From Candidatus Enterococcus courvalinii (GTDB lineage Bacteria > Bacillota > Bacilli > Lactobacillales > Enterococcaceae), in the NCBI RefSeq assembly GCF_017315945.1, contig NZ_JAFLWI010000006.1, positions 124,001 to 188,000 on the forward strand: DNA of 64,000 bases, given 5' to 3'. Below the pieces are notes generated by a model. It ran no database searches. It was not told the DNA's origin and worked only from the letters and a program-made list of their open reading frames with translations. Positions 1-64,000 of the stretch are shown one piece after another; the stretch's first letter is position 1; each line of letters starts with the position of its first letter. The position numbers were made by a program, and so were the translations under genes.

Positions 1-19
1 TGCTTAGGAGGATAAGCAC

Positions 20-2221
20 ATGTTGAATAAAACAATCCGGCAACTGCAGGCAAAATTAGGAAAAGCGTTTTTGCCCTTGCTGTTAGCTGTGTTTTTTGTG
101 ATCATTTGTGGGGTGACTTTTAGTAGTGTCAAACAAAAAGCAAATGATTTTAGAGAAGGACAAGTAGCTGAAGAAAGTATTCGTGCAACCAAAACGATTG
201 AGAATACAGAAGAGACCGAGCAAAAGAGAAAGTTGGCAGCCGAAGCAGTCACACCAGAGTATACCTATCAGCAAGATTTAGCAGCCGATCAAAATGATCG
301 AATCAAGCAATTATTTGATTTGATCAATAAAACAAATGAGGCAATCGATAAGGCATATGATGAGAAAGTCAAAAAGGCCAGTGATGATGCGAATATTCCT
401 AAACCAACGATTGATGAAAGAATTGCAGCATTAAAGAAGAATTTCGAAACAGTAAACGTAGAAGATGTTGCATTTTATCAAAAGTTACCTAGTAATTTTT
501 ACACGCTCATTTTCGGTATGACGGAAGATGAATTGTTGACTGTTCGTGATGAAAGTCTGAAATTGATCGATGAACAAATGAGTAAGCAAGTGAGAGAAAG
601 CGATGTTGACACCTTTAAGCAAGAAGCGCAAGATAAAATCCAATATCTCAATGTCACTTCTGCGCAACAACAAGTATTGAATTATTTAGTAGATCAAGGA
701 ATTGTAGTAAATGATGTGCTTAATGAGAAGAAGACAGAAGAACTAAAAGCGACCGCACGTGAAGCTGTTCAGCCAGTAATGATTTTCCAAGGAGAGATCA
801 TTGTACGTGAAGGGAATCAAATTGATGCAGCTGCAATGAAAAAATTGGAATTGTTGGGATTGACCAATCAAACAACTTCGATCTTTCCGTTAGTTGCAAT
901 GATTTTGGCCGTGCTTTTACAGATTATTGTCTTAGGCTATAATTCATTGCAATTCCATGACTCAGAGAAACGGACAGAATATGTCTTATTTTATGTCACA
1001 GCGATGTCTTTGAGCATTATTATGATGAAGTTTTTCCAATTATTCCAAACAGAACAAGCAACTTATATCCCGCTGTTTTACCCAGCGGCGTTTACACCAC
1101 TGGTCTTAAATTTCTTCCTTAATCGAAGAGCGGGGATTGTGGCGGCACTTTTCCAAGCTGTATCAGCGTTATTTATCTATTATGGTTCTATTGGGACAAA
1201 TACCTTAACTGTGTTATTAGTTTCCTATCTATTTTCGGGTTTGATGGGGACGATTGTTCGCCGACAACGAATTTCTGAACAAGGTATGCCCGCTGTTTTA
1301 TGGGTAATTGTCTTCCCAACACTGATGAATATTATTTTGATTGTTTATCAAGGTATGAGTTTTAGTGATGGAACGACTTGGTTGACTTTGGTTTGTGGAG
1401 TAACTGGTGCATTGTTATCTTTCTTACTAACAATGGGGTTACATCCTTACATTGAGTTGATGGTGACAGATGATAGTGTGATCATCTTAAATGAGTTGAG
1501 CAATCCAAATCATCCATTATTGAAACAATTGCTAGAAGAAGCGCCAGGTACCTATCACCATAGTATGATGGTGGCTAATCTAAGTGCAAATGCGGTAGCA
1601 GAAATCGGTGGCCGTTCGTTATTAACTCGAGTGGCTTGTTATTATCATGATATTGGAAAAATCAAACATGCTAGTTTTTTTGTTGAAAATTTACCTTCTG
1701 GTGCGGAAAATCCACATAACTTCCTGTTACCAGAAGATAGTAAACAAATTATTTTTGGTCATGTGACAGATGGTGCTAAAATTCTAGAAGAATATGGTAT
1801 GCCTGAAATGGTCATTGATATTTGTCATCAACATCACGGAACAACGTTGATGCGGTATTTCTATGTAAAAGCAAAAGAACGTAACCCAGAAGTCACAGAG
1901 GAACAGTTCCGTTATCCAGGACCGAAACCACAAACAAGAGAAGCCGGAATCGTCAATATTGCTGATAGCTGTGAAGCAGCTGTCCGTGCAATGGATCATC
2001 CAACTGGCGAAAAAATCGAACAATTTGTTCATAATTTGATTGCAGAACGTATTACAGATGGTCAACTAGACGAAACTGGTTTGACATTGAAAGAAATTCG
2101 TAAAGTAGAGAAATCGTTGATCAGTGGATTAAGTAGTACATTCCACTCTCGAATCAAGTACCCAAAAATGAAATCAGAAGCTGAAAAATTAAAAGAAGAA
2201 CAAGCACAAACACAAGAATAA
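20..2221 (+). CDS. pgpH: Cyclic-di-AMP phosphodiesterase, 7TM-HD family (PgpH/YqfF)
   Basis: This 733-aa membrane protein should hydrolyse cyclic di-AMP to pApA in the cytoplasm. An N-terminal membrane anchor (residues about 17-40) is followed by a long extracytoplasmic 7TMR-HDED region (about 45-285), then about seven hydrophobic helices (about 290-480) and a cytosolic HD domain from about 510. The HD signature is visible as YHHSMM and then YYHDIGK, with a further HQHHGT, giving the His/Asp metal ligands. Length and domain order fit the PgpH family. The start ATG follows a strong AGGAGG. It heads the pgpH-ybeY-dgkA-era-recO cluster typical of Firmicutes, where phoH usually lies just upstream, outside this window. 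Family assignment is secure; c-di-AMP specificity is inferred from the family. Confidence 0.95.
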   Translation: MLNKTIRQLQAKLGKAFLPLLLAVFFVIICGVTFSSVKQKANDFREGQVAEESIRATKTIENTEETEQKRKLAAEAVTPEYTYQQDLAADQNDRIKQLFDLINKTNEAIDKAYDEKVKKASDDANIPKPTIDERIAALKKNFETVNVEDVAFYQKLPSNFYTLIFGMTEDELLTVRDESLKLIDEQMSKQVRESDVDTFKQEAQDKIQYLNVTSAQQQVLNYLVDQGIVVNDVLNEKKTEELKATAREAVQPVMIFQGEIIVREGNQIDAAAMKKLELLGLTNQTTSIFPLVAMILAVLLQIIVLGYNSLQFHDSEKRTEYVLFYVTAMSLSIIMMKFFQLFQTEQATYIPLFYPAAFTPLVLNFFLNRRAGIVAALFQAVSALFIYYGSIGTNTLTVLLVSYLFSGLMGTIVRRQRISEQGMPAVLWVIVFPTLMNIILIVYQGMSFSDGTTWLTLVCGVTGALLSFLLTMGLHPYIELMVTDDSVIILNELSNPNHPLLKQLLEEAPGTYHHSMMVANLSANAVAEIGGRSLLTRVACYYHDIGKIKHASFFVENLPSGAENPHNFLLPEDSKQIIFGHVTDGAKILEEYGMPEMVIDICHQHHGTTLMRYFYVKAKERNPEVTEEQFRYPGPKPQTREAGIVNIADSCEAAVRAMDHPTGEKIEQFVHNLIAERITDGQLDETGLTLKEIRKVEKSLISGLSSTFHSRIKYPKMKSEAEKLKEEQAQTQE

Positions 2222-2255
2222 TCTAAAAAGTGAGTAAAGAAAGAAGCGATGACTA

Positions 2256-2732
2256 ATGGATATTACATTCATGGACGAAACAAACAAAGTATCTGAGGAG
2301 AAGATGCAAGAAATCAATGAACTACTCCAGTTTGCAGCTGATTATTTAAAACTACCTGAGGAAACAGAAATGTCGGTGACTTTCATGGACAATGATGCGA
2401 TTCAAGTAATCAATCGTGATTATCGAGGGAAAGATGCGCCAACCGATGTCATCAGTTTCGCTTTAGAAGAAGAAGGCGAAGATGAAATTCCAGTTATTTT
2501 TGAAGATGGTGAGAATCCAATGCCGCGTGTTCTTGGCGATATCATGATCTCAATTGAACGCGCTGCAGAACAAGCCGAGTCCTATGGCCATTCATACGAT
2601 CGTGAATTAGGTTTCTTAGCAGTACATGGTTTCTTACACATTAATGGGTATGATCACATGACACCTGAAGACGAAAAAGAAATGTTTGGGTTACAGAAAG
2701 AGATCTTGGATGCTTATGGACTTAAAAGATAA
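2256..2732 (+). CDS. ybeY: Endoribonuclease YbeY (rRNA maturation factor)
   Basis: The 158-aa protein is a YbeY-type metal-dependent endoribonuclease used in 16S rRNA 3'-end maturation and ribosome quality control. The zinc-binding signature HGFLHINGYDH (about residues 124-134) has all three histidines, and the upstream segment DAPTDVISFALEE is the conserved YbeY core. Length is normal. It lies 34 bp after pgpH and overlaps the start of dgkA, so the three genes are probably translated from one message. Assignment is confident. Confidence 0.96.
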   Translation: MDITFMDETNKVSEEKMQEINELLQFAADYLKLPEETEMSVTFMDNDAIQVINRDYRGKDAPTDVISFALEEEGEDEIPVIFEDGENPMPRVLGDIMISIERAAEQAESYGHSYDRELGFLAVHGFLHINGYDHMTPEDEKEMFGLQKEILDAYGLKR

Positions 2733-3108
2733 ACAGGTTGAAAAAAATAAACATTTCATGACTTCGGTGGAGTTTGCCATCCAAGGAGTAAAAACGGTTT
2801 TTGATGAAGAACGCAACATGAAAAAACATGTTGTGTTCGGCATCTTTGCATTGATTGCTGGCGCTTTTTTCCAGCTGAGTCAGAATGAATGGCTGTGGTT
2901 GTTTTTAGCTATTTTTTTAGTATGGATCGTTGAAATCTTAAACACTGTTTTTGAAAATGTTGTCGATATGTTTACGGACTTTCATTTTCATCCGATTGGA
3001 AAGAAAATCAAAGACATGGCTGCCGGCGCTGTTTTATTGACAGCTTGCTTTGCAGTGATCGTCGGTTTGATTTTATTCATTCCCAAAATCTATCAATTAT
3101 TTTTTTAA
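2716..3108 (+). CDS. dgkA: Diacylglycerol / undecaprenol kinase (DgkA family)
   Basis: This small integral membrane protein of about 130 aa belongs to the prokaryotic diacylglycerol kinase family; in Gram-positives these act mainly as undecaprenol kinases that recycle the cell-wall lipid carrier. Three hydrophobic helices are visible, and the signature WIVEILNTVFENVVD with the following KDMAAGAV carries the conserved Glu/Asn catalytic residues. The start is uncertain: ATG at 2710 or 2716, both inside the last codons of ybeY with AAAGAGAT upstream; 2716 is chosen because MDLKDKQ looks like the usual start of the family. The overlap implies translational coupling with ybeY. Confidence 0.9.
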   Translation: MDLKDKQVEKNKHFMTSVEFAIQGVKTVFDEERNMKKHVVFGIFALIAGAFFQLSQNEWLWLFLAIFLVWIVEILNTVFENVVDMFTDFHFHPIGKKIKDMAAGAVLLTACFAVIVGLILFIPKIYQLFF

Positions 3109-3126
3109 AGAAAAAGGAGAAACCAT

Positions 3127-4026
3127 ATGCCAGAACATAAATCAGGATTTGTTGCCATTGTTGGACGCCCTAACGTTGGGAAGTCAACTCTTTTGAATCG
3201 CATCGTTGGTCAAAAAATTGCTATCATGAGTGACAAAGCACAAACAACTCGAAACAAGATTCAAGGTGTTTATACGACACCAGAAGCACAACTGATTTTT
3301 ATTGATACACCAGGGATTCATAAACCAAAACATCGCTTGGGTGACTTTATGGTGGAGGCGGCTTACAGTGCATTGAAAGAAGTCGATGCTGTATTGTTTA
3401 TGATCAGTGCGGATCAAAAACGAGGACGTGGAGATGATTTTATTATTGAACGACTAAAGAATGTGACATCACCTGTTTATTTAGTAATCAATAAAATTGA
3501 TAAAATCCATCCAGATGAGTTGCTAAGTATTATTGAAGATTATTCTTCACAGATGCCATTTGCTCAAGTAGTGCCAATTTCTGCAACTGAGGGAAACAAT
3601 GTGGATCGTTTGATGGAAACCTTAGTAGATGAAATGCCCGAAGGCCCGCAGTATTTTCCAGAAGATCAAATAACGGATCATCCAGAATATTTTGTTGTTT
3701 CAGAATTGATTCGAGAAAAAGTTCTTGTATTGACTCGTGATGAAGTCCCTCATTCCGTAGCAGTCGTTGTTGATTCGATGAAACGCAATGAGAATGATAA
3801 AATCCAAATCCAAGCAACCATCATTGTTGAACGTGATAGCCAAAAAGGAATCATCATTGGCAAAGGTGGAAAAATGTTGAAGCAAATCGGTACAAAAGCG
3901 CGTAAAGATATTGAAAGCTTACTAGGCGATAAAGTTTTCTTGGAACTATGGGTAAAAGTTCAAAAGGATTGGCGTGATAAAAAAGTCTATCTCCAAGACT
4001 TTGGTTACCGTAAAGACGAATATTAA
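3127..4026 (+). CDS. era: GTPase Era
   Basis: Era is a GTPase that binds 16S rRNA and helps assemble the 30S subunit. The 299-aa product shows the G1 motif GRPNVGKST (about residues 12-20), switch motifs, G3 DTPG, G4 NKID, and a C-terminal KH RNA-binding domain with [11 protein letters not shown] (about 241-251). Length is standard. It sits 18 bp after dgkA behind AAAGGAG and is followed by a hairpin with a T tract, so it probably ends one transcription unit while recO begins close behind. Confidence 0.97.
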
Positions 4027-4043
4027 AATCAGTAAAAAGAACG

Positions 4044-4086
4044 GATCTGGACAGGTAGCAATACTTTTTCCAGATTTCTTTTTTTG
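4044..4086 (+). terminator. Probable intrinsic terminator after era
   Basis: GATCTGG pairs with CCAGATTTC across a loop of about 20 nt, followed by a run of T residues that directly precedes the recO ribosome-binding site. The long loop makes this a weak terminator at best, so some read-through into recO is likely. Confidence 0.5.
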
Positions 4087-4100
4087 AGGAGGGGAATCGA

Positions 4101-4961
4101 TTGAGTCAATTGGTTGAATCAAAAGGTTTGATTATTTCTAGTAGAAATTACAAAGAAAAAGATAAACTGGTCAAGATTTTTACAGAATCAGCGGGAAAAA
4201 TGATGTTTTATGTCAAAGGCATCCATCGACAAAATCAACCATTAGCGCCTGCTATTCGACCATTTACTCAAGCTGTTTATATTGGCACGTTTAAAAGTGA
4301 TGGTCTATCTTTTATTACGAGCGTCAAAGATGTTCATGCCTATCGTAAAATTCAAGAAGATATTTTTTTGAGTGGTTACGGGACTTATTTGTTGAGTTTG
4401 GTTGATGCAGCAATTGAAGATCATCAATATGATCCAAATCTTTTTCATTTTACGCAACAAGCGTTGGAAAGAATGGATCAAGGAGATGATGCAGAAATTA
4501 TCACCAATATTTTTGAAATCCAAATCTTACAACGATTTGGGATTGCACCTGTTTGGACACATTGTGCGATCTGCGGTGAAACGCAAGGAAAATTTGATTA
4601 TTCTTCAAAATATGGGGGTGTGATTTGCGAACGTCATTGGCCACTTGACCAAAGAAGATATCATGCGGATCCTCGAGCTGTTTATTTTGCACGTATGTTT
4701 TCTGCTATTTCTTATGAAAGAATCAATGGCATCCATTTAAAAGAAGACACAAAACAAGCAATTCGCCAATTGATTGATCAACTTTATGAGGAATATGTGG
4801 GCATTCATCTTAAAAGTAAGAAGTTTATTGATCAAATGAAATCATGGGAACATGTGCTCAAACCATTAGAGAAAAAGGGTGATCCTTCAGCAACTGAACA
4901 AGAAAAAGGAGAGACAGAGTCCGAGACAGCTTTGCCAGCTGATCCGACAGAAAACGAGTGA
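4101..4961 (+). CDS. recO: DNA repair protein RecO
   Basis: RecO works with RecF and RecR to load RecA at single-strand gaps. The 286-aa product has the N-terminal OB fold (about residues 1-80, starting with ESKGLIISSRNYKEKDKLVKI in the usual position), a helical domain, and a zinc-binding module in which CAICG (about 155) and a later C-E-R-H are visible. The C-terminal 30 residues are a low-complexity Glu/Thr/Ser tail that varies between species. TTG is chosen as the start because GAGGAGGGG lies at the right distance and no ATG precedes the conserved N-terminus. Confidence 0.95.
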   Translation: MSQLVESKGLIISSRNYKEKDKLVKIFTESAGKMMFYVKGIHRQNQPLAPAIRPFTQAVYIGTFKSDGLSFITSVKDVHAYRKIQEDIFLSGYGTYLLSLVDAAIEDHQYDPNLFHFTQQALERMDQGDDAEIITNIFEIQILQRFGIAPVWTHCAICGETQGKFDYSSKYGGVICERHWPLDQRRYHADPRAVYFARMFSAISYERINGIHLKEDTKQAIRQLIDQLYEEYVGIHLKSKKFIDQMKSWEHVLKPLEKKGDPSATEQEKGETESETALPADPTENE

Positions 4962-5006
4962 GCTAAGCAAACGAAGAGGATAAATTTAAGTGGTCATCAA
5001 AAAAAT

Positions 5007-5036
5007 TTGACAAAAGAGTAACGAAACGGCTATTAT
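5007..5036 (+). promoter_or_regulatory. Promoter for the glyQS T-box transcript
   Basis: TTGACA (5007-5012) is separated by 18 bp from TATTAT (5031-5036). It lies just upstream of the T-box leader, after the recO stop codon, so glyQS has its own promoter. Confidence 0.7.
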
Positions 5037-5039
5037 TAA

Positions 5040-5245
5040 CCGTAGATAAAATAGTATGTTGATCAAGAAGAGTAAAAAATACGTGGGTAAAAGCGAGTTC
5101 GGGAGAGTGTGAGCCGAATACGATCGATTTTTGAAGTGGCGCTTGGGAGTACATGAAACGAAGCTGCCGAATATTTATTCGGAAGTAGGGTGGAACCGCG
5201 AATTTATTCGTCCCTATGTCTGTAATCAGACATAGGGACTTTTTG
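5040..5245 (+). promoter_or_regulatory. T-box riboswitch leader, glycine type
   Basis: The leader carries the diagnostic T-box sequence AGGGTGGAACCGCG (5187-5200), a Stem I region with an AGAGTA-type element and an AAGCGAG segment, and an intrinsic terminator whose arms are 5210-5220 and 5229-5239 followed by T residues. The TGGA in the bulge complements the UCCA end expected for tRNA-Gly with discriminator U. Uncharged tRNA-Gly should stabilise the antiterminator and let RNA polymerase reach glyQS. The specifier codon was not assigned with certainty. The context (glyQ and glyS downstream) supports glycine. Confidence 0.92.
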
Positions 5246-5266
5246 TATTTTTAGGAGGAAATCAAG

Positions 5267-5509
5267 ATGCAATTTGACATGGAAATTCCGGCAACAGAGT
5301 TTAAAGAAAATCAAATCAAAGTTCTTTCAAGTGTCTCATTAGCAGTCAGTGTTGTTGATGACCAAGAACAAGTGAAAGAAAGCTTTACCACCAGACCAGA
5401 AGAAACGATTTATTCAATTGCTGCACAATTAGCTGAGACAGACGTTGTTCATGTGAAGTTGATTCCAGGTTCAGTCGTCGCATTTTATCCAGTCGTGCAA
5501 GCTTTGTAA
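5267..5509 (+). CDS. Uncharacterised 80-aa protein between the glycine T-box and glyQ
   Basis: The ORF begins with ATG after a strong AGGAGG at a good distance from the T-box terminator, and ends 22 bp before glyQ, so it would be read only when the T-box antiterminates. The product is 80 aa, soluble, acidic and without membrane segments or metal-binding motifs; its sequence alternates short beta-like stretches (KVLSSVSLAVSVVDD, HVKLIPGSVVAFYPVV). I do not recognise the family. The ribosome-binding site, codon use and position argue that it is translated; a role linked to glycine or translation is a guess from position only. Confidence 0.75.
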   Translation: MQFDMEIPATEFKENQIKVLSSVSLAVSVVDDQEQVKESFTTRPEETIYSIAAQLAETDVVHVKLIPGSVVAFYPVVQAL

Positions 5510-5531
5510 GAAATGAAAGGGGTACTATACT

Positions 5532-6449
5532 ATGAGCAAAAAATTAAGCGTTCAAGACATGATTTTAACATTACAAAAATTTTGGGCATCAAATGGTTGT
5601 ATGCTAATGCAAGCCTATGACACAGAAAAAGGTGCCGGAACAATGAGTCCTTATACATTTTTACGTGCCATTGGACCAGAACCTTGGAATGCGGCTTATG
5701 TGGAACCTTCACGTCGTCCAGCAGATGGTCGTTACGGTGAAAACCCAAACCGTTTGTATCAACATCATCAATTTCAAGTAGTAATGAAGCCTTCACCAGA
5801 AAATATCCAAGAATTATATTTAGAAAGTTTGCGTTTATTAGGAGTCGACCCACTGGAACACGATATTCGATTCGTTGAAGATAACTGGGAAAATCCTTCA
5901 ATGGGTTGCGCCGGTGTTGGTTGGGAAGTTTGGTTAGATGGAATGGAAATCACACAATTTACGTATTTCCAACAAGTAGGTGGCTTGCCTTGTAAACCAG
6001 TGACTTCAGAAATCACTTACGGCTTAGAACGTTTAGCATCTTATATTCAAGAAGTGGAAAGTGTCTATGATCTTGAATGGTCAGCAGGTGTAAAATATGG
6101 TGAGATTTTCAAACAACCTGAATATGAACACTCAAAATATTCATTTGAAGTCAGTGACCAAGAATTATTGTTACAAAATTTTGATCGTTTTGAAAAAGAA
6201 GCGAATCGTTGTATTGATGAAAACCTTGTTCATCCAGCATATGATTATATTTTAAAATGTAGCCACACATTTAATTTACTTGATGCGCGTGGTGCTGTTT
6301 CAGTTACAGAACGTGCTGGATACCTTTCTCGAATCCGAAATATGGCTCGCGCTGTAGCGAAAATCTTTGTTGCAGAACGTGAAAAATTAGGGTTCCCACT
6401 ATTGAACAAGAACACAGCAAATCCAGAAACAGTTAAGGAGGCTGAATAA
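5532..6449 (+). CDS. glyQ: Glycine-tRNA ligase alpha subunit
   Basis: GlyQ is the catalytic subunit of the bacterial alpha2beta2 glycyl-tRNA synthetase, joining glycine to tRNA-Gly. The 305-aa product has normal length and shows the class II features [23 protein letters not shown] and, further on, [21 protein letters not shown]. It is separated from glyS by one base and both are controlled by the upstream T-box. Confidence 0.98.
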
Positions 6450-6450
6450 G

Positions 6451-8526
6451 ATGGCAAAAGACTTATTATTAGAAATTGGACTAGAAGAAATGCCCGCTCA
6501 TGTAGTAACACCAAGCATGAAGCAACTAGAAGAAAAAACAGCAAAATTTTTAGATGAACATCAATTAACTTATGATTCAATCGAAACATTCTCAACACCG
6601 CGCCGTTTAGCAATCAAAGTAATAAATGTTCCTGAGCGCCAAGCAGATAGTGAAGAAGAAATCAAAGGACCTGCCAAAAAAATCGCATTAGATGCTGATG
6701 GCAATTGGTCAAAAGCAGCTGAAGGATTCGTTCGTGGGCAAGGACTAACAACAGATGATATTACTTTTAGAGAGTTAAAAGATGTGGAATATGTTTATGT
6801 GACAAAATACACGCACGGAAAACCTGCAATTGAAGTTTTAGCTGGGTTGGCAGATGTAATTAAAAGTTTAACTTTCCCTGTAACAATGCATTGGGCAAAT
6901 TTTGATTTTGAATATATTCGTCCAATTCATTGGATCGTTGCTTTGTTAGATGATGAAGTCATTCCATTTAGTGTGTTAGATGTTGAAACAGGGCGTGCTT
7001 CTCGTGGACACCGTTTCTTGGGAGAATCAATCACTTTTGAGCATGCAAAAGAATATGAAGAAAAATTGAAGGAGCAATTTGTTATTGCTTCACCACAAAA
7101 AAGAGAAGCAATGATTGTTAGTCAAGCACAGAAATTAGCAGAAAAAAATCATTGGGTAATTGATTTAGATCCAGAATTGCTTGAAGAAGTAAATAACTTG
7201 GTCGAATATCCAACTGTTTTTGCTGGTGATTTTGAAGAAAAATATCTTTCTGTACCAGAAGAAGTCTTGGTAACTTCAATGAAAGAGCACCAACGTTACT
7301 TTGAAGTTCGAAATGACCAAGGAATGTTATTACCTCACTTTATTTCCGCTCGTAATGGAGATGCAGTCAAATTAGACAACGTTATTAAAGGAAATCAAAA
7401 AGTATTGACTGCACGTTTAGAAGATGCTGAATTTTTCTACAATGAGGATAAGAAAGTTTCAATCGCAGAAGACGTAGAAAAACTGAAATCAGTTACTTTC
7501 CATGAAAAAATCGGTAGCATTTATGAAAAAATGCAACGTGTTCAAATTGCTGCCCGCATTATTGGAGAAGAAGTCGGTTTGTCTGAAGCAGAATTAACAG
7601 ACCTTCAACGTGCTGCTGAAATTTATAAATTTGATTTAGTGACGAATATGGTTGGTGAATTCCCTGAGTTACAAGGAATCATGGGTGAAAAATATGCGTT
7701 ACTTGAAGGTGAAAAACCTGCTGTTGCGAAAGCAATTCGTGAACACTATATGCCAATTTCAAGCGAAGGCGAACTACCAGAATCAGTCATTGGTTCTGTC
7801 TTAGCTGTTGCAGACAAGTTAGATAGCATCTTTTCTTTCTTCGCCGTAGGAATGGTACCAAGTGGATCAAACGATCCATATGCTTTGCGTCGCCAAGCAT
7901 ATGGTGTGGTTCGCATCGTTGAAGCGAAAGGATGGAGCTTCCCGTTAGCTAAATTACAAGAAGTGATTGATGCAGAAATCAGCAAAGATCTAACACGTTT
8001 TGGCATTGACTTAACAAGTGGTCAAGGCGAAGTTCTTTCATTTATCAAAGGACGTCTACGTCAATTGTTAGTCACGAAAGAAATTCGTCATGATGTGATT
8101 GACGCGGTATTGAATGCAGAACAAAAAGATCTAACAAAAGTCTTTAGTGCAGCACAATTATTCAAGGAGCACTTGAATGATGCGGATTTCAAACCATCAA
8201 TGGAAGCTTTGACGCGTGTCATCAACTTAGCGAAAAAAGCGGAAACAACAGAAGCTGGTGTGGTAGATCCAGCATTGTTTGAAAATGAAGCAGAAACAGC
8301 CTTGAATGAAGCAGTGAATGAGTTGAAAGCTAATTTTGCAACACAAACATTAGGTGAAAGCTATGAAAGCTTAGTTGAATTACGTCCATTGATTGAGCAA
8401 TACTTTGACGAAACAATGGTTATGGTAGAAGATCAAGCAGTACGTGCTAACCGTTTAACGCAATTGAAGGAAATTGCATTTATGGCATTGTCTTTGGCGA
8501 GCTTGGATAAGATCATGACAAAATAA
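6451..8526 (+). CDS. glyS: Glycine-tRNA ligase beta subunit
   Basis: GlyS is the beta subunit that binds tRNA for the GlyQ catalytic subunit. The 691-aa product opens with [15 protein letters not shown], the hallmark of the family, and contains an HD-like domain in the middle ([17 protein letters not shown] at about 470) and a C-terminal anticodon-binding helical region. Length is standard. Its TAA stop codon is embedded in the first copy of an intergenic repeat (AAATAAGGTTGTG). Confidence 0.98.
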
Positions 8527-8790
8527 GGTTGTGAAATTTAGGCTTATTTTGAAGGAGTTACTTCTTAAACACCGTGAATAAGGTTGTGGCACCAAGCGTT
8601 TAGCTTCGAAAAAATAATGAGTAACTAACAAAAATAGCGTTTCATATTTTTGGACAGTTATAAATTATTACGAGAAGTTGCTTGGGGAACACCGTGAATA
8701 AGGTTGTGGCACCAAGCGTTTAGCTTCGAAAAAAATAATGGGTGACTGATAAAAATAGCTTCTCATATTTTGAAGAGTGCCTATACTTTT
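8522..8790 (+). repeat. BOX-like intergenic repeat, locus 1 (three copies in tandem)
   Basis: Three head-to-tail copies of an element with the start AATAAGGTTGTGGCACCAAG and the end GCTTGGGGAACACCGTGAA. The middle copy (8581-8700) is complete, and the next copy begins exactly 120 bp later; the first and last are partial. Inside is a palindrome with arms ACAAAAATA and TATTTTTGG around GCGTTTCA, and the outer arms CCAAGCG...AGCTTC and GAAG...TTGCTTGG can pair, giving one long hairpin. Related elements lie at 29.6, 34.2, 41.5 and 56.9 kb. No ORF is present here. Confidence 0.85.
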
Positions 8791-8815
8791 TCAAAAGTAA
8801 ATAATGTTGTTAGAC

Positions 8816-8849
8816 CTGAGACAATGAAAATTGCCTCAGGTTTTTTGTA
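8816..8849 (+). terminator. Intrinsic terminator after glyS
   Basis: ACCTGAG and CTCAGGT pair, with inner CAAT and ATTG closing the stem, followed by TTTTTT. Confidence 0.85.
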
Positions 8850-8964
8850 TTTGAAGCTTTAATATCATCTGGTTTTTATCAACTGGTATCAGTCTGGTAC
8901 TTTTCTTAAATGAAAACAAATCCTTGATAATACGGATGATGAACTATTTTTTTGAAAAAAAGGT

Positions 8965-9012
8965 TTGACAAAAAAGAAAAATATTTTTATTCTTGTCATG
9001 TGGTTATAACCA
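8965..9012 (+). promoter_or_regulatory. Promoter and palindromic operator of the aga-type GntR gene
   Basis: A consensus promoter (TTGACA 8965-8970, 17-bp spacer, TATTCT 8988-8993) is followed at the expected transcription start by the perfect palindrome TGGTTATAACCA (9001-9012). GntR/HutC-family repressors bind sites of this TGGT-N-ACCA kind. Two further half-site-like copies (ACTGGTATCAG and TCTGGTAC) lie about 110-130 bp upstream, near 8878-8902. The arrangement suggests autorepression by the downstream GntR protein. Confidence 0.75.
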
Positions 9013-9032
9013 GTTAGAGAAAGGAAAAACAA

Positions 9033-9764
9033 ATGGAGAGCTCAGGAAAAGGAAAATCTTTATACTATCAACTTGTTGATGTATTAAAAGATCGAATCGA
9101 AACGCAGATGACAGCACATGATCAACTGCCATCTGAACGAGAATTATGTCAACATTACGGCGTCAGTCGTACGACTGTTCGTTTAGCTTTACAAGAGTTA
9201 GAAACATTAGGCTATATTTATCGTCGCCATGGTAAAGGAACATTTGTATCCGACTTATCTGTGAAGTCATCCAACTTAGCAGGCGCATATAGCTTTACAG
9301 AAGCAATGAAAGAATTAGGCAGAATACCTAAGACAGTTATTTTAGAATTTCGTCAAATGGAAGCAACAAAAAAAATCGCCCAAGCTTTGAATATAACGCT
9401 TGGTGAACCCGTGTTTAAAATCAAACGTTTACGTTTGGCAGATGCAGAACCATTGATGGTTGAACGTTCGTATTTACCAGTTAAATTATTTATGAATTTA
9501 GATTTACCGCTACTTGAGAGTAAACCCTTGTATGATGTTTTTTCACAAGATTACGATCAAATCGTCCAGTTTGCAGACGAAGAATTTTATGCAAGCATTG
9601 TACAAAAGAAAGATGCCGATTTATTACGCATCGCAGATAGTGCCCCTGTATTACATTTGATTCGGTCGACGTACAATCACAAAAATGAAATTATCGAATA
9701 TACAGACAGCGTTGCCAGAGCAGATCAGTTCCATTATAAAATTCGGCACGTGCGCAGTCATTAA
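9033..9764 (+). CDS. GntR/HutC-family transcriptional regulator of the amino-sugar operon
   Basis: The 243-aa protein has an N-terminal winged helix (about residues 8-75; QLPSERELCQHYGVSRTTVRLALQELE, YIYRRHGKGTFV) and a C-terminal UTRA effector domain (about 90-240), which in this family binds phosphorylated sugars. It lies 12 bp upstream of agaS and almost certainly controls the operon, probably sensing an amino-sugar phosphate. A palindromic operator sits at its own transcription start. The specific effector is inferred from neighbours. It resembles the AgaR2/NagR type rather than the DeoR-type AgaR of E. coli. Confidence 0.92.
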   Translation: MESSGKGKSLYYQLVDVLKDRIETQMTAHDQLPSERELCQHYGVSRTTVRLALQELETLGYIYRRHGKGTFVSDLSVKSSNLAGAYSFTEAMKELGRIPKTVILEFRQMEATKKIAQALNITLGEPVFKIKRLRLADAEPLMVERSYLPVKLFMNLDLPLLESKPLYDVFSQDYDQIVQFADEEFYASIVQKKDADLLRIADSAPVLHLIRSTYNHKNEIIEYTDSVARADQFHYKIRHVRSH

Positions 9765-9776
9765 GGAGGAAGTCAA

Positions 9777-10976
9777 ATGCTTGAACAAAGAAAAGAGTTG
9801 GAAGAACAAGGTGCAGCAATCACAGCTGGTGAAATTCAGCAACAACCAGAATTATGGCAAGAAACAGTTGCCATCGTGAAAGAAAAAAAAGAAGAGCTTA
9901 AAGAATTTTTTGAAAAAATGAGCGAATCAGCAAAAGGAAAACGTATCCGAGTGATTTTTACTGGAGCTGGAACATCTCAGTATGTGGGGGATACGATTGT
10001 TCCTTATTTGAATGGACATGGGGAAACACAAAAGTTTATTTTCCAAAGTATTGGAACCACCGACATTGTTGCCGCACCACAAGATTATTTGATTCCAGAT
10101 GAGCCCACATTACTTGTATCGTTTGCACGTAGTGGGAATAGTCCCGAAAGTTTAGCAGCAGTTGATCTCGCAAATCAAGTCGTTTCGACGATCTTTCATT
10201 TGACGATTACTTGTGCAGCAGAGGGAAGTTTGGCTAAAGCAGCAGAAAAGGACCCAAAAAACTTTTTATTATTGATGCCTGAAAAATCAAATGATGCTGG
10301 TTTTGCAATGACTGGAAGTTTTACGTGCATGATGTTAAGTGCTTTATTGATTTTTGATCAAATAGCGGATGAAACGAAGGGAAAATATGTAACCGTTTTA
10401 TCCGAACTAGGTAAGGACATCTTAAGCAGAGCAACTGAGATTAAGGAATTGATTTCGCCAGATTTTCAAAGAATTGTTTATCTAGGATCAGGTAGCTTAG
10501 CAGGATTGGCAAGAGAAGCACAACTGAAAATATTAGAATTAACTGCGGGGAAAATCGCTACTAGTTTTGATTCTTCCATGGGCTTTCGTCATGGACCTAA
10601 GTCATTCGTGAATGATGAAACACTCGTTTTTGTATTCGTTAATAACCATCCTTACACGCGAACCTATGATTTAGATATTTTAGAAGAAATTCATGGAGAT
10701 AAAATTGCGAAACAAGCAATTGCGATTGCCCAACCTGGAAAGATAAACTATTCTGGTCAAACTTTTCAAATAAAAGAAACAGAAACTTGTTTATCTGATG
10801 GTTACTTGGCTTTAGCAATGATCTTAGTTGGTCAGTTGATCGCATTGTGGACCTCAATCAAGATTGGGAACACACCAGATACACCTTCACCAAGCGGAAC
10901 CGTTAATCGAGTTGTGAAAGGAGTAACAATTCACGACTATCCAGAAAATGTAGGGAAAAGAGGAGAGAATAAGTGA
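9777..10976 (+). CDS. agaS: AgaS-type SIS-domain sugar isomerase / deaminase
   Basis: The 399-aa protein contains two SIS domains (about residues 45-190 and 215-360), visible through FTGAGTSQYVGD, SFARSGNSPES and YLGSGSLAGLAREAQLK, plus the active-site-like MGFRHGPKS. AgaS enzymes convert galactosamine-6-phosphate to tagatose-6-phosphate with release of ammonia. It follows the regulator by 12 bp with an AAGGAGG site, and its last codons overlap the GTG start of the aldolase by 4 bp (GTGA). Neighbours (aldolase and mannose-family PTS) fit the aga pathway. Exact sugar specificity is not shown by sequence. Confidence 0.9.
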   Translation: MLEQRKELEEQGAAITAGEIQQQPELWQETVAIVKEKKEELKEFFEKMSESAKGKRIRVIFTGAGTSQYVGDTIVPYLNGHGETQKFIFQSIGTTDIVAAPQDYLIPDEPTLLVSFARSGNSPESLAAVDLANQVVSTIFHLTITCAAEGSLAKAAEKDPKNFLLLMPEKSNDAGFAMTGSFTCMMLSALLIFDQIADETKGKYVTVLSELGKDILSRATEIKELISPDFQRIVYLGSGSLAGLAREAQLKILELTAGKIATSFDSSMGFRHGPKSFVNDETLVFVFVNNHPYTRTYDLDILEEIHGDKIAKQAIAIAQPGKINYSGQTFQIKETETCLSDGYLALAMILVGQLIALWTSIKIGNTPDTPSPSGTVNRVVKGVTIHDYPENVGKRGENK

Positions 10977-11950
10977 ACTTGACAACAGAAAAACAAGCAG
11001 CAATGAATCGATTATCCACAGAAACAGGGAAAATCAGTGCGTTAGCAATTGATCAGCGCGGCGCACTGAAAAAAATGATGAATGCACTTGGGATGGATGC
11101 AACAGCGGAACAAATCAGTGAATTTAAGACCCTTGTCTCAAGTGAGCTAACACCTTTTGCTTCAGCTATTTTGTTAGATCCAGAGTACGGGCTATCCGCA
11201 GCGAAAGCTCGTGATGAACAAGCGGGTTTGTTATTAGCTTATGAAAAAACGGGTTATGATGCAACGAAGCCTGGTCGACTACCTGATTTACTCGAAGATT
11301 GGTCTGCCTTACGTTTAAAAATAGCGCAAGCAGATGCTGTCAAATTTTTATTGTATTATGACGTGGATGAAGACCCAGAAATCAACCATTTAAAACATGT
11401 TTTTGTCGAACGCTTAGGAAGTGAATGTGCTGGAGAAGATCGCCCCTTTTATTTAGAATTGGTTTCTTATGATGCAACAATTACAGATAGTAACTCAATC
11501 GAATATGCGAAGATCAAGCCCCATAAAGTCATTGAGATGATGAAAGAATTTTCACAACCAAATTATAAAGTGGATGTACTAAAAGTCGAAGTGCCAGTCA
11601 ACATGAATTACGTTGAGGGATTTGCTACCAATGAAACGTGTTATACACAAGTCGAAGCGCAAGAATTCTTTAAGGAACAAAGTGAGGCAACAAGTTTACC
11701 ATTTATCTTCTTAAGTGCAGGAGTGTCAACAAAATTGTTCCAAGAAACGCTGGTCTTCGCTCGTGAATCTGGTTCAGCCTTTAATGGTGTTCTTTGCGGT
11801 CGAGCAACTTGGAAAGACGGTGTGAAAGCTTATGTTGAGAATGGTCGATCAGGCGCCATTGATTGGTTGCAAACAACTGGTCGAGCAAATATCGAGGAGT
11901 TAAATGAAGTTGTGGAACAAACAGCGACACCTTGGTATGAAAAAGCATAA
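10973..11950 (+). CDS. lacD: Tagatose-1,6-bisphosphate aldolase (LacD family)
   Basis: This 325-aa class I aldolase should cleave tagatose-1,6-bisphosphate into dihydroxyacetone phosphate and glyceraldehyde-3-phosphate. The family signatures SALAIDQRGALKKMM near the N-terminus and VDVLKVEVPVN (about residue 205), where the Schiff-base lysine lies, are visible. Length matches LacD. The GTG start overlaps agaS by 4 bp. No tagatose-6-phosphate kinase (lacC) is present here, so the kinase step must be supplied elsewhere, for instance by a 1-phosphofructokinase-type enzyme. Confidence 0.93.
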   Translation: MNLTTEKQAAMNRLSTETGKISALAIDQRGALKKMMNALGMDATAEQISEFKTLVSSELTPFASAILLDPEYGLSAAKARDEQAGLLLAYEKTGYDATKPGRLPDLLEDWSALRLKIAQADAVKFLLYYDVDEDPEINHLKHVFVERLGSECAGEDRPFYLELVSYDATITDSNSIEYAKIKPHKVIEMMKEFSQPNYKVDVLKVEVPVNMNYVEGFATNETCYTQVEAQEFFKEQSEATSLPFIFLSAGVSTKLFQETLVFARESGSAFNGVLCGRATWKDGVKAYVENGRSGAIDWLQTTGRANIEELNEVVEQTATPWYEKA

Positions 11951-11974
11951 CAGTTTCATTTTAATTAAAGAAAA

Positions 11975-12003
11975 AGTAAGCGGTTTCGATTGCTTTTTAT
12001 AAT
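11975..12003 (+). promoter_or_regulatory. Internal promoter with cre-like site before the PTS genes
   Basis: TATAAT (11998-12003) precedes the IIB gene by about 40 bp. The sequence GTAAGCGGTTTCGA (11976-11989) just upstream resembles the CcpA catabolite-repression element with about two mismatches and occupies the expected -35 and spacer region. This suggests separate, glucose-repressed transcription of the PTS block. Confidence 0.5.
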
Positions 12004-12041
12004 GGTGTTACTTATTCAAAAACAGAAGGGAACGAAGCAAA

Positions 12042-12521
12042 ATGGCAATTATTGGCGTACGAATTGATGGCAGACTGATTCATGGACAAGTAGCAAATTT
12101 GTGGACAACAAAACTAAATATCACACGAATCATGGTCGTAGACGACGAAGTAGCGACGAACGCAATCGAAAAAAGTGGTCTTAAGCTTGCTACACCAGCA
12201 GGAGTAAAGCTAAGCGTGTTACCAGTAGAAAAAGCAGCAGCTAATATTTTAGCTGGAAAGTATGATTCCCAACGACTACTGATTGTTGCGAAGAAGCCGG
12301 ATCGTTTATTAAAGTTAGTTGAATTAGGTGTTCCTTTGACAGAAATCAATGTTGGTAATATGTCTCAAACAGATGAAACTCGATCCATTACTAAGTCAAT
12401 CAATGTTGTCGATGAAGATGTATCTGTATTTAAACAATTGGCAGCTAGAGGGGTACATCTGATTGCCCAAATGGTTCCAAGTGACAAGGCCGAAGACTTT
12501 ATGAGTCTGTTAACAAAATAG
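12042..12521 (+). CDS. PTS mannose-family transporter subunit IIB (GalN/GalNAc type)
   Basis: The 159-aa cytosolic IIB protein accepts phosphate from IIA and passes it to the incoming sugar. The active-site histidine lies in GVRIDGRLIHGQV (about residue 15), the signature of the mannose-family IIB. It is the first of four consecutive PTS genes (IIB-IIC-IID-IIA). Proximity to agaS and the aldolase points to galactosamine or N-acetylgalactosamine, as in agaBVW or gadV-type systems. Substrate is inferred. Confidence 0.92.
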   Translation: MAIIGVRIDGRLIHGQVANLWTTKLNITRIMVVDDEVATNAIEKSGLKLATPAGVKLSVLPVEKAAANILAGKYDSQRLLIVAKKPDRLLKLVELGVPLTEINVGNMSQTDETRSITKSINVVDEDVSVFKQLAARGVHLIAQMVPSDKAEDFMSLLTK

Positions 12522-12533
12522 GAGGAATAATTC

Positions 12534-13427
12534 ATGGATATTCAATGGTGGCAGATCTTATTATTATCATTATACGCAGGCTATCAGATTTTAGATGAAC
12601 TACAAGTTTATTCGTCAATGAGTGCACCCGTATTTGCCGGTTTGTTTGCTGGTTTAGTAATGGGGAATTTACAAGCAGGACTGATCATTGGTGGTAGTAT
12701 GCAGTTAACAGTGTTAGGCGTTGGAACATTTGGCGGTGCTTCTAAGATTGATGCGAATTCAGGAACGATTTTGGCAACAGCCTTTTCGATTTCACTTGGC
12801 ATGAATCCTGAACAAGCGATTGCAGCAATTGCTGTACCAGTAGCTAGTTTGATGATCCAATTAGATATTTTAGCTCGCTTTGCGAATACGTATTTTGCCC
12901 ATCGAATTGATCGACATGTTGAAACAATGAATTATAAAGCAATTGAACGAAACTTCTTGATGGGAGCCTTACCTTGGTCACTTTCTCGGCTAGTACCTGT
13001 TTTCTTAGCTTTGGCTTTTGGAGGCGGCTTGGTTGAAAATGTTGTTGGTGTATTGAATGGTGATCTAAAATGGCTAGGCGATGGTTTATCAGTAGCCGGA
13101 GCTGTTCTGCCAGCAGTTGGTTTTGCTATTTTATTACGTTATCTACCTGTTAAGAAACATTTTCCATATCTTGTTTTAGGGTTCACGATTACTGCATTGT
13201 TAGCAACGCTTTTCTCAAACGTCCAATTACTTGGAACGAGTGTGGCAAGTGTAGTGAAAGAAATGCCAGGAACTTTTAATTCATTACCAATGTTAGCGGT
13301 CGCTTTGATTGGATTTGCGTTAGCAGCTATTAGTTATAAAAATGGTCAGAACAATCATAGTCAAAAACCAGTAGCAAACGAGCAAGTAGAATCAGCTGAG
13401 GGGGAAATCGAAGATGACGAAATCTAA
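12534..13427 (+). CDS. PTS mannose-family transporter subunit IIC (AgaC/AgaW type)
   Basis: The 297-aa membrane protein has multiple hydrophobic helices and the IIC features GGSMQLTVLGVGTFGGASKIDANSG (about residues 53-77), a short version of which typifies AgaC/AgaW. It forms the sugar channel with IID. The C-terminal 25 residues are a hydrophilic acidic tail, and its stop codon overlaps the IID start by 14 bp, implying coupled translation. Confidence 0.92.
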   Translation: MDIQWWQILLLSLYAGYQILDELQVYSSMSAPVFAGLFAGLVMGNLQAGLIIGGSMQLTVLGVGTFGGASKIDANSGTILATAFSISLGMNPEQAIAAIAVPVASLMIQLDILARFANTYFAHRIDRHVETMNYKAIERNFLMGALPWSLSRLVPVFLALAFGGGLVENVVGVLNGDLKWLGDGLSVAGAVLPAVGFAILLRYLPVKKHFPYLVLGFTITALLATLFSNVQLLGTSVASVVKEMPGTFNSLPMLAVALIGFALAAISYKNGQNNHSQKPVANEQVESAEGEIEDDEI

Positions 13428-14223
13428 TTATAAATTGACAAAAGAAGATTTTAAACAAATCAATCGAAGAAGTTTATTCACTTTTCAATTAGGCTGGAAC
13501 TATGAACGGATGCAGGGTTCAGGTTATTTGTATACGATTTTACCTCAGCTTCGTAAAATTTATGGTGATGATACACCTGAGTTAAAAGAAATAATGAAAA
13601 CGCATACGCAGTTTTTTAATACGTCAAACTTCTTTAATACGATTGTAACAGGGATTGACCTTGCGATTGAAGAGAAGGAAGGTATTGCAGCAAAACAAAC
13701 TGTTTCTGGGATGAAAGCTGGGTTAATGGGGCCTTTTGCCGCAATTGGTGACTCGATCTTTGCTGCGCTTATTCCGACTATCTTTGGGGCATTGGCTGCG
13801 AACATGGCAATCAATGGGAACCCGGCAGGTGTCTTTATTTGGATCATTGCCCAAATCGTTGTCATGGTCTTTCGTTGGAAGCAATTGGAGTTTGCTTATA
13901 AGGAAGGAATCTCATTAGTAACAACGATGCAATCACGACTTACTGCACTAACGGACGCAGCAACATTACTCGGTGTCTTCATGGTGGGTGCTTTAGTAGC
14001 AACGATGGTCAATGTTAAATTCTCATGGGCACCAAGCATTGGTGATGTGACGCTAAATATGCAAAACAATATTGATATGATTTTACCTAAGATTTTACCA
14101 GCAGCAATCGTTGGTGGGGTATATTGGATGTTAGGTAAGAAAAATATGACATCTACACGTGCAATCTTTATTGTTCTGATTGTCTGTGTTGCGTTATCAG
14201 CTCTTGGTGTGATTTCAAAATAA
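13414..14223 (+). CDS. PTS mannose-family transporter subunit IID
   Basis: The 269-aa membrane protein carries the IID hallmarks: the N-terminal SLFTFQLGWNYERMQGSGY and the loop GMKAGLMGPFAAIGDSIF. It pairs with IIC in the membrane. It overlaps the IIC gene and is followed by IIA after 13 bp. Length is typical. Confidence 0.93.
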   Translation: MTKSNYKLTKEDFKQINRRSLFTFQLGWNYERMQGSGYLYTILPQLRKIYGDDTPELKEIMKTHTQFFNTSNFFNTIVTGIDLAIEEKEGIAAKQTVSGMKAGLMGPFAAIGDSIFAALIPTIFGALAANMAINGNPAGVFIWIIAQIVVMVFRWKQLEFAYKEGISLVTTMQSRLTALTDAATLLGVFMVGALVATMVNVKFSWAPSIGDVTLNMQNNIDMILPKILPAAIVGGVYWMLGKKNMTSTRAIFIVLIVCVALSALGVISK

Positions 14224-14236
14224 TGGGGTGGGAGAA

Positions 14237-14641
14237 ATGAGTCAAGAGTTAGTTTTGATTAGTCATGGACAATTATGTGAAGCGTTGAAAAAAAGTACAG
14301 AAATGATCATGGGACCACAAACAACGATCCATACGGTGGCATTGCTAGAATCAGATGGTGCAGAAGACTTTAAAGAAAAATTTTTACAAGTCACGGCTGA
14401 ATTAGAATCCTATGTCGTCTTTTGTGACCTAATGGGAGGGACGCCGTGTAACGTCATCTCCCGTATGATTATGGAAGGCGCAGCGATTGAACTTTATGCT
14501 GGGATGAATATGCCAATGGTGATTGAGTTTATCAATGGCACATTGATTGATACGCCTGTTGACTTTATTACTTCTGGTCAACAAAATATTGTTTCCGTTA
14601 ATCAAATGATTGCATTGACGAATGAAGAAGACGATGAATAG
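14237..14641 (+). CDS. PTS mannose-family transporter subunit IIA
   Basis: The product of about 134 aa is a mannose-type IIA. The phosphorylatable histidine is in VLISHGQLCEALK (about residue 10), and DLMGGTPCNV is the conserved second motif. The ATG at 14237 is preferred over the upstream GTG at 14228 because GGGGTGGGAG then serves as the ribosome-binding site. It completes the PTS; a terminator follows directly. Confidence 0.93.
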   Translation: MSQELVLISHGQLCEALKKSTEMIMGPQTTIHTVALLESDGAEDFKEKFLQVTAELESYVVFCDLMGGTPCNVISRMIMEGAAIELYAGMNMPMVIEFINGTLIDTPVDFITSGQQNIVSVNQMIALTNEEDDE

Positions 14642-14655
14642 AGTTATACATCAAA

Positions 14656-14695
14656 AAAGAGTGACTGATCGAAAGATCAGTCACTCTTTTTCTTG
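14656..14695. terminator. Bidirectional intrinsic terminator between the PTS operon and yidC
   Basis: AGAGTGACTGATC and GATCAGTCACTCT form a 13-bp stem with a GAAA tetraloop, flanked by AAAAAA and TTTTTCTT. The convergent genes on either side can both use it. Confidence 0.92.
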
Positions 14696-14724
14696 TTTAA
14701 AGTGAAATGCTTGATAGAAAAATG

Positions 14725-15660
14725 TTAGTTACGATTTTGTTTGCCAGCATTTCGTTTCTTTGATGGATTGTTTTTTTTTTGCGTATTGACTTGTTTCGGT
14801 GCTTTTTTCGGTTCATTAGGGGTGACATCTTTGCGTGGTGTCACGACTTGTTTTGGTGGATTTTGTTTTAGTTCTTCCGCAACTTGTGCTTTCAAGCGTG
14901 GCTTCATTAAAACGTTCGTAATGAATGTTTGGATACAGCTAAAGATACCACCAACTACCCAGTACAGCGTAACGCCGGCTGGTGCACTAATTGACATAAA
15001 GACAATCATTGCTGGTGAAACAATCAACATCGTACGCATGGTTTTCTTTTGTTCTTCAGGAATACCAATTGTTGAGATATACCCTTGGAGCAAATAAGCA
15101 ATACCAGCGATCGCAACTAATACCAAACTTGGTGAGCCAAGGTCGATTCCGTAAAAGCTTGATTCACGGATACCTTCAGTGTAACGAGCAGTAAAGTAAA
15201 GTGCTGAGAAGATCGGCATTTGGATTAGCAATGGTAAACAACCAATCCCACCAGTCATACTCATCCCATTATCTTTGTAGACTTGTTGCATTTCTGCTTG
15301 TGCAGCGACTTGCTCTTCACGAGTTGTAGCAGCTTTTAATTTTTCTTGTGCAGCTGATACTTGTGGTTTTAACGCTTGCATTTTTTCTGATTGAATCATT
15401 GTTTTTTTCGATTGGCTAATACCTAAAGGCAGGATCACTAATCGAACGATAATGGTCAAAACGATAACGGCCCAGCCATAAGACCAATTAAAATTGTCCA
15501 CTAAATAGGTAATTGCTTGCCCCATTGGATGAACGAGAATTCGATAGACGAAACCTGATGTGTCAGGATTCCCATGCGAGTCAGTTCGAACACAACCGGA
15601 TAAAAAAAGTAGGACAGTAACTAGTCCAGATCCCAATAACCAATTTTTCCATTTATTCAT
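14725..15660 (-). CDS. yidC: Membrane protein insertase YidC/OxaA, lipoprotein form
   Basis: The 311-aa protein inserts membrane proteins with or without Sec. It begins with a lipoprotein signal ending LFLSGC (about residue 23), as in Gram-positive YidC/SpoIIIJ, followed by five hydrophobic segments including GWAVIVLTIIVRLVILPLG and IGCLPLLIQMPIFSALYF. The C-terminal 50 residues are rich in Lys, Pro, Asn and Gln; such basic tails mark the YidC2 paralogue, which binds ribosomes. Which paralogue this is depends on the rest of the genome. Confidence 0.94.
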   Translation of the reverse strand: MNKWKNWLLGSGLVTVLLFLSGCVRTDSHGNPDTSGFVYRILVHPMGQAITYLVDNFNWSYGWAVIVLTIIVRLVILPLGISQSKKTMIQSEKMQALKPQVSAAQEKLKAATTREEQVAAQAEMQQVYKDNGMSMTGGIGCLPLLIQMPIFSALYFTARYTEGIRESSFYGIDLGSPSLVLVAIAGIAYLLQGYISTIGIPEEQKKTMRTMLIVSPAMIVFMSISAPAGVTLYWVVGGIFSCIQTFITNVLMKPRLKAQVAEELKQNPPKQVVTPRKDVTPNEPKKAPKQVNTQKKNNPSKKRNAGKQNRN

Positions 15661-15833
15661 AAAATACTTCCTCTTCCATAATTTTTACACAAAATTAACT
15701 ATACTAAAAAAAATTTCATAATTCAATCAACTTCATAGAAAAGTCATAGAAATGTTCGGAAACTATCCCATGAATGCAGAGAAAAAATAAATAGGGAAAC
15801 CATAAACCAGTTTTTTCCTTGTTCATAGAGTTG

Positions 15834-16109
15834 TTAGTAGATAACATCAAAACTTGTTCGAGTATCCATCCATGGATTATCTTGCAAATCAAGGTAGGTC
15901 ACGCGACCAGCAGGACTGGGTGAATCTTTGATCTCTTTAATGAAGCTTTCTACTTGTTCGTCCTCTCCAGCAGCTTCAATTGTAACAGAACCATCTTCTT
16001 CGTTTTTTACCGTGCCATAAATTCCTAAACGATCGGCAACCATTTTTGTTGTGTAACGAAAACCAACCCCTTGGACACGACCTTGGACATTCATTTTGAC
16101 TTTACGCAT
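15834..16109 (-). CDS. acyP: Acylphosphatase
   Basis: The 91-aa protein hydrolyses acyl phosphates. The signature VQGRVQGVGFRYTTK contains the catalytic Arg, and a conserved Asn would lie in the following GTVKNEEDGSV. Length is typical. A promoter for it lies upstream on the minus strand (TTGTTT at 16165-16170, 17-bp spacer, TATCAT at 16142-16147), divergent from the methyltransferase gene. Confidence 0.95.
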   Translation of the reverse strand: MRKVKMNVQGRVQGVGFRYTTKMVADRLGIYGTVKNEEDGSVTIEAAGEDEQVESFIKEIKDSPSPAGRVTYLDLQDNPWMDTRTSFDVIY

Positions 16110-16141
16110 AAGTTGTCACCCGCTTTCATTTTCTTATCTTT

Positions 16142-16197
16142 ATGATAACTATTTTTTGTTAGAGAAACAAGTTGCAACCCAGAATACATGCTATAAT
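16142..16197. promoter_or_regulatory. Divergent promoters between acyP and the RNA methyltransferase gene
   Basis: On the minus strand TTGTTT and TATCAT are spaced 17 bp. On the plus strand an extended -10, TGCTATAAT (TATAAT at 16192-16197), precedes the methyltransferase start; no good -35 is seen, as expected for extended -10 promoters. Confidence 0.6.
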
Positions 16198-16214
16198 TAA
16201 GTGAGGTGAAAAAG

Positions 16215-16979
16215 GTGAAAGAAATTCAATCCGCAAAAAATCCACGAATCAAAGAATTGAAAAAATTGCATAAGAAAAAATATCGCGAAGAAACTCGCGC
16301 CTATCTTTTAGAAGGTTTTCACTTGATTGAAGAGGCAGTGGCTGCAAATGCTGTCATCAAAGAAATTTACGTTACCCAAAAAGGTCAAAGAGAATGGCAA
16401 ACTTGGCTTGATCAACGAACTGAGATTGAATTATTTTTAGTAACAGATGAAGTCATGCAAGCATTATCCGATTTACCAACACCACAGGGAATCCTTGCTG
16501 TTGTAGCACGTGAAGCAATGGAATCCCCAGCCTTTTCTGGTGGCTGGTTGCTGTTAGATAATGTCCAGGATCCTGGAAATGTGGGGACGATGATTCGAAC
16601 AGCTGACGCGTTTGGCTTAGCAGGCGTGCTTCTTGGTCAGGGAACAGCTGATTTGTACAGTACGAAAGTGTTGCGAAGTATGCAAGGTAGTAATTATCAT
16701 TTACCTGTGATCCAGATGGACTTGTCACTTGCTGTTCAGCAACTAAAAGAGCAAGAGTTTATGATTTATGGAACAGAATTGAACGAAGAAGCAACAGCAT
16801 TGAATGAAGTAGAAAAACCAACTAACTTTGCCATCATTATGGGAAATGAAGGACAAGGTGTTAGTAGAGAACTGTTGAACTTCACAGATAAAAATATCTA
16901 TATACCTATGAGTGGAAATGCTGAATCATTGAATGTAGGTGTAGCGACGGGTATCTTGTTGTACCACTTTGCAGTTTAG
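16215..16979 (+). CDS. TrmH/SpoU-family RNA 2'-O-methyltransferase
   Basis: The product of about 254 aa is a SPOUT methyltransferase with an N-terminal substrate-binding domain (about residues 1-95) and a knotted catalytic domain. The three SpoU motifs are clear: NVQDPGNVGTMIRTADAFG, IMGNEGQGVSRELL, and IPMSGNAESLNVGVATGI. The target is probably 23S rRNA, though sequence does not fix it. GTG at 16215 is chosen because GAGGTGA precedes it by 6-7 nt; a GTG at 16206 is less well placed. Confidence 0.92.
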   Translation: MKEIQSAKNPRIKELKKLHKKKYREETRAYLLEGFHLIEEAVAANAVIKEIYVTQKGQREWQTWLDQRTEIELFLVTDEVMQALSDLPTPQGILAVVAREAMESPAFSGGWLLLDNVQDPGNVGTMIRTADAFGLAGVLLGQGTADLYSTKVLRSMQGSNYHLPVIQMDLSLAVQQLKEQEFMIYGTELNEEATALNEVEKPTNFAIIMGNEGQGVSRELLNFTDKNIYIPMSGNAESLNVGVATGILLYHFAV

Positions 16980-17098
16980 TTAAGGAACTATTAAGCTTTC
17001 TTATTTTATTACTTAGCAGCTAGAATCTTATCGTTTCAGGTGGTATACTATGGTCAATTTCAGAAATAACGAGAATCTAAAGGTGGCAGATTGAAAAT

Positions 17099-17602
17099 AT
17101 GACAGAAAAATGGCGTGAAGACGAAGAATACATGTCTTATGTAGCAGATCTTTTGGAAACAGATGCAGTGAAAAAATTAGCCGACTACACGCAACATGTC
17201 CACTCAACACGATTGGAACATTCCATTAGTGTTTCTTATTATAGTTATTTATTAGCGAAAAAATGGGGCGGAGATGCGAAGGCAACAGCAAGAGCTGGGC
17301 TTTTACATGATCTGTTTTATTACGATTGGCGAACAACTAAATTTGATGAAGGTTCACATGCGTATGTACACCCAAGAATTGCTGTGAAAAATGCAGAAAA
17401 GATCACGGAACTTTCTGATTTAGAACGTGATATCATTTTGAAACATATGTGGGGAGCAACCATTGCACCACCCAAATATAAAGAAAGCTATATTGTGACA
17501 TTTGTTGATAAATATTGCGCAGTGAAAGAAGCTGCCCAACCAATGACTAGCAGTATGCGTCAAAAATGGCAACATTATTTTGGAAAAGAACAATCTATTT
17601 AA
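17099..17602 (+). CDS. HD-domain phosphohydrolase
   Basis: The 167-aa protein has an HD domain: HSTRLEHSISVSYYSYLL, then AGLLHDLFYYDW, where His-Asp bind metal, and a later HMWG and DKYCAVKE. It is a short single-domain HD hydrolase related to YedJ/uncharacterised phosphohydrolases; substrate unknown, perhaps a nucleotide. It is transcribed alone: TATACT lies about 50 bp upstream (near 17044) and a terminator follows. Confidence 0.88.
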   Translation: MTEKWREDEEYMSYVADLLETDAVKKLADYTQHVHSTRLEHSISVSYYSYLLAKKWGGDAKATARAGLLHDLFYYDWRTTKFDEGSHAYVHPRIAVKNAEKITELSDLERDIILKHMWGATIAPPKYKESYIVTFVDKYCAVKEAAQPMTSSMRQKWQHYFGKEQSI

Positions 17603-17612
17603 GACAAGAACT

Positions 17613-17651
17613 TAAGACAACGATCGTAACTGATTGTTGTCTTTTTTTATA
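17613..17651 (+). terminator. Intrinsic terminator after the HD gene
   Basis: AGACAACGATC pairs with GATTGTTGTCT around GTAACT, followed by TTTTTTTAT. About 300 bp of gene-free DNA follow, holding a second imperfect hairpin (GAGCAGGAAAACA / TGTTTTCCTGCTC, about 17658-17694, with a T tract) and then the regulatory region of the WxL operon. Confidence 0.88.
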
Positions 17652-17798
17652 TCGAAGGAGCAGGAAAACATTGAGTAATCTGTTTTCCTGCTCTTTTTTG
17701 AGTACGGTAATGGAATAATTATTTGGTATATGAATAACGATTAAGAAAAATAAAATAATAACTATGATTGGCAATACAAAAAAAGAAAGCGGTCAAAA

Positions 17799-17907
17799 AA
17801 CGGTTTTTGTAAGCGCTTATAACGGTTGGCGCATAACGGTTTATATATTTTTTTTGGATAGTTAAGTAAAAAGTTTGAAAGAAACAAGTTTTTTATTTTT
17901 TTATAAT
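17799..17907 (+). promoter_or_regulatory. Regulatory region of the WxL operon: AACGGTT repeats, cre-like site, -10 box
   Basis: AACGGTT occurs three times in the same direction (17799-17805, 17821-17827, 17835-17841). Between the first two lies TTGTAAGCGCTTATA (17807-17821), one mismatch from the CcpA cre consensus. TATAAT follows at 17902-17907, but the nearest -35-like hexamer (TTGAAA, 17875-17880) is 21 bp away, too far for a constitutive promoter. This pattern fits an activator-dependent, catabolite-controlled promoter; the Mga-like gene at the operon's end is a candidate regulator. Confidence 0.55.
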
Positions 17908-17965
17908 TAAGTATGGTTGAAGGCCAGTTCAACCAAATCACAAAATGACAAGAAAGGAGTAGCAT

Positions 17966-18298
17966 ATGAGAAATATTTTAAAAGTGATGAGTGTTCTACT
18001 GCTGTTTTTCTGTGTAATAGGGATCACAAATGAAACAAATGCAATAGAACAAAACTATGATTCAACTGGACAAGCTAGTTTTTACGGTAAGTATGAGTAC
18101 GAGAATACAAATGATTCGAATAATTCTGGATCTGAGTGGGCAACTGGGTCTAATAATTATTTATCAACTGGCCAAGTCATATTACCAAGTACAGGCGATG
18201 ATACTTATCCAATTTTTACGCATGTGGGGGTTATTCTGTTAATCGGAGTAAGCATGTTTATTTTTATGGAAAAGAGAAAAGGGGATTTTGATAGATGA
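17966..18298 (+). CDS. Small LPXTG-anchored surface protein of the WxL locus
   Basis: The 110-aa precursor has a signal peptide (about residues 1-27), a short Ser/Asn-rich exposed segment of about 45 residues with no known fold, the sortase motif LPSTGD (about residue 73), a hydrophobic membrane span and a positively charged tail (EKRKGDFDR). Small LPXTG proteins of this size typically open WxL clusters. It overlaps the next gene by 4 bp (ATGA) and starts behind AAAGGAG. Role inferred: a cell-wall-linked partner of the WxL complex. Confidence 0.85.
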   Translation: MRNILKVMSVLLLFFCVIGITNETNAIEQNYDSTGQASFYGKYEYENTNDSNNSGSEWATGSNNYLSTGQVILPSTGDDTYPIFTHVGVILLIGVSMFIFMEKRKGDFDR

Positions 18299-19023
18299 AA
18301 AAGATGGTTAAATTGATGTCAACTGCTTTGTTATTCAGTTTGATAGCAAATTCAATTCAAGTGGCTGCAGAGGAAACATTTCCGAAAGAATATAATTCAG
18401 AAGGAATCATTACTTTTGAAGCAGGAGACGAAGAGGTAACACCTCCAGTCGATCCAGAAAATCCAGATCCAACAGATCCTGTAGACCCAGTGGATCCTCC
18501 AGGACCAGGAACAGGCGGGGCATTATCAATTGATTACGGTTCAAAATTTAAATTTGGTGTACAAAAAATCTCTACAGCAGATAAAGTGTACTACGCAGCA
18601 CCAGATGAAATGACAGATGGTTCTAAAAAGCCAACATATGTCCAAGTTACTGATAAAAGAGGAACATTGGCGGGGTGGAAGCTAAGTCTTTCGCAACCAG
18701 AACAATTCAAAACAGCATCAGGCGAAGAGTTAGTTGGTGCACAGTTAGCATTCACAAAAGGACAAGCTGCTTCATTAGTTGATGCAAAATATACACCAAC
18801 AACTGTGAACGCTGAATTAACATTAACACCCGGAGCAAGTAATACGCTTGCAATCAATGCTAAAGAAGGAACTGGTGTTGGAACATGGGTTTACCGTTTT
18901 GGTGCCAATGAAGAAGAAAATAAAGAGGCTGTCCAACTTTCTGTACCAGGAAAATCTGTCAAATTAGCACAACAATATTCAACAACATTAGTTTGGTCTT
19001 TGGAAAATACACCAAATAACTAA
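18295..19023 (+). CDS. WxL-domain surface protein 1
   Basis: The 242-aa protein has a signal peptide (cleavage near VAAEE, about 26), a Pro-Asp rich linker of repeated DPxDP units (about residues 45-70), and a C-terminal WxL domain with both motifs: GWKLSL (about 125) and LVWSL near the end. WxL domains bind peptidoglycan non-covalently on the cell surface. It is 35-50% similar by eye to the proteins encoded at 19044 and 22511, pointing to duplication within the cluster. Confidence 0.92.
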   Translation: MKKMVKLMSTALLFSLIANSIQVAAEETFPKEYNSEGIITFEAGDEEVTPPVDPENPDPTDPVDPVDPPGPGTGGALSIDYGSKFKFGVQKISTADKVYYAAPDEMTDGSKKPTYVQVTDKRGTLAGWKLSLSQPEQFKTASGEELVGAQLAFTKGQAASLVDAKYTPTTVNAELTLTPGASNTLAINAKEGTGVGTWVYRFGANEEENKEAVQLSVPGKSVKLAQQYSTTLVWSLENTPNN

Positions 19024-19043
19024 ATTTGAGGAGGAGATTATCA

Positions 19044-19823
19044 ATGAAAAGACAAATCATAGGTCTGTTAGCTTTCAGTACTTTGGGACTGTTAGCGTCA
19101 TCTATCGAAGGATATGCAGCAGAAAACAAACAGTATGAATCAAATGGACTCGTAGAATTTATTCCTAATTTAGATCCAACTGCGCCGGTTGATCCAGAAA
19201 ATCCAGACCCAGAAAAACCAGTAAATCCAATTGATCCAACAGATCCAAATGGACCAAATCCAGGAACGCAAGGACCATTGTCAATTGACTATGCTTCTAG
19301 TTTAGACTTTGGTAAAAACCGTATTTCCAATAAAGATCAAGTTTACTTTGCTAGAGCACAGGAATATCAGGGAGAACAAAAAGATACGGCGAATTTTGTT
19401 CAGATTTCTGACAATCGTGGAACAAATGGTGGTTGGACGTTAACTGTCAAACAAGCTGCCCAATTAACTTCGACAACGCAAACATTAAATAATGTTTTGA
19501 CGGGTGCCCAAATTACTTTGAATGATCCAACAGTGAAGAGTAATGCACAAAATGTAGTAGCACCTGATGCAAAAGCAAACATTGCTTTAGTACCTGGAGA
19601 AGAATCTGTGGTGACAACAGCCAAAACGGGTGCTGGTGCTGGAACTTGGGCTACTTATTGGGGAGCTGTTGAAGAAGTAGAAGAAGTTGATGAAAATGGT
19701 GACGCACAAAAGGTAAATGTTACAAAGGCTATCCAATTAGCTGTACCTGGTTCAACACCTAAAGATGCGGTTAAATACCAAACAAAATTGGTTTGGACGT
19801 TAACGGATGTTCCAGGAATTTAG
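19044..19823 (+). CDS. WxL-domain surface protein 2
   Basis: The 259-aa precursor starts with ATG at 19044 behind GAGGAGGAG. A signal peptide ends near YAAEN (about 25). A Pro-Asp linker (NPDPEKPVNPIDPTDPN) leads to the WxL domain with GGWTLTV (about 130) and LVWTLTDVPG at the C-terminus. It shares the SIDYASSLDFG segment with the WxL protein at 22511, its closest paralogue here. Location: secreted and wall-associated. Confidence 0.92.
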   Translation: MKRQIIGLLAFSTLGLLASSIEGYAAENKQYESNGLVEFIPNLDPTAPVDPENPDPEKPVNPIDPTDPNGPNPGTQGPLSIDYASSLDFGKNRISNKDQVYFARAQEYQGEQKDTANFVQISDNRGTNGGWTLTVKQAAQLTSTTQTLNNVLTGAQITLNDPTVKSNAQNVVAPDAKANIALVPGEESVVTTAKTGAGAGTWATYWGAVEEVEEVDENGDAQKVNVTKAIQLAVPGSTPKDAVKYQTKLVWTLTDVPGI

Positions 19824-19842
19824 GGATTAGGGGGAAAGAGAT

Positions 19843-22488
19843 ATGTTCAAAGGGAAAATAGTTACGCTAATGTTAAGCGGCATATTAGCGACCAATATCT
19901 CTCCTATTGTCAATACATTTAGCTCAGACTCTATTGCAAACAGTTCTGAAATCATTCAAAATGAATTGCTTGATACAGGCATTTCGGAACAATTGCACAC
20001 GGATACTTCTGATCAGCAAACAGAAACGAGTGACACCCAAACCGATGATTCAGCCCATGAAACACTTTCTTCAAGTGAAGAAGGAAATGAAAGTACTACC
20101 GAATCAAGTGATACCGCAAAGAAAACATCTAAAGCAGAAGCAAAAACTGAAGACAGTGCGCTAATCACTACAAGAGAAGCAGCTGTTGACGGCATAGAAG
20201 TATCCAGTTGGGATACATTTGTCCAAGCTATTAGAGACGAAACAGTCACTAAGGTTGTTTTGACAGGTGATTTTGACAATCCCAGTAATACAGATACCTC
20301 TTTAACTAACTATTCGAGAAAAAATGACTTAGAAATAGATGGGCGAGGTCATCGAGTTGATTTCAAAAGTTCATCTATTCAGCTCGGTTCGCCAACAGGA
20401 TCAGGAAATTTTCATATGCATGATATCGTGCTGAACCAACGTTATGGCGGGGCAAATAGTGAAGATATTGTGGGCACTCGTTTAAATTATACTAACGGTG
20501 GGAAATGGCGTTATCGTTTTGGCAATATTACAACGGAACCTGATGTTCAAAGGCTGGCAAGAGCCTCTCATTCGGAAGTAACAGTGTATGGAAAAATGGA
20601 CATCAATACGCGTGCGGAAAACTTCTATTTAGGTAGTTTGAAAATGGCAGATGGTACCAATTACAAAGGAAATGTAAATTATTACAATTTCTCGATTTTT
20701 TGGTATAACGTTGCCGCTGCGGATACCTCTACAGGTGCAAGCAAAGAGTTTACGATTGGGAAAAATTGTCGTGTCGATTTGACTCAAAGCCAGACAACGG
20801 GTACGACTTATCCAGCAGTTTATTCATATTATCAAGCATTAACGGTGGGAGAAAATAGTACATTTAACGTAAATATGCCCGGAAATGCAGTTCGATTTGA
20901 TATGGATGGTGCAGGAATGACCATAAAAGCAGGTGCGATTGTTAACTTAACGAGTAAGCAAAATTCTGGTTCAGTTGTAGCTTATAGTAATGACAACAAT
21001 TATTTGATTGTTGAACCAGGCGCTTATTTTTACACGATTGGTGTAAGTAATCAGCCATTGATTAATTTGTCTGCCAACGGACTAGGCACAGGAAACATCA
21101 GAAGACAAAATAATAAACTTATTTTGAATAGTCCTGCTCAATACGACATCCGTAATTTAAGAGATGGCTACACAGCAGTCCAAGTTGCTATGGGAAACTA
21201 TACGGATAATCTTTTTCAAATTGTCGATTCTGATATCGATTTGTGGAAGTTAGCTACACAACCTCTAGGCCCGTCAGATGAAACATATACAAAAGTAGCT
21301 CAATTTTCAGTAACCGGTAATGGTTCAAATGAACAAATCAGTGCTACCACATCTGGATTGAACTCCTTTTCTCAAAAAAATTATCGTAGAATCTCAGGAA
21401 TGAACCAAAATCCTGTCGTTGAGTGGGTTCCTGTTACAGATGCAGATAAAACTATTAAAGCCAGAGTGATTATCGGTTATGTACCAGATAACAATGGATT
21501 AAATGCTGACGGAGAAGTTACCTATATTCCTGTTTATGCTTCCAAAAATCAAGGAAATGTGACAATTACTGATACCCGCGGGAAAGTAACGAAAGATTTA
21601 TTGACAGACGAAAATGGCTACGTCAGTTATCAATCAGAATCCTTTAATCTTGCAGGAAAAGATATGCAGGCAACGGCACAAAGAGGGCCATGGATTTCGG
21701 AAGAAGTATCAAAATATCTTGTAATTGATGTTACACCGCCAGAACCAGCTATTATCGATAGCGGTGAAACCTTATCACCTTTGGTCAAAGAGCTATCAGG
21801 AAATGGCGAAGTTGGTGCTATCGTTACGATAACATTGAATGGTGAAAAACAAACCAATACTACGAATGTTTCTAGTGAAGGAAAGTGGACATTGTCTCTT
21901 TCAAATTTAAATTTAAAGAAAGATGATGTATTACAAATCTTTTTACAGGATACAAGTGGCAAAGTAACACAAATTCCAGATCCACCAAAAACGAATACTG
22001 AAATTGGAAACATCCAACCTGCAGAAGAGTATGCCTACCGCGATGCAGTCTTTAAAGCTGCAACAAAAATAGTTGTCATAGGAACCTTAGAACTGAAGAA
22101 TGTACCTGAAACATTTGATTTTGGTACGCAAAAAGTTAGCAGTATCCGAACAAAATATACACCAAATGTAATTGGAAACTTAATTGTTTCTGATACACGG
22201 GGAGATGAAAAAAATCCTTGGCGAATCATGTTGAAAGAAAAATCTCCTTTAGTTTCGGATGAGAACAGTTTAGAGGGACAATTTTATTACACGAATGATG
22301 AGGAAACAATCAATATCACTAGTGAAGCAATCCCCGTTGAAAAAGGTAAGTTAACAGAAGATGGCGAAATAAATTTATCAGACAGTTGGAATGATACCGA
22401 AGGGCTCAGTCTGCAGATTCCTATAGAAAAACAACTGTTAGGAACTTATAAAGGAACTTTAGAATGGACACTTGAAGATGTCCCTTAA
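19843..22488 (+). CDS. Large WxL adhesin with pectate-lyase-like beta-helix domain
   Basis: The 881-aa secreted protein has a signal peptide (about 1-30), an acidic Ser/Thr/Glu-rich stalk (about 40-110), a right-handed beta-helix-like adhesive domain (about 120-500, beginning VSSWDTFVQAIRDETVTKV), one or two bacterial Ig-like modules (about 540-720, with DVTPPEPAI marking the second), and a C-terminal WxL domain ending LEWTLEDVP. The first WxL motif is PWRIML, so Leu is replaced by Ile; the second is intact. Such proteins mediate adhesion; an enzymatic role in pectin breakdown is unlikely since no catalytic residues were recognised. Confidence 0.88.
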   Translation: MFKGKIVTLMLSGILATNISPIVNTFSSDSIANSSEIIQNELLDTGISEQLHTDTSDQQTETSDTQTDDSAHETLSSSEEGNESTTESSDTAKKTSKAEAKTEDSALITTREAAVDGIEVSSWDTFVQAIRDETVTKVVLTGDFDNPSNTDTSLTNYSRKNDLEIDGRGHRVDFKSSSIQLGSPTGSGNFHMHDIVLNQRYGGANSEDIVGTRLNYTNGGKWRYRFGNITTEPDVQRLARASHSEVTVYGKMDINTRAENFYLGSLKMADGTNYKGNVNYYNFSIFWYNVAAADTSTGASKEFTIGKNCRVDLTQSQTTGTTYPAVYSYYQALTVGENSTFNVNMPGNAVRFDMDGAGMTIKAGAIVNLTSKQNSGSVVAYSNDNNYLIVEPGAYFYTIGVSNQPLINLSANGLGTGNIRRQNNKLILNSPAQYDIRNLRDGYTAVQVAMGNYTDNLFQIVDSDIDLWKLATQPLGPSDETYTKVAQFSVTGNGSNEQISATTSGLNSFSQKNYRRISGMNQNPVVEWVPVTDADKTIKARVIIGYVPDNNGLNADGEVTYIPVYASKNQGNVTITDTRGKVTKDLLTDENGYVSYQSESFNLAGKDMQATAQRGPWISEEVSKYLVIDVTPPEPAIIDSGETLSPLVKELSGNGEVGAIVTITLNGEKQTNTTNVSSEGKWTLSLSNLNLKKDDVLQIFLQDTSGKVTQIPDPPKTNTEIGNIQPAEEYAYRDAVFKAATKIVVIGTLELKNVPETFDFGTQKVSSIRTKYTPNVIGNLIVSDTRGDEKNPWRIMLKEKSPLVSDENSLEGQFYYTNDEETINITSEAIPVEKGKLTEDGEINLSDSWNDTEGLSLQIPIEKQLLGTYKGTLEWTLEDVP

Positions 22489-22510
22489 TCAAAAGAATGG
22501 AGCGAATAAA

Positions 22511-23260
22511 ATGAAAAAATTATCGAAATTATTTATGTCAACAATCATCTTGGGCGCGCTAGCTACACCAGTCACTACTTTTGCGGCTGACGGTGGCGTT
22601 TATACTTCAAACGGAGTAGTAGAATTCGTACCAAACGAAGATCCGACTAATCCAGTGGATCCAACCGATCCAACAGACCCAGTAAATCCAATCGATCCAA
22701 CTGATCCAGATGGACCAAATCCTGGAACAAATGGACCACTATCAATTGACTACGCTTCAAGTTTGGATTTTGGTGTACAAAAAATCACTTCGAAAGATCA
22801 AACTTACTTTGCTGCATCACAAAAGTATAAAACATTAGATGCAGACGGTAATCCCTCAGATGAAGTGAAAGAGGGACCTAATTATGTGCAAGTAACAGAT
22901 AATCGTGGGACAGAGGCTGGCTGGTCATTGAAAGTGAATCAAGAAGGTCAATTTACATCTACTTCAGGAAAAGAACTAACTGGGGCAACAATTAGTTTCA
23001 AAAATGGGAGTGTCGTAACAGCATCTGATTCAGGTAAACCGGTTGGACCAGCAACGATTGTTTTAAATGCAGATGGTTCACAATCTGATGTTATGGCAGC
23101 TAGTGTAGGAAATGGTGCTGGAACATACCTTAACACTTGGGGAACTGCTGCAAACGCTGGTGAAAGTATTGAACTAAGTGTCCCAGGTTCAACTACAAAA
23201 TATGCTGAAAAATATTCAACTAAGTTAACATGGACACTAACTGACGTACCAGGAAATTAA
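22511..23260 (+). CDS. WxL-domain surface protein 3
   Basis: The 249-aa precursor starts at ATG 22511, close behind the adhesin stop codon. It has a signal peptide ending TTFAADG (about 25), a Pro-Asp linker (DPTNPVDPTDPTDPVNP) and a WxL domain with AGWSLKV (about 128) and LTWTLTDVPGN at the end. It is a duplicate of the proteins at 18295 and 19044, with longer linker repeats. Confidence 0.92.
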   Translation: MKKLSKLFMSTIILGALATPVTTFAADGGVYTSNGVVEFVPNEDPTNPVDPTDPTDPVNPIDPTDPDGPNPGTNGPLSIDYASSLDFGVQKITSKDQTYFAASQKYKTLDADGNPSDEVKEGPNYVQVTDNRGTEAGWSLKVNQEGQFTSTSGKELTGATISFKNGSVVTASDSGKPVGPATIVLNADGSQSDVMAASVGNGAGTYLNTWGTAANAGESIELSVPGSTTKYAEKYSTKLTWTLTDVPGN

Positions 23261-23263
23261 TGC

Positions 23264-23294
23264 CTTGAGAGACGAGAGATCATTCTCGTCTCTT
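23264..23294 (+). other. Hairpin between WxL genes and the DUF916 gene
   Basis: GAGACGAGA and TCTCGTCTC form a perfect 9-bp stem with a GATCAT loop. The downstream sequence TTATCTATT is not a proper T tract, so this may be a partial terminator or an RNA-processing/stability element that lowers expression of the anchor and sortase genes relative to the abundant WxL proteins. Confidence 0.6.
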
Positions 23295-23319
23295 ATCTAT
23301 TGGTAAAGGAGTGGTTTGA

Positions 23320-24402
23320 TTGAAACGAAAACAACTAATATTCACAATTGCACTAGTTATTTTAAGTGTTTTCTCTAGCAGTAAAACGGTAGCTGCCAGC
23401 GAATTCAATTTCGCGGTTACACCAATAACGCCTGAAAATCAAATTGATAAAGAAAAAACATATTTTGATCTTCAACTTGGTCCGGGTGAAAAGGAAGAGT
23501 TAAAAGTTGATTTACGAAATGACACGGATAAAGACGTGACAATTGATGTGTCACTAAATAGTGCAACGACTAATTCAAATGTAGTAGTTGAATATGGAAA
23601 AAATGAGATAGAAAAAGATAGCAGTCTAGCATTCAATCTTGAAGAATATGTAGATTATCCAGAAACTGTTACTTTGAAACCACATAGCAATCAAACGGTA
23701 ACCTTTCAAGTCACGATGCCAAACGAATCGTTTGATGGCGTTTTAGCAGGGGGAATCACGTTCAAAGAAGTTCAGACGGAAGATCAGCCAAAGGAAAAGG
23801 ATGAACAAGGATTATCAATCAAAAATGAATATTCATATGTTGTAGCTTTACTAATACGTCAAAACTTAAATGACGTGGCACCTCATTTAATTCTTCATGA
23901 GGTTAAGCCTGGGCAAATCAATGCTAGAAATGTCATTTTAGCGAATATCCAAAATGATCAAAAAACATATATCAACCAAGTGAGCATTCAAACAGAGATT
24001 ACAAAAAAAGGCCGCTCAGAAGTGCTATACCATGAAGAAAAAGAAGCGTTACAGATTGCACCAAACAGCAACTTTTCTTTTCCTACTTCTCTAGGAGGTG
24101 CTGCCTTAGAACCAGGTGAGTATCATCTAAAAATGACTGTATTTGGAAATGAAAATGAGTCAGGAAAGTTTACTAGAGAAAAAGAGAACACGACTGTTAA
24201 CTACAGCAACTATTGGGAATTTGAAAAAGATTTTACAATTGCTGGTGATGTTGCTAAGAAGTTGAATGCAAAAGATGTCACAATCAAAAAAGATAATACG
24301 AAGCTTTATATCCTGATAGGAATCATTTTCTTATTATTGATGTTGTTGTTGATACTTTGGTTGATTTGGAGAAAGAAAAAACATGAGGAAGAACAAACTT
24401 AA
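23320..24402 (+). CDS. DUF916/DUF3324 membrane protein (WxL-interacting protein)
   Basis: The 360-aa protein has a signal peptide, an N-terminal DUF916 domain (about 30-155; FAVTPITPENQIDKEKTYFDL), a DUF3324 domain (about 165-300) and a C-terminal transmembrane helix followed by a basic tail (about 325-350). Such proteins, always encoded with WxL genes, anchor WxL proteins at the membrane and can bind host proteins in E. faecium. The start is a TTG behind AAAGGAG. Its end overlaps the sortase gene by 20 bp. Confidence 0.92.
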   Translation: MKRKQLIFTIALVILSVFSSSKTVAASEFNFAVTPITPENQIDKEKTYFDLQLGPGEKEELKVDLRNDTDKDVTIDVSLNSATTNSNVVVEYGKNEIEKDSSLAFNLEEYVDYPETVTLKPHSNQTVTFQVTMPNESFDGVLAGGITFKEVQTEDQPKEKDEQGLSIKNEYSYVVALLIRQNLNDVAPHLILHEVKPGQINARNVILANIQNDQKTYINQVSIQTEITKKGRSEVLYHEEKEALQIAPNSNFSFPTSLGGAALEPGEYHLKMTVFGNENESGKFTREKENTTVNYSNYWEFEKDFTIAGDVAKKLNAKDVTIKKDNTKLYILIGIIFLLLMLLLILWLIWRKKKHEEEQT

Positions 24403-25138
24403 AATCATTATCAATTTACTTTTTATTATGGGTGTCTGTTTGATTTCTTTTCCTATTATTAAAAATACAATTACATTAGTAAAAATTCAGAAAACAAAAA
24501 TAATAACGAAGGAAGAATTACCAGTAGTAAAGCCAAATGAACGAATCGTTTTACCGACAATTGAAAGTTATCTAACAGCATCTTCCGAAAAAATTGGAAC
24601 AGCTATCGGAGAACTAAATATTCCTAGTCAAAAAATAAAAATACCTATTTTTGCTGGTTTAAATAATCAACAAATGTTATTTGGCGTAGGAGCTATGTAC
24701 CCAGAACGGAATGTTCTAAAGGATAACTTGGTACTTTTTGGTCATCATTTAAGCATGACAGAGCTATTATTAGGCAATATTCAAAATTTGCAGGTCGATG
24801 ACAAAATCACTGTGACATATCTAACGAACAAGATGCACTATCGAGTAATTAAAAAGAAAATAGTTAACGAAACAAATCTTAGTGTTTTAGAAAGTACGAA
24901 CATACCCCAGTTAACACTCATTACTTGTGACAAACCTGAACTTACTGATAAACGAATTGTAGTGACTGCAGAACTAATTGATCAGGAAGAACAGGAAACT
25001 TTAAAAAATACCAAGGATAACGTAATACCAAACAAAAAAATATTACAAAGGAGTATCGTAAAATATAGCTTATTACCTATTTTCATAATATTTACTGCGT
25101 TAGGCATAGGTAGCTATGTGATTTGGCGATACGTATGA
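24383..25138 (+). CDS. Sortase, class C topology, of the WxL locus
   Basis: The 251-aa transpeptidase has an N-terminal membrane anchor (about 8-25), a catalytic sortase domain with LFGHH (catalytic His about 120) and TLITCD (catalytic Cys about 185) followed by KRIVV (Arg about 195), and a second hydrophobic C-terminal segment (about 228-250). Two membrane segments flanking the domain point to class C rather than class A, although sequence around Cys is also class-A like. Its likely substrate is the LPSTG protein opening this operon. Confidence 0.88.
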   Translation: MRKNKLKIIINLLFIMGVCLISFPIIKNTITLVKIQKTKIITKEELPVVKPNERIVLPTIESYLTASSEKIGTAIGELNIPSQKIKIPIFAGLNNQQMLFGVGAMYPERNVLKDNLVLFGHHLSMTELLLGNIQNLQVDDKITVTYLTNKMHYRVIKKKIVNETNLSVLESTNIPQLTLITCDKPELTDKRIVVTAELIDQEEQETLKNTKDNVIPNKKILQRSIVKYSLLPIFIIFTALGIGSYVIWRYV

Positions 25139-25139
25139 A

Positions 25140-25589
25140 ATGATGAATCAGTATAAAAATATCTTATTGTGGAGTTCAATTATTCTCTCCCTTTTCAAAG
25201 CAACAAGTGCAGTATATGGGGATGAAAATCAACATCCCATTTATGATCCAACAAACCCTAATCAACAAGTCCAACCACTAGAAAATACACATGAAAATGA
25301 AGCAGTTGTTTCAATCGAGGATAGTTCTGAATCAGTAGCTGAAACACAAGAGAGTAGCAAAGAACCGAAAGAAACACAGGAATCTTCCGCTACAACTTCA
25401 TCAGCAAATAAGAAGGCACAAAAGAAACCAACTAAGAAAATTTATTTAACGAAAGAACTATTTAATGTCAATAAAAATGTTGTACAAAATGGCGGTCTAG
25501 ATGGTGACGACCCAGACCCAGATAATCTATTTTATTTCCAAATGATTGATGAATTAGTGGGAACAGCAATATATGGAAGAAAGAGCTGA
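25140..25589 (+). CDS. Small secreted Ser/Glu-rich protein of the WxL locus
   Basis: The 149-aa protein begins with a signal peptide (about 1-27), has an acidic low-complexity middle with repeated ESS/ETQE (about 55-95), a basic KKAQKKPTKK patch, and ends in a conserved-looking module with GGLDGDDPDPDN. No LPXTG, WxL or membrane anchor was found. It starts immediately after the sortase stop codon and ends 6 bp before the regulator. Function unknown; it may be an extracellular accessory of the locus. Confidence 0.75.
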   Translation: MMNQYKNILLWSSIILSLFKATSAVYGDENQHPIYDPTNPNQQVQPLENTHENEAVVSIEDSSESVAETQESSKEPKETQESSATTSSANKKAQKKPTKKIYLTKELFNVNKNVVQNGGLDGDDPDPDNLFYFQMIDELVGTAIYGRKS

Positions 25590-25595
25590 TTACTA

Positions 25596-27020
25596 ATGAA
25601 TTATGAGTTTTTTTTGAGCAAAGAGGACTATCGCAGTTATTCCTTACTTAAATATTTGGAAGAAAGCTCAAATTTGTCAGAATCAATACTAAAAATCCAA
25701 GAGGAATTATCACTGTCAACGTTCCTTTTGAAAAAAACGATTGAAAACCTAAATGATGATCTTGATGAGCTAGGTATAAGCGAACATTTAAAGATCCTTA
25801 CAACAGGTACAGAAGTTTCTTTAGAGATCGATGGCCATTATTCCAGTGGTTTTTTATTGTCAAATTATATCAAACGATCCATTTATTTAGATTTATTGAT
25901 TGAATTTTTTCGAGAAGATTACACGACCCTTGAAGTTTTTGCAGATGAGCACCATATCAGTTATTCCTCGGCGTATACTATACTGCAAGAGCTAAAAAAA
26001 GTGTTGAAGAAGCATCAGATCTTTTTTGATAAAAAAAAATTATACGGAAATCGAAGGAATATTATCATTTTCTATTACCAGTTATTTCTGGTTACAGATA
26101 TTTCTTACACGAAAGTTTATCCGGCAGATGTTATCGATAAAACAAATCAATTTATTTTTTTATTAAGTAATGAATATTCTTTGTCTGTTTATGAAAAGAA
26201 AAAATTATTTCATTATCTATCTGTCAATGTATTAGCAGAGAAGTCAAAAGAGTTAGAGATTTGCAAAAACATTATCCATTTTTTCTCTGAAGAAGGCGTT
26301 ACAAAAATAAAAAAGTTATTGAATCTATCTTCAACTACTTTTGCCTATCTAGTTCTGATTTGGCTCTATTTGAATGATAAAGTAGATCAAACCTATATCG
26401 AAAACAATAAAGATCAAGGTATCGAACAGTTAAATGATTATTTTATCCAAAAAATTGAAGAACGATTCAAGCCACTTCAAGAAGAAAACACTGGAGAGAT
26501 TCGTAGAGAATTAAGTAAAATTCATTTTAATATTCTGTATTATCCTATCAACAAATTTGATGAGTTTACCATCAACATTTATTTTTTTAGGCAAAATTAT
26601 CCAGAGTTTTACTTTTATTTGTTAGACTATATCAATTTATTAACGGAAGAGTACAAAGAATTATCCCGAGATAAAATATTTCTTTTTTTTAGTTACTTGA
26701 TGTTAGTAATCAATCATATACCGATCAAATTGATTTCTGATCCGGTAAAAGTCGGCATCGATTTTTCTTATGGATCTGCGTATAACCAATTCATCAAGAA
26801 AAACTTGAGTTTATATATCAATCTAAATGTTGAGATTATTGATGATGAGCAATCTAAACATACCGATGTGGTTATTACAAATATGAATAACTTATACGAA
26901 GAGGGCTCGCCACAAGTTGTCGTTTGGTTGAATCCACCTCGCCCCGTTGATTGGGGAAACCTTACCAAGATATTACTGAGAATCCAAGAGAAAAAGTATA
27001 AGAACAGTCAAAATAAATAA
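25596..27020 (+). CDS. Mga-like helix-turn-helix transcriptional regulator
   Basis: The 474-aa protein resembles the Mga/AtxA regulator family: an N-terminal winged-helix pair (about residues 15-75, and 110-160 containing VFADEHHISYSSAYTILQELK) and a PRD-like middle with a C-terminal EIIB-like region (about 390-470). Sugar-phosphotransferase control is typical of this family. It closes the WxL operon, so it probably activates it. The composition is unusually AT-rich and Tyr/Phe-rich, as often seen in such regulators. Confidence 0.82.
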   Translation: MNYEFFLSKEDYRSYSLLKYLEESSNLSESILKIQEELSLSTFLLKKTIENLNDDLDELGISEHLKILTTGTEVSLEIDGHYSSGFLLSNYIKRSIYLDLLIEFFREDYTTLEVFADEHHISYSSAYTILQELKKVLKKHQIFFDKKKLYGNRRNIIIFYYQLFLVTDISYTKVYPADVIDKTNQFIFLLSNEYSLSVYEKKKLFHYLSVNVLAEKSKELEICKNIIHFFSEEGVTKIKKLLNLSSTTFAYLVLIWLYLNDKVDQTYIENNKDQGIEQLNDYFIQKIEERFKPLQEENTGEIRRELSKIHFNILYYPINKFDEFTINIYFFRQNYPEFYFYLLDYINLLTEEYKELSRDKIFLFFSYLMLVINHIPIKLISDPVKVGIDFSYGSAYNQFIKKNLSLYINLNVEIIDDEQSKHTDVVITNMNNLYEEGSPQVVVWLNPPRPVDWGNLTKILLRIQEKKYKNSQNK

Positions 27021-27104
27021 TACTCGTACAAGTATAGTTATCGAAAAATAAGACTTTTAGCTATTGATCAGTAGCCAAACATCGAAAAATTATTTTTTAA
27101 ACAA

Positions 27105-27148
27105 AAAGATGGAACAAGACGCAAGCTCGTTTTGTCCATCTTTTTTAT
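27105..27148 (+). terminator. Intrinsic terminator of the WxL operon
   Basis: AAAAGATGGA and TCCATCTTTT pair, with CAAGACG / CTCGTTTTG extending the stem around CAAG, followed by a T tract. It lies about 85 bp past the regulator's stop codon. Confidence 0.85.
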
Positions 27149-27270
27149 TGTCTGAAGTTTGATTATGAAAGAGGCAAGAGTCGTTGTTTCCAAAAGCATG
27201 GAGAACGCCCGAAATCTGTCGAAAGGATCTGAATATTTCTCTTTGAAGAGGAACAAATCAAAAGCAATGA

Positions 27271-27299
27271 TTGACGAAAAAAAGAAATTGGTGTTTACT
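27271..27299 (+). promoter_or_regulatory. Putative promoter of the FusB-like gene
   Basis: TTGACG (27271-27276) and TTTACT (27294-27299) are spaced 17 bp. The -10 is weak. It precedes the leader ORF by about 55 bp. The 120 bp between the WxL terminator and this promoter hold no other recognised element. Confidence 0.45.
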
Positions 27300-27355
27300 T
27301 ACAGATGACCATTCCAAGTACATAGATCAATGCCATTAAAGGGGGTGATGATGAG

Positions 27356-27403
27356 ATGCACAATAACGTATCTTATTTAAAAGAGTTGGGTTTGAACAAG
27401 TAA
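27356..27403 (+). CDS. 15-aa leader peptide upstream of the FusB-like gene
   Basis: ATG at 27356 follows AAAGGGGGTGAT and opens a 15-codon ORF, MHNNVSYLKELGLNK, ended by TAA. Directly behind it is a hairpin and then the FusB-like gene. Ribosome-binding site, size and position match leader peptides of inducible antibiotic-resistance genes. Overlapping ATGs at 27348 and 27351 in another frame give only MMRCTITYLI. Translation is inferred. Confidence 0.6.
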   Translation: MHNNVSYLKELGLNK

Positions 27404-27406
27404 CGA

Positions 27407-27466
27407 CATACTTTGTTGAAACAACTTTTTTCTTCAAAGTATGACTTTTGAAAGAAGAAAGGACTC
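27407..27466 (+). promoter_or_regulatory. Attenuator-like hairpin before the FusB-like gene
   Basis: CATACTTTG (27407-27415) and CAAAGTATG (27435-27443) form a perfect 9-bp stem. Within its loop lies TTTTTTCTTC, which can alternatively pair with GAAGAAAGGA, the ribosome-binding region of the FusB-like gene. The two mutually exclusive pairings are what translational attenuation needs: stalling of a ribosome on the leader would decide which one forms. Confidence 0.55.
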
Positions 27467-27471
27467 TTAAA

Positions 27472-28119
27472 ATGAAACCAACAATCCAACCATATCAATA
27501 TTATTTTATTCAACGTGAAGTAGATCAATTACTTAATGCTTATTCCTCTGTGAACGATCCGAAAACGGTTCAGACAGTTCAAGCATTAGCAGCTGAAAAA
27601 ATTCATTCTGTCATTCAGGAAGAATTACCTGAAATTACCGATTTTTTGGCAATTGTAATGGACGTCACACTCACACGGGCAAAAGCAGAGCGTGTCATGG
27701 AAGAATTAAAAACTTATGTCATACCTTTTGAACAACCTTCGAAGCAACAAGTGGACAAAATTTTTCGGAAAGTGAAAAAGCTGAAACAACCAAACTGGTC
27801 AGCTTACGATCTTAGAGAACATACTTATGTAGGATTCAATGATGCTGGGAGTCAAAGAAAGTATTTGCTTTATTATGAAGAAGGAAAACTCCAAGGAGAC
27901 TATGGTAGTCTATCACCAACCATTACAAAAGGGATCTGTGCGATTTGCCAGAAGACATCGAATGTTTCACTCTTTCTTTCTACGACAAAGTCAGGCTCAG
28001 ATGGTACTTATACGAAAAAGGGTAATTATATTTGTCACGATAGTGATACCTGTAATCACCAGTTAGTGCAACTTGAGCCATTTTATGAATTCGTTCATCG
28101 CGTGAAAAAAGAACGATAG
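27472..28119 (+). CDS. FusB/FusC-family elongation factor G-binding protein
   Basis: The 215-aa product matches the FusB/FusC/FBP family: an N-terminal four-helix part (about 1-125) and a C-terminal domain with a four-Cys zinc finger (CAICQ at about 159, then ICHDSDTC near 188). These proteins bind EF-G and release it from the ribosome stalled by fusidic acid. ATG at 27472 is chosen because the length then equals the family's (about 213) and AGAAAGGA precedes it. Intrinsic, chromosomal FusB-like proteins occur in Listeria and Enterococcus; resistance in this strain is not shown. Confidence 0.88.
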   Translation: MKPTIQPYQYYFIQREVDQLLNAYSSVNDPKTVQTVQALAAEKIHSVIQEELPEITDFLAIVMDVTLTRAKAERVMEELKTYVIPFEQPSKQQVDKIFRKVKKLKQPNWSAYDLREHTYVGFNDAGSQRKYLLYYEEGKLQGDYGSLSPTITKGICAICQKTSNVSLFLSTTKSGSDGTYTKKGNYICHDSDTCNHQLVQLEPFYEFVHRVKKER

Positions 28120-28123
28120 TTGA

Positions 28124-28152
28124 TTGTAATTTTCAGAAAATCATGCTATATT
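28124..28152 (+). promoter_or_regulatory. Promoter for the fluoride riboswitch transcript
   Basis: TTGTAA (28124-28129) and TATATT (28147-28152) are spaced 17 bp and lie just after the FusB-like stop codon. Confidence 0.55.
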
Positions 28153-28162
28153 TTTAGATGAA

Positions 28163-28267
28163 GTGAATAGGTGATGGTGTTCGCCTTTAAACGTTTATTA
28201 ATAAACTAATGACGCCTACTAAAAAACGGGATTAGTGTCCTCTTTTTTAGTAGGTGTCTTTTTTTAG
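28163..28267 (+). promoter_or_regulatory. Fluoride riboswitch (crcB motif) with terminator
   Basis: The aptamer shows the two conserved strands: GGTGATGGTGTTCGCC (28170-28185) and AATGACGCCTACT (28208-28220). The second strand is also the left arm of a terminator (GACGCCTACTAAAAAA with TTTTTTAGTAGGTGTC and a T run, to about 28265). Fluoride binding should hold the aptamer and prevent termination, switching on the CLC gene 12 bp further on. Confidence 0.93.
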
Positions 28268-28278
28268 GGGGAATTTTA

Positions 28279-29544
28279 ATGGAGAAACAAACAATAAATG
28301 TGTTAAGGATAGGAGGGTATATGCTGAAATGGTTACTGATCACGGCTATTTTAGGTGTGATCATGGGCAGTCTTTCAGCCTTTTTCTTAAATAGTTTAAC
28401 GCTTGTAACTAATTTCCGCTTGACCCATACATGGCTATTATTTCTTTTACCTGTAAGTGGGGCTATTTTTGCTTATTTATATACAAATTATGGTGGGAAT
28501 TCAAGTCGTGGAAATAATTTAGTTATCGACCAAGGAAATGGTGGGGAAGAAAAAGTTCCACTACGTTTGATTCCATTGACTTTATTTGGAACAATCACGA
28601 CTCACTTATTTGGTGGTTCAGTTGGTCGTGAAGGAACGGCCGTTCAAATGGGGGGAGCCTTAGCAGATAACTTGTCGCGTGTATTTAAATTAGATCAATT
28701 GGAACGAGAAATCTTGATTATCAGTGGGATCAGTGCAGGATTTAGTTCTGTTTTTGGAACACCTTTGGCAGGAACCTTATTTGGATTAGAGGTCTTAGCG
28801 ATTGGTAAAGTAAGAACAGAAGCTTTATTTCCAAGCTTCTTTGCCGCTATTTTTGCAAATCTCATGACAGAAAGTTTTGGAGTCATTCACACACATTATC
28901 CAATGGGAGAAATTCCTGCATGGAGTGGTCGTTTGTTTGTCAAATTAATGTTGGCAGGAATCATCTTTGGTCTTTGTGGCTGGGTTTTTAGTCGTTCAAT
29001 CGTCTTTTTGAAAAAAGTTTATGCTCATTGGTTTGCCAATCCTGTTTTACGAAATTTTATGGGCGGTGCGATTGTAGTTTTAGTAGCTGTTGTTTTGCAA
29101 ACACAACGTTATCTTGGTCTAAGTTTACCTTTGTTACAAGATGCTTTTAATGGCAATGCCCATCCATTTGATTTTTTAGGAAAACTTGGTTTTACGATTC
29201 TATCGTTAGGCGCTGGATTCCAAGGTGGGGAAGTGACGCCCCTTTTTGAAATTGGTGCAACTTTAGGTGCAAGTTTAGCACCAATTTTACACATGTCCAT
29301 CCCATTTCTAGCTGGACTTGGCTTCATTGGTGTATTTTCTGGTGCAACGAATACGCCAATAGCGTGTTTTATTATGGGAATTGAATTGTTTGGTAGTGAA
29401 GCAGCCGTGTATTTCTTTTTGATTTGTTTAGTCAGTTTTATGTGTTCTGGAAACAATGGAATTTATTCTGCGCAACAAATTACTGTGAAAAAGGGGATTT
29501 TCTTTACTCCACTACTTGAATCATTTCGCAACAAGCAAAAATAA
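28279..29544 (+). CDS. Fluoride-proton antiporter, CLC-F family (EriC-type)
   Basis: The 421-aa membrane protein belongs to the CLC channel/antiporter family with about 10-12 helices. The selectivity signature is SVGREGTAVQMGG (about residue 115), with GREGT in place of the GREGP of chloride CLCs, typical of the fluoride-specific branch. The second CLC signature, GGEVTPLFEIGATLGA, is at about 316. It lies behind a fluoride riboswitch, which agrees with fluoride export. Start ATG at 28279 follows AGGGGGA. Confidence 0.93.
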   Translation: MEKQTINVLRIGGYMLKWLLITAILGVIMGSLSAFFLNSLTLVTNFRLTHTWLLFLLPVSGAIFAYLYTNYGGNSSRGNNLVIDQGNGGEEKVPLRLIPLTLFGTITTHLFGGSVGREGTAVQMGGALADNLSRVFKLDQLEREILIISGISAGFSSVFGTPLAGTLFGLEVLAIGKVRTEALFPSFFAAIFANLMTESFGVIHTHYPMGEIPAWSGRLFVKLMLAGIIFGLCGWVFSRSIVFLKKVYAHWFANPVLRNFMGGAIVVLVAVVLQTQRYLGLSLPLLQDAFNGNAHPFDFLGKLGFTILSLGAGFQGGEVTPLFEIGATLGASLAPILHMSIPFLAGLGFIGVFSGATNTPIACFIMGIELFGSEAAVYFFLICLVSFMCSGNNGIYSAQQITVKKGIFFTPLLESFRNKQK

Positions 29545-29545
29545 A

Positions 29546-29597
29546 AAGCAAGTCTAGGTCAATCAATTAAATGACTTAGACTTGCTTTTTATTTTGT
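29546..29597 (+). terminator. Intrinsic terminator after the CLC-F gene
   Basis: AAAAGCAAGTCTAGGTCA and TGACTTAGACTTGCTTTT form a long stem followed by TATTTTG. Confidence 0.9.
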
Positions 29598-29612
29598 TGA
29601 GTACTTGCTCTA

Positions 29613-29882
29613 TTTTCAAAGCTGAGCGTTTTTTGCCACATTCTCATTCGCAGTATTCAAGAAGTAACTCCTTCCTGATAAATCTAAATTGCTCAAAAAT
29701 TTGAGAAACGATTTCTGGTCATGTATTCTTATTGATTGGAGTTGGATACTTCTTTCGCAACCTTTTTCTCGGTGTTCCCAAAACAACTCCTCCATATAGC
29801 TTACAGCCACTTCAAAAAATGAGATGCTGTTTTGAGTGGCTGTTCACTATCTTGTCGGAGCTGAACGTTTTGCGCTGCAATC
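29613..29882 (-). repeat. BOX-like intergenic repeat, locus 2 (minus orientation)
   Basis: Read on the minus strand, two copies follow the YdcF-like gene: a first beginning GCGCAAAACGTTCAGCTCCG and ending GGAGTTGTTTTGGGAACACC, and a second, diverged copy ending AGGAGTTACTTCTTGAATAC. The first has palindromic arms CCACTCAAAACA / TTTTTTGAAGTGG. Short ORFs on the minus strand here are not convincing. Confidence 0.8.
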
Positions 29883-31081
29883 TAAGTAAACAGCGTGACC
29901 AACACAAGTAATAAATCAAATAGGAAAATCAACGAACAAGCAATTAAGTGCCGTTTCTTATTCATCATTAAAACAGCAATATATTCTCTCAGAAAAGCGT
30001 TTGGCAAATAATACAAAGCTGTTTTTGAACCGATTCCGTTTGCTTTTAATTGTGCTTCTCGCGCATACAGTCCTGCCCGAAATATATGATAGTTATTTGA
30101 ACTGAAAATTGCTTGATAAGGACCGTTCATTAGACAATCCATGATTTCCTTAGAAAAACGCATATTTTCTAAAGTAGTCGTTGAATTTGTTTCAACAAGA
30201 ATCTGGTCTTCAGGAATGCCTTTTTTTAACGCGTAATCTTTCATTGCAACAGCTTCAGGCAATATCTCATCCGTTCCTTGTCCACCAGACATCAATAGTT
30301 TTGGTGGATTAAGAGTTGCTCGTTCTTGTGCTCGATAAAAGGCGATTGCTTTATCAATTCGTTGTCCGAGTAAAGGGGATACTTTTTCGCCACCTAAAAG
30401 CCCTGCACCCAAAACGATGATGAAATCTTGGTTGAACCGTGGACGATTAAATTGGTACAAAACAGAAATCGTCAAGAAATTATAAAATACGACAAACAAG
30501 TAGAATAAAATCATTGGCACAACACTGAATAGAACATTCGCCCATTGTGGCAGATATTGAATTAAGAAAAGTTCAGTTAACAAAAAGATGGTTAAGAAAA
30601 TGCCAAGTAATAACGTCAATAAATTTGCCAGTGAATGTGATTCTTTTTTTAGTACCACGATACCATTCCAAAATAAAACAACAATCAGTATATATAATCC
30701 AAATAATAGGATTAAAAGAAGGGGAATAGCAATCAAGGCAAGTAGTCCACCAATGAAAACATTCTCTGTTTCAAACAATAGCATGACTAGGTAAATACCA
30801 AAACTGATCAGAAATAAATTAAACAGCCACCCATTTAGTAGACGCCTTTTCTCTGTGAAATAAAAAAAGGCAAAAACACTAAAGAAGAACAAGGGAATCA
30901 TAAAAAAAAGTGAATGATAGGAAATTTCTAAAACGATCAGATAAGTCAGTAATACGCCAAAAGACCATGTACTACCATAGAAAAAAAGTGCGGGATCTTT
31001 TTGTTTTTTCCGCCAATAATAAATACCAACAATGCCTAAAAAATAGAGAGCCATAAAAGCTAGATCTCTGGTTAAATTCAT
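29882..31081 (-). CDS. YdcF/SanA-like DUF218 membrane protein
   Basis: The 399-aa protein has an N-terminal half of about seven hydrophobic helices and a cytosolic or extracytoplasmic DUF218 domain (about residues 215-370) with VLGAGLLGGEKVSPLLGQRI and LLMSGGQGTDEILPEAVAM, then ETNSTTTLENM. DUF218 proteins are implicated in envelope maintenance; their reaction is not settled. ATG at 31081 is preferred because AAGGAG lies upstream; longer in-frame readings add a non-conserved basic stretch. Confidence 0.85.
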   Translation of the reverse strand: MNLTRDLAFMALYFLGIVGIYYWRKKQKDPALFFYGSTWSFGVLLTYLIVLEISYHSLFFMIPLFFFSVFAFFYFTEKRRLLNGWLFNLFLISFGIYLVMLLFETENVFIGGLLALIAIPLLLILLFGLYILIVVLFWNGIVVLKKESHSLANLLTLLLGIFLTIFLLTELFLIQYLPQWANVLFSVVPMILFYLFVVFYNFLTISVLYQFNRPRFNQDFIIVLGAGLLGGEKVSPLLGQRIDKAIAFYRAQERATLNPPKLLMSGGQGTDEILPEAVAMKDYALKKGIPEDQILVETNSTTTLENMRFSKEIMDCLMNGPYQAIFSSNNYHIFRAGLYAREAQLKANGIGSKTALYYLPNAFLREYIAVLMMNKKRHLIACSLIFLFDLLLVLVTLFT

Positions 31082-31173
31082 AAGTTCAACTCCTTTTTCA
31101 TTCCTTAAGTATAACGAAATTTCTGTAAAAAAGCTTTTAATAAAACCAAAAAATGGAAAGAAAATGAGAGAAA

Positions 31174-31221
31174 CAAAAAAGCGTGAGAGCCGTTGTCGTG
31201 TGACCAACGTTTCTCACGCTA
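31174..31221 (-). terminator. Intrinsic terminator of dacA
   Basis: On the minus strand AGCGTGAGA and TCTCACGCT pair, with AACGTTGGTCA / TGACGG-like inner pairing, followed by TTTTTTG. It lies just past the dacA stop codon. Confidence 0.85.
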
Positions 31222-31244
31222 AATGAGTTGAAGTTTACTCAGGA

Positions 31245-32552
31245 TTAAAAAAGATTTGTGAAGAATTCAGCAACATGACGCCAACCAAGAACAAAAATAT
31301 TGGCTTTCTCAACTTTAGCAGTTGTGACGATGTCGGTGGCTGGTGCATCCTTTTCGTCTAAATAGCCAAGTTTGTCATCTGCTAAAGTAATTATAGCCGT
31401 TCCGACTTTTGTTCCTTTTTCTGCAGGTGCTTGAATTTGTTTATCCTTCAACGAATCTTTTGAAAGTGTAGGTGTAATGTTCAACTTTCCTGTATCCATA
31501 TCATTGCGAACCCAAACTTTAACTGGTGATTTAAGTGCGACTGGGACAGATTGTTCTTTTCCGTCAAGAACAGCGATCGTTTTCATGTCTGGGATACTTG
31601 CGCCAGCTTTCCCTAATTCTTTCTCTGACCAGTTGTCGTAGCAGTAGTCCATTAAGTTCGCAGTAGCAGTAAAGCGAGCACTTGGATTTTCTTCATGACC
31701 ATCTGCGTTCAATACAACAGTGATTACACGACGATCATCTTTCTTGATCGTACCAACAAAACAGGCACCAGCGAAATCAGTTGTTCCTGTTTTTAATCCA
31801 TCAACGCCTTCTTTGTGGTTGATGAATCCGGGAAGCATCCAATTCCAGTTAACCATTTCAACTGGGGAAACCGTGTCTTCACCGAACATTTGAGTCGCAG
31901 TACTTGTGACTTCTAAAATCTCTGGGTAATCTAGAATCAAATGGCGAGCAACAATAGCGACATCACGAGCAGAAAGTTGATTTTCGTCTGTTTCGGAGCT
32001 GCCAGGATAAAGATTGTCACCTAAATAACTATTATTTAGTCCAGAAGCATTGACTAAAGTAGCATCTGTGATTCCCCATTTTTTTAATTGTGTTTGCATC
32101 AGTTCAACAAATTTAGGTTCGCTACCAGCTATTTTTTCAGCAAGTGCAACAATTGAGGCATTAGCAGACTGAATTGCAGCAGAATCAAAAAGTTCTTTGA
32201 CAGTGTACGTGTTTTCTTTGTGTAATGGAACATTTGATAGATCTGGTGTCACACTTAATTCTTCGGCATAATCTGAAATGGATACTTCATCATCCCAAGC
32301 AAGTTTTCCTTTTTCAACTTGGTCAAGAATGATGTAAAGACCAATAATTTTTGTGACTGAGGCAATTCCCATCGGTGTATCGCCATCTTGGTTATACAAA
32401 ATTTTGCCGGTTTCGGCATCAATTGCAAAAGCTGCTTTTGCGCCAACAGAAAACGTGTCATCAGCCCTAACAGTTAATGTGGGGAAAAGGGAAGCAACAC
32501 ATAAGATGAGGCTAGCAAGCAGAATAACTAACCGTGTTTTTTTTATGGACAT
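31245..32552 (-). CDS. dacA: D-alanyl-D-alanine carboxypeptidase (PBP5/DacA type)
   Basis: The secreted 435-aa penicillin-binding protein trims the terminal D-Ala of peptidoglycan stem peptides. After a signal peptide (about 1-30) come the active-site SVTKI (SxxK), SAN (SxN, about 125) and LKTGTTDFAG (KTG) motifs, then a C-terminal PBP5-associated domain and a terminal amphipathic helix (FVLGWRHVAEFFTNLF) that docks on the membrane. ATG at 32552 follows AAGGAG at 8 nt; an upstream in-frame reading is not supported. Confidence 0.95.
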   Translation of the reverse strand: MSIKKTRLVILLASLILCVASLFPTLTVRADDTFSVGAKAAFAIDAETGKILYNQDGDTPMGIASVTKIIGLYIILDQVEKGKLAWDDEVSISDYAEELSVTPDLSNVPLHKENTYTVKELFDSAAIQSANASIVALAEKIAGSEPKFVELMQTQLKKWGITDATLVNASGLNNSYLGDNLYPGSSETDENQLSARDVAIVARHLILDYPEILEVTSTATQMFGEDTVSPVEMVNWNWMLPGFINHKEGVDGLKTGTTDFAGACFVGTIKKDDRRVITVVLNADGHEENPSARFTATANLMDYCYDNWSEKELGKAGASIPDMKTIAVLDGKEQSVPVALKSPVKVWVRNDMDTGKLNITPTLSKDSLKDKQIQAPAEKGTKVGTAIITLADDKLGYLDEKDAPATDIVTTAKVEKANIFVLGWRHVAEFFTNLF

Positions 32553-32591
32553 ATTCGGTCTCCTTATTGATTTCTTTTCGTACAAATTAAA

Positions 32592-32620
32592 ATTTTATCA
32601 GAGAGTGTGGGGACTTTCAA
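32592..32620 (-). promoter_or_regulatory. Promoter of dacA
   Basis: On the minus strand TTGAAA (32620-32615) and TAAAAT (32597-32592) are spaced exactly 17 bp, about 40 bp before the dacA start. Confidence 0.7.
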
Positions 32621-32683
32621 TGTTTCTGAAAAAAACTTTAGATGTTATCAAATCAGGAGACGAAGAGTCAAATAGTAGTAGAA

Positions 32684-32806
32684 TTAATCGTTTTTTACGC
32701 GTACTTTAACTGGAACTGGCTGTGGCTCAAGTTCAACAACACGACTAGCAACAAATGCGAATAAGCTCATCATGCTTAATAAACTAAAAATAATTAGTAA
32801 TTGCAT
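32684..32806 (-). CDS. 40-aa single-pass membrane peptide upstream of dacA
   Basis: ATG at 32806 is preceded by GAGGTGA at a good distance. The 40 residues comprise a hydrophobic N-terminal helix (MQLLIIFSLLSMMSLFAFVA) and a short tail rich in Val and Pro with basic residues, VKVRVKND. No family was recognised. It lies on the same strand as dacA, separated by about 130 bp that contain a dacA promoter. Translation is probable; a role at the membrane is inferred from the helix only. Confidence 0.6.
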   Translation of the reverse strand: MQLLIIFSLLSMMSLFAFVASRVVELEPQPVPVKVRVKND

Positions 32807-32957
32807 CGTTTTCACCTCGTTTAAGTTAGTTTTCAATCTATTTTTGAAGTTTTTCTATTTGATAAATTAACTATAACAGGTAATTTTGAATCATTTACTG
32901 TGAAGATGAGAGGAAAGAATGGTTTAACTGTGAATAAAGCATGAATGATTGAAAAAA

Positions 32958-32972
32958 TCGAAAGCGCTTGCG
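32958..32972 (+). promoter_or_regulatory. cre-like site upstream of the baeRF gene
   Basis: TCGAAAGCGCTTGCG differs from the CcpA cre consensus at about two positions and contains the palindromic core AAGCGCTT. It lies 86 bp before the start codon. Functional status is uncertain. Confidence 0.4.
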
Positions 32973-33057
32973 AGGTTTAATTCGTTTTATTGGGTTGAAA
33001 AAAATTGTTGTGGTAGACTTTAATTGTAGGAATGATTTTTTTAGGAGGGATACGTTT

Positions 33058-34179
33058 ATGACAAAAATCGATAAAGAATTGTTGTCTCAATTAGCTTCAG
33101 AAGGTGCAAAAGGTCCGTTCGTCACAATTATGTTGAACACACACGTTTCACATCAAGATGTTGAAAAAGATCAAATCAAATTTAAAAATTTTGCGAAAGA
33201 AGCCAAAAAACGTTTTGAAAAAAAATACTCAAAACATGAGTGGACTCCATTTAAAGAAAAGATTGAAGAAATCCTAAATGATGCTTCATTTTGGCGTAGT
33301 GGCACAGAAAGTGTAGCAGTTGTCTTAAATGAAGAGCAATTGTATATTTACCGTTTAAGTATTCCAGTTGATGATCAATATTATGTTAGTGATTTACCTT
33401 ATTTATTGGCAATCATCAAAAATGCGCAATTCAACTATTCTTATTATTTATTAGGGTTGAATCGTGATTCCATGAAGTTGTATGAAGTAAACAACAAGTT
33501 GGTTAAGGAAGTCGAATTACCAGAAGATGCACCGGTAGACATTGTAACAGCTTTAGGTGACGAGTTAACAGGTGGAAATCTAAACTTTATTACGAGTGGG
33601 AAAGCTGGGACTTCAAAAGAAGGCGTGACATTCCATGGAGTCAGCACAAAAGATGAAGAAGTCAAAATCGACTGGATTAACTATTACCAAGCGGTAGATA
33701 ATTATTTACGTGATACATTTGAAAATCCAGAAAAATGGCCGATTTATTTATTTGCTTTACCAGAAAATCAGGCTGTTTTCAAAAAAGTAGCAAAAAATCC
33801 AGATTATCATTCGGATGTTGCTGTCTCAGCCTCACCAGCTCAATTGTCGTTAAAAGATATTGAGGTCGGTGCACAACGTTTGTCAAAAGAATTGGCGGAT
33901 AAAGAAGCTGAAAGTTATAACAAATTATTGGATAAAAAATTCATTGATCAATTAGTGGATATTGTTCCAGCAGCGAAAGAAGGTAAAATTTCGCATTTGT
34001 TCATTGCAACCTCTAATTTAGTTGATGGTTTTGGTGAAGATCCAGAAACAGAGTATGATCGACGTCAAGTTTTGAATCAATTGGCAGATGATGTCATTGA
34101 GACAGGTGGACAAGTCTTCATCTTGGATCAAAAAGAATCGCCAGATGAAAAGAGTTTGGTAGCGATTTTGAGATACTAA
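33058..34179 (+). CDS. baeRF-family protein (bacterial archaeo-eukaryotic release factor-like)
   Basis: The 373-aa product resembles baeRF family proteins, which share the fold of eRF1 / archaeal release factors and L7Ae-like domains and have been suggested to act on stalled ribosomes or stress ribosomes. It opens with KIDKELLSQLASEGAKGPFVTIMLNTH and ends with a segment reading KISHLFIATSNLVDGFGEDPE, then AILRY. No GGQ motif was seen. ATG at 33058 follows TAGGAGGG; upstream in-frame codons lack such a site. Function is inferred from fold family only. Confidence 0.8.
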   Translation: MTKIDKELLSQLASEGAKGPFVTIMLNTHVSHQDVEKDQIKFKNFAKEAKKRFEKKYSKHEWTPFKEKIEEILNDASFWRSGTESVAVVLNEEQLYIYRLSIPVDDQYYVSDLPYLLAIIKNAQFNYSYYLLGLNRDSMKLYEVNNKLVKEVELPEDAPVDIVTALGDELTGGNLNFITSGKAGTSKEGVTFHGVSTKDEEVKIDWINYYQAVDNYLRDTFENPEKWPIYLFALPENQAVFKKVAKNPDYHSDVAVSASPAQLSLKDIEVGAQRLSKELADKEAESYNKLLDKKFIDQLVDIVPAAKEGKISHLFIATSNLVDGFGEDPETEYDRRQVLNQLADDVIETGGQVFILDQKESPDEKSLVAILRY

Positions 34180-34183
34180 GGAA

Positions 34184-34510
34184 AGGTGTGGCGCAAAACG
34201 TTCAGCTCCGACAAGATAGTGAGCAACCATTCAAAATAGCTTTTCATATTTTGAAGTGGGTGAAAGCTATTTAGAGGAGTTGTTTTGAGAACACCGAGGA
34301 AAAGAGTGTGGCGCAAAACGTTCAGCTTCAAATAATAAGGAAGTCTTTCTAAAAACACCACTCATGTTTTTATGAAAATGAACTTATTGCTGAAGAAGCT
34401 GCTTGGAAACACCGTGAATAAAGGTTGTGCCGCAAAACAGCTCTATCAAAACAACAATCAAGCATTCAAAATAAGTTTTCTTTACTTTGGAGTGGTTGTA
34501 AAGGAAGCTC
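34184..34510 (+). repeat. BOX-like intergenic repeat, locus 3 (three copies)
   Basis: Three copies follow the baeRF stop codon: GGTGTGGCGCAAAACGTTCA at 34186, GAGTGTGGCGCAAAACGTTC at 34306, and GGTTGTGCCGCAAAACAG at about 34422. The spacing of the first two is about 120 bp. Internal palindromes are CCATTCAAAATA / TATTTTGAAGTGG and CATTCAAAATAAG / CTTTGGAGTG-like. They end with GAACACCGAGGAAA, GAAACACCGTGAATAAA or diverge. The two minus-strand ORFs of about 60-70 aa seen here are by-products of the repeat. Confidence 0.85.
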
Positions 34511-34639
34511 TCCCACTTTAATAAATAACAAAAAAGTTTTTGATTGAACTGCTGAAACGAGAGTGGAAATGGGGCACAAAGATTATGTAGGAACGCAGGA
34601 GATTTCTAGGTTGTAGAAAAGACCTGGTCTGTTATTTCT

Positions 34640-34700
34640 CTTATTTTTGCTAAGAACAAGAAGTCAGACGTTGCGCTGGTTTCTTGTTCTTTTTTTCTGC
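34640..34700 (+). terminator. Intrinsic terminator ending an unassigned transcript before cspA
   Basis: AAGAACAAGAA pairs with TTCTTGTTCTT, followed by a T run. The 130 bp before it hold no ORF, so this may end either read-through from the baeRF gene or a small RNA. The stretch 34510-34960 otherwise shows nothing but the cspA leader. Confidence 0.7.
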
Positions 34701-34837
34701 GTATCCGTTTCCTTTCTTAATAATCAAAAAACTTCAAAGAAAATCGTTCGAGTTCTACTTAAGGTGGGAATTGTGAAAAAAATCGAATTTTTTAAAATAA
34801 ATGTTCTAAAATTCTAGCTATTCCAATAGATGTGTGG

Positions 34838-34961
34838 TATATTAATAGTCGTAGTTTCTGTTCGGTAATTATGGTAGCTTGTTTCAAATAAACATCTTCC
34901 AGATATTCACCATACAAGTAATTGCAAAATATGTGTTTGAAACACAAGGAGGATTTTTATT
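34838..34961 (+). promoter_or_regulatory. cspA promoter and structured 5' leader
   Basis: An extended -10 (TGGTATATT, TATATT at 34838-34843) is followed by about 110 nt of untranslated leader. TTGTTTCAAA (about 34880-34889) is complementary to TTTGAAACACAA (34934-34945), which abuts the AAGGAGG ribosome-binding site. The pairing could hide or expose the site with temperature, as in other cold-shock mRNAs. Confidence 0.5.
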
Positions 34962-35162
34962 ATGGAAACAGGTACAGTTAAATGGTTTAACTCAGAAAAA
35001 GGATTTGGATTTATCACTGCAGAAAACGGAAACGACGTATTCGTTCATTTCTCAGCTATCCAAGGCGACGGATTCAAAACTTTAGAAGAAGGCCAAGCAG
35101 TAACTTTTGATGTTGAAGAAGGTCAACGTGGACCTCAAGCAACTAACGTTGTTAAAGCTTAA
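34962..35162 (+). CDS. cspA: Cold-shock protein, CspA family
   Basis: The 66-aa single-domain OB fold binds single-stranded RNA and DNA as an RNA chaperone. RNP1 (KGFGFIT) and RNP2 (VFVHF) are intact, and it starts with the typical [18 protein letters not shown]. Full length and strong AAGGAGG. A long leader and a terminator frame it as a single gene. Confidence 0.97.
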
Positions 35163-35181
35163 TTAACCTATAAATTAAACA

Positions 35182-35228
35182 AAAGCTTGGAGTAGTTATC
35201 TTTTTGATAATTATTCCAAGCTTTTTTA
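35182..35228 (+). terminator. Intrinsic terminator after cspA
   Basis: AAAAGCTTGGA pairs with TCCAAGCTTTT, with inner TTATC / GATAA, followed by T residues. The 300 bp from here to dinG hold a second weak hairpin near 35300-35335 (AGGAAGAAAAATCCT with a T run) and the dinG promoter only. Confidence 0.88.
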
Positions 35229-35451
35229 TTCTGTCGTGGTTGTTTCTTTTTTCTTGAGTCAACAAGTAAGGAGCCAATTTTTACGGAAAAAATAAGAGCA
35301 GGAGGTTAGGAAGAAAAATCCTAGTCTTTTTTTGTTTCACTAGCTACTGAATTTTTATAACAAAAAAACTTTGAGAAAGGAAGAGAGAGTAGAGAAAAAA
35401 AGCATGAATCATTTTTGAACGTTCATTCTGTCTTTTTAAGGTGAAACACTT

Positions 35452-35480
35452 TTGTCCCAACCTCTTCTTTGTAGTATAAT
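35452..35480 (+). promoter_or_regulatory. Promoter of dinG
   Basis: TTGTCC (35452-35457), a 17-bp spacer and TATAAT (35475-35480) lie 60 bp before the dinG start. Confidence 0.7.
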
Positions 35481-35539
35481 TTCAAAAGAAACATCCGTAG
35501 TAAAAAGTAAACGAAGCGGCAAGAGAAGAGGAAATTATT

Positions 35540-38320
35540 TTGAAACCAACAACTTATGCGGTCGTCGATATTGAAACGACTGGGACGAACCCAAAAGAAG
35601 ATCGTATCATTCAATTTGGCTGCGTCATGATTGAAGCTGGTCGAATCACTTCACGCTTTTCGATCGACATTAATCCGGGGCGAAAGATTTCAAAACAAAT
35701 CCAACATTTAACAGGAATTTCGAACCAACGCGTCCAACGCGCGCCTTATTTTGAAGATGTCGCACCGACGATTTACAATCTCTTAGCAGAAACAGTATTT
35801 GTCGCACATAATATTTACTTTGATTATAAATTTTTAAATCAAGAATTAATGCGGTGTGGTCTTCCAGAATTAAAGATTCCGGGGATCGACACGGTTGAAT
35901 TAGCGCAGATTTTTTTACCAACAGAACCAAGTTTTCGCTTGAGCGATTTATCGGAAAGCTTAGGATTCATTCATGAAAATCCACATCAGGCAGACAGCGA
36001 TGCGGAAGTGACTGGTCAGCTCCTTTTGCTGATTGAAGAGCGCATGCGTCAGTTGCCATTAGTTACATTGGAAGAGGTTGTCCGACTAAGCAAATACACT
36101 GGGATGGATACGAGTCGATTCATCGCACGTGTTGTTGAAGAAATGAAGCAGCAAGTCCAGCCATTAGATGATTCCATTGAAATCATTGATGGAATCGCAT
36201 TACAGAAAAAGCAAGTAGAGTTGTTTTCACAGATCCACTATGGAGCAAAAACTTATCCAAGAAAAAAACAGGCAAAAGAGCGAATGTTTGGTGAAACATT
36301 GATGTATCGTAAAGAACAAAATCGTTTGATGAATGCAGTGTACGATCACTTCACTAAAAAAGAGGAACAAAAAAACTTGATGATCGAAGCTGCGACGGGA
36401 ATGGGGAAAACGATTGGCTACTTGTTACCACTAAGCTATTTAGCAACACCTGAGAAGCCCGCTATTATAAGTACTGTTTCCTTAGTTCTTCAGCAACAAA
36501 TTGTCGAGAAAGACATTCCTTTGCTGAACCAATTACTCGATCAACCAATTCAAGCGACAATCATCAAAAGCTTTCGTCATTATATTGACCTTCAACGTTT
36601 GAAAGCGACGTTAAACGAAGCACCTAGTCAAAAACAATATGCGTTGCATCAAATGTCGGTTTTAGTTTGGCTGACACAAACACAAACAGGTGATTTAGAT
36701 GAATTACATTTGACGAATCTGAATCATGTCTTTTTCCACGATATTGCTCATCGTGGTGTTCATTTTTTAGCACCGAATCAGCCATTTTATGAACAAGATT
36801 TTGTTCGGTTCTTATTGAAAAAGGCAAAACAAAGTAATTTTTTGATTGTCAATCATGCATTTTTAGTCCAAGAAACGTTACGCAAAGAGCCGTTGCTACC
36901 TGAAAGTCCTTATTTACTGATTGATGAAGCGCATCATTTACCTGAGATTGCCGAAAAAATCAATGATCGAAGATTGAGTGTGGCACATTTCTATAAACAA
37001 GTTCAACAGTTGAATGACGAAGGACAATTATTTGACCGAATGAGTAATTATTTGCCGGAGCACCATGAAGTGACTCGTTGGTTGCAAATTTACCGGCAGG
37101 AATTAGTTTCTTTATGTGAGGCTCAGTTCACGATTGCAGAAGGTTTGACGGAGTTATTGAATCAAAACGGAAACAATCATCAAGAAGAGGTCATGGTAAC
37201 AAAAGAATTATTAGATGAGTTACCATTTGAGGCAGGGATTGCGATTGATCATCTGCAATTATTTTATCGAGAAATCTACCAGCTTCATGAACAATTGAAA
37301 TTAAGCTTGGAAATCATTCAAGAAAGCTGGTCAAATCAAATGCGTTTGGACTTAGCCAATTTGTACGCTTTATTTGACCAATTAGACACGCAACAACAAT
37401 TTATGGAGCAATGGTTGGAGGATTGGCGTGAACAGCTGATTCATTGGGTTGTACTTGGAACCGGTCCACAGCAATTGATATTTCATCTACATGATTTTCA
37501 AGCAGCGTTATTACCTACAACTGTTTGGTATCCAAGATATCAACACATTCTTTATATTGGTGGTACTTTGAAAATTGGCCCAGATCGGAACTATCTTTCA
37601 AAACGACTGGGTATTGAAGGGGCACCATTGAAAGTGATTGCTTCACCCTATGATTATGAAAGTCAAGCAAGAATTTATTTGCCAACAGAAGCACCCGCAA
37701 TAAACCAAGTAACAAGTCAGGAATATATCGAATATTTGACCAAAACACTAACAGGTCTGATCAAACGAGAACAGCGACCTATTTTAGTCTTGTTCACCTC
37801 GCATGATATTTTGCAACAGGTCTATCAAAAGATGCATATGAGAATGTTGGAACAAGGCAGAGAAATACTAGCACAAGGATTTGGCGGAAGCCGTGAAAAA
37901 TTATTGAAGCGATTCATGTTGTCAGAAATGAGTGTCCTTTTTGGTGCCGACAGTTTTTGGGAAGGGGTAGATTTACCAGGAGATGCACTCCAAATTGTTG
38001 TGGTGACACGACTACCTTTTGACAATCCAAAGCGACCAATGGTAAAAGCTAGAAATGCCTATCTTGAATCTAAAGGAATCAATCCTTTTTATCAGGAATC
38101 AGTGCCTAAAGCAGCTTTGAAGTTACGTCAAGCGTTGGGTCGGCTGATCCGCACCGAAACTGATCGTGGTGTGTTGTTGATTTTAGATCGTCGATTGCTA
38201 ACTGCAAGATATGGAGGAAGAATGCTACGTTCCTTACCAAAAAAAGTAAAAGTCCAAGAAGAACCAATCGAAGTAATTTACCAGGAAATCAGTGAATTCT
38301 TAACAAAAAAAGAAGAATAA
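35540..38320 (+). CDS. dinG: DinG-type helicase with N-terminal 3'-5' exonuclease domain
   Basis: The 926-aa protein joins a DnaQ-like exonuclease (about residues 1-170; AVVDIETTGTNPKEDRIIQFG, DIET as Exo I, HNIYFDYKFL as Exo II, HQADSDAEVT as Exo III) to an XPD/DinG-type helicase with Walker A EAATGMGKTIG (about 280) and DEAH (LIDEAHHLPE). The iron-sulphur cysteines of E. coli DinG are not obvious, as is usual in Gram-positives, where the protein acts mainly as a 3'-5' exonuclease. It starts with TTG after AGAGGAAAT. It leads the dinG-ypmB-aspB-asnS block known in Bacillus. Confidence 0.95.
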   Translation: MKPTTYAVVDIETTGTNPKEDRIIQFGCVMIEAGRITSRFSIDINPGRKISKQIQHLTGISNQRVQRAPYFEDVAPTIYNLLAETVFVAHNIYFDYKFLNQELMRCGLPELKIPGIDTVELAQIFLPTEPSFRLSDLSESLGFIHENPHQADSDAEVTGQLLLLIEERMRQLPLVTLEEVVRLSKYTGMDTSRFIARVVEEMKQQVQPLDDSIEIIDGIALQKKQVELFSQIHYGAKTYPRKKQAKERMFGETLMYRKEQNRLMNAVYDHFTKKEEQKNLMIEAATGMGKTIGYLLPLSYLATPEKPAIISTVSLVLQQQIVEKDIPLLNQLLDQPIQATIIKSFRHYIDLQRLKATLNEAPSQKQYALHQMSVLVWLTQTQTGDLDELHLTNLNHVFFHDIAHRGVHFLAPNQPFYEQDFVRFLLKKAKQSNFLIVNHAFLVQETLRKEPLLPESPYLLIDEAHHLPEIAEKINDRRLSVAHFYKQVQQLNDEGQLFDRMSNYLPEHHEVTRWLQIYRQELVSLCEAQFTIAEGLTELLNQNGNNHQEEVMVTKELLDELPFEAGIAIDHLQLFYREIYQLHEQLKLSLEIIQESWSNQMRLDLANLYALFDQLDTQQQFMEQWLEDWREQLIHWVVLGTGPQQLIFHLHDFQAALLPTTVWYPRYQHILYIGGTLKIGPDRNYLSKRLGIEGAPLKVIASPYDYESQARIYLPTEAPAINQVTSQEYIEYLTKTLTGLIKREQRPILVLFTSHDILQQVYQKMHMRMLEQGREILAQGFGGSREKLLKRFMLSEMSVLFGADSFWEGVDLPGDALQIVVVTRLPFDNPKRPMVKARNAYLESKGINPFYQESVPKAALKLRQALGRLIRTETDRGVLLILDRRLLTARYGGRMLRSLPKKVKVQEEPIEVIYQEISEFLTKKEE

Positions 38321-38396
38321 AGTCAATGGAATCTTCCTATTTTGGGCGAAACATCTGGTATAATGAAAGGCAATGAAGATAAAGGAGCGACGATCC

Positions 38397-38900
38397 TTGA
38401 AGAAAGAATCAAAAAGAGAAAGAACCATTAATCGCGTATTGATTAGTTTGATCGTGTTTTTATTAGCAGTAATCGTTTTTAGTTCGATTTTTTATTTACG
38501 ATCAAATCGCCCTTATGCACAGGCGGAAAAAGAAGCGACAGCTCTTGCAAAAAAATATGCGAATTTGGAAAATGTGGATCAGTTTTACTGGTATACGCGT
38601 GAGAAAACTTATTTTTCGCTAATGGGTACGAATGAAAAAAATCAAAAAATTGTAGTCATCATTCCAAAATCTGGTGATAAGGTGAAAGTTTTGGATCAAA
38701 ACAAGGGGTTAACAGAAGAAGAAGCGAAACAAAAAATCCAAGAAGCGCATCCAGAAGCCGTGATTGAAAAAGCAACACTAGGGATTTTTGAAGATCAGCC
38801 TGTTTGGGAAGTCGTTGCTAAAGGGACAGACAATTCATTAAATTATTACCTGATTACATTTGAATCAGGCGATGAAGTGAAAACCATTCAAAATATCTAA
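38397..38900 (+). CDS. YpmB/TseB-type cell-wall regulator (DUF5590)
   Basis: The product of about 167 aa has an N-terminal membrane helix (about 15-37) and an extracytoplasmic DUF5590/TseB-like domain with two PepSY-like halves (KYANLENVDQFYWYTREKTY and LTEEEAKQKIQEAHPEAVIEKATLG). In Bacillus, TseB interacts with a transpeptidase during elongation. TTG at 38397 is preferred to ATG 38373 because AAAGGAG lies 9 nt before it. Neighbouring gene order supports the family. Confidence 0.85.
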   Translation: MKKESKRERTINRVLISLIVFLLAVIVFSSIFYLRSNRPYAQAEKEATALAKKYANLENVDQFYWYTREKTYFSLMGTNEKNQKIVVIIPKSGDKVKVLDQNKGLTEEEAKQKIQEAHPEAVIEKATLGIFEDQPVWEVVAKGTDNSLNYYLITFESGDEVKTIQNI

Positions 38901-38916
38901 TTGTGAAGGGACGAAA

Positions 38917-40116
38917 ATGATGGAACTATCTAAGAGAGCACAACGTTTAGAGCCTTCTGTGACACTTGCAGCGGCAACCAAAGCAAAAGCACTGAAAGCC
39001 CAAGGTAGAGATATCTTGAGCTTAACGGTAGGTGAACCAGATTTTGCAACACCTGAGAATATTCAGGAAGCTGCCATCCAAGCTATCAAAAATGGGAATG
39101 CAAGCTATTATACGCCGACTGCTGGAATTCCAGAGTTGCGCCAAGCAATTGTTGATTATTTAAAGCAACAGTATCAGCTCGATTATCAGGCTTCACAGAC
39201 TATCGTTACTGATGGAGCAAAATTTGCTCTATACACGCTTTTTCAAACAATTCTTGATCCGTTAGACGAAGTGATTATTCCCGTTCCTTATTGGGTAAGC
39301 TATGGGGAGCAAGTCAAATTAGCTGAAGGCGTTCCAGTCTTTGTCCGCGGAGAAGAAACAAATGCGTTCAAAGTGACAGTGGAGCAGTTAGAGGCTGCCC
39401 GTTCAGGTAAAACGAAAGCTGTGATTATCAATTCGCCATCTAATCCAACAGGGATGATTTACACCAAAGATGAACTTTTGACAATTGGAAAATGGGCTGT
39501 TGCAAATAATATTTTGATTGTTGCAGATGATATTTATGGTCGTTTAGTTTATAATGGCAATGAATTTACTCCAATTGCCACACTAGGTGAAGCAATTCGT
39601 AAACAAACGATCATCATCAACGGTGTTTCAAAAACATATGCCATGACTGGTTGGCGCATTGGTTACGCGGTTGGTGATCAAACAATCATTGACGGAATGA
39701 TTACGATTGCGTCACAATCTACTAGCAATCCAACGGCAGTCAGTCAGTATGCTGCGGTTGAGGCGTTAAGAGGAGAGCAGGATACGGTGGAAGAAATGCG
39801 TCAGGCATTTGAAGAACGTTTGAACCGTTTATATCCATTGGTGGCAGCCTTGCCAGGTGTCAAACTTGCGAAACCACAAGGAGCTTTTTATTTATTTCCA
39901 AACGTGAAAGAAACTTTAGTCATTTGTGGATATAGTAATGTGACAAAATGGGTCGAAGATCTGTTAGAAGAAACGGGTGTTGCTTTAGTTACGGGTGAAG
40001 GATTTGGTGCAAGCGAAAATGTTCGCTTAAGCTATGCGACAAATCTTGGAACGCTTGAAGAAGCCGTGTTGAGAATTGCTCAATTTATTGAGAGTAAAAG
40101 TCAAAATGAATCCTGA
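38917..40116 (+). CDS. aspB: Aspartate aminotransferase, class I/II (AspB)
   Basis: The 399-aa PLP enzyme transaminates aspartate and oxaloacetate. The PLP lysine lies in [16 protein letters not shown] (about residue 240), and the [11 protein letters not shown] and DDIYGRLVY motifs are typical of the subgroup Ib enzymes. Length is normal. It starts after AAGGGACG with two adjacent ATGs, so the start may be one codon later. It is followed by asnS after 34 bp. Confidence 0.95.
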
Positions 40117-40150
40117 AAGTAAAACAGGAAGAAAAAAAGGAGAGTCATTC

Positions 40151-41449
40151 GTGGAACAAATTCAAATTATTGATTCGAAAAACCATGTAGGAGAAACAGT
40201 GACAATTGGTGCATGGGTTGCTAACAAGCGCTCAAGCGGAAAAATTGCTTTTCTTCAACTAAGAGATGGAACAGCCTTTTTCCAAGGCGTAGTTGTCAAG
40301 AGTGAGGTACCAGAAGAAGTTTTCCAAACTGCTAAGAACTTACACCAAGAAACAGCTATTACTGTTACTGGTGAAATTCGTGAAGATAGCCGTTCAAAAT
40401 TTGGGTATGAAATTGGGATCACTAACATTGAAGTGGTTGGTGAAAGCCATGATTATCCGATTACACCAAAAGAACATGGTACAGACTTTTTGATGGATCA
40501 CCGTCATTTATGGTTGCGTTCATCACGTCAGCATGCAATCATGCAAATCAGAAATGAAATCATTCGTGCCACATACGAATTTTTCAATGCGAATCAATTT
40601 GTTAAAATTGATCCACCGATTTTGACTGGTTCAGCACCAGAAGGTACAACAGACTTATTTGAAACAAACTATTTTGATCAAAAAGCGTATCTTTCTCAAA
40701 GTGGTCAATTATACATGGAAGCTGCTGCAATGGCATTTGGAAAAGTCTTTTCATTTGGGCCAACATTCCGTGCAGAAAAATCAAAAACACGTCGTCACTT
40801 AATCGAGTTTTGGATGATTGAGCCAGAAATGGCCTTTACCCATCAAGAAGAAAGCTTAGAAGTTCAAGAAAAATATGTAGCTTTCTTAGTACAAAGTGTC
40901 TTAGATAACTGTGACTATGCGTTAGATGTACTTGAACGTGATAAAGAAGTCTTGAAATCTTATACAAAATTACCTTTTCCACGTATCACGTATGATGATG
41001 CAATTGAATTATTGAAGAAAAATGGATTTGATGATATTGAGTGGGGTGAAGACTTCGGTTCACCACACGAAACATTTATTGCTAATTCATTTGAACAACC
41101 TGTTTTCATTTTGAATTATCCAAAAGCAATCAAACCTTTCTATATGAAACCACATCCTACCCGTGAAGATGTTGTGATTTGTGCAGACATGATTGCGCCA
41201 GAAGGTTACGGTGAAATCATTGGTGGTAGCGAACGTGCCACTGATTACGAATTTTTACTAGAACAAATTCGTGAGCATGGCTTAGATGAAAACGAATATT
41301 CTTGGTACCTTGACTTGCGTAAGTATGGTTCTGTACCTCATTCAGGTTTTGGTTTAGGTTTGGAACGTACGGTTACTTGGATTTCAGGAATTGATCATGT
41401 GCGTGAGGCCATTCCATTCCCTCGTTTGTTGAACCGTATTTATCCATAA
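40151..41449 (+). CDS. asnS: Asparagine-tRNA ligase
   Basis: The 432-aa class IIb synthetase attaches asparagine to tRNA-Asn. An N-terminal OB-fold anticodon domain (about 1-110) is followed by the catalytic domain with motif 2 [21 protein letters not shown] and motif 3 [13 protein letters not shown] at 40151 is chosen because AAAGGAG lies 8 nt upstream and the length then agrees with the family; an ATG at 40106 inside aspB would add a basic extension. Repeats follow the stop codon. Confidence 0.96.
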
Positions 41450-41700
41450 AGGTTGTGGTTCCAAGCGATTAGCTTCAAGCAATAAGGATGCTTTTCTAAA
41501 AATAGTTTTCCATTTTTTATGAAAAGAGGACTTATTGCCGAAGAAGCTGCTTGGGGAACACCGTGTATGAGGTTGTGAACGAAGTGCCTAGCGCCAATAA
41601 ATAAGAATAAATTACCAGAAATCGTGTTTCAAATTTTTGAGTAATTTAGGTTTATTTGGAAGGAATTGTTTTGGGAACACCTTCAATAAGGCCACAACTT
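41447..41700 (+). repeat. BOX-like intergenic repeat, locus 4 (two copies)
   Basis: The asnS stop codon TAA runs into AGGTTGTGGTTCCAAGCG (41450 on) and the first copy ends GCTGCTTGGGGAACACCGTG at about 41567. A second copy, diverged, follows (GAGGTTGTGAACGAAGTGC) and ends TTGTTTTGGGAACACC. Palindromic arms are CTTTTCTAAAAATAG / CATTTTTTATGAAAAG in the first and AAATCGTGTTTCAAATTTTT in the second. Confidence 0.85.
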
Positions 41701-41715
41701 AATAACAAGAGTTTA

Positions 41716-41750
41716 AAAAAAGCATGACGAAACTGTCATGCTTTTTTTTA
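41716..41750 (+). terminator. Intrinsic terminator after asnS
   Basis: AAAAAGCATGAC pairs with GTCATGCTTTTT around GAAACT, followed by a T run. Confidence 0.9.
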
Positions 41751-41799
41751 GTATTTTATGCGATAATAGATTCAAGTAACTTTATAAAAGGAGAATAGT

Positions 41800-42183
41800 A
41801 TGAGCTGTTTAGGAAATATTCTATGGTTTATTTTTGGAGGATTAGTTGGGGGACTTGGCTGGCTGATTGCGGGCGCATTATGGTGCATCACCATTGTTGG
41901 AATTCCCGTTGGGTTACAATGTTTCAAACTTGCTTCTTTATCTTTTGCCCCATTTGGAAAAGAAGTGATCTATCATCAAAGTGGCTTTTCATTGATTGTC
42001 AATTTGATTTGGTTGATTGTGTCAGGTCTTCCTTTGGCGTTGACGCATGTTGTAAGTGGCTTGCTTTTGTGTATCACGATTGTAGGTATTCCATTTGGTA
42101 AACAATCATTTAAATTAGCTCGTTTGGCGTTGATGCCATTTGGCGCAGAGATCGTTCCAAGTAATCACTATTATTTTGAGTAA
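41800..42183 (+). CDS. YccF-domain membrane protein
   Basis: The 127-aa protein contains two YccF repeats, each with a hydrophobic pair and the motif ITIVGIPxGxQxFKLAxLxxxPFG (positions about 31-55 and about 93-117). YccF proteins are integral membrane proteins of unknown role. It is a single gene framed by terminators, with AAAGGAG before ATG. Confidence 0.9.
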   Translation: MSCLGNILWFIFGGLVGGLGWLIAGALWCITIVGIPVGLQCFKLASLSFAPFGKEVIYHQSGFSLIVNLIWLIVSGLPLALTHVVSGLLLCITIVGIPFGKQSFKLARLALMPFGAEIVPSNHYYFE

Positions 42184-42189
42184 CAAATC

Positions 42190-42231
42190 GAACAGCGGAC
42201 AAAACGAAAATTGTTTTGTCCGCTGTTTTTT
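42190..42231 (+). terminator. Intrinsic terminator after the YccF gene
   Basis: AACAGCGGACAAAAC pairs with GTTTTGTCCGCTGTT around GAAAATT, followed by TTTT. Confidence 0.93.
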
Positions 42232-42281
42232 GACAAGAAACGTAAAATGTCAAATAAGAGAAAAAAAGAGAAGGCTTCCAG

Positions 42282-42335
42282 TTGACATATGAATGTGTAT
42301 TCATTTATAATAACTTATGAAGAGTTATTCATGTG
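42282..42335 (+). promoter_or_regulatory. Promoter with ArsR/SmtB-type operator before the heavy-metal ATPase
   Basis: TTGACA (42282-42287) and TATAAT (42306-42311) are spaced 18 bp; the spacer contains the inverted repeat ATGAAT-GTGT-ATTCAT (42289-42304). A second similar element, TTATGAAGAGTTATTCATG, follows at about 42315-42333. ArsR-family metal sensors such as CzrA and CadC bind TGAA...TTCA repeats like these. No such regulator is encoded nearby. Confidence 0.65.
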
Positions 42336-42356
42336 TATTACAAGGAGGGAAAGAAA

Positions 42357-44441
42357 ATGAATAAAGATTATCGATTAGATGGCTTAGATTGTGCAAACTG
42401 CGCAATGAAAATCGAAAAAAAAGTACAGACAATTGAAGGCGTGCAAGAAGCGAATGTAAACTTTACTACGAGCAAGTTGCGAATCGTTGCAGATGAAGCA
42501 GATTTAGCAACCGTTGAAAATAAAACAAAGCAAGCAATTAAAGAAATCGAACCTGATGTGACGATTAATGAGATTACAAATAATCATCAAGATGGACATG
42601 ATCATGAGCATGATACTAGTCGGAATGACTTGATTCGGATTCTTGTTTCCGCAGTGGGAATGGGGCTTTTGATTTGGCTATCGCCAACCGGCGCCGTTCG
42701 TCTGCTTGGTTATCTCCTTATTTATGGATTAATCGGTTATGATGTAATAAAAAAAGCTGTCATGAATATAACTAAAGGTCAGATTTTTGATGAAAACTTT
42801 TTGATGGCGATTGCGACAATTGGTGCAATGATTATTGGGGAATATCCTGAAGCAGTTGCTGTCATGTTGTTTTATCAAGTGGGTGAATATTTCCAAGGTT
42901 TTGCGGTTAAACAATCACGAAGATCCATTCGTGAACTCATGGCCATTCGTCCTGACATAGCACGCGTTAAAACTGCTGAAGGGTGGAAGAATGTAGTACC
43001 AGAAGAAGTCGAGCTAGGACAACAAGTCTTGATTAAACCCGGCGAAAGAGTCCCACTAGATGGAACGATTATTGACGGTGAATCCATGGTCGATACTTCT
43101 GCTTTAACTGGGGAATCTGTGCCACGAAAAGTAACCAGTGGCGAAATGATTCTCAGTGGATTTATCAATAAAAATCAACCGATTGTCATGAACGTAGAGA
43201 AAACTTATGGTGAATCAACAATTAGTAAGTTATTAGAATTAGTTGAAAACGCTAGTAGCAAGAAAGCACCAGCTGAGAATTTTATCACTAAATTTGCGCG
43301 TTACTATACCCCAATCGTAGTTGTTTTAGCTATATTGTTAGCAATTGTACCGCCTTTAGTGGTTCCTGATGCAGTGTTCTCCGACTGGGTTTATCGTGCA
43401 TTGACATTCTTGGTTATTTCTTGTCCTTGTGCTCTAGTAATCTCCGTTCCATTGAGTTTCTTCGGTGGAATAGGTGGTGCAAGTAAGATTGGGGTATTAG
43501 TTAAGGGAAGTAATTATCTTGAACTACTTGCAGAAACAGAAACAGTCGTGTTTGACAAAACAGGGACGCTAACTAAAGGTGATTTTTCCGTTCAAACAAT
43601 CGAAACAACGATGGATCAAACAACCTTTATGCAATATGTGGCAAGTGCGGAACAATACTCTACGCATCCAATTGCCCAATCAGTCTTGGCTGCTTACCAA
43701 GGTCCTTTATTAGTGAGTGAACAAGTGGAAGAAATTGCAGGTGAAGGACTTTCAGCAGTGATTGATGCCCATGATATTCTAGTTGGTAATCAAAAATTGA
43801 TGGCGCGTAAACAAATTGCGTTTTCTGCGAGTGAAGAAGTCGGGACCGTACTTTATGTTGCGATTGACCAAAAATATGTTGGTTTTCTATTGATTGCAGA
43901 TGCATTAAAAGAGGATGCAATAGAGGCTATGAATAAATTGAAAAAAGCTGGCGTGAAAGAAACAGTCATGTTGACAGGGGACGCGAAAAAAATTGCTGAC
44001 TCTGTGGGTGAAAAAGTAGGTATTGATCAGGTTTATAGTGAATTGCTTCCCCAAGATAAAGTGGACAAATTAGAAATGATTCTTGCAAAAAGCTCTGGTA
44101 AAGTAGCTTTTGTGGGTGACGGAATCAATGACGCACCCGTTTTAGCTAGAGCGGATGTCGGAATCGCTATGGGCGGATTAGGAAGCGATGCGGCAATTGA
44201 AGCAGCTGACGTCGTCATCATGAATGATGAACCTTCAAAAATTGCTGACGCGATGCGAGTAGCTCGTAAGACATTGCGAATTGTGAAGCAAAATATCATC
44301 TTTGCAATTGGTGTGAAAGTTTTCGTTTTACTACTTGGTGCGTTGGGTTTTGCTTCAATGGGTGATGCTGTTTTCGCTGATGTCGGGGTAACAGTGATTG
44401 CTGTTTTGAATGCAATGAGATGTTTACGAGTGAAAAAATGA
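42357..44441 (+). CDS. P1B-type heavy-metal ATPase, Zn/Cd/Pb-exporting (CadA/ZntA type)
   Basis: The 694-aa pump has an N-terminal heavy-metal domain with GLDCANC (about residue 10), a short His-rich loop (NHQDGHDHEHD, about 77-90), transmembrane CPC (SCPCALV, about 360), the TGES actuator loop, DKTGT phosphorylation site, THPI nucleotide-binding and GDGINDAP hinge. The last helix has ADVGVTVIAVLNAMR, with the D-G pair of P1B-2 enzymes for Zn2+, Cd2+ and Pb2+. ATG at 42357 follows AAGGAGGG. Metal specificity is inferred. Confidence 0.93.
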   Translation: MNKDYRLDGLDCANCAMKIEKKVQTIEGVQEANVNFTTSKLRIVADEADLATVENKTKQAIKEIEPDVTINEITNNHQDGHDHEHDTSRNDLIRILVSAVGMGLLIWLSPTGAVRLLGYLLIYGLIGYDVIKKAVMNITKGQIFDENFLMAIATIGAMIIGEYPEAVAVMLFYQVGEYFQGFAVKQSRRSIRELMAIRPDIARVKTAEGWKNVVPEEVELGQQVLIKPGERVPLDGTIIDGESMVDTSALTGESVPRKVTSGEMILSGFINKNQPIVMNVEKTYGESTISKLLELVENASSKKAPAENFITKFARYYTPIVVVLAILLAIVPPLVVPDAVFSDWVYRALTFLVISCPCALVISVPLSFFGGIGGASKIGVLVKGSNYLELLAETETVVFDKTGTLTKGDFSVQTIETTMDQTTFMQYVASAEQYSTHPIAQSVLAAYQGPLLVSEQVEEIAGEGLSAVIDAHDILVGNQKLMARKQIAFSASEEVGTVLYVAIDQKYVGFLLIADALKEDAIEAMNKLKKAGVKETVMLTGDAKKIADSVGEKVGIDQVYSELLPQDKVDKLEMILAKSSGKVAFVGDGINDAPVLARADVGIAMGGLGSDAAIEAADVVIMNDEPSKIADAMRVARKTLRIVKQNIIFAIGVKVFVLLLGALGFASMGDAVFADVGVTVIAVLNAMRCLRVKK

Positions 44442-44512
44442 AATGAATGAATATTGATAAATAAAATATGAGTAAAAAAATCCATTATTACCGTAAAAAT
44501 AACGCGTGTTCG

Positions 44513-44553
44513 AATCCAAGAGATCGCTATTGCTGACCTCTTGGATTTTTTTC
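44513..44553 (+). terminator. Intrinsic terminator after the heavy-metal ATPase gene
   Basis: AATCCAAGAG pairs with CTCTTGGATT, followed by TTTTT. The 250 bp that follow up to the permease hold no ORF and no clearly recognised promoter; they are strongly A+T rich. Confidence 0.85.
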
Positions 44554-44808
44554 ATGTAATTCTAAAAGAAGTCGTAGCGGACAAAAATGTATTTTCATTT
44601 TTCAGAAAATTATGTCTTACAAGTATCATAAGTCGAAAACTTTTTGAAATAAAAATATTTTTCTGGTTTTATGATGAAAAAATAATTTTAAAATGATGTG
44701 TTTATGGTAAAAGAATACACACTTAAAATAACAAACTATTGCGGCAGTCAAAAAAAGTGATTATTATTACATGGTGCAATAGATACTTTATATCAAAGGA
44801 GAGAGACA

Positions 44809-46275
44809 ATGAACGACAAACAACTGCGCTGGTTCACAGTTGCATTGATTGCATTCAATATGGTCTGGGGTATGGGAAATGTTGTGAATAACTATGCACA
44901 ACAAGGTATTTCCGTTATTACTTCTTGGTTATTGATTCTTGCAATCTATTTTATTCCTTATGCTTTGATTGTTGGTCAATTAGGTTCAACATTTAAAGAT
45001 AGTAAAGGTGGCGTAAGCTCTTGGGTTGAAAATACAACTTCCAATAAACGACTAGCTTATTACGCTGCATGGACTTATTGGGTTGTGCATATTCCTTACT
45101 TGGCACAAAAACCACAAGCGATTTTGATTGCCGCTGGCTGGGCTGTTCAAGGAAATGGCGATATCGTCAATACGATGTCTGTTCAATTAGTTGCTATTAT
45201 TTCATTAATAATCTTTTTAGCGTTTTTATACTTATCAACTAAAGGGTTATCAACATTGAAAGTGATCGGTGGTTTAGCGGGAACTGCGATGTTTGTCATG
45301 TCATTACTATTCATTTTATTAGCAGTGACAGCACCATTCATCAACCCAACAATGGAATTTGCTACACCACACATGGATCAAGTGAAAACTTATATCCCAA
45401 CATTTGATTTTAGTTACTTCACAACCGTTTCAATGTTAGTTTTCGCAGTAGGTGGAGCAGAAAAAATCTCTCCTTACGTAAACTCAACAAGAAATCCTGC
45501 AAAAGAATTTCCAAAAGGGATGATTTTCTTAGCAGCAATGGTTGGTGTCTGTGCGGTATTAGGTTCAGTGGCAATGGGTATGTTATTTGCAAGTGACAAT
45601 ATTCCCAAAGACTTAATGGCAAATGGTGCCTACAGTGCTTTCCAAATTTTAGGTAACTACTATGGAATTGGAAATGCGTTGATGATTATCTACGCGTTAA
45701 CAAATATGGTTGGGCAAATTTCTGCTTTAGCCTTCTCAATTGACGCACCACTAAAAATCTTGTTAGCTGATGCTGATCCTGAGTTTGTACCAAACTGGTT
45801 GCGTAAACGTAATCGTAAAGGTACTTTGGTCAACGGTTACTTCTTAACAGGGATTTTAGTAAGTATCATTATCTTATTACCAATTTTCGGTATCAAAGAC
45901 ATGAACGAATTAGTTAAATGGTTGACTAACTTAAACTCTGTTGTAATGCCAATGCGTTACCTATGGGTATTCTTGGCTTACATGATGTTGAATAAAGCAT
46001 ATAAAAAATTCACTTCAGAGTACAAATTTGTTAAAAATCCAAAAGTCGGTTATATCTTCGGTGCATGGTGTTTTGCATTTACAGCATTTGCTTGTATCTT
46101 AGGTATGGTTCCAAAAATCGAGTACGCAGCTGATCCAAAAGCTTGGTGGTTCCAATTGATTTCAAATATCATTACACCGATTGTCTTGATTTTACTAGGA
46201 ATGATCTTACCTGCGATTGCACGTCGTGATAAGAACAAAGAAGTTCCTGTATCAGAAACAATTCCACAAGCATAA
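44809..46275 (+). CDS. APC-superfamily amino-acid permease
   Basis: The 488-aa protein has about 12 hydrophobic helices and the APC fold, with the N-terminal FNMVWGMGNVVNNYAQQG that replaces the usual GxG substrate motif, and FAVGGAEKISPYVNSTRNPAKEFPKG in helix 6 and after it. It resembles the YjeM-like and glutamate:GABA antiporter branches. Substrate cannot be read from the sequence. It starts behind AAGGAGAG and forms a single-gene unit with its own terminator. Confidence 0.85.
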   Translation: MNDKQLRWFTVALIAFNMVWGMGNVVNNYAQQGISVITSWLLILAIYFIPYALIVGQLGSTFKDSKGGVSSWVENTTSNKRLAYYAAWTYWVVHIPYLAQKPQAILIAAGWAVQGNGDIVNTMSVQLVAIISLIIFLAFLYLSTKGLSTLKVIGGLAGTAMFVMSLLFILLAVTAPFINPTMEFATPHMDQVKTYIPTFDFSYFTTVSMLVFAVGGAEKISPYVNSTRNPAKEFPKGMIFLAAMVGVCAVLGSVAMGMLFASDNIPKDLMANGAYSAFQILGNYYGIGNALMIIYALTNMVGQISALAFSIDAPLKILLADADPEFVPNWLRKRNRKGTLVNGYFLTGILVSIIILLPIFGIKDMNELVKWLTNLNSVVMPMRYLWVFLAYMMLNKAYKKFTSEYKFVKNPKVGYIFGAWCFAFTAFACILGMVPKIEYAADPKAWWFQLISNIITPIVLILLGMILPAIARRDKNKEVPVSETIPQA

Positions 46276-46315
46276 TTCAGTAATTAAATAATAAAAGTGA
46301 AACAATAATTTATCA

Positions 46316-46359
46316 TAGAATCTGACTAACTAGTGATTAGTTTGTCAGATTCTATTTTT
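46316..46359 (+). terminator. Intrinsic terminator after the permease
   Basis: AGAATCTGAC pairs with GTCAGATTCT, with inner AACTA / TTAGTT, followed by ATTTTTTT. Confidence 0.9.
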
Positions 46360-46431
46360 TTGTGTATCGTAAAAACTGTACATATTTATAGTTATGAATG
46401 AAATCAAGAAAATAGAGAGGAGGTTCTATCA

Positions 46432-46977
46432 ATGAATTATTTAATCATGGGCAATTCTGGTTCAGGAAAGTCAACATTTGCTCGGGAACTTCAACAAGTA
46501 ACAGAAGCCAATTTATTACCTTTGGATTTTTTATGGCATCAGACAGACTATAGTGAAGAGGCCCAAAGTTGGTTTCAAGCAGAGCAAGAAAAGTTTATCC
46601 GCGCAAATGAAAACTGGATTATGGATGGCAATTATTTAGGAATAAGTGACTTACGTTTCCAACATGCAGACATACTTATCCTCTTAAAAGTACCACGTCT
46701 ATTGTCCTTGTTTCGAGTGATTTCTCGTTCTATTAAACGAAAAATCAATCCAGCTTCTAGACCAGACATGCCAAAAACATTTCAAGAAAAATTTGATCGA
46801 GAATACTTAGACTTTCTGATTTACATTTGGCAATTTCCCCATAAACAAGTGGTGGAACTAGAAAAAATTTTGCGGGAACAATCAAATGAATTACAAGTAA
46901 TCATTTTGAAAAGTAAAAAAGATAAAAAAGTTTTTTTGCAAAAACTAGCAGAGCAAAAAAGAAGTAAAGAGAGTTGA
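46432..46977 (+). CDS. P-loop kinase-like protein (FlaR / DNA topology modulation family)
   Basis: The 181-aa protein has a Walker A GNSGSGKST (about residues 7-15) and belongs to the adenylate-kinase-like family annotated as DNA topology modulation (FlaR) proteins; real substrate unknown. The remaining segments WIMDGNYLGISDLRFQHADILILLKVPR and RPDMPKTFQEKFDREYLDFLIYIW are typical. Its stop codon lies inside the -35 region of the cop promoter, so it ends directly before copY. Confidence 0.85.
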   Translation: MNYLIMGNSGSGKSTFARELQQVTEANLLPLDFLWHQTDYSEEAQSWFQAEQEKFIRANENWIMDGNYLGISDLRFQHADILILLKVPRLLSLFRVISRSIKRKINPASRPDMPKTFQEKFDREYLDFLIYIWQFPHKQVVELEKILREQSNELQVIILKSKKDKKVFLQKLAEQKRSKES

Positions 46978-47030
46978 CAGTTTTTGTTTACAGTTGTAAA
47001 CTAAGTTTGTCTTTAAAGATTACAAGTGTA
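46974..47030 (+). promoter_or_regulatory. cop promoter with two CopY boxes
   Basis: TTGACA (46974-46979) and TAAACT (46997-47002) are spaced 17 bp. Two cop boxes of the form TACANNTGTA flank and overlap the -10 region: TACAGTTGTA (46989-46998) and TACAAGTGTA (47021-47030). CopY-Zn binds such pairs and leaves when Cu(I) is delivered by CopZ, as known from E. hirae. Confidence 0.95.
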
Positions 47031-47049
47031 AACGGAAGAGGTGAAAGTA

Positions 47050-47484
47050 ATGACAAAACCTAAAATGCCTGTTAAAATCAGCGATTCCGAGTGGGAAGTG
47101 ATGCGAGTGATTTGGACATTGAACCAAACGACTGCACAAGAGATCACTCAAATTTTGGCGGATTCGATGGACTGGAAAGCAGCGACTGTCAAAACATTAC
47201 TAGGACGATTAGTGAAAAAAGAAGTTGTATGGACGCAACAAGAAGGGAAAAAATTCATTTATCATCCGGCAGTTTCTGAAATGGACACTGTTCGTAGTGC
47301 AACAGAAAATTTATTTTCACATATTTGTGCGAAAAAAGTTGGCGAAACGATTGCTGATCTAGTGGAAGAAGCAACGTTGACACAAGCAGATATCAATAAA
47401 ATCATGGAACAGTTACAACAAAAAGAACCAGTGGCAACAATTGCTTGCAATTGTGTCCCTGGACAATGTACGTGTAAATCATAA
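47050..47484 (+). CDS. copY: Copper-responsive repressor CopY
   Basis: CopY represses the cop operon when copper is low. The product of about 144 aa has a BlaI/MecI-like winged helix (about residues 8-75; [12 protein letters not shown]) and the C-terminal metal site [10 protein letters not shown], the CxCxxxxCxC motif binding Zn or two Cu(I). ATG at 47050 is chosen over GTG 47041 because AGAGGTGA is then the ribosome-binding site. It leads copY-copZ-copA-copB. Confidence 0.96.
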
Positions 47485-47497
47485 GGAGGAATTTAAG

Positions 47498-47710
47498 ATG
47501 AAACAACAATTTTCAATTCAAGGGATGAGCTGTAATCATTGTGTAGCAAAGGTGGAAGAAACACTTCAAACGCTGCCAGGTATCCAAAAAGTAAAAGTAA
47601 ATCTGAAAAAAGCAAAGGGAACGGTTAAATTCGACGAAAGCCAAATTCATTCAGAGCAAATCAAGGAACAAATTACTGCGTTAGGTTATCCTGCAGAGGT
47701 GATTGAATGA
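47498..47710 (+). CDS. copZ: Copper chaperone CopZ
   Basis: The 70-aa ferredoxin-like protein carries Cu(I) through the cytosol to CopY and the ATPases. [13 protein letters not shown] (about residues 9-21) holds the MxCxxC site. ATG at 47498 follows AAGGAGG. It overlaps copA by 4 bp (ATGA). Confidence 0.96.
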
Positions 47711-49890
47711 CTGAAACATCGCAAATGACTACCTTGGTGATTACTGGAATGACCTGTGCAAACTGCTCTGCACGAGTAGAAAAAGAATTGAAAGAACAAC
47801 CAGGAGTGATCTCGGCAACAGTCAATCTAGCAACAGAAAAAGCAAGCGTCAAATATGCTGAAACTTCTGCCGAAGCATTGATTCAAAGTGTCGAAAAAAT
47901 TGGGTACGGCGCGATCTTATACGACGAAGCCCATAAACAAAAAATTGCTGAAGAAAAAAAAGCATACTTACGAAAAATGAAACGAGATTTATTGTTAAGC
48001 GCACTCTTAACTTTTCCATTGATGACCTCAATGATTGCAATGCTAGTAGGAAATCATGGCACACTTGTTCAATTTTTCCATCAACCTATGGTTCAATTGA
48101 TTTTGGCATTACCTGTTCAGTTTTTCGTGGGTGCACGTTTTTATCAAGGCGCCTATCACGCATTGAAAACCAAGGCGCCAAATATGGATGTTTTGGTCGC
48201 TCTTGGAACGACTGCTGCTTTTCTATTGAGCATTTATAACGGATTTTTTTCAAGTACGACCAACGATTTGTATTTTGAAAGTAGTAGTATGATTATCACC
48301 TTGATTTTATTAGGAAAATATTTAGAACATACAGCCAAAAGCAAGACAGGTGATGCTATCAAGCAACTGATGTCGCTACAAATGAAAACAGCACAGAAAT
48401 TAGTTGATGGTGTCGAAGAAACGATTGCGATTGAAGACGTTACGGTTGGAGATTGTTTGGTCATTCGTCCTGGTGAACAAATACCGACAGATGGAAAAAT
48501 CATTTCCGGAAGTAGCGCCATTGATGAAAGTATGCTGACTGGAGAGAGCTTACCAGTAGAAAAACAGCTTGATGACACCGTTTTTGGAGGAACAGTGAAT
48601 ACTACGGGGTTAGTACAGATCGAAGTTTCCCAAGTAGGTAGTCAAACCGTGTTAGCTCAAATCATCCAAATGGTAGAAGATGCTCAAGGAAGTAAAGCAC
48701 CCATTCAACAAATCGCCGATCGGATTTCTGGCATTTTTGTACCGGTAGTCTTAGTTGTTGCTCTTCTTACGTTGATTTTGACCGGATGGCTTACAGGCGA
48801 TTGGCAACTGGCTTTAATTCACAGTGTTTCTGTTTTAGTTATTGCTTGCCCTTGTGCTTTAGGATTGGCAACACCAACAGCAATTATGGTTGGGACGGGC
48901 GTTGGCGCACGAAATGGTATTTTGATTAAAGGTGGCGAAGCGTTGGAAGAAGCTGCGGGACTTACGAGTATTTTATTAGACAAAACAGGAACGATCACGC
49001 AAGGAACTCCTCAAGTAACCGATGTGATTGGTTCAACTGAAGTTGTCAAACTCTTTCATAGTCTGGAACAAGCTTCCGAACATCCTTTGGCAAAAGCAAT
49101 TAACGATTACAGCCAAGAAAAAGGGATTGCCCCTTATGAAGTGAGTGAATTTACTGCACACCCAGGCGCTGGAATCAGCGGGAAAATCAATCAACAAGCA
49201 TATTTTGCTGGGACAAAAAAACACTTAGCTCAATTAAGCCTATCAGTTGCTTCATTGGAAGAACAAGCGCTACACTTAGAACGAGAAGGAAAAACAGTCA
49301 TGTATTTGGCTGATGAAAAGCAAGTTTTGGGCTTGATTGCAGTTGCTGATGCAGTGAAGACAGAAGCGAAACAAGCAATTGCAAAACTTCAAGCACAAAA
49401 AATCGAAGTGTATATGGTGACAGGTGATAACAAGCTTGCTGCTAACGTGATTGGAAAACAAGTGGGACTTGATTCAGCTCATATTTTTGCAGAGGTATTA
49501 CCGGATGAAAAAGCTGCTTCTGTTCAACGGTTGCAACAAGCAGGTCAAAAAGTCGGCATGGTTGGTGATGGAATCAACGATGCACCAGCGCTTGCTTTAG
49601 CTGATGTTGGCTTAGCGATGGGAAGTGGAACCGATATTGCAATGGAGACAGCGGCTGTTACTTTAATGAATAGTAATTTAATGGCTGTTGTACAAACGAT
49701 TGATTTATCTCGTGCCACGTTGAAGAAAATCAGACAGAATCTTTTTTGGGCTTTTGTCTATAACACAATTGGGATTCCTTTTGCTGCATTTGGCTTGTTG
49801 AATCCGATTATCGCTGGTGGCGCGATGGCTTTTAGTTCAGTCAGTGTGTTGCTTAATTCGTTGAGTTTGAATCGAAAAATGAAAAAATAA
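47707..49890 (+). CDS. copA: Copper-transporting P1B-1 ATPase CopA
   Basis: The 727-aa pump moves Cu(I). A single N-terminal metal domain with GMTCANC is followed by helices with ACPCALG (CPC), TGES, DKTGT, SEHPL and GDGINDAP, and the last helix regions with YN...MxxSS features of Cu(I) pumps ([26 protein letters not shown]). The length is the same as E. hirae CopA. In E. hirae, CopA has been proposed to import and CopB to export copper; later work on homologues favours export. Confidence 0.96.
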
Positions 49891-49912
49891 TTGAAGTAAA
49901 GAAGGGATCGAG

Positions 49913-52276
49913 ATGAAAGAAACAGAAAAACAGAATGAATTGTCGAAACACGACCATGAAAAAATGATGCGCGATCAGATGTCTCACGATGAGCCTCATT
50001 CAACCAGTCAGGTGCCTCATGAAAAGCATAAACAAGAGCATCAGTATGACATGAGTGACATGGAACACTCGAAGCATGAAGGAATGAATCATGAACATGA
50101 TATGAGTGGTATGGATCACTCGAAGCACGAAGGAATGAATCATGAACATGATATAAGTGGTATGGATCACTCGAAGCACGAAGGAATGAATCATGAACAT
50201 GATATAAGTGGTATGGATCACTCGAAGCACGAAGGAATGAATCATGAACATGACATGAGTGACATGGAACACTCGATGCATGGGCACATGCACGACCACG
50301 AGATGGGTGGTATGGATCACTCCATGCATATGGGTAATTTTAAGCAAAAATTTTGGTTATCTCTTGTATTAGCTATTCCCATCATTCTTTTGTCACCAAT
50401 GATGGGTTTGGAATTGCCTTTTCAAATCAGTTTCCCAGGTTCTGAGTGGGTCGTACTTGTTTTAGCTACGATTCTCTTTATTTATGGAGGCCAACCATTT
50501 TTAAGTGGGGCTAAAATGGAATTGGAACAAAAGAGTCCGGCAATGATGACCTTGATTGCAATGGGGATTTCCGTTGCGTATATTTATAGTTTGTACTCTT
50601 TTGTCGCGAACTTAGTTAACCCACATGCACATGTGATGGACTTTTTCTGGGAATTAGCTACTTTGATTGTCATTATGCTATTGGGTCATTGGATCGAGAT
50701 GAATGCTGTCTCAAATGCAAGTAATGCGTTACAAAAGCTAGCAGAGTTATTGCCTGAATCAGTGAAGCGAATCAAAGAAGATGGGGCGGAAGAAACCGTT
50801 TCTTTGAAAGAAGTTCATGAAGGTGACCATCTTGTCGTGCGCTCAGGCGATAAGATGCCCACAGATGGCATCATTATCAAAGGGAATACGATCGTGGATG
50901 AATCAGCTGTTACAGGTGAATCAAAAGGAGTCAAAAAGCAAGTCGATGACCGCGTCATAGGTGGATCGGTCAATGGTGAAGGCACGATTGAAATCAAAGT
51001 TACTGGTACTGGTGAAAGTGGTTACCTTGCGAAAGTTATGGAAATGGTTCGTAAAGCACAAAGTGAAAAATCAAAATTAGAATCGTTGTCAGACAAAGTT
51101 GCTAAGTGGTTGTTTTATGTGGCGTTGGTTGCAGGGATCTTGGCATTTATTGTTTGGCTAGTTGTTGCCGATTTACCGACAGCATTAGAGCGTATGGTGA
51201 CAGTCTTTATTATTGCGTGTCCCCACGCACTAGGTTTGGCAATTCCTTTAGTGGTAGCTCGCTCAACATCAATTGCTGCAAAAAATGGCTTGCTCTTGAA
51301 AAATCGAAATGCCTTAGAACAAGCTGCTGATTTGGACGTTATCATGTTGGATAAAACCGGTACATTGACACAAGGAAAATTTACGGTCACAGGCGTTGAA
51401 ATGCTAACCGATTCTGTAACGAAGCAGGAAGCACTTGAAATGATTGGTGCTCTAGAGGCAAATGCGAATCACCCATTAGCCATTGGGATCATGAACTATC
51501 TGCAAGAGCAAAAGATTACGCCTGCTAAAGCTGAAAACCTGAAAAATTTAGCAGGTGTTGGTTTAGCTGGCACGGTGAAAAATCAAGAAGTCAAAATCGT
51601 GAATGAAAAAGAAATCAAGCGACTTAACTTGGTTGTCAAACCTGAATTACTCCACCGTTATCAAGAACAAGGAAACACGATTAGTTTCTTGCTTTTAGCA
51701 GATCAGTTGGTTGCAATGATTGCGTTAGGTGATGTCGTGAAACCAGAAGCAAAACAATTTATCCAAACACTGAAAGAACGTAAGATTACCCCTGTCATGT
51801 TGACTGGTGATAACGAAAGTGCTGCGCAAGCAGTCGCTCATTATTTAGGAATGGATGATTTTTATGCCGGTCTATTGCCTGATGACAAAGAAAAAATCGT
51901 GCAAGACTATTTGCAACAAGGTAAAAAAGTCATTATGGTTGGAGACGGGATCAATGATGCACCAAGTTTAGCTCGTGCAACGATTGGAATGGCCATTGGT
52001 GCTGGGACAGATGTTGCAATTGATTCAGCAGATGTTGTTTTAACCAATAGCAATCCCAACGATATTTTGCATTTCTTGGATTTAGCAAAACAAACAAGAA
52101 GAAAAATGATCCAAAACCTTTGGTGGGGAGCAGGTTACAATATTATCGCTATTCCGTTGGCAGCTGGTATTTTAGCACCAGTTGGTATTTTATTAAGTCC
52201 CGCTGTTGGTGCTGTCTTGATGTCACTTAGCACAGTTGTAGTTGCTTTGAATGCGTTGACGTTGAAAATCAAATAA
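49913..52276 (+). CDS. copB: Copper/silver P1B-3 ATPase CopB
   Basis: The 787-aa pump has a His- and Met-rich N-terminus instead of an MxCxxC domain, including four 17-residue repeats (about 47-114), then the transmembrane CPH motif (ACPHALG), TGES, DKTGT, NHPL and [11 protein letters not shown] and the His-rich tail define the CopB branch. It is longer than typical CopB of about 745 aa because of the repeats. It starts 22 bp after copA and ends the operon. Confidence 0.95.
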   Translation: MKETEKQNELSKHDHEKMMRDQMSHDEPHSTSQVPHEKHKQEHQYDMSDMEHSKHEGMNHEHDMSGMDHSKHEGMNHEHDISGMDHSKHEGMNHEHDISGMDHSKHEGMNHEHDMSDMEHSMHGHMHDHEMGGMDHSMHMGNFKQKFWLSLVLAIPIILLSPMMGLELPFQISFPGSEWVVLVLATILFIYGGQPFLSGAKMELEQKSPAMMTLIAMGISVAYIYSLYSFVANLVNPHAHVMDFFWELATLIVIMLLGHWIEMNAVSNASNALQKLAELLPESVKRIKEDGAEETVSLKEVHEGDHLVVRSGDKMPTDGIIIKGNTIVDESAVTGESKGVKKQVDDRVIGGSVNGEGTIEIKVTGTGESGYLAKVMEMVRKAQSEKSKLESLSDKVAKWLFYVALVAGILAFIVWLVVADLPTALERMVTVFIIACPHALGLAIPLVVARSTSIAAKNGLLLKNRNALEQAADLDVIMLDKTGTLTQGKFTVTGVEMLTDSVTKQEALEMIGALEANANHPLAIGIMNYLQEQKITPAKAENLKNLAGVGLAGTVKNQEVKIVNEKEIKRLNLVVKPELLHRYQEQGNTISFLLLADQLVAMIALGDVVKPEAKQFIQTLKERKITPVMLTGDNESAAQAVAHYLGMDDFYAGLLPDDKEKIVQDYLQQGKKVIMVGDGINDAPSLARATIGMAIGAGTDVAIDSADVVLTNSNPNDILHFLDLAKQTRRKMIQNLWWGAGYNIIAIPLAAGILAPVGILLSPAVGAVLMSLSTVVVALNALTLKIK
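50051..50254 (+). repeat. 51-bp coding tandem repeat in copB
   Basis: Four consecutive 51-bp units encode variants of GMDHSKHEGMNHEHD plus two residues. Units 2, 3 and 4 are almost identical at the DNA level, unit 1 differs slightly. Each unit adds five His and two or three Met, so copy number changes the metal-binding load of the N-terminus. Confidence 0.93.
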
Positions 52277-52288
52277 GTTTGGCAAATC

Positions 52289-52323
52289 AAGGAGTGATGA
52301 CTTAAGCCATCACTCCTTTTTTG
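52289..52323 (+). terminator. Intrinsic terminator of the cop operon
   Basis: AAGGAGTGATG pairs with CATCACTCCTT around ACTTAAGC, followed by TTTTTG. The 3' end of the minus-strand small ORF (52302-52454) runs into this hairpin. Confidence 0.92.
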
Positions 52324-52454
52324 ATTAATCCAAAACTTGTTTGAAATAATCGTGCTTTGGCTTCAAGCTCAATTTTTACTTTTTCAATTTCTTTTAATGA
52401 AAGTGTTTGGCTTTCTTGGATTTTCTTTTTCGATTTTTGTAAAAGTTCACTCAT
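52302..52454 (-). CDS. 50-aa helical protein antisense to the cop terminator
   Basis: ATG at 52454 follows a consensus GGAGG at the right distance on the minus strand. The product is 50 aa, about a third Lys or Glu and predicted helical (SELLQKSKKKIQESQTLSLK then EIEKVKIELEAKARLF), with no membrane segment. Family not recognised. Its stop codon lies inside the terminator hairpin of copB, so the gene faces the cop operon. A strong promoter with a palindrome precedes it. Confidence 0.72.
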   Translation of the reverse strand: MSELLQKSKKKIQESQTLSLKEIEKVKIELEAKARLFQTSFGLIKKGVMA

Positions 52455-52486
52455 TAGTAGAACCTCCATTCATAAAAAATAATTAG

Positions 52487-52544
52487 TTAGGTACCGAATC
52501 ATTTTCTTGATTTGATTATAGTTCGGTACCGAAGTATATGTCAA
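52487..52544 (-). promoter_or_regulatory. Promoter and palindromic operator of the 50-aa ORF
   Basis: On the minus strand TTGACA (52544-52539) and TATAAT (52520-52515) are spaced 18 bp, and the spacer holds the perfect palindrome TTCGGTACCGAA (52522-52533). A near copy, TTCGGTACCTAA, lies 35 bp downstream (52487-52498). The pair implies binding of a dimeric repressor, possibly of TetR or MarR type. The regulator is not encoded in this window as far as I can see. Confidence 0.75.
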
Positions 52545-52675
52545 GCAGTTTTCCAAAAAAAGAGTGTTTTGAACGTGAACCGCATAAAATTTTGTGGACG
52601 GTTTGTTTTCTTTGTTATACTTTAATAGTGACTCTTCAGATGTTTGTCTAGAAGGGAAGCGAGGGGGGAAATCAT

Positions 52676-54407
52676 TTGGTAGAAAACTTACCGACAAAAA
52701 GCTTAGAGCTACGAAAAATTGGACATCAATTGAGCCAACTGATTATGCCAAACTTAAGTATTTTTATTGCTTGGGGCTTTCTTTCTTTCTTTTATAACGC
52801 CTTATTTTTCTGGAGAATTAGCCCATAGGCTGAATGAAGTGAGCGAATGGATGCTTCATCTGTTATTACCGATTTTGATTGGCTATTTGGGCGGGAAAAC
52901 TACTGGAAATCAGCGGGGAGCAATTGTTGGCGCAATTGCTACTTTAGGAATTATTGTTGGTTCAGCAGCACCACAAATTGTTGGTGCCATGATTATGGGG
53001 ACGTTGGCAGGAAAAATGTATGACTTATTTGAAAATAAAGTCAAAAAACAATTTACGATCGGATACGAGATGTTGATTAATAATTTACTTGTAGGAATCG
53101 TTGGTGGTGTATGTTGTTTGTTGGGAATGATTGTATTTACACCCCTTATTGCTTCGGTCAGCCAGATGATCTCACAAGCTATTCTGTGGTTGACGGAAAT
53201 GAAAATGCTTACGTTAGCCCATGTCTTGTTGGAACCACTCAAGGTCTTGTTTTTCAACAACATTATCAATCATGGTATTTTAACACCACTTGGTATTGAA
53301 TTTGCTCAACAGAAAAACTCATCGATTTTATTTTTGATGGAGGCGAATCCGGGTCCTGGAATTGGGGTATTGCTTGCAATCCTCCTTCAAGGAAGAAGAG
53401 AGACAAAAACGAATGCCGGAAGTGCGCTAATGATCCAAGCTATTGGCGGTATCCATGAAATTTATTTTCCTTTTGTATTAATTAAACCAAAGCTTTTATT
53501 GGCAGTCATTTTGGGCGGTGCTAGCGGAACTTTTCTGTTTCAGTTATTGCACGTAGGTTTAAGTGCGCCAGTGTCACCAGGCTCACTAATCGTTATTTTG
53601 ACAAATACGCCAACGAATCAGCTTTTAGCTGTCAGTTTTGGCATTTTAGTGAGTATCGTAGTGACGTTTAGTTGTACATTTTTTTTATTAAGAAAAGAAT
53701 CTTTGAATGTTGGAGAAGAAAAGCCAAATGATGAGGAATGTGAGGAAATGCAACCAGTAAAAAATAAAAAAATTATCTTTGCTTGTGATTCGGGGATGGG
53801 CTCAAGTGCGATGGGTGCAGCGTTATTGAAGAAGCAACTACAAGTCGCAAACTTACCTGCAAATGTTGACTATACTTCGATCTATCAAGTGAAAAATCAA
53901 CCAGATCAACTAATCATTGTCCAAAGAGAACTAATGGCACTTGCTCAACAGCAAGCACCAAGTAGTCAAATTCTCCCTTTGGCTCATTTTTTGGAAGTAG
54001 AGAATGCTTTACCAGAGATTAAAAGCTTTCTTTTAACAACTTCTCGCGTGGCGAAACCAGCAGCAATTGCCACAGGAATAGACAGAAACAAGACTGAAAA
54101 GGTCGTGTTTTTATACGCTGAAAATATCAGAGGCTCACAAACGATGGGGATGACGATTTTAACACAATTAGCGAAACAACAAGGATGCTCGCTTTCCATC
54201 AGTAAGCTACCGATCGAACAGTTAGTAAGTGAAAAAGAAACAGTTTATGTTGTTACAACTACTCTCCTTCACAAAAATCCTCAGTTAGCTGAACTATCAA
54301 AAGTCGTTTTAGTTGAAGATTTTGTTTTAACAACAACCTATGAACAATGGATGAAGGGAGGAGTCGAACATGTACTTGTCCACAAGGGAGAAGCAATTGA
54401 TCAGTGA
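52676..54407 (+). CDS. PTS mannitol-type EIICB, first copy, frameshifted at a CTTT repeat
   Basis: The protein would be a membrane mannitol-type EIIC followed by a EIIB domain and a degenerate second EIIB-like domain. TTG at 52676 behind GAGGGGGG opens a frame with LIMPNLSIFIAWG that matches the second copy, but at the tract of four CTTT units (52777-52792) the frame is lost and stops at a TAG near 52826. The remainder, GELAHRLNE onward, lies in another frame (open from 52767). Removing one CTTT unit joins the halves with no gap relative to the second mtlA. EIIB has [15 protein letters not shown] with its active Cys. Either phase-variable, disrupted, or a sequencing error. Confidence 0.8.
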
Positions 54408-56406
54408 GTTGTTACACAGTTCCACACCAGTGTCTGTGGAGCGAATGATGACAGTTTTGAAAGTTAGCAAGCGAACGGTCTATCGTGAGTTGGATCAGTT
54501 AGCTTTATCACTGAAAGCAGTTGATGCTCAATTGATGAAAGTAACGCGTGGTTCGTTTTTGATTGAAGCAACCGCTGAAACCAAGTCGAACCTATTAGCG
54601 GAAATCAATGATGAAGGTGGAGAAGAACTTTCGACATTGGAACGTCAACATGCGATTTTATTAGAAATTTTATTGACGGCACAGCCGTTAAGTTTAGCGC
54701 ATTTTTTGGAAACCTATTTAGTCAGTAACACAACGTTTTACGCAGATATCAAGCAGCTTGAAGTAAGTATTGAGCATCTGCCATTAGAAATTGTTCGCAA
54801 TCAAGGATATGAAATTATTGGTCCAGAAAAATACCGACGTTTACTGGCAGCAAACGTGTTGGAATTGGAAATCAATGAGTATGAATTGTTTCATCTTGTG
54901 GAAGAACAAAAAAGTCCAAATTATTTTTTTCGATTTATCCAGTTAGAAAACTTTTTTCTGGTGAGAAAGATGATAAGTGAAGAGTTGATTGGTAAAAAAA
55001 ATGAGTTGAGTGATCGTAAATTAGCGCATTTGATTTTGATTTTAACATTGACGATGGATCGGGTGAGAAAAAATCAGTTTTTGACGAATGAAACCTATTT
55101 GGGTTTAGCAAACAAAGAATTTTTACAAATTGCTAAGCGACTTTTTGCGATTATCGGAAAAGAAAGCCAACAACTGTATCCAGTGAATGAAATCGTCTTT
55201 TTTGCCAGTTTGTTAAATGATTTTTCCAATTCATTTGATAAAGATTTCTTTGATGAACATTTTGATACACAGCTTGCTTATCTAGTAAAGCAGCTGATCA
55301 CATTAGTTAGCGAAGAAACCGATGTGCGTTTTTATGAAGATGAAAGTCTTTATAAAATGCTACTGACACACTTGTCTGGGGTATTTTCTCGAGCGATTTT
55401 ACAAGAAGAAACATTGACTAATCCGATTCTTGAAAAAATCATGATTCAATACGAGGAACTGACTACAGCCATTCGGTCAGCAGTTAGCCAAGTTTTTCAA
55501 GAGAAGCAGTTGTCCAATGAAGAAATTGCCTATATGGTTTTACATTTTGCCAGTTCACTTGAGCGTAGTCCAAAAGAAAGTTCAATTCGCATCGCTGCGT
55601 TTTCTCCGAGTGGCTTGGCCTCAACTAGTATGCTAGAAATGCGCTTGAAACGATATTTTCCTTCGATTAGTCAGCTAGAATTTTATCGGATTGCAGATAT
55701 CAAAAAAGTGGATCTTCAAAAAGCGTATGATGTGGTTATTTCGACTTCCGTTTTACCAGGATATACAGGAAATTATTTGCTGGTGTCACCCTTATTGTTA
55801 GAAGATGAGATCAAACGTTTGAAACAAGCCTTCCAAAAAGTGAGAAGCGCTCATCCGTTACCAGCAAAACAAACAGTTACACCTGAACCAATTTTAGCGG
55901 ATCAATATGAGAAAACCTTAGTGGTGATGGAAAAAATCAATCAGTTACTTTCTCGCTTTTTTATTCAAGAAATCAGTAATGAAAACAAACTAAGTGAGAT
56001 TTTAACCCAAGTCCTTTCCTATTTGCCGACAGATTTACTCAGAGATGAAAAGGATGTTCAAGAAAAATTAATACGACGTTATCAACAATCACCCATTGGG
56101 ATTCCAAAAACGAATATGGGATTGTTTCACACATCTAGTTCAGCAGTGGTCGCACCAGTCTTTTGTATTTTTCAGTTGAATCAACCGATCACGATTGAAG
56201 GAATGGATAAGCAACCAATCGTACTTGAACGAATGATGCTGATGCTTGCTCCTTCACCCATTGAAGAAACCGATAGCCGTTTACTAGGAAAAATCAGTGC
56301 AGCGATGATCATGAATGATTTGAACTTAGAAATTTTTCAGTCAGGTAATCAAGCAATCGTCTATCAATTGTTGGCAAAAATTTTGATTGATGAGATGAAA
56401 AAATAA
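54370..56406 (+). CDS. mtlR: Mannitol operon regulator MtlR (BglG/PRD family)
   Basis: The 678-aa activator has an N-terminal DNA-binding part (VSVERMMTVLKVSKRTVYRELDQL, then a second HTH near 110), two PRD domains (about 180-400), an EIIB-like domain (about 410-500) and an EIIA-like domain (about 530-678; LFHTSSSAV). PTS components phosphorylate these domains to tune activity. In the EIIB-like segment, AAFSPSGLASTSM, the usual active-site Cys appears to be Ser. It overlaps the end of the preceding EIICB gene by 38 bp. Confidence 0.9.
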   Translation: MYLSTREKQLISELLHSSTPVSVERMMTVLKVSKRTVYRELDQLALSLKAVDAQLMKVTRGSFLIEATAETKSNLLAEINDEGGEELSTLERQHAILLEILLTAQPLSLAHFLETYLVSNTTFYADIKQLEVSIEHLPLEIVRNQGYEIIGPEKYRRLLAANVLELEINEYELFHLVEEQKSPNYFFRFIQLENFFLVRKMISEELIGKKNELSDRKLAHLILILTLTMDRVRKNQFLTNETYLGLANKEFLQIAKRLFAIIGKESQQLYPVNEIVFFASLLNDFSNSFDKDFFDEHFDTQLAYLVKQLITLVSEETDVRFYEDESLYKMLLTHLSGVFSRAILQEETLTNPILEKIMIQYEELTTAIRSAVSQVFQEKQLSNEEIAYMVLHFASSLERSPKESSIRIAAFSPSGLASTSMLEMRLKRYFPSISQLEFYRIADIKKVDLQKAYDVVISTSVLPGYTGNYLLVSPLLLEDEIKRLKQAFQKVRSAHPLPAKQTVTPEPILADQYEKTLVVMEKINQLLSRFFIQEISNENKLSEILTQVLSYLPTDLLRDEKDVQEKLIRRYQQSPIGIPKTNMGLFHTSSSAVVAPVFCIFQLNQPITIEGMDKQPIVLERMMLMLAPSPIEETDSRLLGKISAAMIMNDLNLEIFQSGNQAIVYQLLAKILIDEMKK

Positions 56407-56439
56407 AGGAATGAGAAAAAGGAGGAGGGAGAGAAAAAT

Positions 56440-56880
56440 ATGAAACTAGCCACAGAAAGGATTCGCTTGAATCAAAGTTTCAGCAATTGGCAGGATGCAT
56501 TGATAAACATTGGGTCATGGTTAACAAATCAAGGCTGGGTAAAAGAAGGATACACTGAGTCAATGATCAAACGTCAAGAATTGATGAGTGTTTATATTGG
56601 TAATTTTGTTGCTTTGCCCCATGGTGACGAAGAGCTAGTAGTTAAAGAAGGCATCTCACTTATCCAAGTGCCAGATGGTGTTAACTTTGGAACAGAAGAA
56701 GAACCAAAAATTGCCACCATTTTATTTGCGGTTACTTTCAAAAAGGAACAACAGTTACCAATGTTACAAGAGCTCGCATTTTTTTGTGCGGAAATTGAAC
56801 AAGTGATTGCGTTGAGTGATGCGAAAACTGTGTCAGAAGTGCAAGCAATTTTGGAAAAAAATATCACTGAGCTTGATTGA
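56440..56880 (+). CDS. mtlF: PTS mannitol EIIA, first copy
   Basis: The 146-aa protein accepts phosphate from HPr. The active-site His lies in NFVALPHGDEELV (about residue 65), and [13 protein letters not shown] is the family core. It begins after AAGGAGGAGGG. It follows mtlR, an order usual for mtlA-mtlR-mtlF-mtlD operons; here the mtlD gene lies beyond a second mtlA-mtlF pair. Confidence 0.93.
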   Translation: MKLATERIRLNQSFSNWQDALINIGSWLTNQGWVKEGYTESMIKRQELMSVYIGNFVALPHGDEELVVKEGISLIQVPDGVNFGTEEEPKIATILFAVTFKKEQQLPMLQELAFFCAEIEQVIALSDAKTVSEVQAILEKNITELD

Positions 56881-56914
56881 AAAGCTGTGGTTACAATAAG
56901 TGAAAATTAGTGAC

Positions 56915-57035
56915 ACTGTAAAGGTTGTAGCACAAAAAGTGTCATTTCAAGCACTAAGGAATTTTTTCTTAAAATAGCTGCTCATATTTTTAAGGAAAGA
57001 CTTATTGCCAAGAGGTTACTTTGGGAACATCATTT
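56915..57035 (+). repeat. BOX-like intergenic repeat, locus 5 (one diverged copy)
   Basis: AAAGGTTGTAGCACAAAAAG (56920 on), palindromic arms TTTCTTAAAATA / TATTTTTAAGGAAA around GCTGCTCA, and the end TTACTTTGGGAACATCATTTATTAA. It follows the first mtlF and precedes a terminator, as at the other loci. Confidence 0.8.
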
Positions 57036-57043
57036 ATTAAGAG

Positions 57044-57077
57044 AAGGAGTGCGACGATTGTCGTGCTCCTTTTTTGT
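57044..57077 (+). terminator. Intrinsic terminator between the two mtl units
   Basis: AAGGAGTGCGAC pairs with GTCGTGCTCCTT around GATT, followed by TTTTT. It separates the first mtlA-mtlR-mtlF unit from the second. Confidence 0.9.
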
Positions 57078-57088
57078 ATTCTCCATGT

Positions 57089-57148
57089 TTTGGCACAAAC
57101 CTTTGTGCCAAAGTACGACTATTTCTCTAATTAGTAAGCGGATACAAT
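57089..57148 (+). promoter_or_regulatory. MtlR-type operator, cre site and -10 of the second mtl unit
   Basis: TTTGGCACAA (57089-57098) and TTGTGCCAAA (57103-57112) form an inverted repeat resembling the MtlR boxes of Bacillus and Geobacillus, TTGNCACA and TGTGNCAA. TAGTAAGCGGATACA (57132-57146) matches the cre consensus with one mismatch and overlaps TACAAT (57143-57148). This fits activation by MtlR and repression by CcpA. Confidence 0.75.
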
Positions 57149-57179
57149 TGAACCATAAAGAAGAAAAGGAGCAGAAAAA

Positions 57180-58943
57180 ATGGAGCAGACGATGAATACA
57201 AAAGAAAAAATCTCACTGAAAGCACGTGTTCAAAAATTAGGAAGTACCTTGTCTAGTATGGTGATGCCCAACATAGGAGCACTAATAGCGTGGGGTGTCT
57301 TAACAGCTTTGTTTATTCCGGATGGCTACTTACCGAATGAACAATTTGCGACAATGGTTGGGCCAATGCTGACTTACTTAATTCCGCTACTGATTGGTTA
57401 CACTGGGGGGAAAGTGATCGCAGGTGATCGAGGTTCGGTTGTCGGAGCAATCGCAACGATGGGGGTCATTGTGGGAACGGATATCCCAATGATGCTTGGC
57501 GCAATGATTATGGGCCCTTTGGGTGGTTACGCAATTAAAAAATTTGATCAGGTATTTCAATCACGAATCAAATCAGGATTTGAAATGTTAGTGAATAACT
57601 TTTCAGCAGGATTGATTGGTTTTGGTTTAGCCCTCATTGGTTTTACCGGAATTGGGCCAGTTGTAGATGGTTTGACACAAGCGATGGCTCAAGGTGTAGA
57701 AGTTATTTTAAATGCGCATTTGATTCCACTCACAAATATTTTTATCGAACCAGCGAAAATCTTATTTTTGAATAATGCAATCAATCATGGCATTTTAACA
57801 CCACTTGGAACAGAGCAAGTCGCAACAGCAGGCAAATCGATTTTATTCTTATTAGAAGCTAACCCTGGCCCTGGCTTGGGTGTGTTATTAGCTTTTACTT
57901 TCTTTGGCAAAGGCGCAGCAAAATCTTCTGCACCAGGTGCAATCATTATCCACTTCTTAGGTGGAATTCATGAAATTTATTTTCCATATGTCATGATGAA
58001 ACCGCTTTTGTTTTTATCGGTAATCGCAGGTGGAATTTCAGGAAGCTTCATTTTCCAATTATTAGATGCAGGCCTACGCGCACCAGCTTCGCCCGGATCA
58101 ATCATTGCTATTTTGGCAATGGCACCACTTAGTTCTTATCTACCAGTATTATTAGGCATTGCAGTCGCAACAATTGTTTCTTTTGCGGTTTCTGTAGTGA
58201 TTTTAAAGGCGGATGTTCGAGAAGAATCAGAAAGTTTTGAGCAATCTGTTCAAGAAATGAAACAAGCAAAACAGACTGCTAAAGGGTTGACTGTTCGTCC
58301 AGACGCATTTTCATCGACTAAAAAAATTATTTTTGCCTGTGATGCAGGTATGGGCTCAAGTGCGATGGGTGCTTCAATTTTAAGAAAAATGGTTCAGAAA
58401 GCTGGTCTACCACAAACCGTGACAAATCAAGCAATCAGTCAGTTAGTGGATGAAGAAGGAACGTTGATCATCACTCAGGTGGAGTTACAAGAAAGAGCCA
58501 AACAAAAAGCACCACATGCACAGTTTGTTGCAGTTGAAAATTTCTTGAATTCACCAAGATACGACGAGGTAATCCAACAATTAAGCCAAAAAGAAACAAC
58601 TGAATCCTTAGAACCAAAGGACGAGCTACAGCTTGAAGTCACACCGCAAGATATGAGTAAAATCCAAAAAATCGTGATCGTCCATGATCAACGAGCAGGG
58701 TCTGCAACAATGGGCATCAATGTCTTAAAAGAAGTGCTTCAAAAAAATGATATTCAAATTCCATTACAAAAAATTAAGATTGATGAACTAGCTGATGATG
58801 AACATTCATTGGTGCTTGCTAAAGAACATTTGACAAAAGAAATTCAAGAACTTGCACCAAATGCGCTTCATTTACCAGTTGAAAGCATGGTTCAGATCAA
58901 ACATTACGAGACCATTGCGCAACAACTTAAAAAATCTGCTTAA
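57180..58943 (+). CDS. mtlA: PTS mannitol-specific EIICB, second copy
   Basis: The 587-aa transporter phosphorylates and imports mannitol as mannitol-1-phosphate. EIIC (about 1-340) has [12 protein letters not shown] and [11 protein letters not shown] motifs; EIIB (about 375-470) has [16 protein letters not shown] with the phosphorylated Cys. A second EIIB-like domain (about 495-587) has [14 protein letters not shown], where Asp replaces Cys. The gene is intact and most likely the functional mannitol permease. ATG lies after AAAGGAG. Confidence 0.94.
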
Positions 58944-58957
58944 AGAAGGAGAAAACA

Positions 58958-59395
58958 ATGAAAGCACTAGATTTCAGTATGATCGAATTAAACCAAACCT
59001 TTGCTTCTAAAGAAGAAGCGATTCGTTACTGTGGAGAAAAATTAGTTGAGGCGGGATGCGTGGATAAAGCATATATCGATTCGATGATTCAACGTGATGA
59101 GATGTTATCCGTCTATATGGGAAACTTTATTGCTATTCCTCACGGGACAGATTCAGCCAAAAAATATGTTAAGAAATCTGGTATCTGTGTCGTTCAAGTA
59201 CCTGACGGAGTCAATTTTGGAACAGAGGATGAGGAGAAAATTGCAACTGTGTTATTTGGTATCGCAGGTGTCGGAGAAGAGCACTTAGCATTAGTTCAAC
59301 AAATAGCCTTGTACTGTAGCGATGTAGACAACGTTGTTCAGTTAGCAGATGCATTAAGTAAAGAAGAAGTTTGCGAAAATTTAGCAATTGCATAA
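58958..59395 (+). CDS. mtlF: PTS mannitol EIIA, second copy
   Basis: The 145-aa EIIA carries the active His in [14 protein letters not shown] (about residue 64) and [16 protein letters not shown]. It is about half identical by eye to the copy at 56440. It follows mtlA by 14 bp and precedes mtlD by 12 bp. Confidence 0.95.
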
Positions 59396-59407
59396 GGAGA
59401 GAGAAAG

Positions 59408-60559
59408 ATGAAAGCAGTACATTTTGGAGCAGGAAATATCGGGCGTGGATTTATCGGTGAAGTATTAGCAGAAAATGATTTTGACATAACTTTTGTGGAT
59501 GTCAATCGAGAAATCATTGACGCACTGAATGAAAGAAACGGATATGTAATCGAACTTGCAGATGAGACAAAGAAACAAATTGAAATCCAACAGGTTTCTG
59601 GAATCAATAATCAAGAAAATCCTCAAGCTGTGATTGCTGCGATTGGCGAAGCAGACTTAGTGACGACTGCGATTGGACCAAATGTTTTGCCCTTTATCGC
59701 AGAATTGATTGCTAAAGGGATTGAGCAACGAGAAAAAGTACAGAATACAACAGCATTAGATATCATTGCTTGCGAAAATATGATTGGTGGTTCAGCATTT
59801 TTAGAAACAGAAGTCCGTAAACATTTATCACAAGTTGATTTTTTAGAGAAGTATATTGGTTTTCCAAATGCAGCAGTTGACCGCATCGTTCCGTTACAAA
59901 AACATGAGGATCCTTTGTTTGTTCAAGTCGAACCTTTTAAAGAATGGGTAATTGCAGATCATGAACGAAAAAACACAGCAATCGAATTAGAAGGCGTCCT
60001 TTATGTAGAAGATTTGGAACCTTATATTGAACGCAAACTATTTAGCGTGAACACTGGACATGCAACGGCTGCGTACACTGGCGCTTTACTAGGTTATCAA
60101 ACAATAGATGAGGCAATGCAAGATGCGTTGGTTGTCGCACAATTAAAATCTGTATTACATGAAACAGGAAATCTATTGATCGCGAAGTGGGGCTTTGATG
60201 AAAAACAACATGAACAATATATTGAAAAAATTATTCAACGTTTCCAAAACAAATATATTTCCGATGCAATCAGCCGCGTTGCACGGACACCTCTACGAAA
60301 ATTGGGGAATCAAGAACGCTTTACTCGACCAATCTTAGAATTAAAAGAAAGAGATCTTGTTTCACCACATTTAACTGCGACGATGGGTATCATTTTTAAC
60401 TATTATGATCCAAATGATGAACAAAGTTGTGAACTTTTTGAAATGAAACGAACAAAAAATATTGAAGAACTGATCCAAACAGTGACAGGAATCAATGATG
60501 CAAAAATGATTGGGGCAATCAAACAAAACGTGGAACGCTACGACAAACAAGTTGCTTAA
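59408..60559 (+). CDS. mtlD: Mannitol-1-phosphate 5-dehydrogenase
   Basis: The 383-aa enzyme oxidises mannitol-1-phosphate to fructose-6-phosphate with NAD. The N-terminal Rossmann motif is VHFGAGNIGRGFIGEVL, and a further signature is KLFSVNTGHATAAYTGA (about 212-230) with the catalytic Lys/His region. Length is normal for the long-chain polyol dehydrogenase family. It is the last gene of the operon. Confidence 0.96.
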   Translation: MKAVHFGAGNIGRGFIGEVLAENDFDITFVDVNREIIDALNERNGYVIELADETKKQIEIQQVSGINNQENPQAVIAAIGEADLVTTAIGPNVLPFIAELIAKGIEQREKVQNTTALDIIACENMIGGSAFLETEVRKHLSQVDFLEKYIGFPNAAVDRIVPLQKHEDPLFVQVEPFKEWVIADHERKNTAIELEGVLYVEDLEPYIERKLFSVNTGHATAAYTGALLGYQTIDEAMQDALVVAQLKSVLHETGNLLIAKWGFDEKQHEQYIEKIIQRFQNKYISDAISRVARTPLRKLGNQERFTRPILELKERDLVSPHLTATMGIIFNYYDPNDEQSCELFEMKRTKNIEELIQTVTGINDAKMIGAIKQNVERYDKQVA

Positions 60560-60587
60560 TCAAAAATTTGATATTTATGTCAAGTGA

Positions 60588-60635
60588 CAAAGAGAGGCTG
60601 GATTTTATAAGTTCCAGCCTCTCTTTGATTTTTTT
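60588..60635. terminator. Bidirectional intrinsic terminator between mtlD and the transglutaminase gene
   Basis: CAAAGAGAGGCTGGA pairs with TCCAGCCTCTCTTTG around a 10-nt loop, followed by ATTTTTTT on the plus strand; the genes converge here. Confidence 0.92.
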
Positions 60636-60663
60636 AAACAAGTGATTTAGCAATATGAAAAAA

Positions 60664-62844
60664 TTAACTGCGTTTAGAAAAGAAACGAAGTGATTTACTG
60701 ATTGTTTTGATAACAGCCAGATAACTTTCTTTATCAAACTGTATCTCTTGGTTTTGGCCATAAATAGTTGTTTCATAGTTTTTGGTTAATTTGATTAAGC
60801 GTTGCTGCATCGGAATCGCCTTTTCAACACGATAACTATAATCCAATAAGTTTTCTGCACGTTGTCTTGGAAATAGCTTCTCTACTTGTATCAGCAACTG
60901 TTGATAGCTTTTTTGATTATCTGAAGCGAACAAAACGACTTGATAATACAAAAGGAACCACCTAACTTTTTGACGAAACGAAGGGATGAGTAATGGAACC
61001 AATGCAACTAGGAACAGAGAAAAAACAACAAATTTCCATAAAGACTTATGGGTGATTGTTGTATCAGGAAAAATCGTGTTATTTTCTGTTGATGTTGTTG
61101 TTTCTGTCTCAGTTGTTGAGGAAGCAGTTGTCGTTTCGGATATTGATTGTTGTGGCTGACTCTCTGGAATAGCTGTAGGGGTCGTTTCTTGTCTACTTTG
61201 TACGGTTGCAGGATTTGCAAATGCTGGTGTGGGTTCAAAGGGTAACCAGCCAAAGCCAGGAAAATAAACTTCTGGCCAAGAGTGAGCGTTGCTATTTAAA
61301 ATGCTGTATTCCTTTAGTTCATTACTGTGATTACCCGTTTGATAACCCATAGTAAAACCTTTTGTCCAGCGTGCAGGTATACCAAGTGTGCGTAGTAAAA
61401 CAACCATAGCCGAAGAAAAATTATCACAATAACCAATTTTAGAATCAAATAGAAAATGATCGACATAGTCGTGATTTGCAGGCGTGTGTGGTGTATCGAC
61501 TTTTGAATAACGAAATTCGCCACTACTTTTTAAGTAATCTTGGATTGCGAGAACCTGATTGAGTAAAGTTGTTTTGGTACTTGTTATCTCTTCAGCAAGA
61601 GAAGTTATTCGTTTAGGTAAGTTTGTTGGTAGTTGAAGATCTGTTTGATGTTCTGATTGTTCCACGTCAGTTAAAACACTATCGACTAACATGTCATACG
61701 TATAAGAAAGATTTGCAACAGTGAAAGTCGCTGTGAATGATGACGACTTGTCTAAAACATAACGTTGAGTATCTGGTAAGAAAAATAACGCACTATCTTG
61801 CATGGATGGAGACGCCGTAAGACTAAAATTCCCATAAGAGTAGGGAAGAAAAGTCTGATTATTTGTTGTCAGTTGAAGGGTAGTCGCCTCAGTAACGATT
61901 GCTTCTGGATAATTGACTAATTGATGCGGCAACTCGTTTATCTGGAAAGAACTTCGACTATTTTCTGTCCAACCAGTACCAGTATAGACTCCTTTATTCT
62001 GTATTTTATAATAATGACCAGATTCTTGAACTGCAGTAAAAACGACGTTCGTCTGATCATAAACTGGCCCACCAAGGGTCTCATCATTTTCGCTGAATCC
62101 GGTTCTTGAACGTCCTGCTTCTTGGAATGCACGGATTCTAGCATATAAACCTTGTTTGTTGAAAAATTCTCTGACTGGAGCACTCCTCGCCTCAATTGTT
62201 TGTGTGACTTCAGGCAATCGTGTAGGAATCAAAACACTAATTCCTAGCAAACAGAGCAAAATAATCGTAGTAAAGAAGACAAATGGCCATCTGTTATGCT
62301 TTTTTTGAAGTAATGATAACTGACGAATGAAAAGATAACTGAATAAAATGATAACAATAAAAATAGACTCAGTTAACAAATCAAATTCACGAAAAATACT
62401 TAACATCATGAAATAAAGCACTAGTACTAAGAAAGGAAGGGCCCATAAATCATAATCAATGGTTAAAGTAGTTAGTAAATAAACGAGACATAACATGAGA
62501 ATGAATGCTGGTAATTCTGGAAAATAATGGAATTGATTGGTGACTAATTCGTTAAATTCGGTTTGAGATTGATTTAACAATTCTAAAAACCAATTACTTC
62601 TGACTGTTGCTGGAGGAAAATAAATAAACAAGTTAACCAAACTAGTGAAAAAAGCTAAAATCACTCGAATAATCTTAGAAGAAACCAGCCGGATAATCAA
62701 ACAGAAGACAGCAATAGTACCAATCAACGGTAAACTTGTGGTGAGATCGTTCGCAGTTAAAAAAGTTGGAACGCCTGCACTTAAGAGAAAAAAGGCGTAA
62801 AAGCTTCGCCACCATTTTTTTGTTGAAATATTCAATCTGGACAC
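60664..62844 (-). CDS. Transglutaminase-like membrane protein (TgpA/DUF3488 type)
   Basis: The 726-aa protein has an N-terminal block of about seven membrane helices (about 15-205), an exposed region with the transglutaminase core (about 400-540; GYCDNFSSAMVVLLRTLGIPAR with catalytic Cys, AHSWPEVYFPGFGWLPFEPTP with catalytic His), a Ser/Thr/Glu-rich linker (about 560-600), one more membrane helix (about 607-627) and a cytosolic tail. It is encoded 3 bp after the DUF58 gene. Such proteins accompany moxR-DUF58 pairs; the substrate is unknown. Confidence 0.9.
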   Translation of the reverse strand: MSRLNISTKKWWRSFYAFFLLSAGVPTFLTANDLTTSLPLIGTIAVFCLIIRLVSSKIIRVILAFFTSLVNLFIYFPPATVRSNWFLELLNQSQTEFNELVTNQFHYFPELPAFILMLCLVYLLTTLTIDYDLWALPFLVLVLYFMMLSIFREFDLLTESIFIVIILFSYLFIRQLSLLQKKHNRWPFVFFTTIILLCLLGISVLIPTRLPEVTQTIEARSAPVREFFNKQGLYARIRAFQEAGRSRTGFSENDETLGGPVYDQTNVVFTAVQESGHYYKIQNKGVYTGTGWTENSRSSFQINELPHQLVNYPEAIVTEATTLQLTTNNQTFLPYSYGNFSLTASPSMQDSALFFLPDTQRYVLDKSSSFTATFTVANLSYTYDMLVDSVLTDVEQSEHQTDLQLPTNLPKRITSLAEEITSTKTTLLNQVLAIQDYLKSSGEFRYSKVDTPHTPANHDYVDHFLFDSKIGYCDNFSSAMVVLLRTLGIPARWTKGFTMGYQTGNHSNELKEYSILNSNAHSWPEVYFPGFGWLPFEPTPAFANPATVQSRQETTPTAIPESQPQQSISETTTASSTTETETTTSTENNTIFPDTTITHKSLWKFVVFSLFLVALVPLLIPSFRQKVRWFLLYYQVVLFASDNQKSYQQLLIQVEKLFPRQRAENLLDYSYRVEKAIPMQQRLIKLTKNYETTIYGQNQEIQFDKESYLAVIKTISKSLRFFSKRS

Positions 62845-62847
62845 CTC

Positions 62848-63915
62848 CTAACTAAGTTTTTTTAATGGAAACTTTTGTTCATTATCATCTTGGAGAAACA
62901 GTTCATTATTTTCATAGTAAATGATGATAACGTTGACGGACTTTCGTTTCCAAGTAGAAACTTGTGCGTGGACTGTTGGAGAGAATTCTGAAACAAAAAG
63001 GAGTATTTCTTTCGTACTATGTTCAACCAAATTTGGTTGTTGCAGAAAATCGTCCATAGCGTGTAGTTGGGCAAAAAAAGCAGGAGAAGGACGTGTACCG
63101 TGGTACTTCTGTTCAGCAAAAATCAGTTGATTTGGATCAATTTTTTGGTCATAAAAACTTAAAAAAGAAAAGTATAAATCAAGCATTTTTTCAAAGTTTG
63201 TTGGTGTTCCCCAAAAGCAAAGGATCAAATTACTTTGTTGAACAGTAGGCTCATACTCACGAGAGAGCCATTGTTGATAGTAAGCGGAACGTTTCCAATC
63301 AATTTGCTTTAATGAGTCACCTTGACGATGTTCTCGAATCCCAGCTAGATTTTGAGAAGATAGGAAGTTGTTTTTTTGTTGTCTACGTGTCAAAAAATGC
63401 GTTAATATTTGTGCTTCAGGTAGGACATTATTTGGCAAGACAGTGGTTTTGAATGCTACCTGTTTTATTTTACTTTTTCGAAATAAGCCAAGATAATCAT
63501 AAGCAATGAATTGAACGGGAATTGTTTCAAAAATTCCTCTTTTCCGGGGAGTCCAAGTAATCGATAGTTGTTGTCCTTTTTTTGAAATCAATAAAAAAGT
63601 TCGCGTTTTCGGTATAAATTCTTCTGGAAAATGTAAAGTTAGACGTGGTACGAAAAGTGTTAAAGCTTTTGACTCAGCAATACGAAGATTGATCGTTATT
63701 GCATTGTCTCGATAAGCGAGTGCAGGAACGGTGAGAACCAACTCGATTTTTGATAGTCGTCTGCTTAAGGAAAGCCAACTGAATGTAATATATAGGGTAA
63801 AAAGAATGACTAAAAACCAACCGAATAGTTGATTAAATAAAATTGTAAAAATCAAGAACAGGAAATAGACCAAAAAAATGCAGCTATTTATGACGTAATT
63901 CCAATGTTTTTTCAT
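62848..63915 (-). CDS. DUF58 domain protein
   Basis: The 355-aa protein has two N-terminal membrane helices (about 8-50) and the DUF58 signature REHRQGDSLKQIDWKRSAYYQQWLSREYE (in two parts, about 193-221). The fold is VWA-like and the protein is thought to work with a MoxR AAA+ ATPase in envelope assembly. It is directly preceded by the 3' end of a gene and followed by the transglutaminase gene, forming one operon. Confidence 0.9.
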   Translation of the reverse strand: MKKHWNYVINSCIFLVYFLFLIFTILFNQLFGWFLVILFTLYITFSWLSLSRRLSKIELVLTVPALAYRDNAITINLRIAESKALTLFVPRLTLHFPEEFIPKTRTFLLISKKGQQLSITWTPRKRGIFETIPVQFIAYDYLGLFRKSKIKQVAFKTTVLPNNVLPEAQILTHFLTRRQQKNNFLSSQNLAGIREHRQGDSLKQIDWKRSAYYQQWLSREYEPTVQQSNLILCFWGTPTNFEKMLDLYFSFLSFYDQKIDPNQLIFAEQKYHGTRPSPAFFAQLHAMDDFLQQPNLVEHSTKEILLFVSEFSPTVHAQVSTWKRKSVNVIIIYYENNELFLQDDNEQKFPLKKLS

Positions 63916-63917
63916 AA

Positions 63918-64000
63918 CTATGCTACCGGAATTGAAATTTGTTTTATTAGATCTGTTAAAAGTAAATCAATTTCTTTATCTGTCAACGAACGATCATGAA
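63918..64000 (-). CDS. Partial gene, 3' end only: probable MoxR-family AAA+ ATPase
   Basis: The last 26 codons of a minus-strand gene are inside the window, reading HDRSLTDKEIDLLLTDLI and ending ISIPVA before TAG. The stop lies 2 bp before the DUF58 start. MoxR proteins next to DUF58 genes often end in a short IPVP-like tail, so this is the likely identity; the fragment is too short for proof, and a phenylalanyl-tRNA synthetase-like end was considered because of the DRSLTDKEI stretch. Confidence 0.5.
   Translation of the reverse strand, partial: HDRSLTDKEIDLLLTDLIKQISIPVA

Follow-up and report, generated by a model that had tools for sequence, protein, structure and literature searches.

EIICB1, the first of two mannitol-type PTS EIICB genes in the window (the whole 64-kb stretch analysed, contig 26, 124001–188000, of a 2.6-Mb genome in 29 contigs), is broken at a (CTTT)4 tract, most probably (with a probability of roughly three in four) by a recent and ordinary slippage frameshift in a dispensable, divergent paralogue and not by an evolved switch. 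The gene differs by one tandem unit from that of its sister lineage, meets a stop after 50 residues and carries no accumulated decay. In this reading a short tract, which the sister lineage translates as ordinary Phe-Leu-Ser-Phe codons, would have gained one CTTT unit by strand slippage, and the added unit would have broken the frame shortly before the genome was sampled. The cell would then make no working EIICB1, mannitol would be taken up via the intact canonical EIICB2 and its neighbors, and the allele would be a loss of recent date, either segregating still or already fixed in the strain, from which occasional reversion may occur.

The gene order in this part of the window is copA, copB, EIICB1 (broken), MtlR-like regulator, EIIA, EIICB2, EIIA, and MtlD-like gene. 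Domain searches were run on EIICB1, the regulator, the first EIIA, and EIICB2, and the remaining gene names derive from sequence and position. The features, with their positions in the window, are as follows:

52676–52828, + strand: EIICB1 first frame; from the TTG start across the N-terminus and the first membrane segment (to IAWGFLSF), 12 out-of-frame residues, then TAG; 50 aa

52777–52792, + strand: (CTTT)4 tract; the unit count is three in Enterococcus sp. DIV0660C and two in E. thailandicus, and eight other genus orthologues have no tract

52797–54407, + strand: rest of EIICB1, 536 aa open in another frame; conserved EIIC, then EIIB including its Cys, then a C-terminal stretch

54370–56406, + strand: MtlR-like regulator; HTH, Mga HTH, two PRD stretches, EIIA-2 domain

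56440–56880, + strand: EIIA, first copy; PTS_EIIA_2

57090–57111, no strand assigned: palindrome TTGGCACA-N6-TGTGCCAA, which we take to resemble the MtlR box; before EIICB2, at the same place in both relatives (three species)

57180–58943, + strand: EIICB2, canonical mannitol EIICB (mtlA), intact; TIGR00851 527.3 bits, cut-off 468.4

58958–59395, + strand: EIIA, second copy (mtlF by position); ~45% identity to the relatives' first-copy EIIAs

59408–60559, + strand: mannitol-1-phosphate dehydrogenase-like gene, presumably mtlD; named from position and sequence

The preliminary description of this locus had EIICB1 starting with TTG and losing its frame at four CTTT units, and the reading frames bear this out. 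The TTG at 52676 is preceded by AGGGGGG, the first frame reads GGC TTT CTT TCT TTC TTT TAT AAC across the tract (CTTT x4, 52777–52792), and it ends at TAG 52826–52828; the mechanically called ORF that follows (52767–54407, 546 aa) lies in a frame different from that of the TTG. The claim that the spacing from the tract to the next conserved block equals that of the second copy also holds when examined on the unbroken EIICB1 of DIV0660C in place of a mended window copy, which aligns with the window EIICB2 free of gaps from IAWG to GY(L/T)GGK. Conservation of the remainder of the gene was likewise found as described, including the EIIB Cys, which is located in a 14-residue motif recognized by eye. 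The locus therefore has a frame disrupted relative to its orthologues, as a pseudogene does, and a coding-region repeat in which a change of unit number shifts the frame, as a phase-variable gene does.

Among the fetched loci the closest relatives are those of DIV0660C, with 93–95% DNA identity over long aligned segments, followed by E. thailandicus, with 89–91%. Both carry EIICB1 among the same neighbor genes, with 95% and 89% protein identity, respectively (best segment), and with a TTG at the same start position, but with three and two CTTT units in place of four and with the frame open. At the tract DIV0660C reads GGC TTT CTT TCT TTT ATA and E. thailandicus GGA TTT CTT TCT TTT CTA, and their stop-to-stop frames, which count codons before the TTG, run to 584 and 581 codons. 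Eight further genus EIICB1 orthologues use other codons here, have no tract, and are open, so that outside the window genome 10/10 orthologues are open through the tract position, none has four units, and one has at least three (duplicate copies of one genome, recognized as matching alignment rows, were counted once). Flags of one internal TAA on five of the genus orthologues at first looked like further breaks; their stop-to-stop frames are 569–594 codons, and the TAA was taken as the normal stop. The tract is also absent from four remoter sequences, three from Trichococcus and one from Sedimentibacter, chosen from 80 loci. Since the relatives have shorter tracts and (CTTT)4 is seen only here, the simplest history would be that one unit was added in the lineage of the window.

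In searches that cover one genome per species, CTTTCTTTCTTTCTTT occurs once in the window's own genome and in 0/14 other genus genomes, and (CTTT)4 occurs in one of the 105 family genomes searched, at the EIICB1 locus only, and is absent from the other 104. The tract with its upstream context gave no match in a viral contig collection, and in a plasmid collection it gave three records, in none of which a single place covered 80% of the query. No other period-4 tract of 15 nt or more occurs in the window. Three CTTT units, counted on both strands with overlaps, are found 1–11 times per genus genome, versus 0–7 times for a reversed-pattern control. Markov models of orders 1, 3, and 5, trained on 264 kb of the same genome, lead to an expectation of ~0.33, 0.98, and 0.65 per 2.6 Mb for period-4 tracts of 16 nt or longer, estimates that rest on 1, 3, and 2 tracts per 8 Mb simulated. 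One such tract somewhere in the genome is unremarkable, and because the simulation expects ~0.3–1 per genome, tract length alone carries little information. What stands out is the position inside a gene, the absence from 104 family genomes, and the one-unit difference from the nearest relative.

The part of EIICB1 downstream of the tract remains under constraint. Over 535 aligned codons, the window branch has 21 synonymous and 11 nonsynonymous substitutions and the DIV0660C branch 29 and 17 (Fisher p = 1), and a simple model estimates the neutral fraction of the window branch as 0, with a 95% upper bound of 0.18–0.36 for neutral ratios of 3.4 to 2.0. Neither relaxed constraint nor further lesions were found, the frame after the tract being open to its end, and EIICB1 would thus be at most a very young pseudogene, in agreement with the earlier proposal that decay is recent or absent; the dating as recent draws on three species, few substitutions, and one genome of the window species. 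Undiminished constraint fits a young break, a reversible break, or an error alike, and does not discriminate between the three. On both branches EIICB1 evolves somewhat faster than five neighbor genes pooled (window branch p = 0.053, sister branch p = 0.036), so this rate belongs to the gene and does not point to the break.

EIICB1 resembles the mannitol EIICB/EIICBA MtlA (TIGR00851, NF011663) in having EIIC and EIIB domains (PF02378 and PF02302, both over cut-off) with the EIIB Cys, and in adjoining an MtlR-like regulator and an EIIA. It differs in scoring under the curated TIGR00851 cut-off of 468.4 bits (289.5 for the window ORF, 312.2 for DIV0660C), whereas EIICB2 scores above it, so that EIICB1 is a divergent paralogue. 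An EIICB1-type match is missing from 4/15 genus genomes, in one of which the sole long match (42%) carries EIICB2-type residues, and an EIICB2-type match is present in all 11 that have EIICB1; the two types were separated by identity (EIICB1 type 48–51% in remote genomes and 89–94% in the two near relatives, EIICB2 type 40–42%). The best reading of this distribution is that EIICB1 is probably dispensable.

The adjoining regulator is named from its domain architecture, with no NCBIfam model over its cut-off. Its gene overlaps the end of EIICB1 by 38 nt, with purine-rich AAGGGAGGAG preceding its ATG, and because this strong-looking ribosome-binding site of its own lies inside the EIICB1 end, the break need not silence it. 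In Bacillus subtilis, MtlR is the activator of the mtl operon, and its activity depends on the phosphorylation state of the PRD, EIIA-like, and EIIB-like domains that it contains (PMC3217849). That EIICB1 plays a regulatory part would be a guess.

A sequencing or assembly error, in which case the true genome would have an unbroken EIICB1, is possible and in our judgment unlikely. The difference of exactly one tandem unit, the open EIICB1 of the relatives, and the undiminished constraint would all be expected of an error; to our knowledge, however, duplication of a four-base unit is not a typical base-calling error. Nor is the tract part of a pattern: in comparison with both relatives it is the sole uncompensated frame-changing indel away from an ORF end among 22 ORFs (30,073 ORF bases), which were hand-picked from 53, leaving out overlapping antisense ORFs and those left of 29882. 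Versus DIV0660C, 9 of the 37 listed indels fall inside these ORFs, namely five multiples of three, two mutually compensating (49954, 49973), the tract, and one at 31170, 37 nt inside a mechanically chosen start. Versus E. thailandicus the corresponding number is 14 of 65, namely nine multiples of three, two mutually compensating (62940, 62949), the tract, and two (31245 and 40132) within 56 nt of an ORF end.

The preliminary description favored a phase-variable gene, in which CTTT slippage would turn EIICB1 on and off in the population, perhaps altering MtlR-controlled sugar use. Its location of the frame loss stands, with relatives open at fewer units; the switch itself we regard as improbable. 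The tract lies early in the gene, a change of unit number shifts the frame, the downstream part remains constrained, and the sister DIV0660C has one unit fewer. The four units are at or above the threshold applied in one survey of Haemophilus influenzae, where tetranucleotide tracts are counted from 3 (text, Table 2) or 4 units (Table 3) and the longest expected by chance in strain Rd is 3 units (PMC2651432), but below the cut-off of five for tetranucleotides in a Neisseria phasome survey (PMC5953494). The likeness to the H. influenzae phase-variable genes lies in a tetranucleotide tract within the reading frame in which a unit change shifts the frame; in contrast to the four units of EIICB1 in one genome, one locus there is reported as having 8–16 units across four genomes (PMC2651432).

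Several observations argue against the switch. Besides being short, the tract is not conserved among relatives, with three units in the one sister, two in E. thailandicus, and none in 8/10 genus orthologues. The genome does not appear rich in such repeats: 264 kb of its own DNA, a non-random sample made up of the window and ten stretches, of which L144, L147, L148, and L149 were picked at or near places with three CTTT units, contained a single further period-4 tract of 14 nt or more. In addition, mutS and mutL are intact. Positive evidence for a switch is limited to the repeat itself and the undiminished constraint, which other readings explain too. A more elaborate version, in which a low-frequency reversible CTTT switch would control production of a regulatory EIICB paralogue in each cell and thereby, via MtlR, whether the neighboring mannitol genes are poised, is quite improbable. 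If true, it would mean phase-variable PTS control in an enterococcus, and were other strains or reads to differ in unit number, the locus would exemplify a tetranucleotide tract that switches a sugar PTS in a Gram-positive bacterium; among the literature matches listed, judged on titles and the starts of abstracts, none describes such switching of an enterococcal sugar PTS. A recent mutation, listed as an alternative in the preliminary description, fits best, and the slippage frameshift as it stands would be a further example of short tandem repeats as weak spots for frameshift loss, caught before decay.

A mutator background was considered as well and rejected, as both mutS and mutL have open frames and score over their cut-offs. 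The further period-4 tract in the 264-kb sample is an AAAG repeat at L144 9887–9900 (contig 26, 93887–93900), in DNA that looks coding by eye.

Programmed +1 ribosomal frameshifting, which would join the two frames of EIICB1, is very hard to credit: the two frames do share the stretch from the tract to the TAG, and the codons that follow are conserved, but 10/10 genus orthologues read in one frame and none shares the arrangement, the following 88 nt are no more stably folded than shuffled versions (z = −0.62, 48/200 shuffles at least as stable), and no known shift motif was recognized by eye. Equally far-fetched is use of the 546-codon ORF alone, from an internal start (TTG 52767 or later), to give a shortened EIICB; this ORF is mechanically complete, scores against the EIIC and EIIB models, and has weak purine-rich stretches (by eye) before the in-frame ATGs at 52851 and 53016, but TTG 52767 lies inside the first membrane segment without a ribosome-binding site (by eye), later starts lose that segment altogether, and the relatives' frames continue from the upstream TTG.

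Two other kinds of repeat were observed in the window. An interspersed repeat with ~120-nt units, common to the window's own genome and the relatives, occurs at 8544–8774, 29653–29883, 34181–34479, and 41449–41681 of the window, all four places between ORFs of at least 120 aa, and at 9140–9493 of another fetched stretch (L003); one such array lies between the first EIIA and EIICB2 in E. thailandicus and not in the window. The CopB-like copper ATPase upstream of EIICB1 has a 51-nt tandem repeat of 4.6 copies (50046–50280) in its His/Met-rich N-terminus. The CopB-like frame has 787 codons in the window; counted stop to stop, it has 718 in DIV0660C and 778 in E. thailandicus, so that the copy number of this repeat appears to vary between species.
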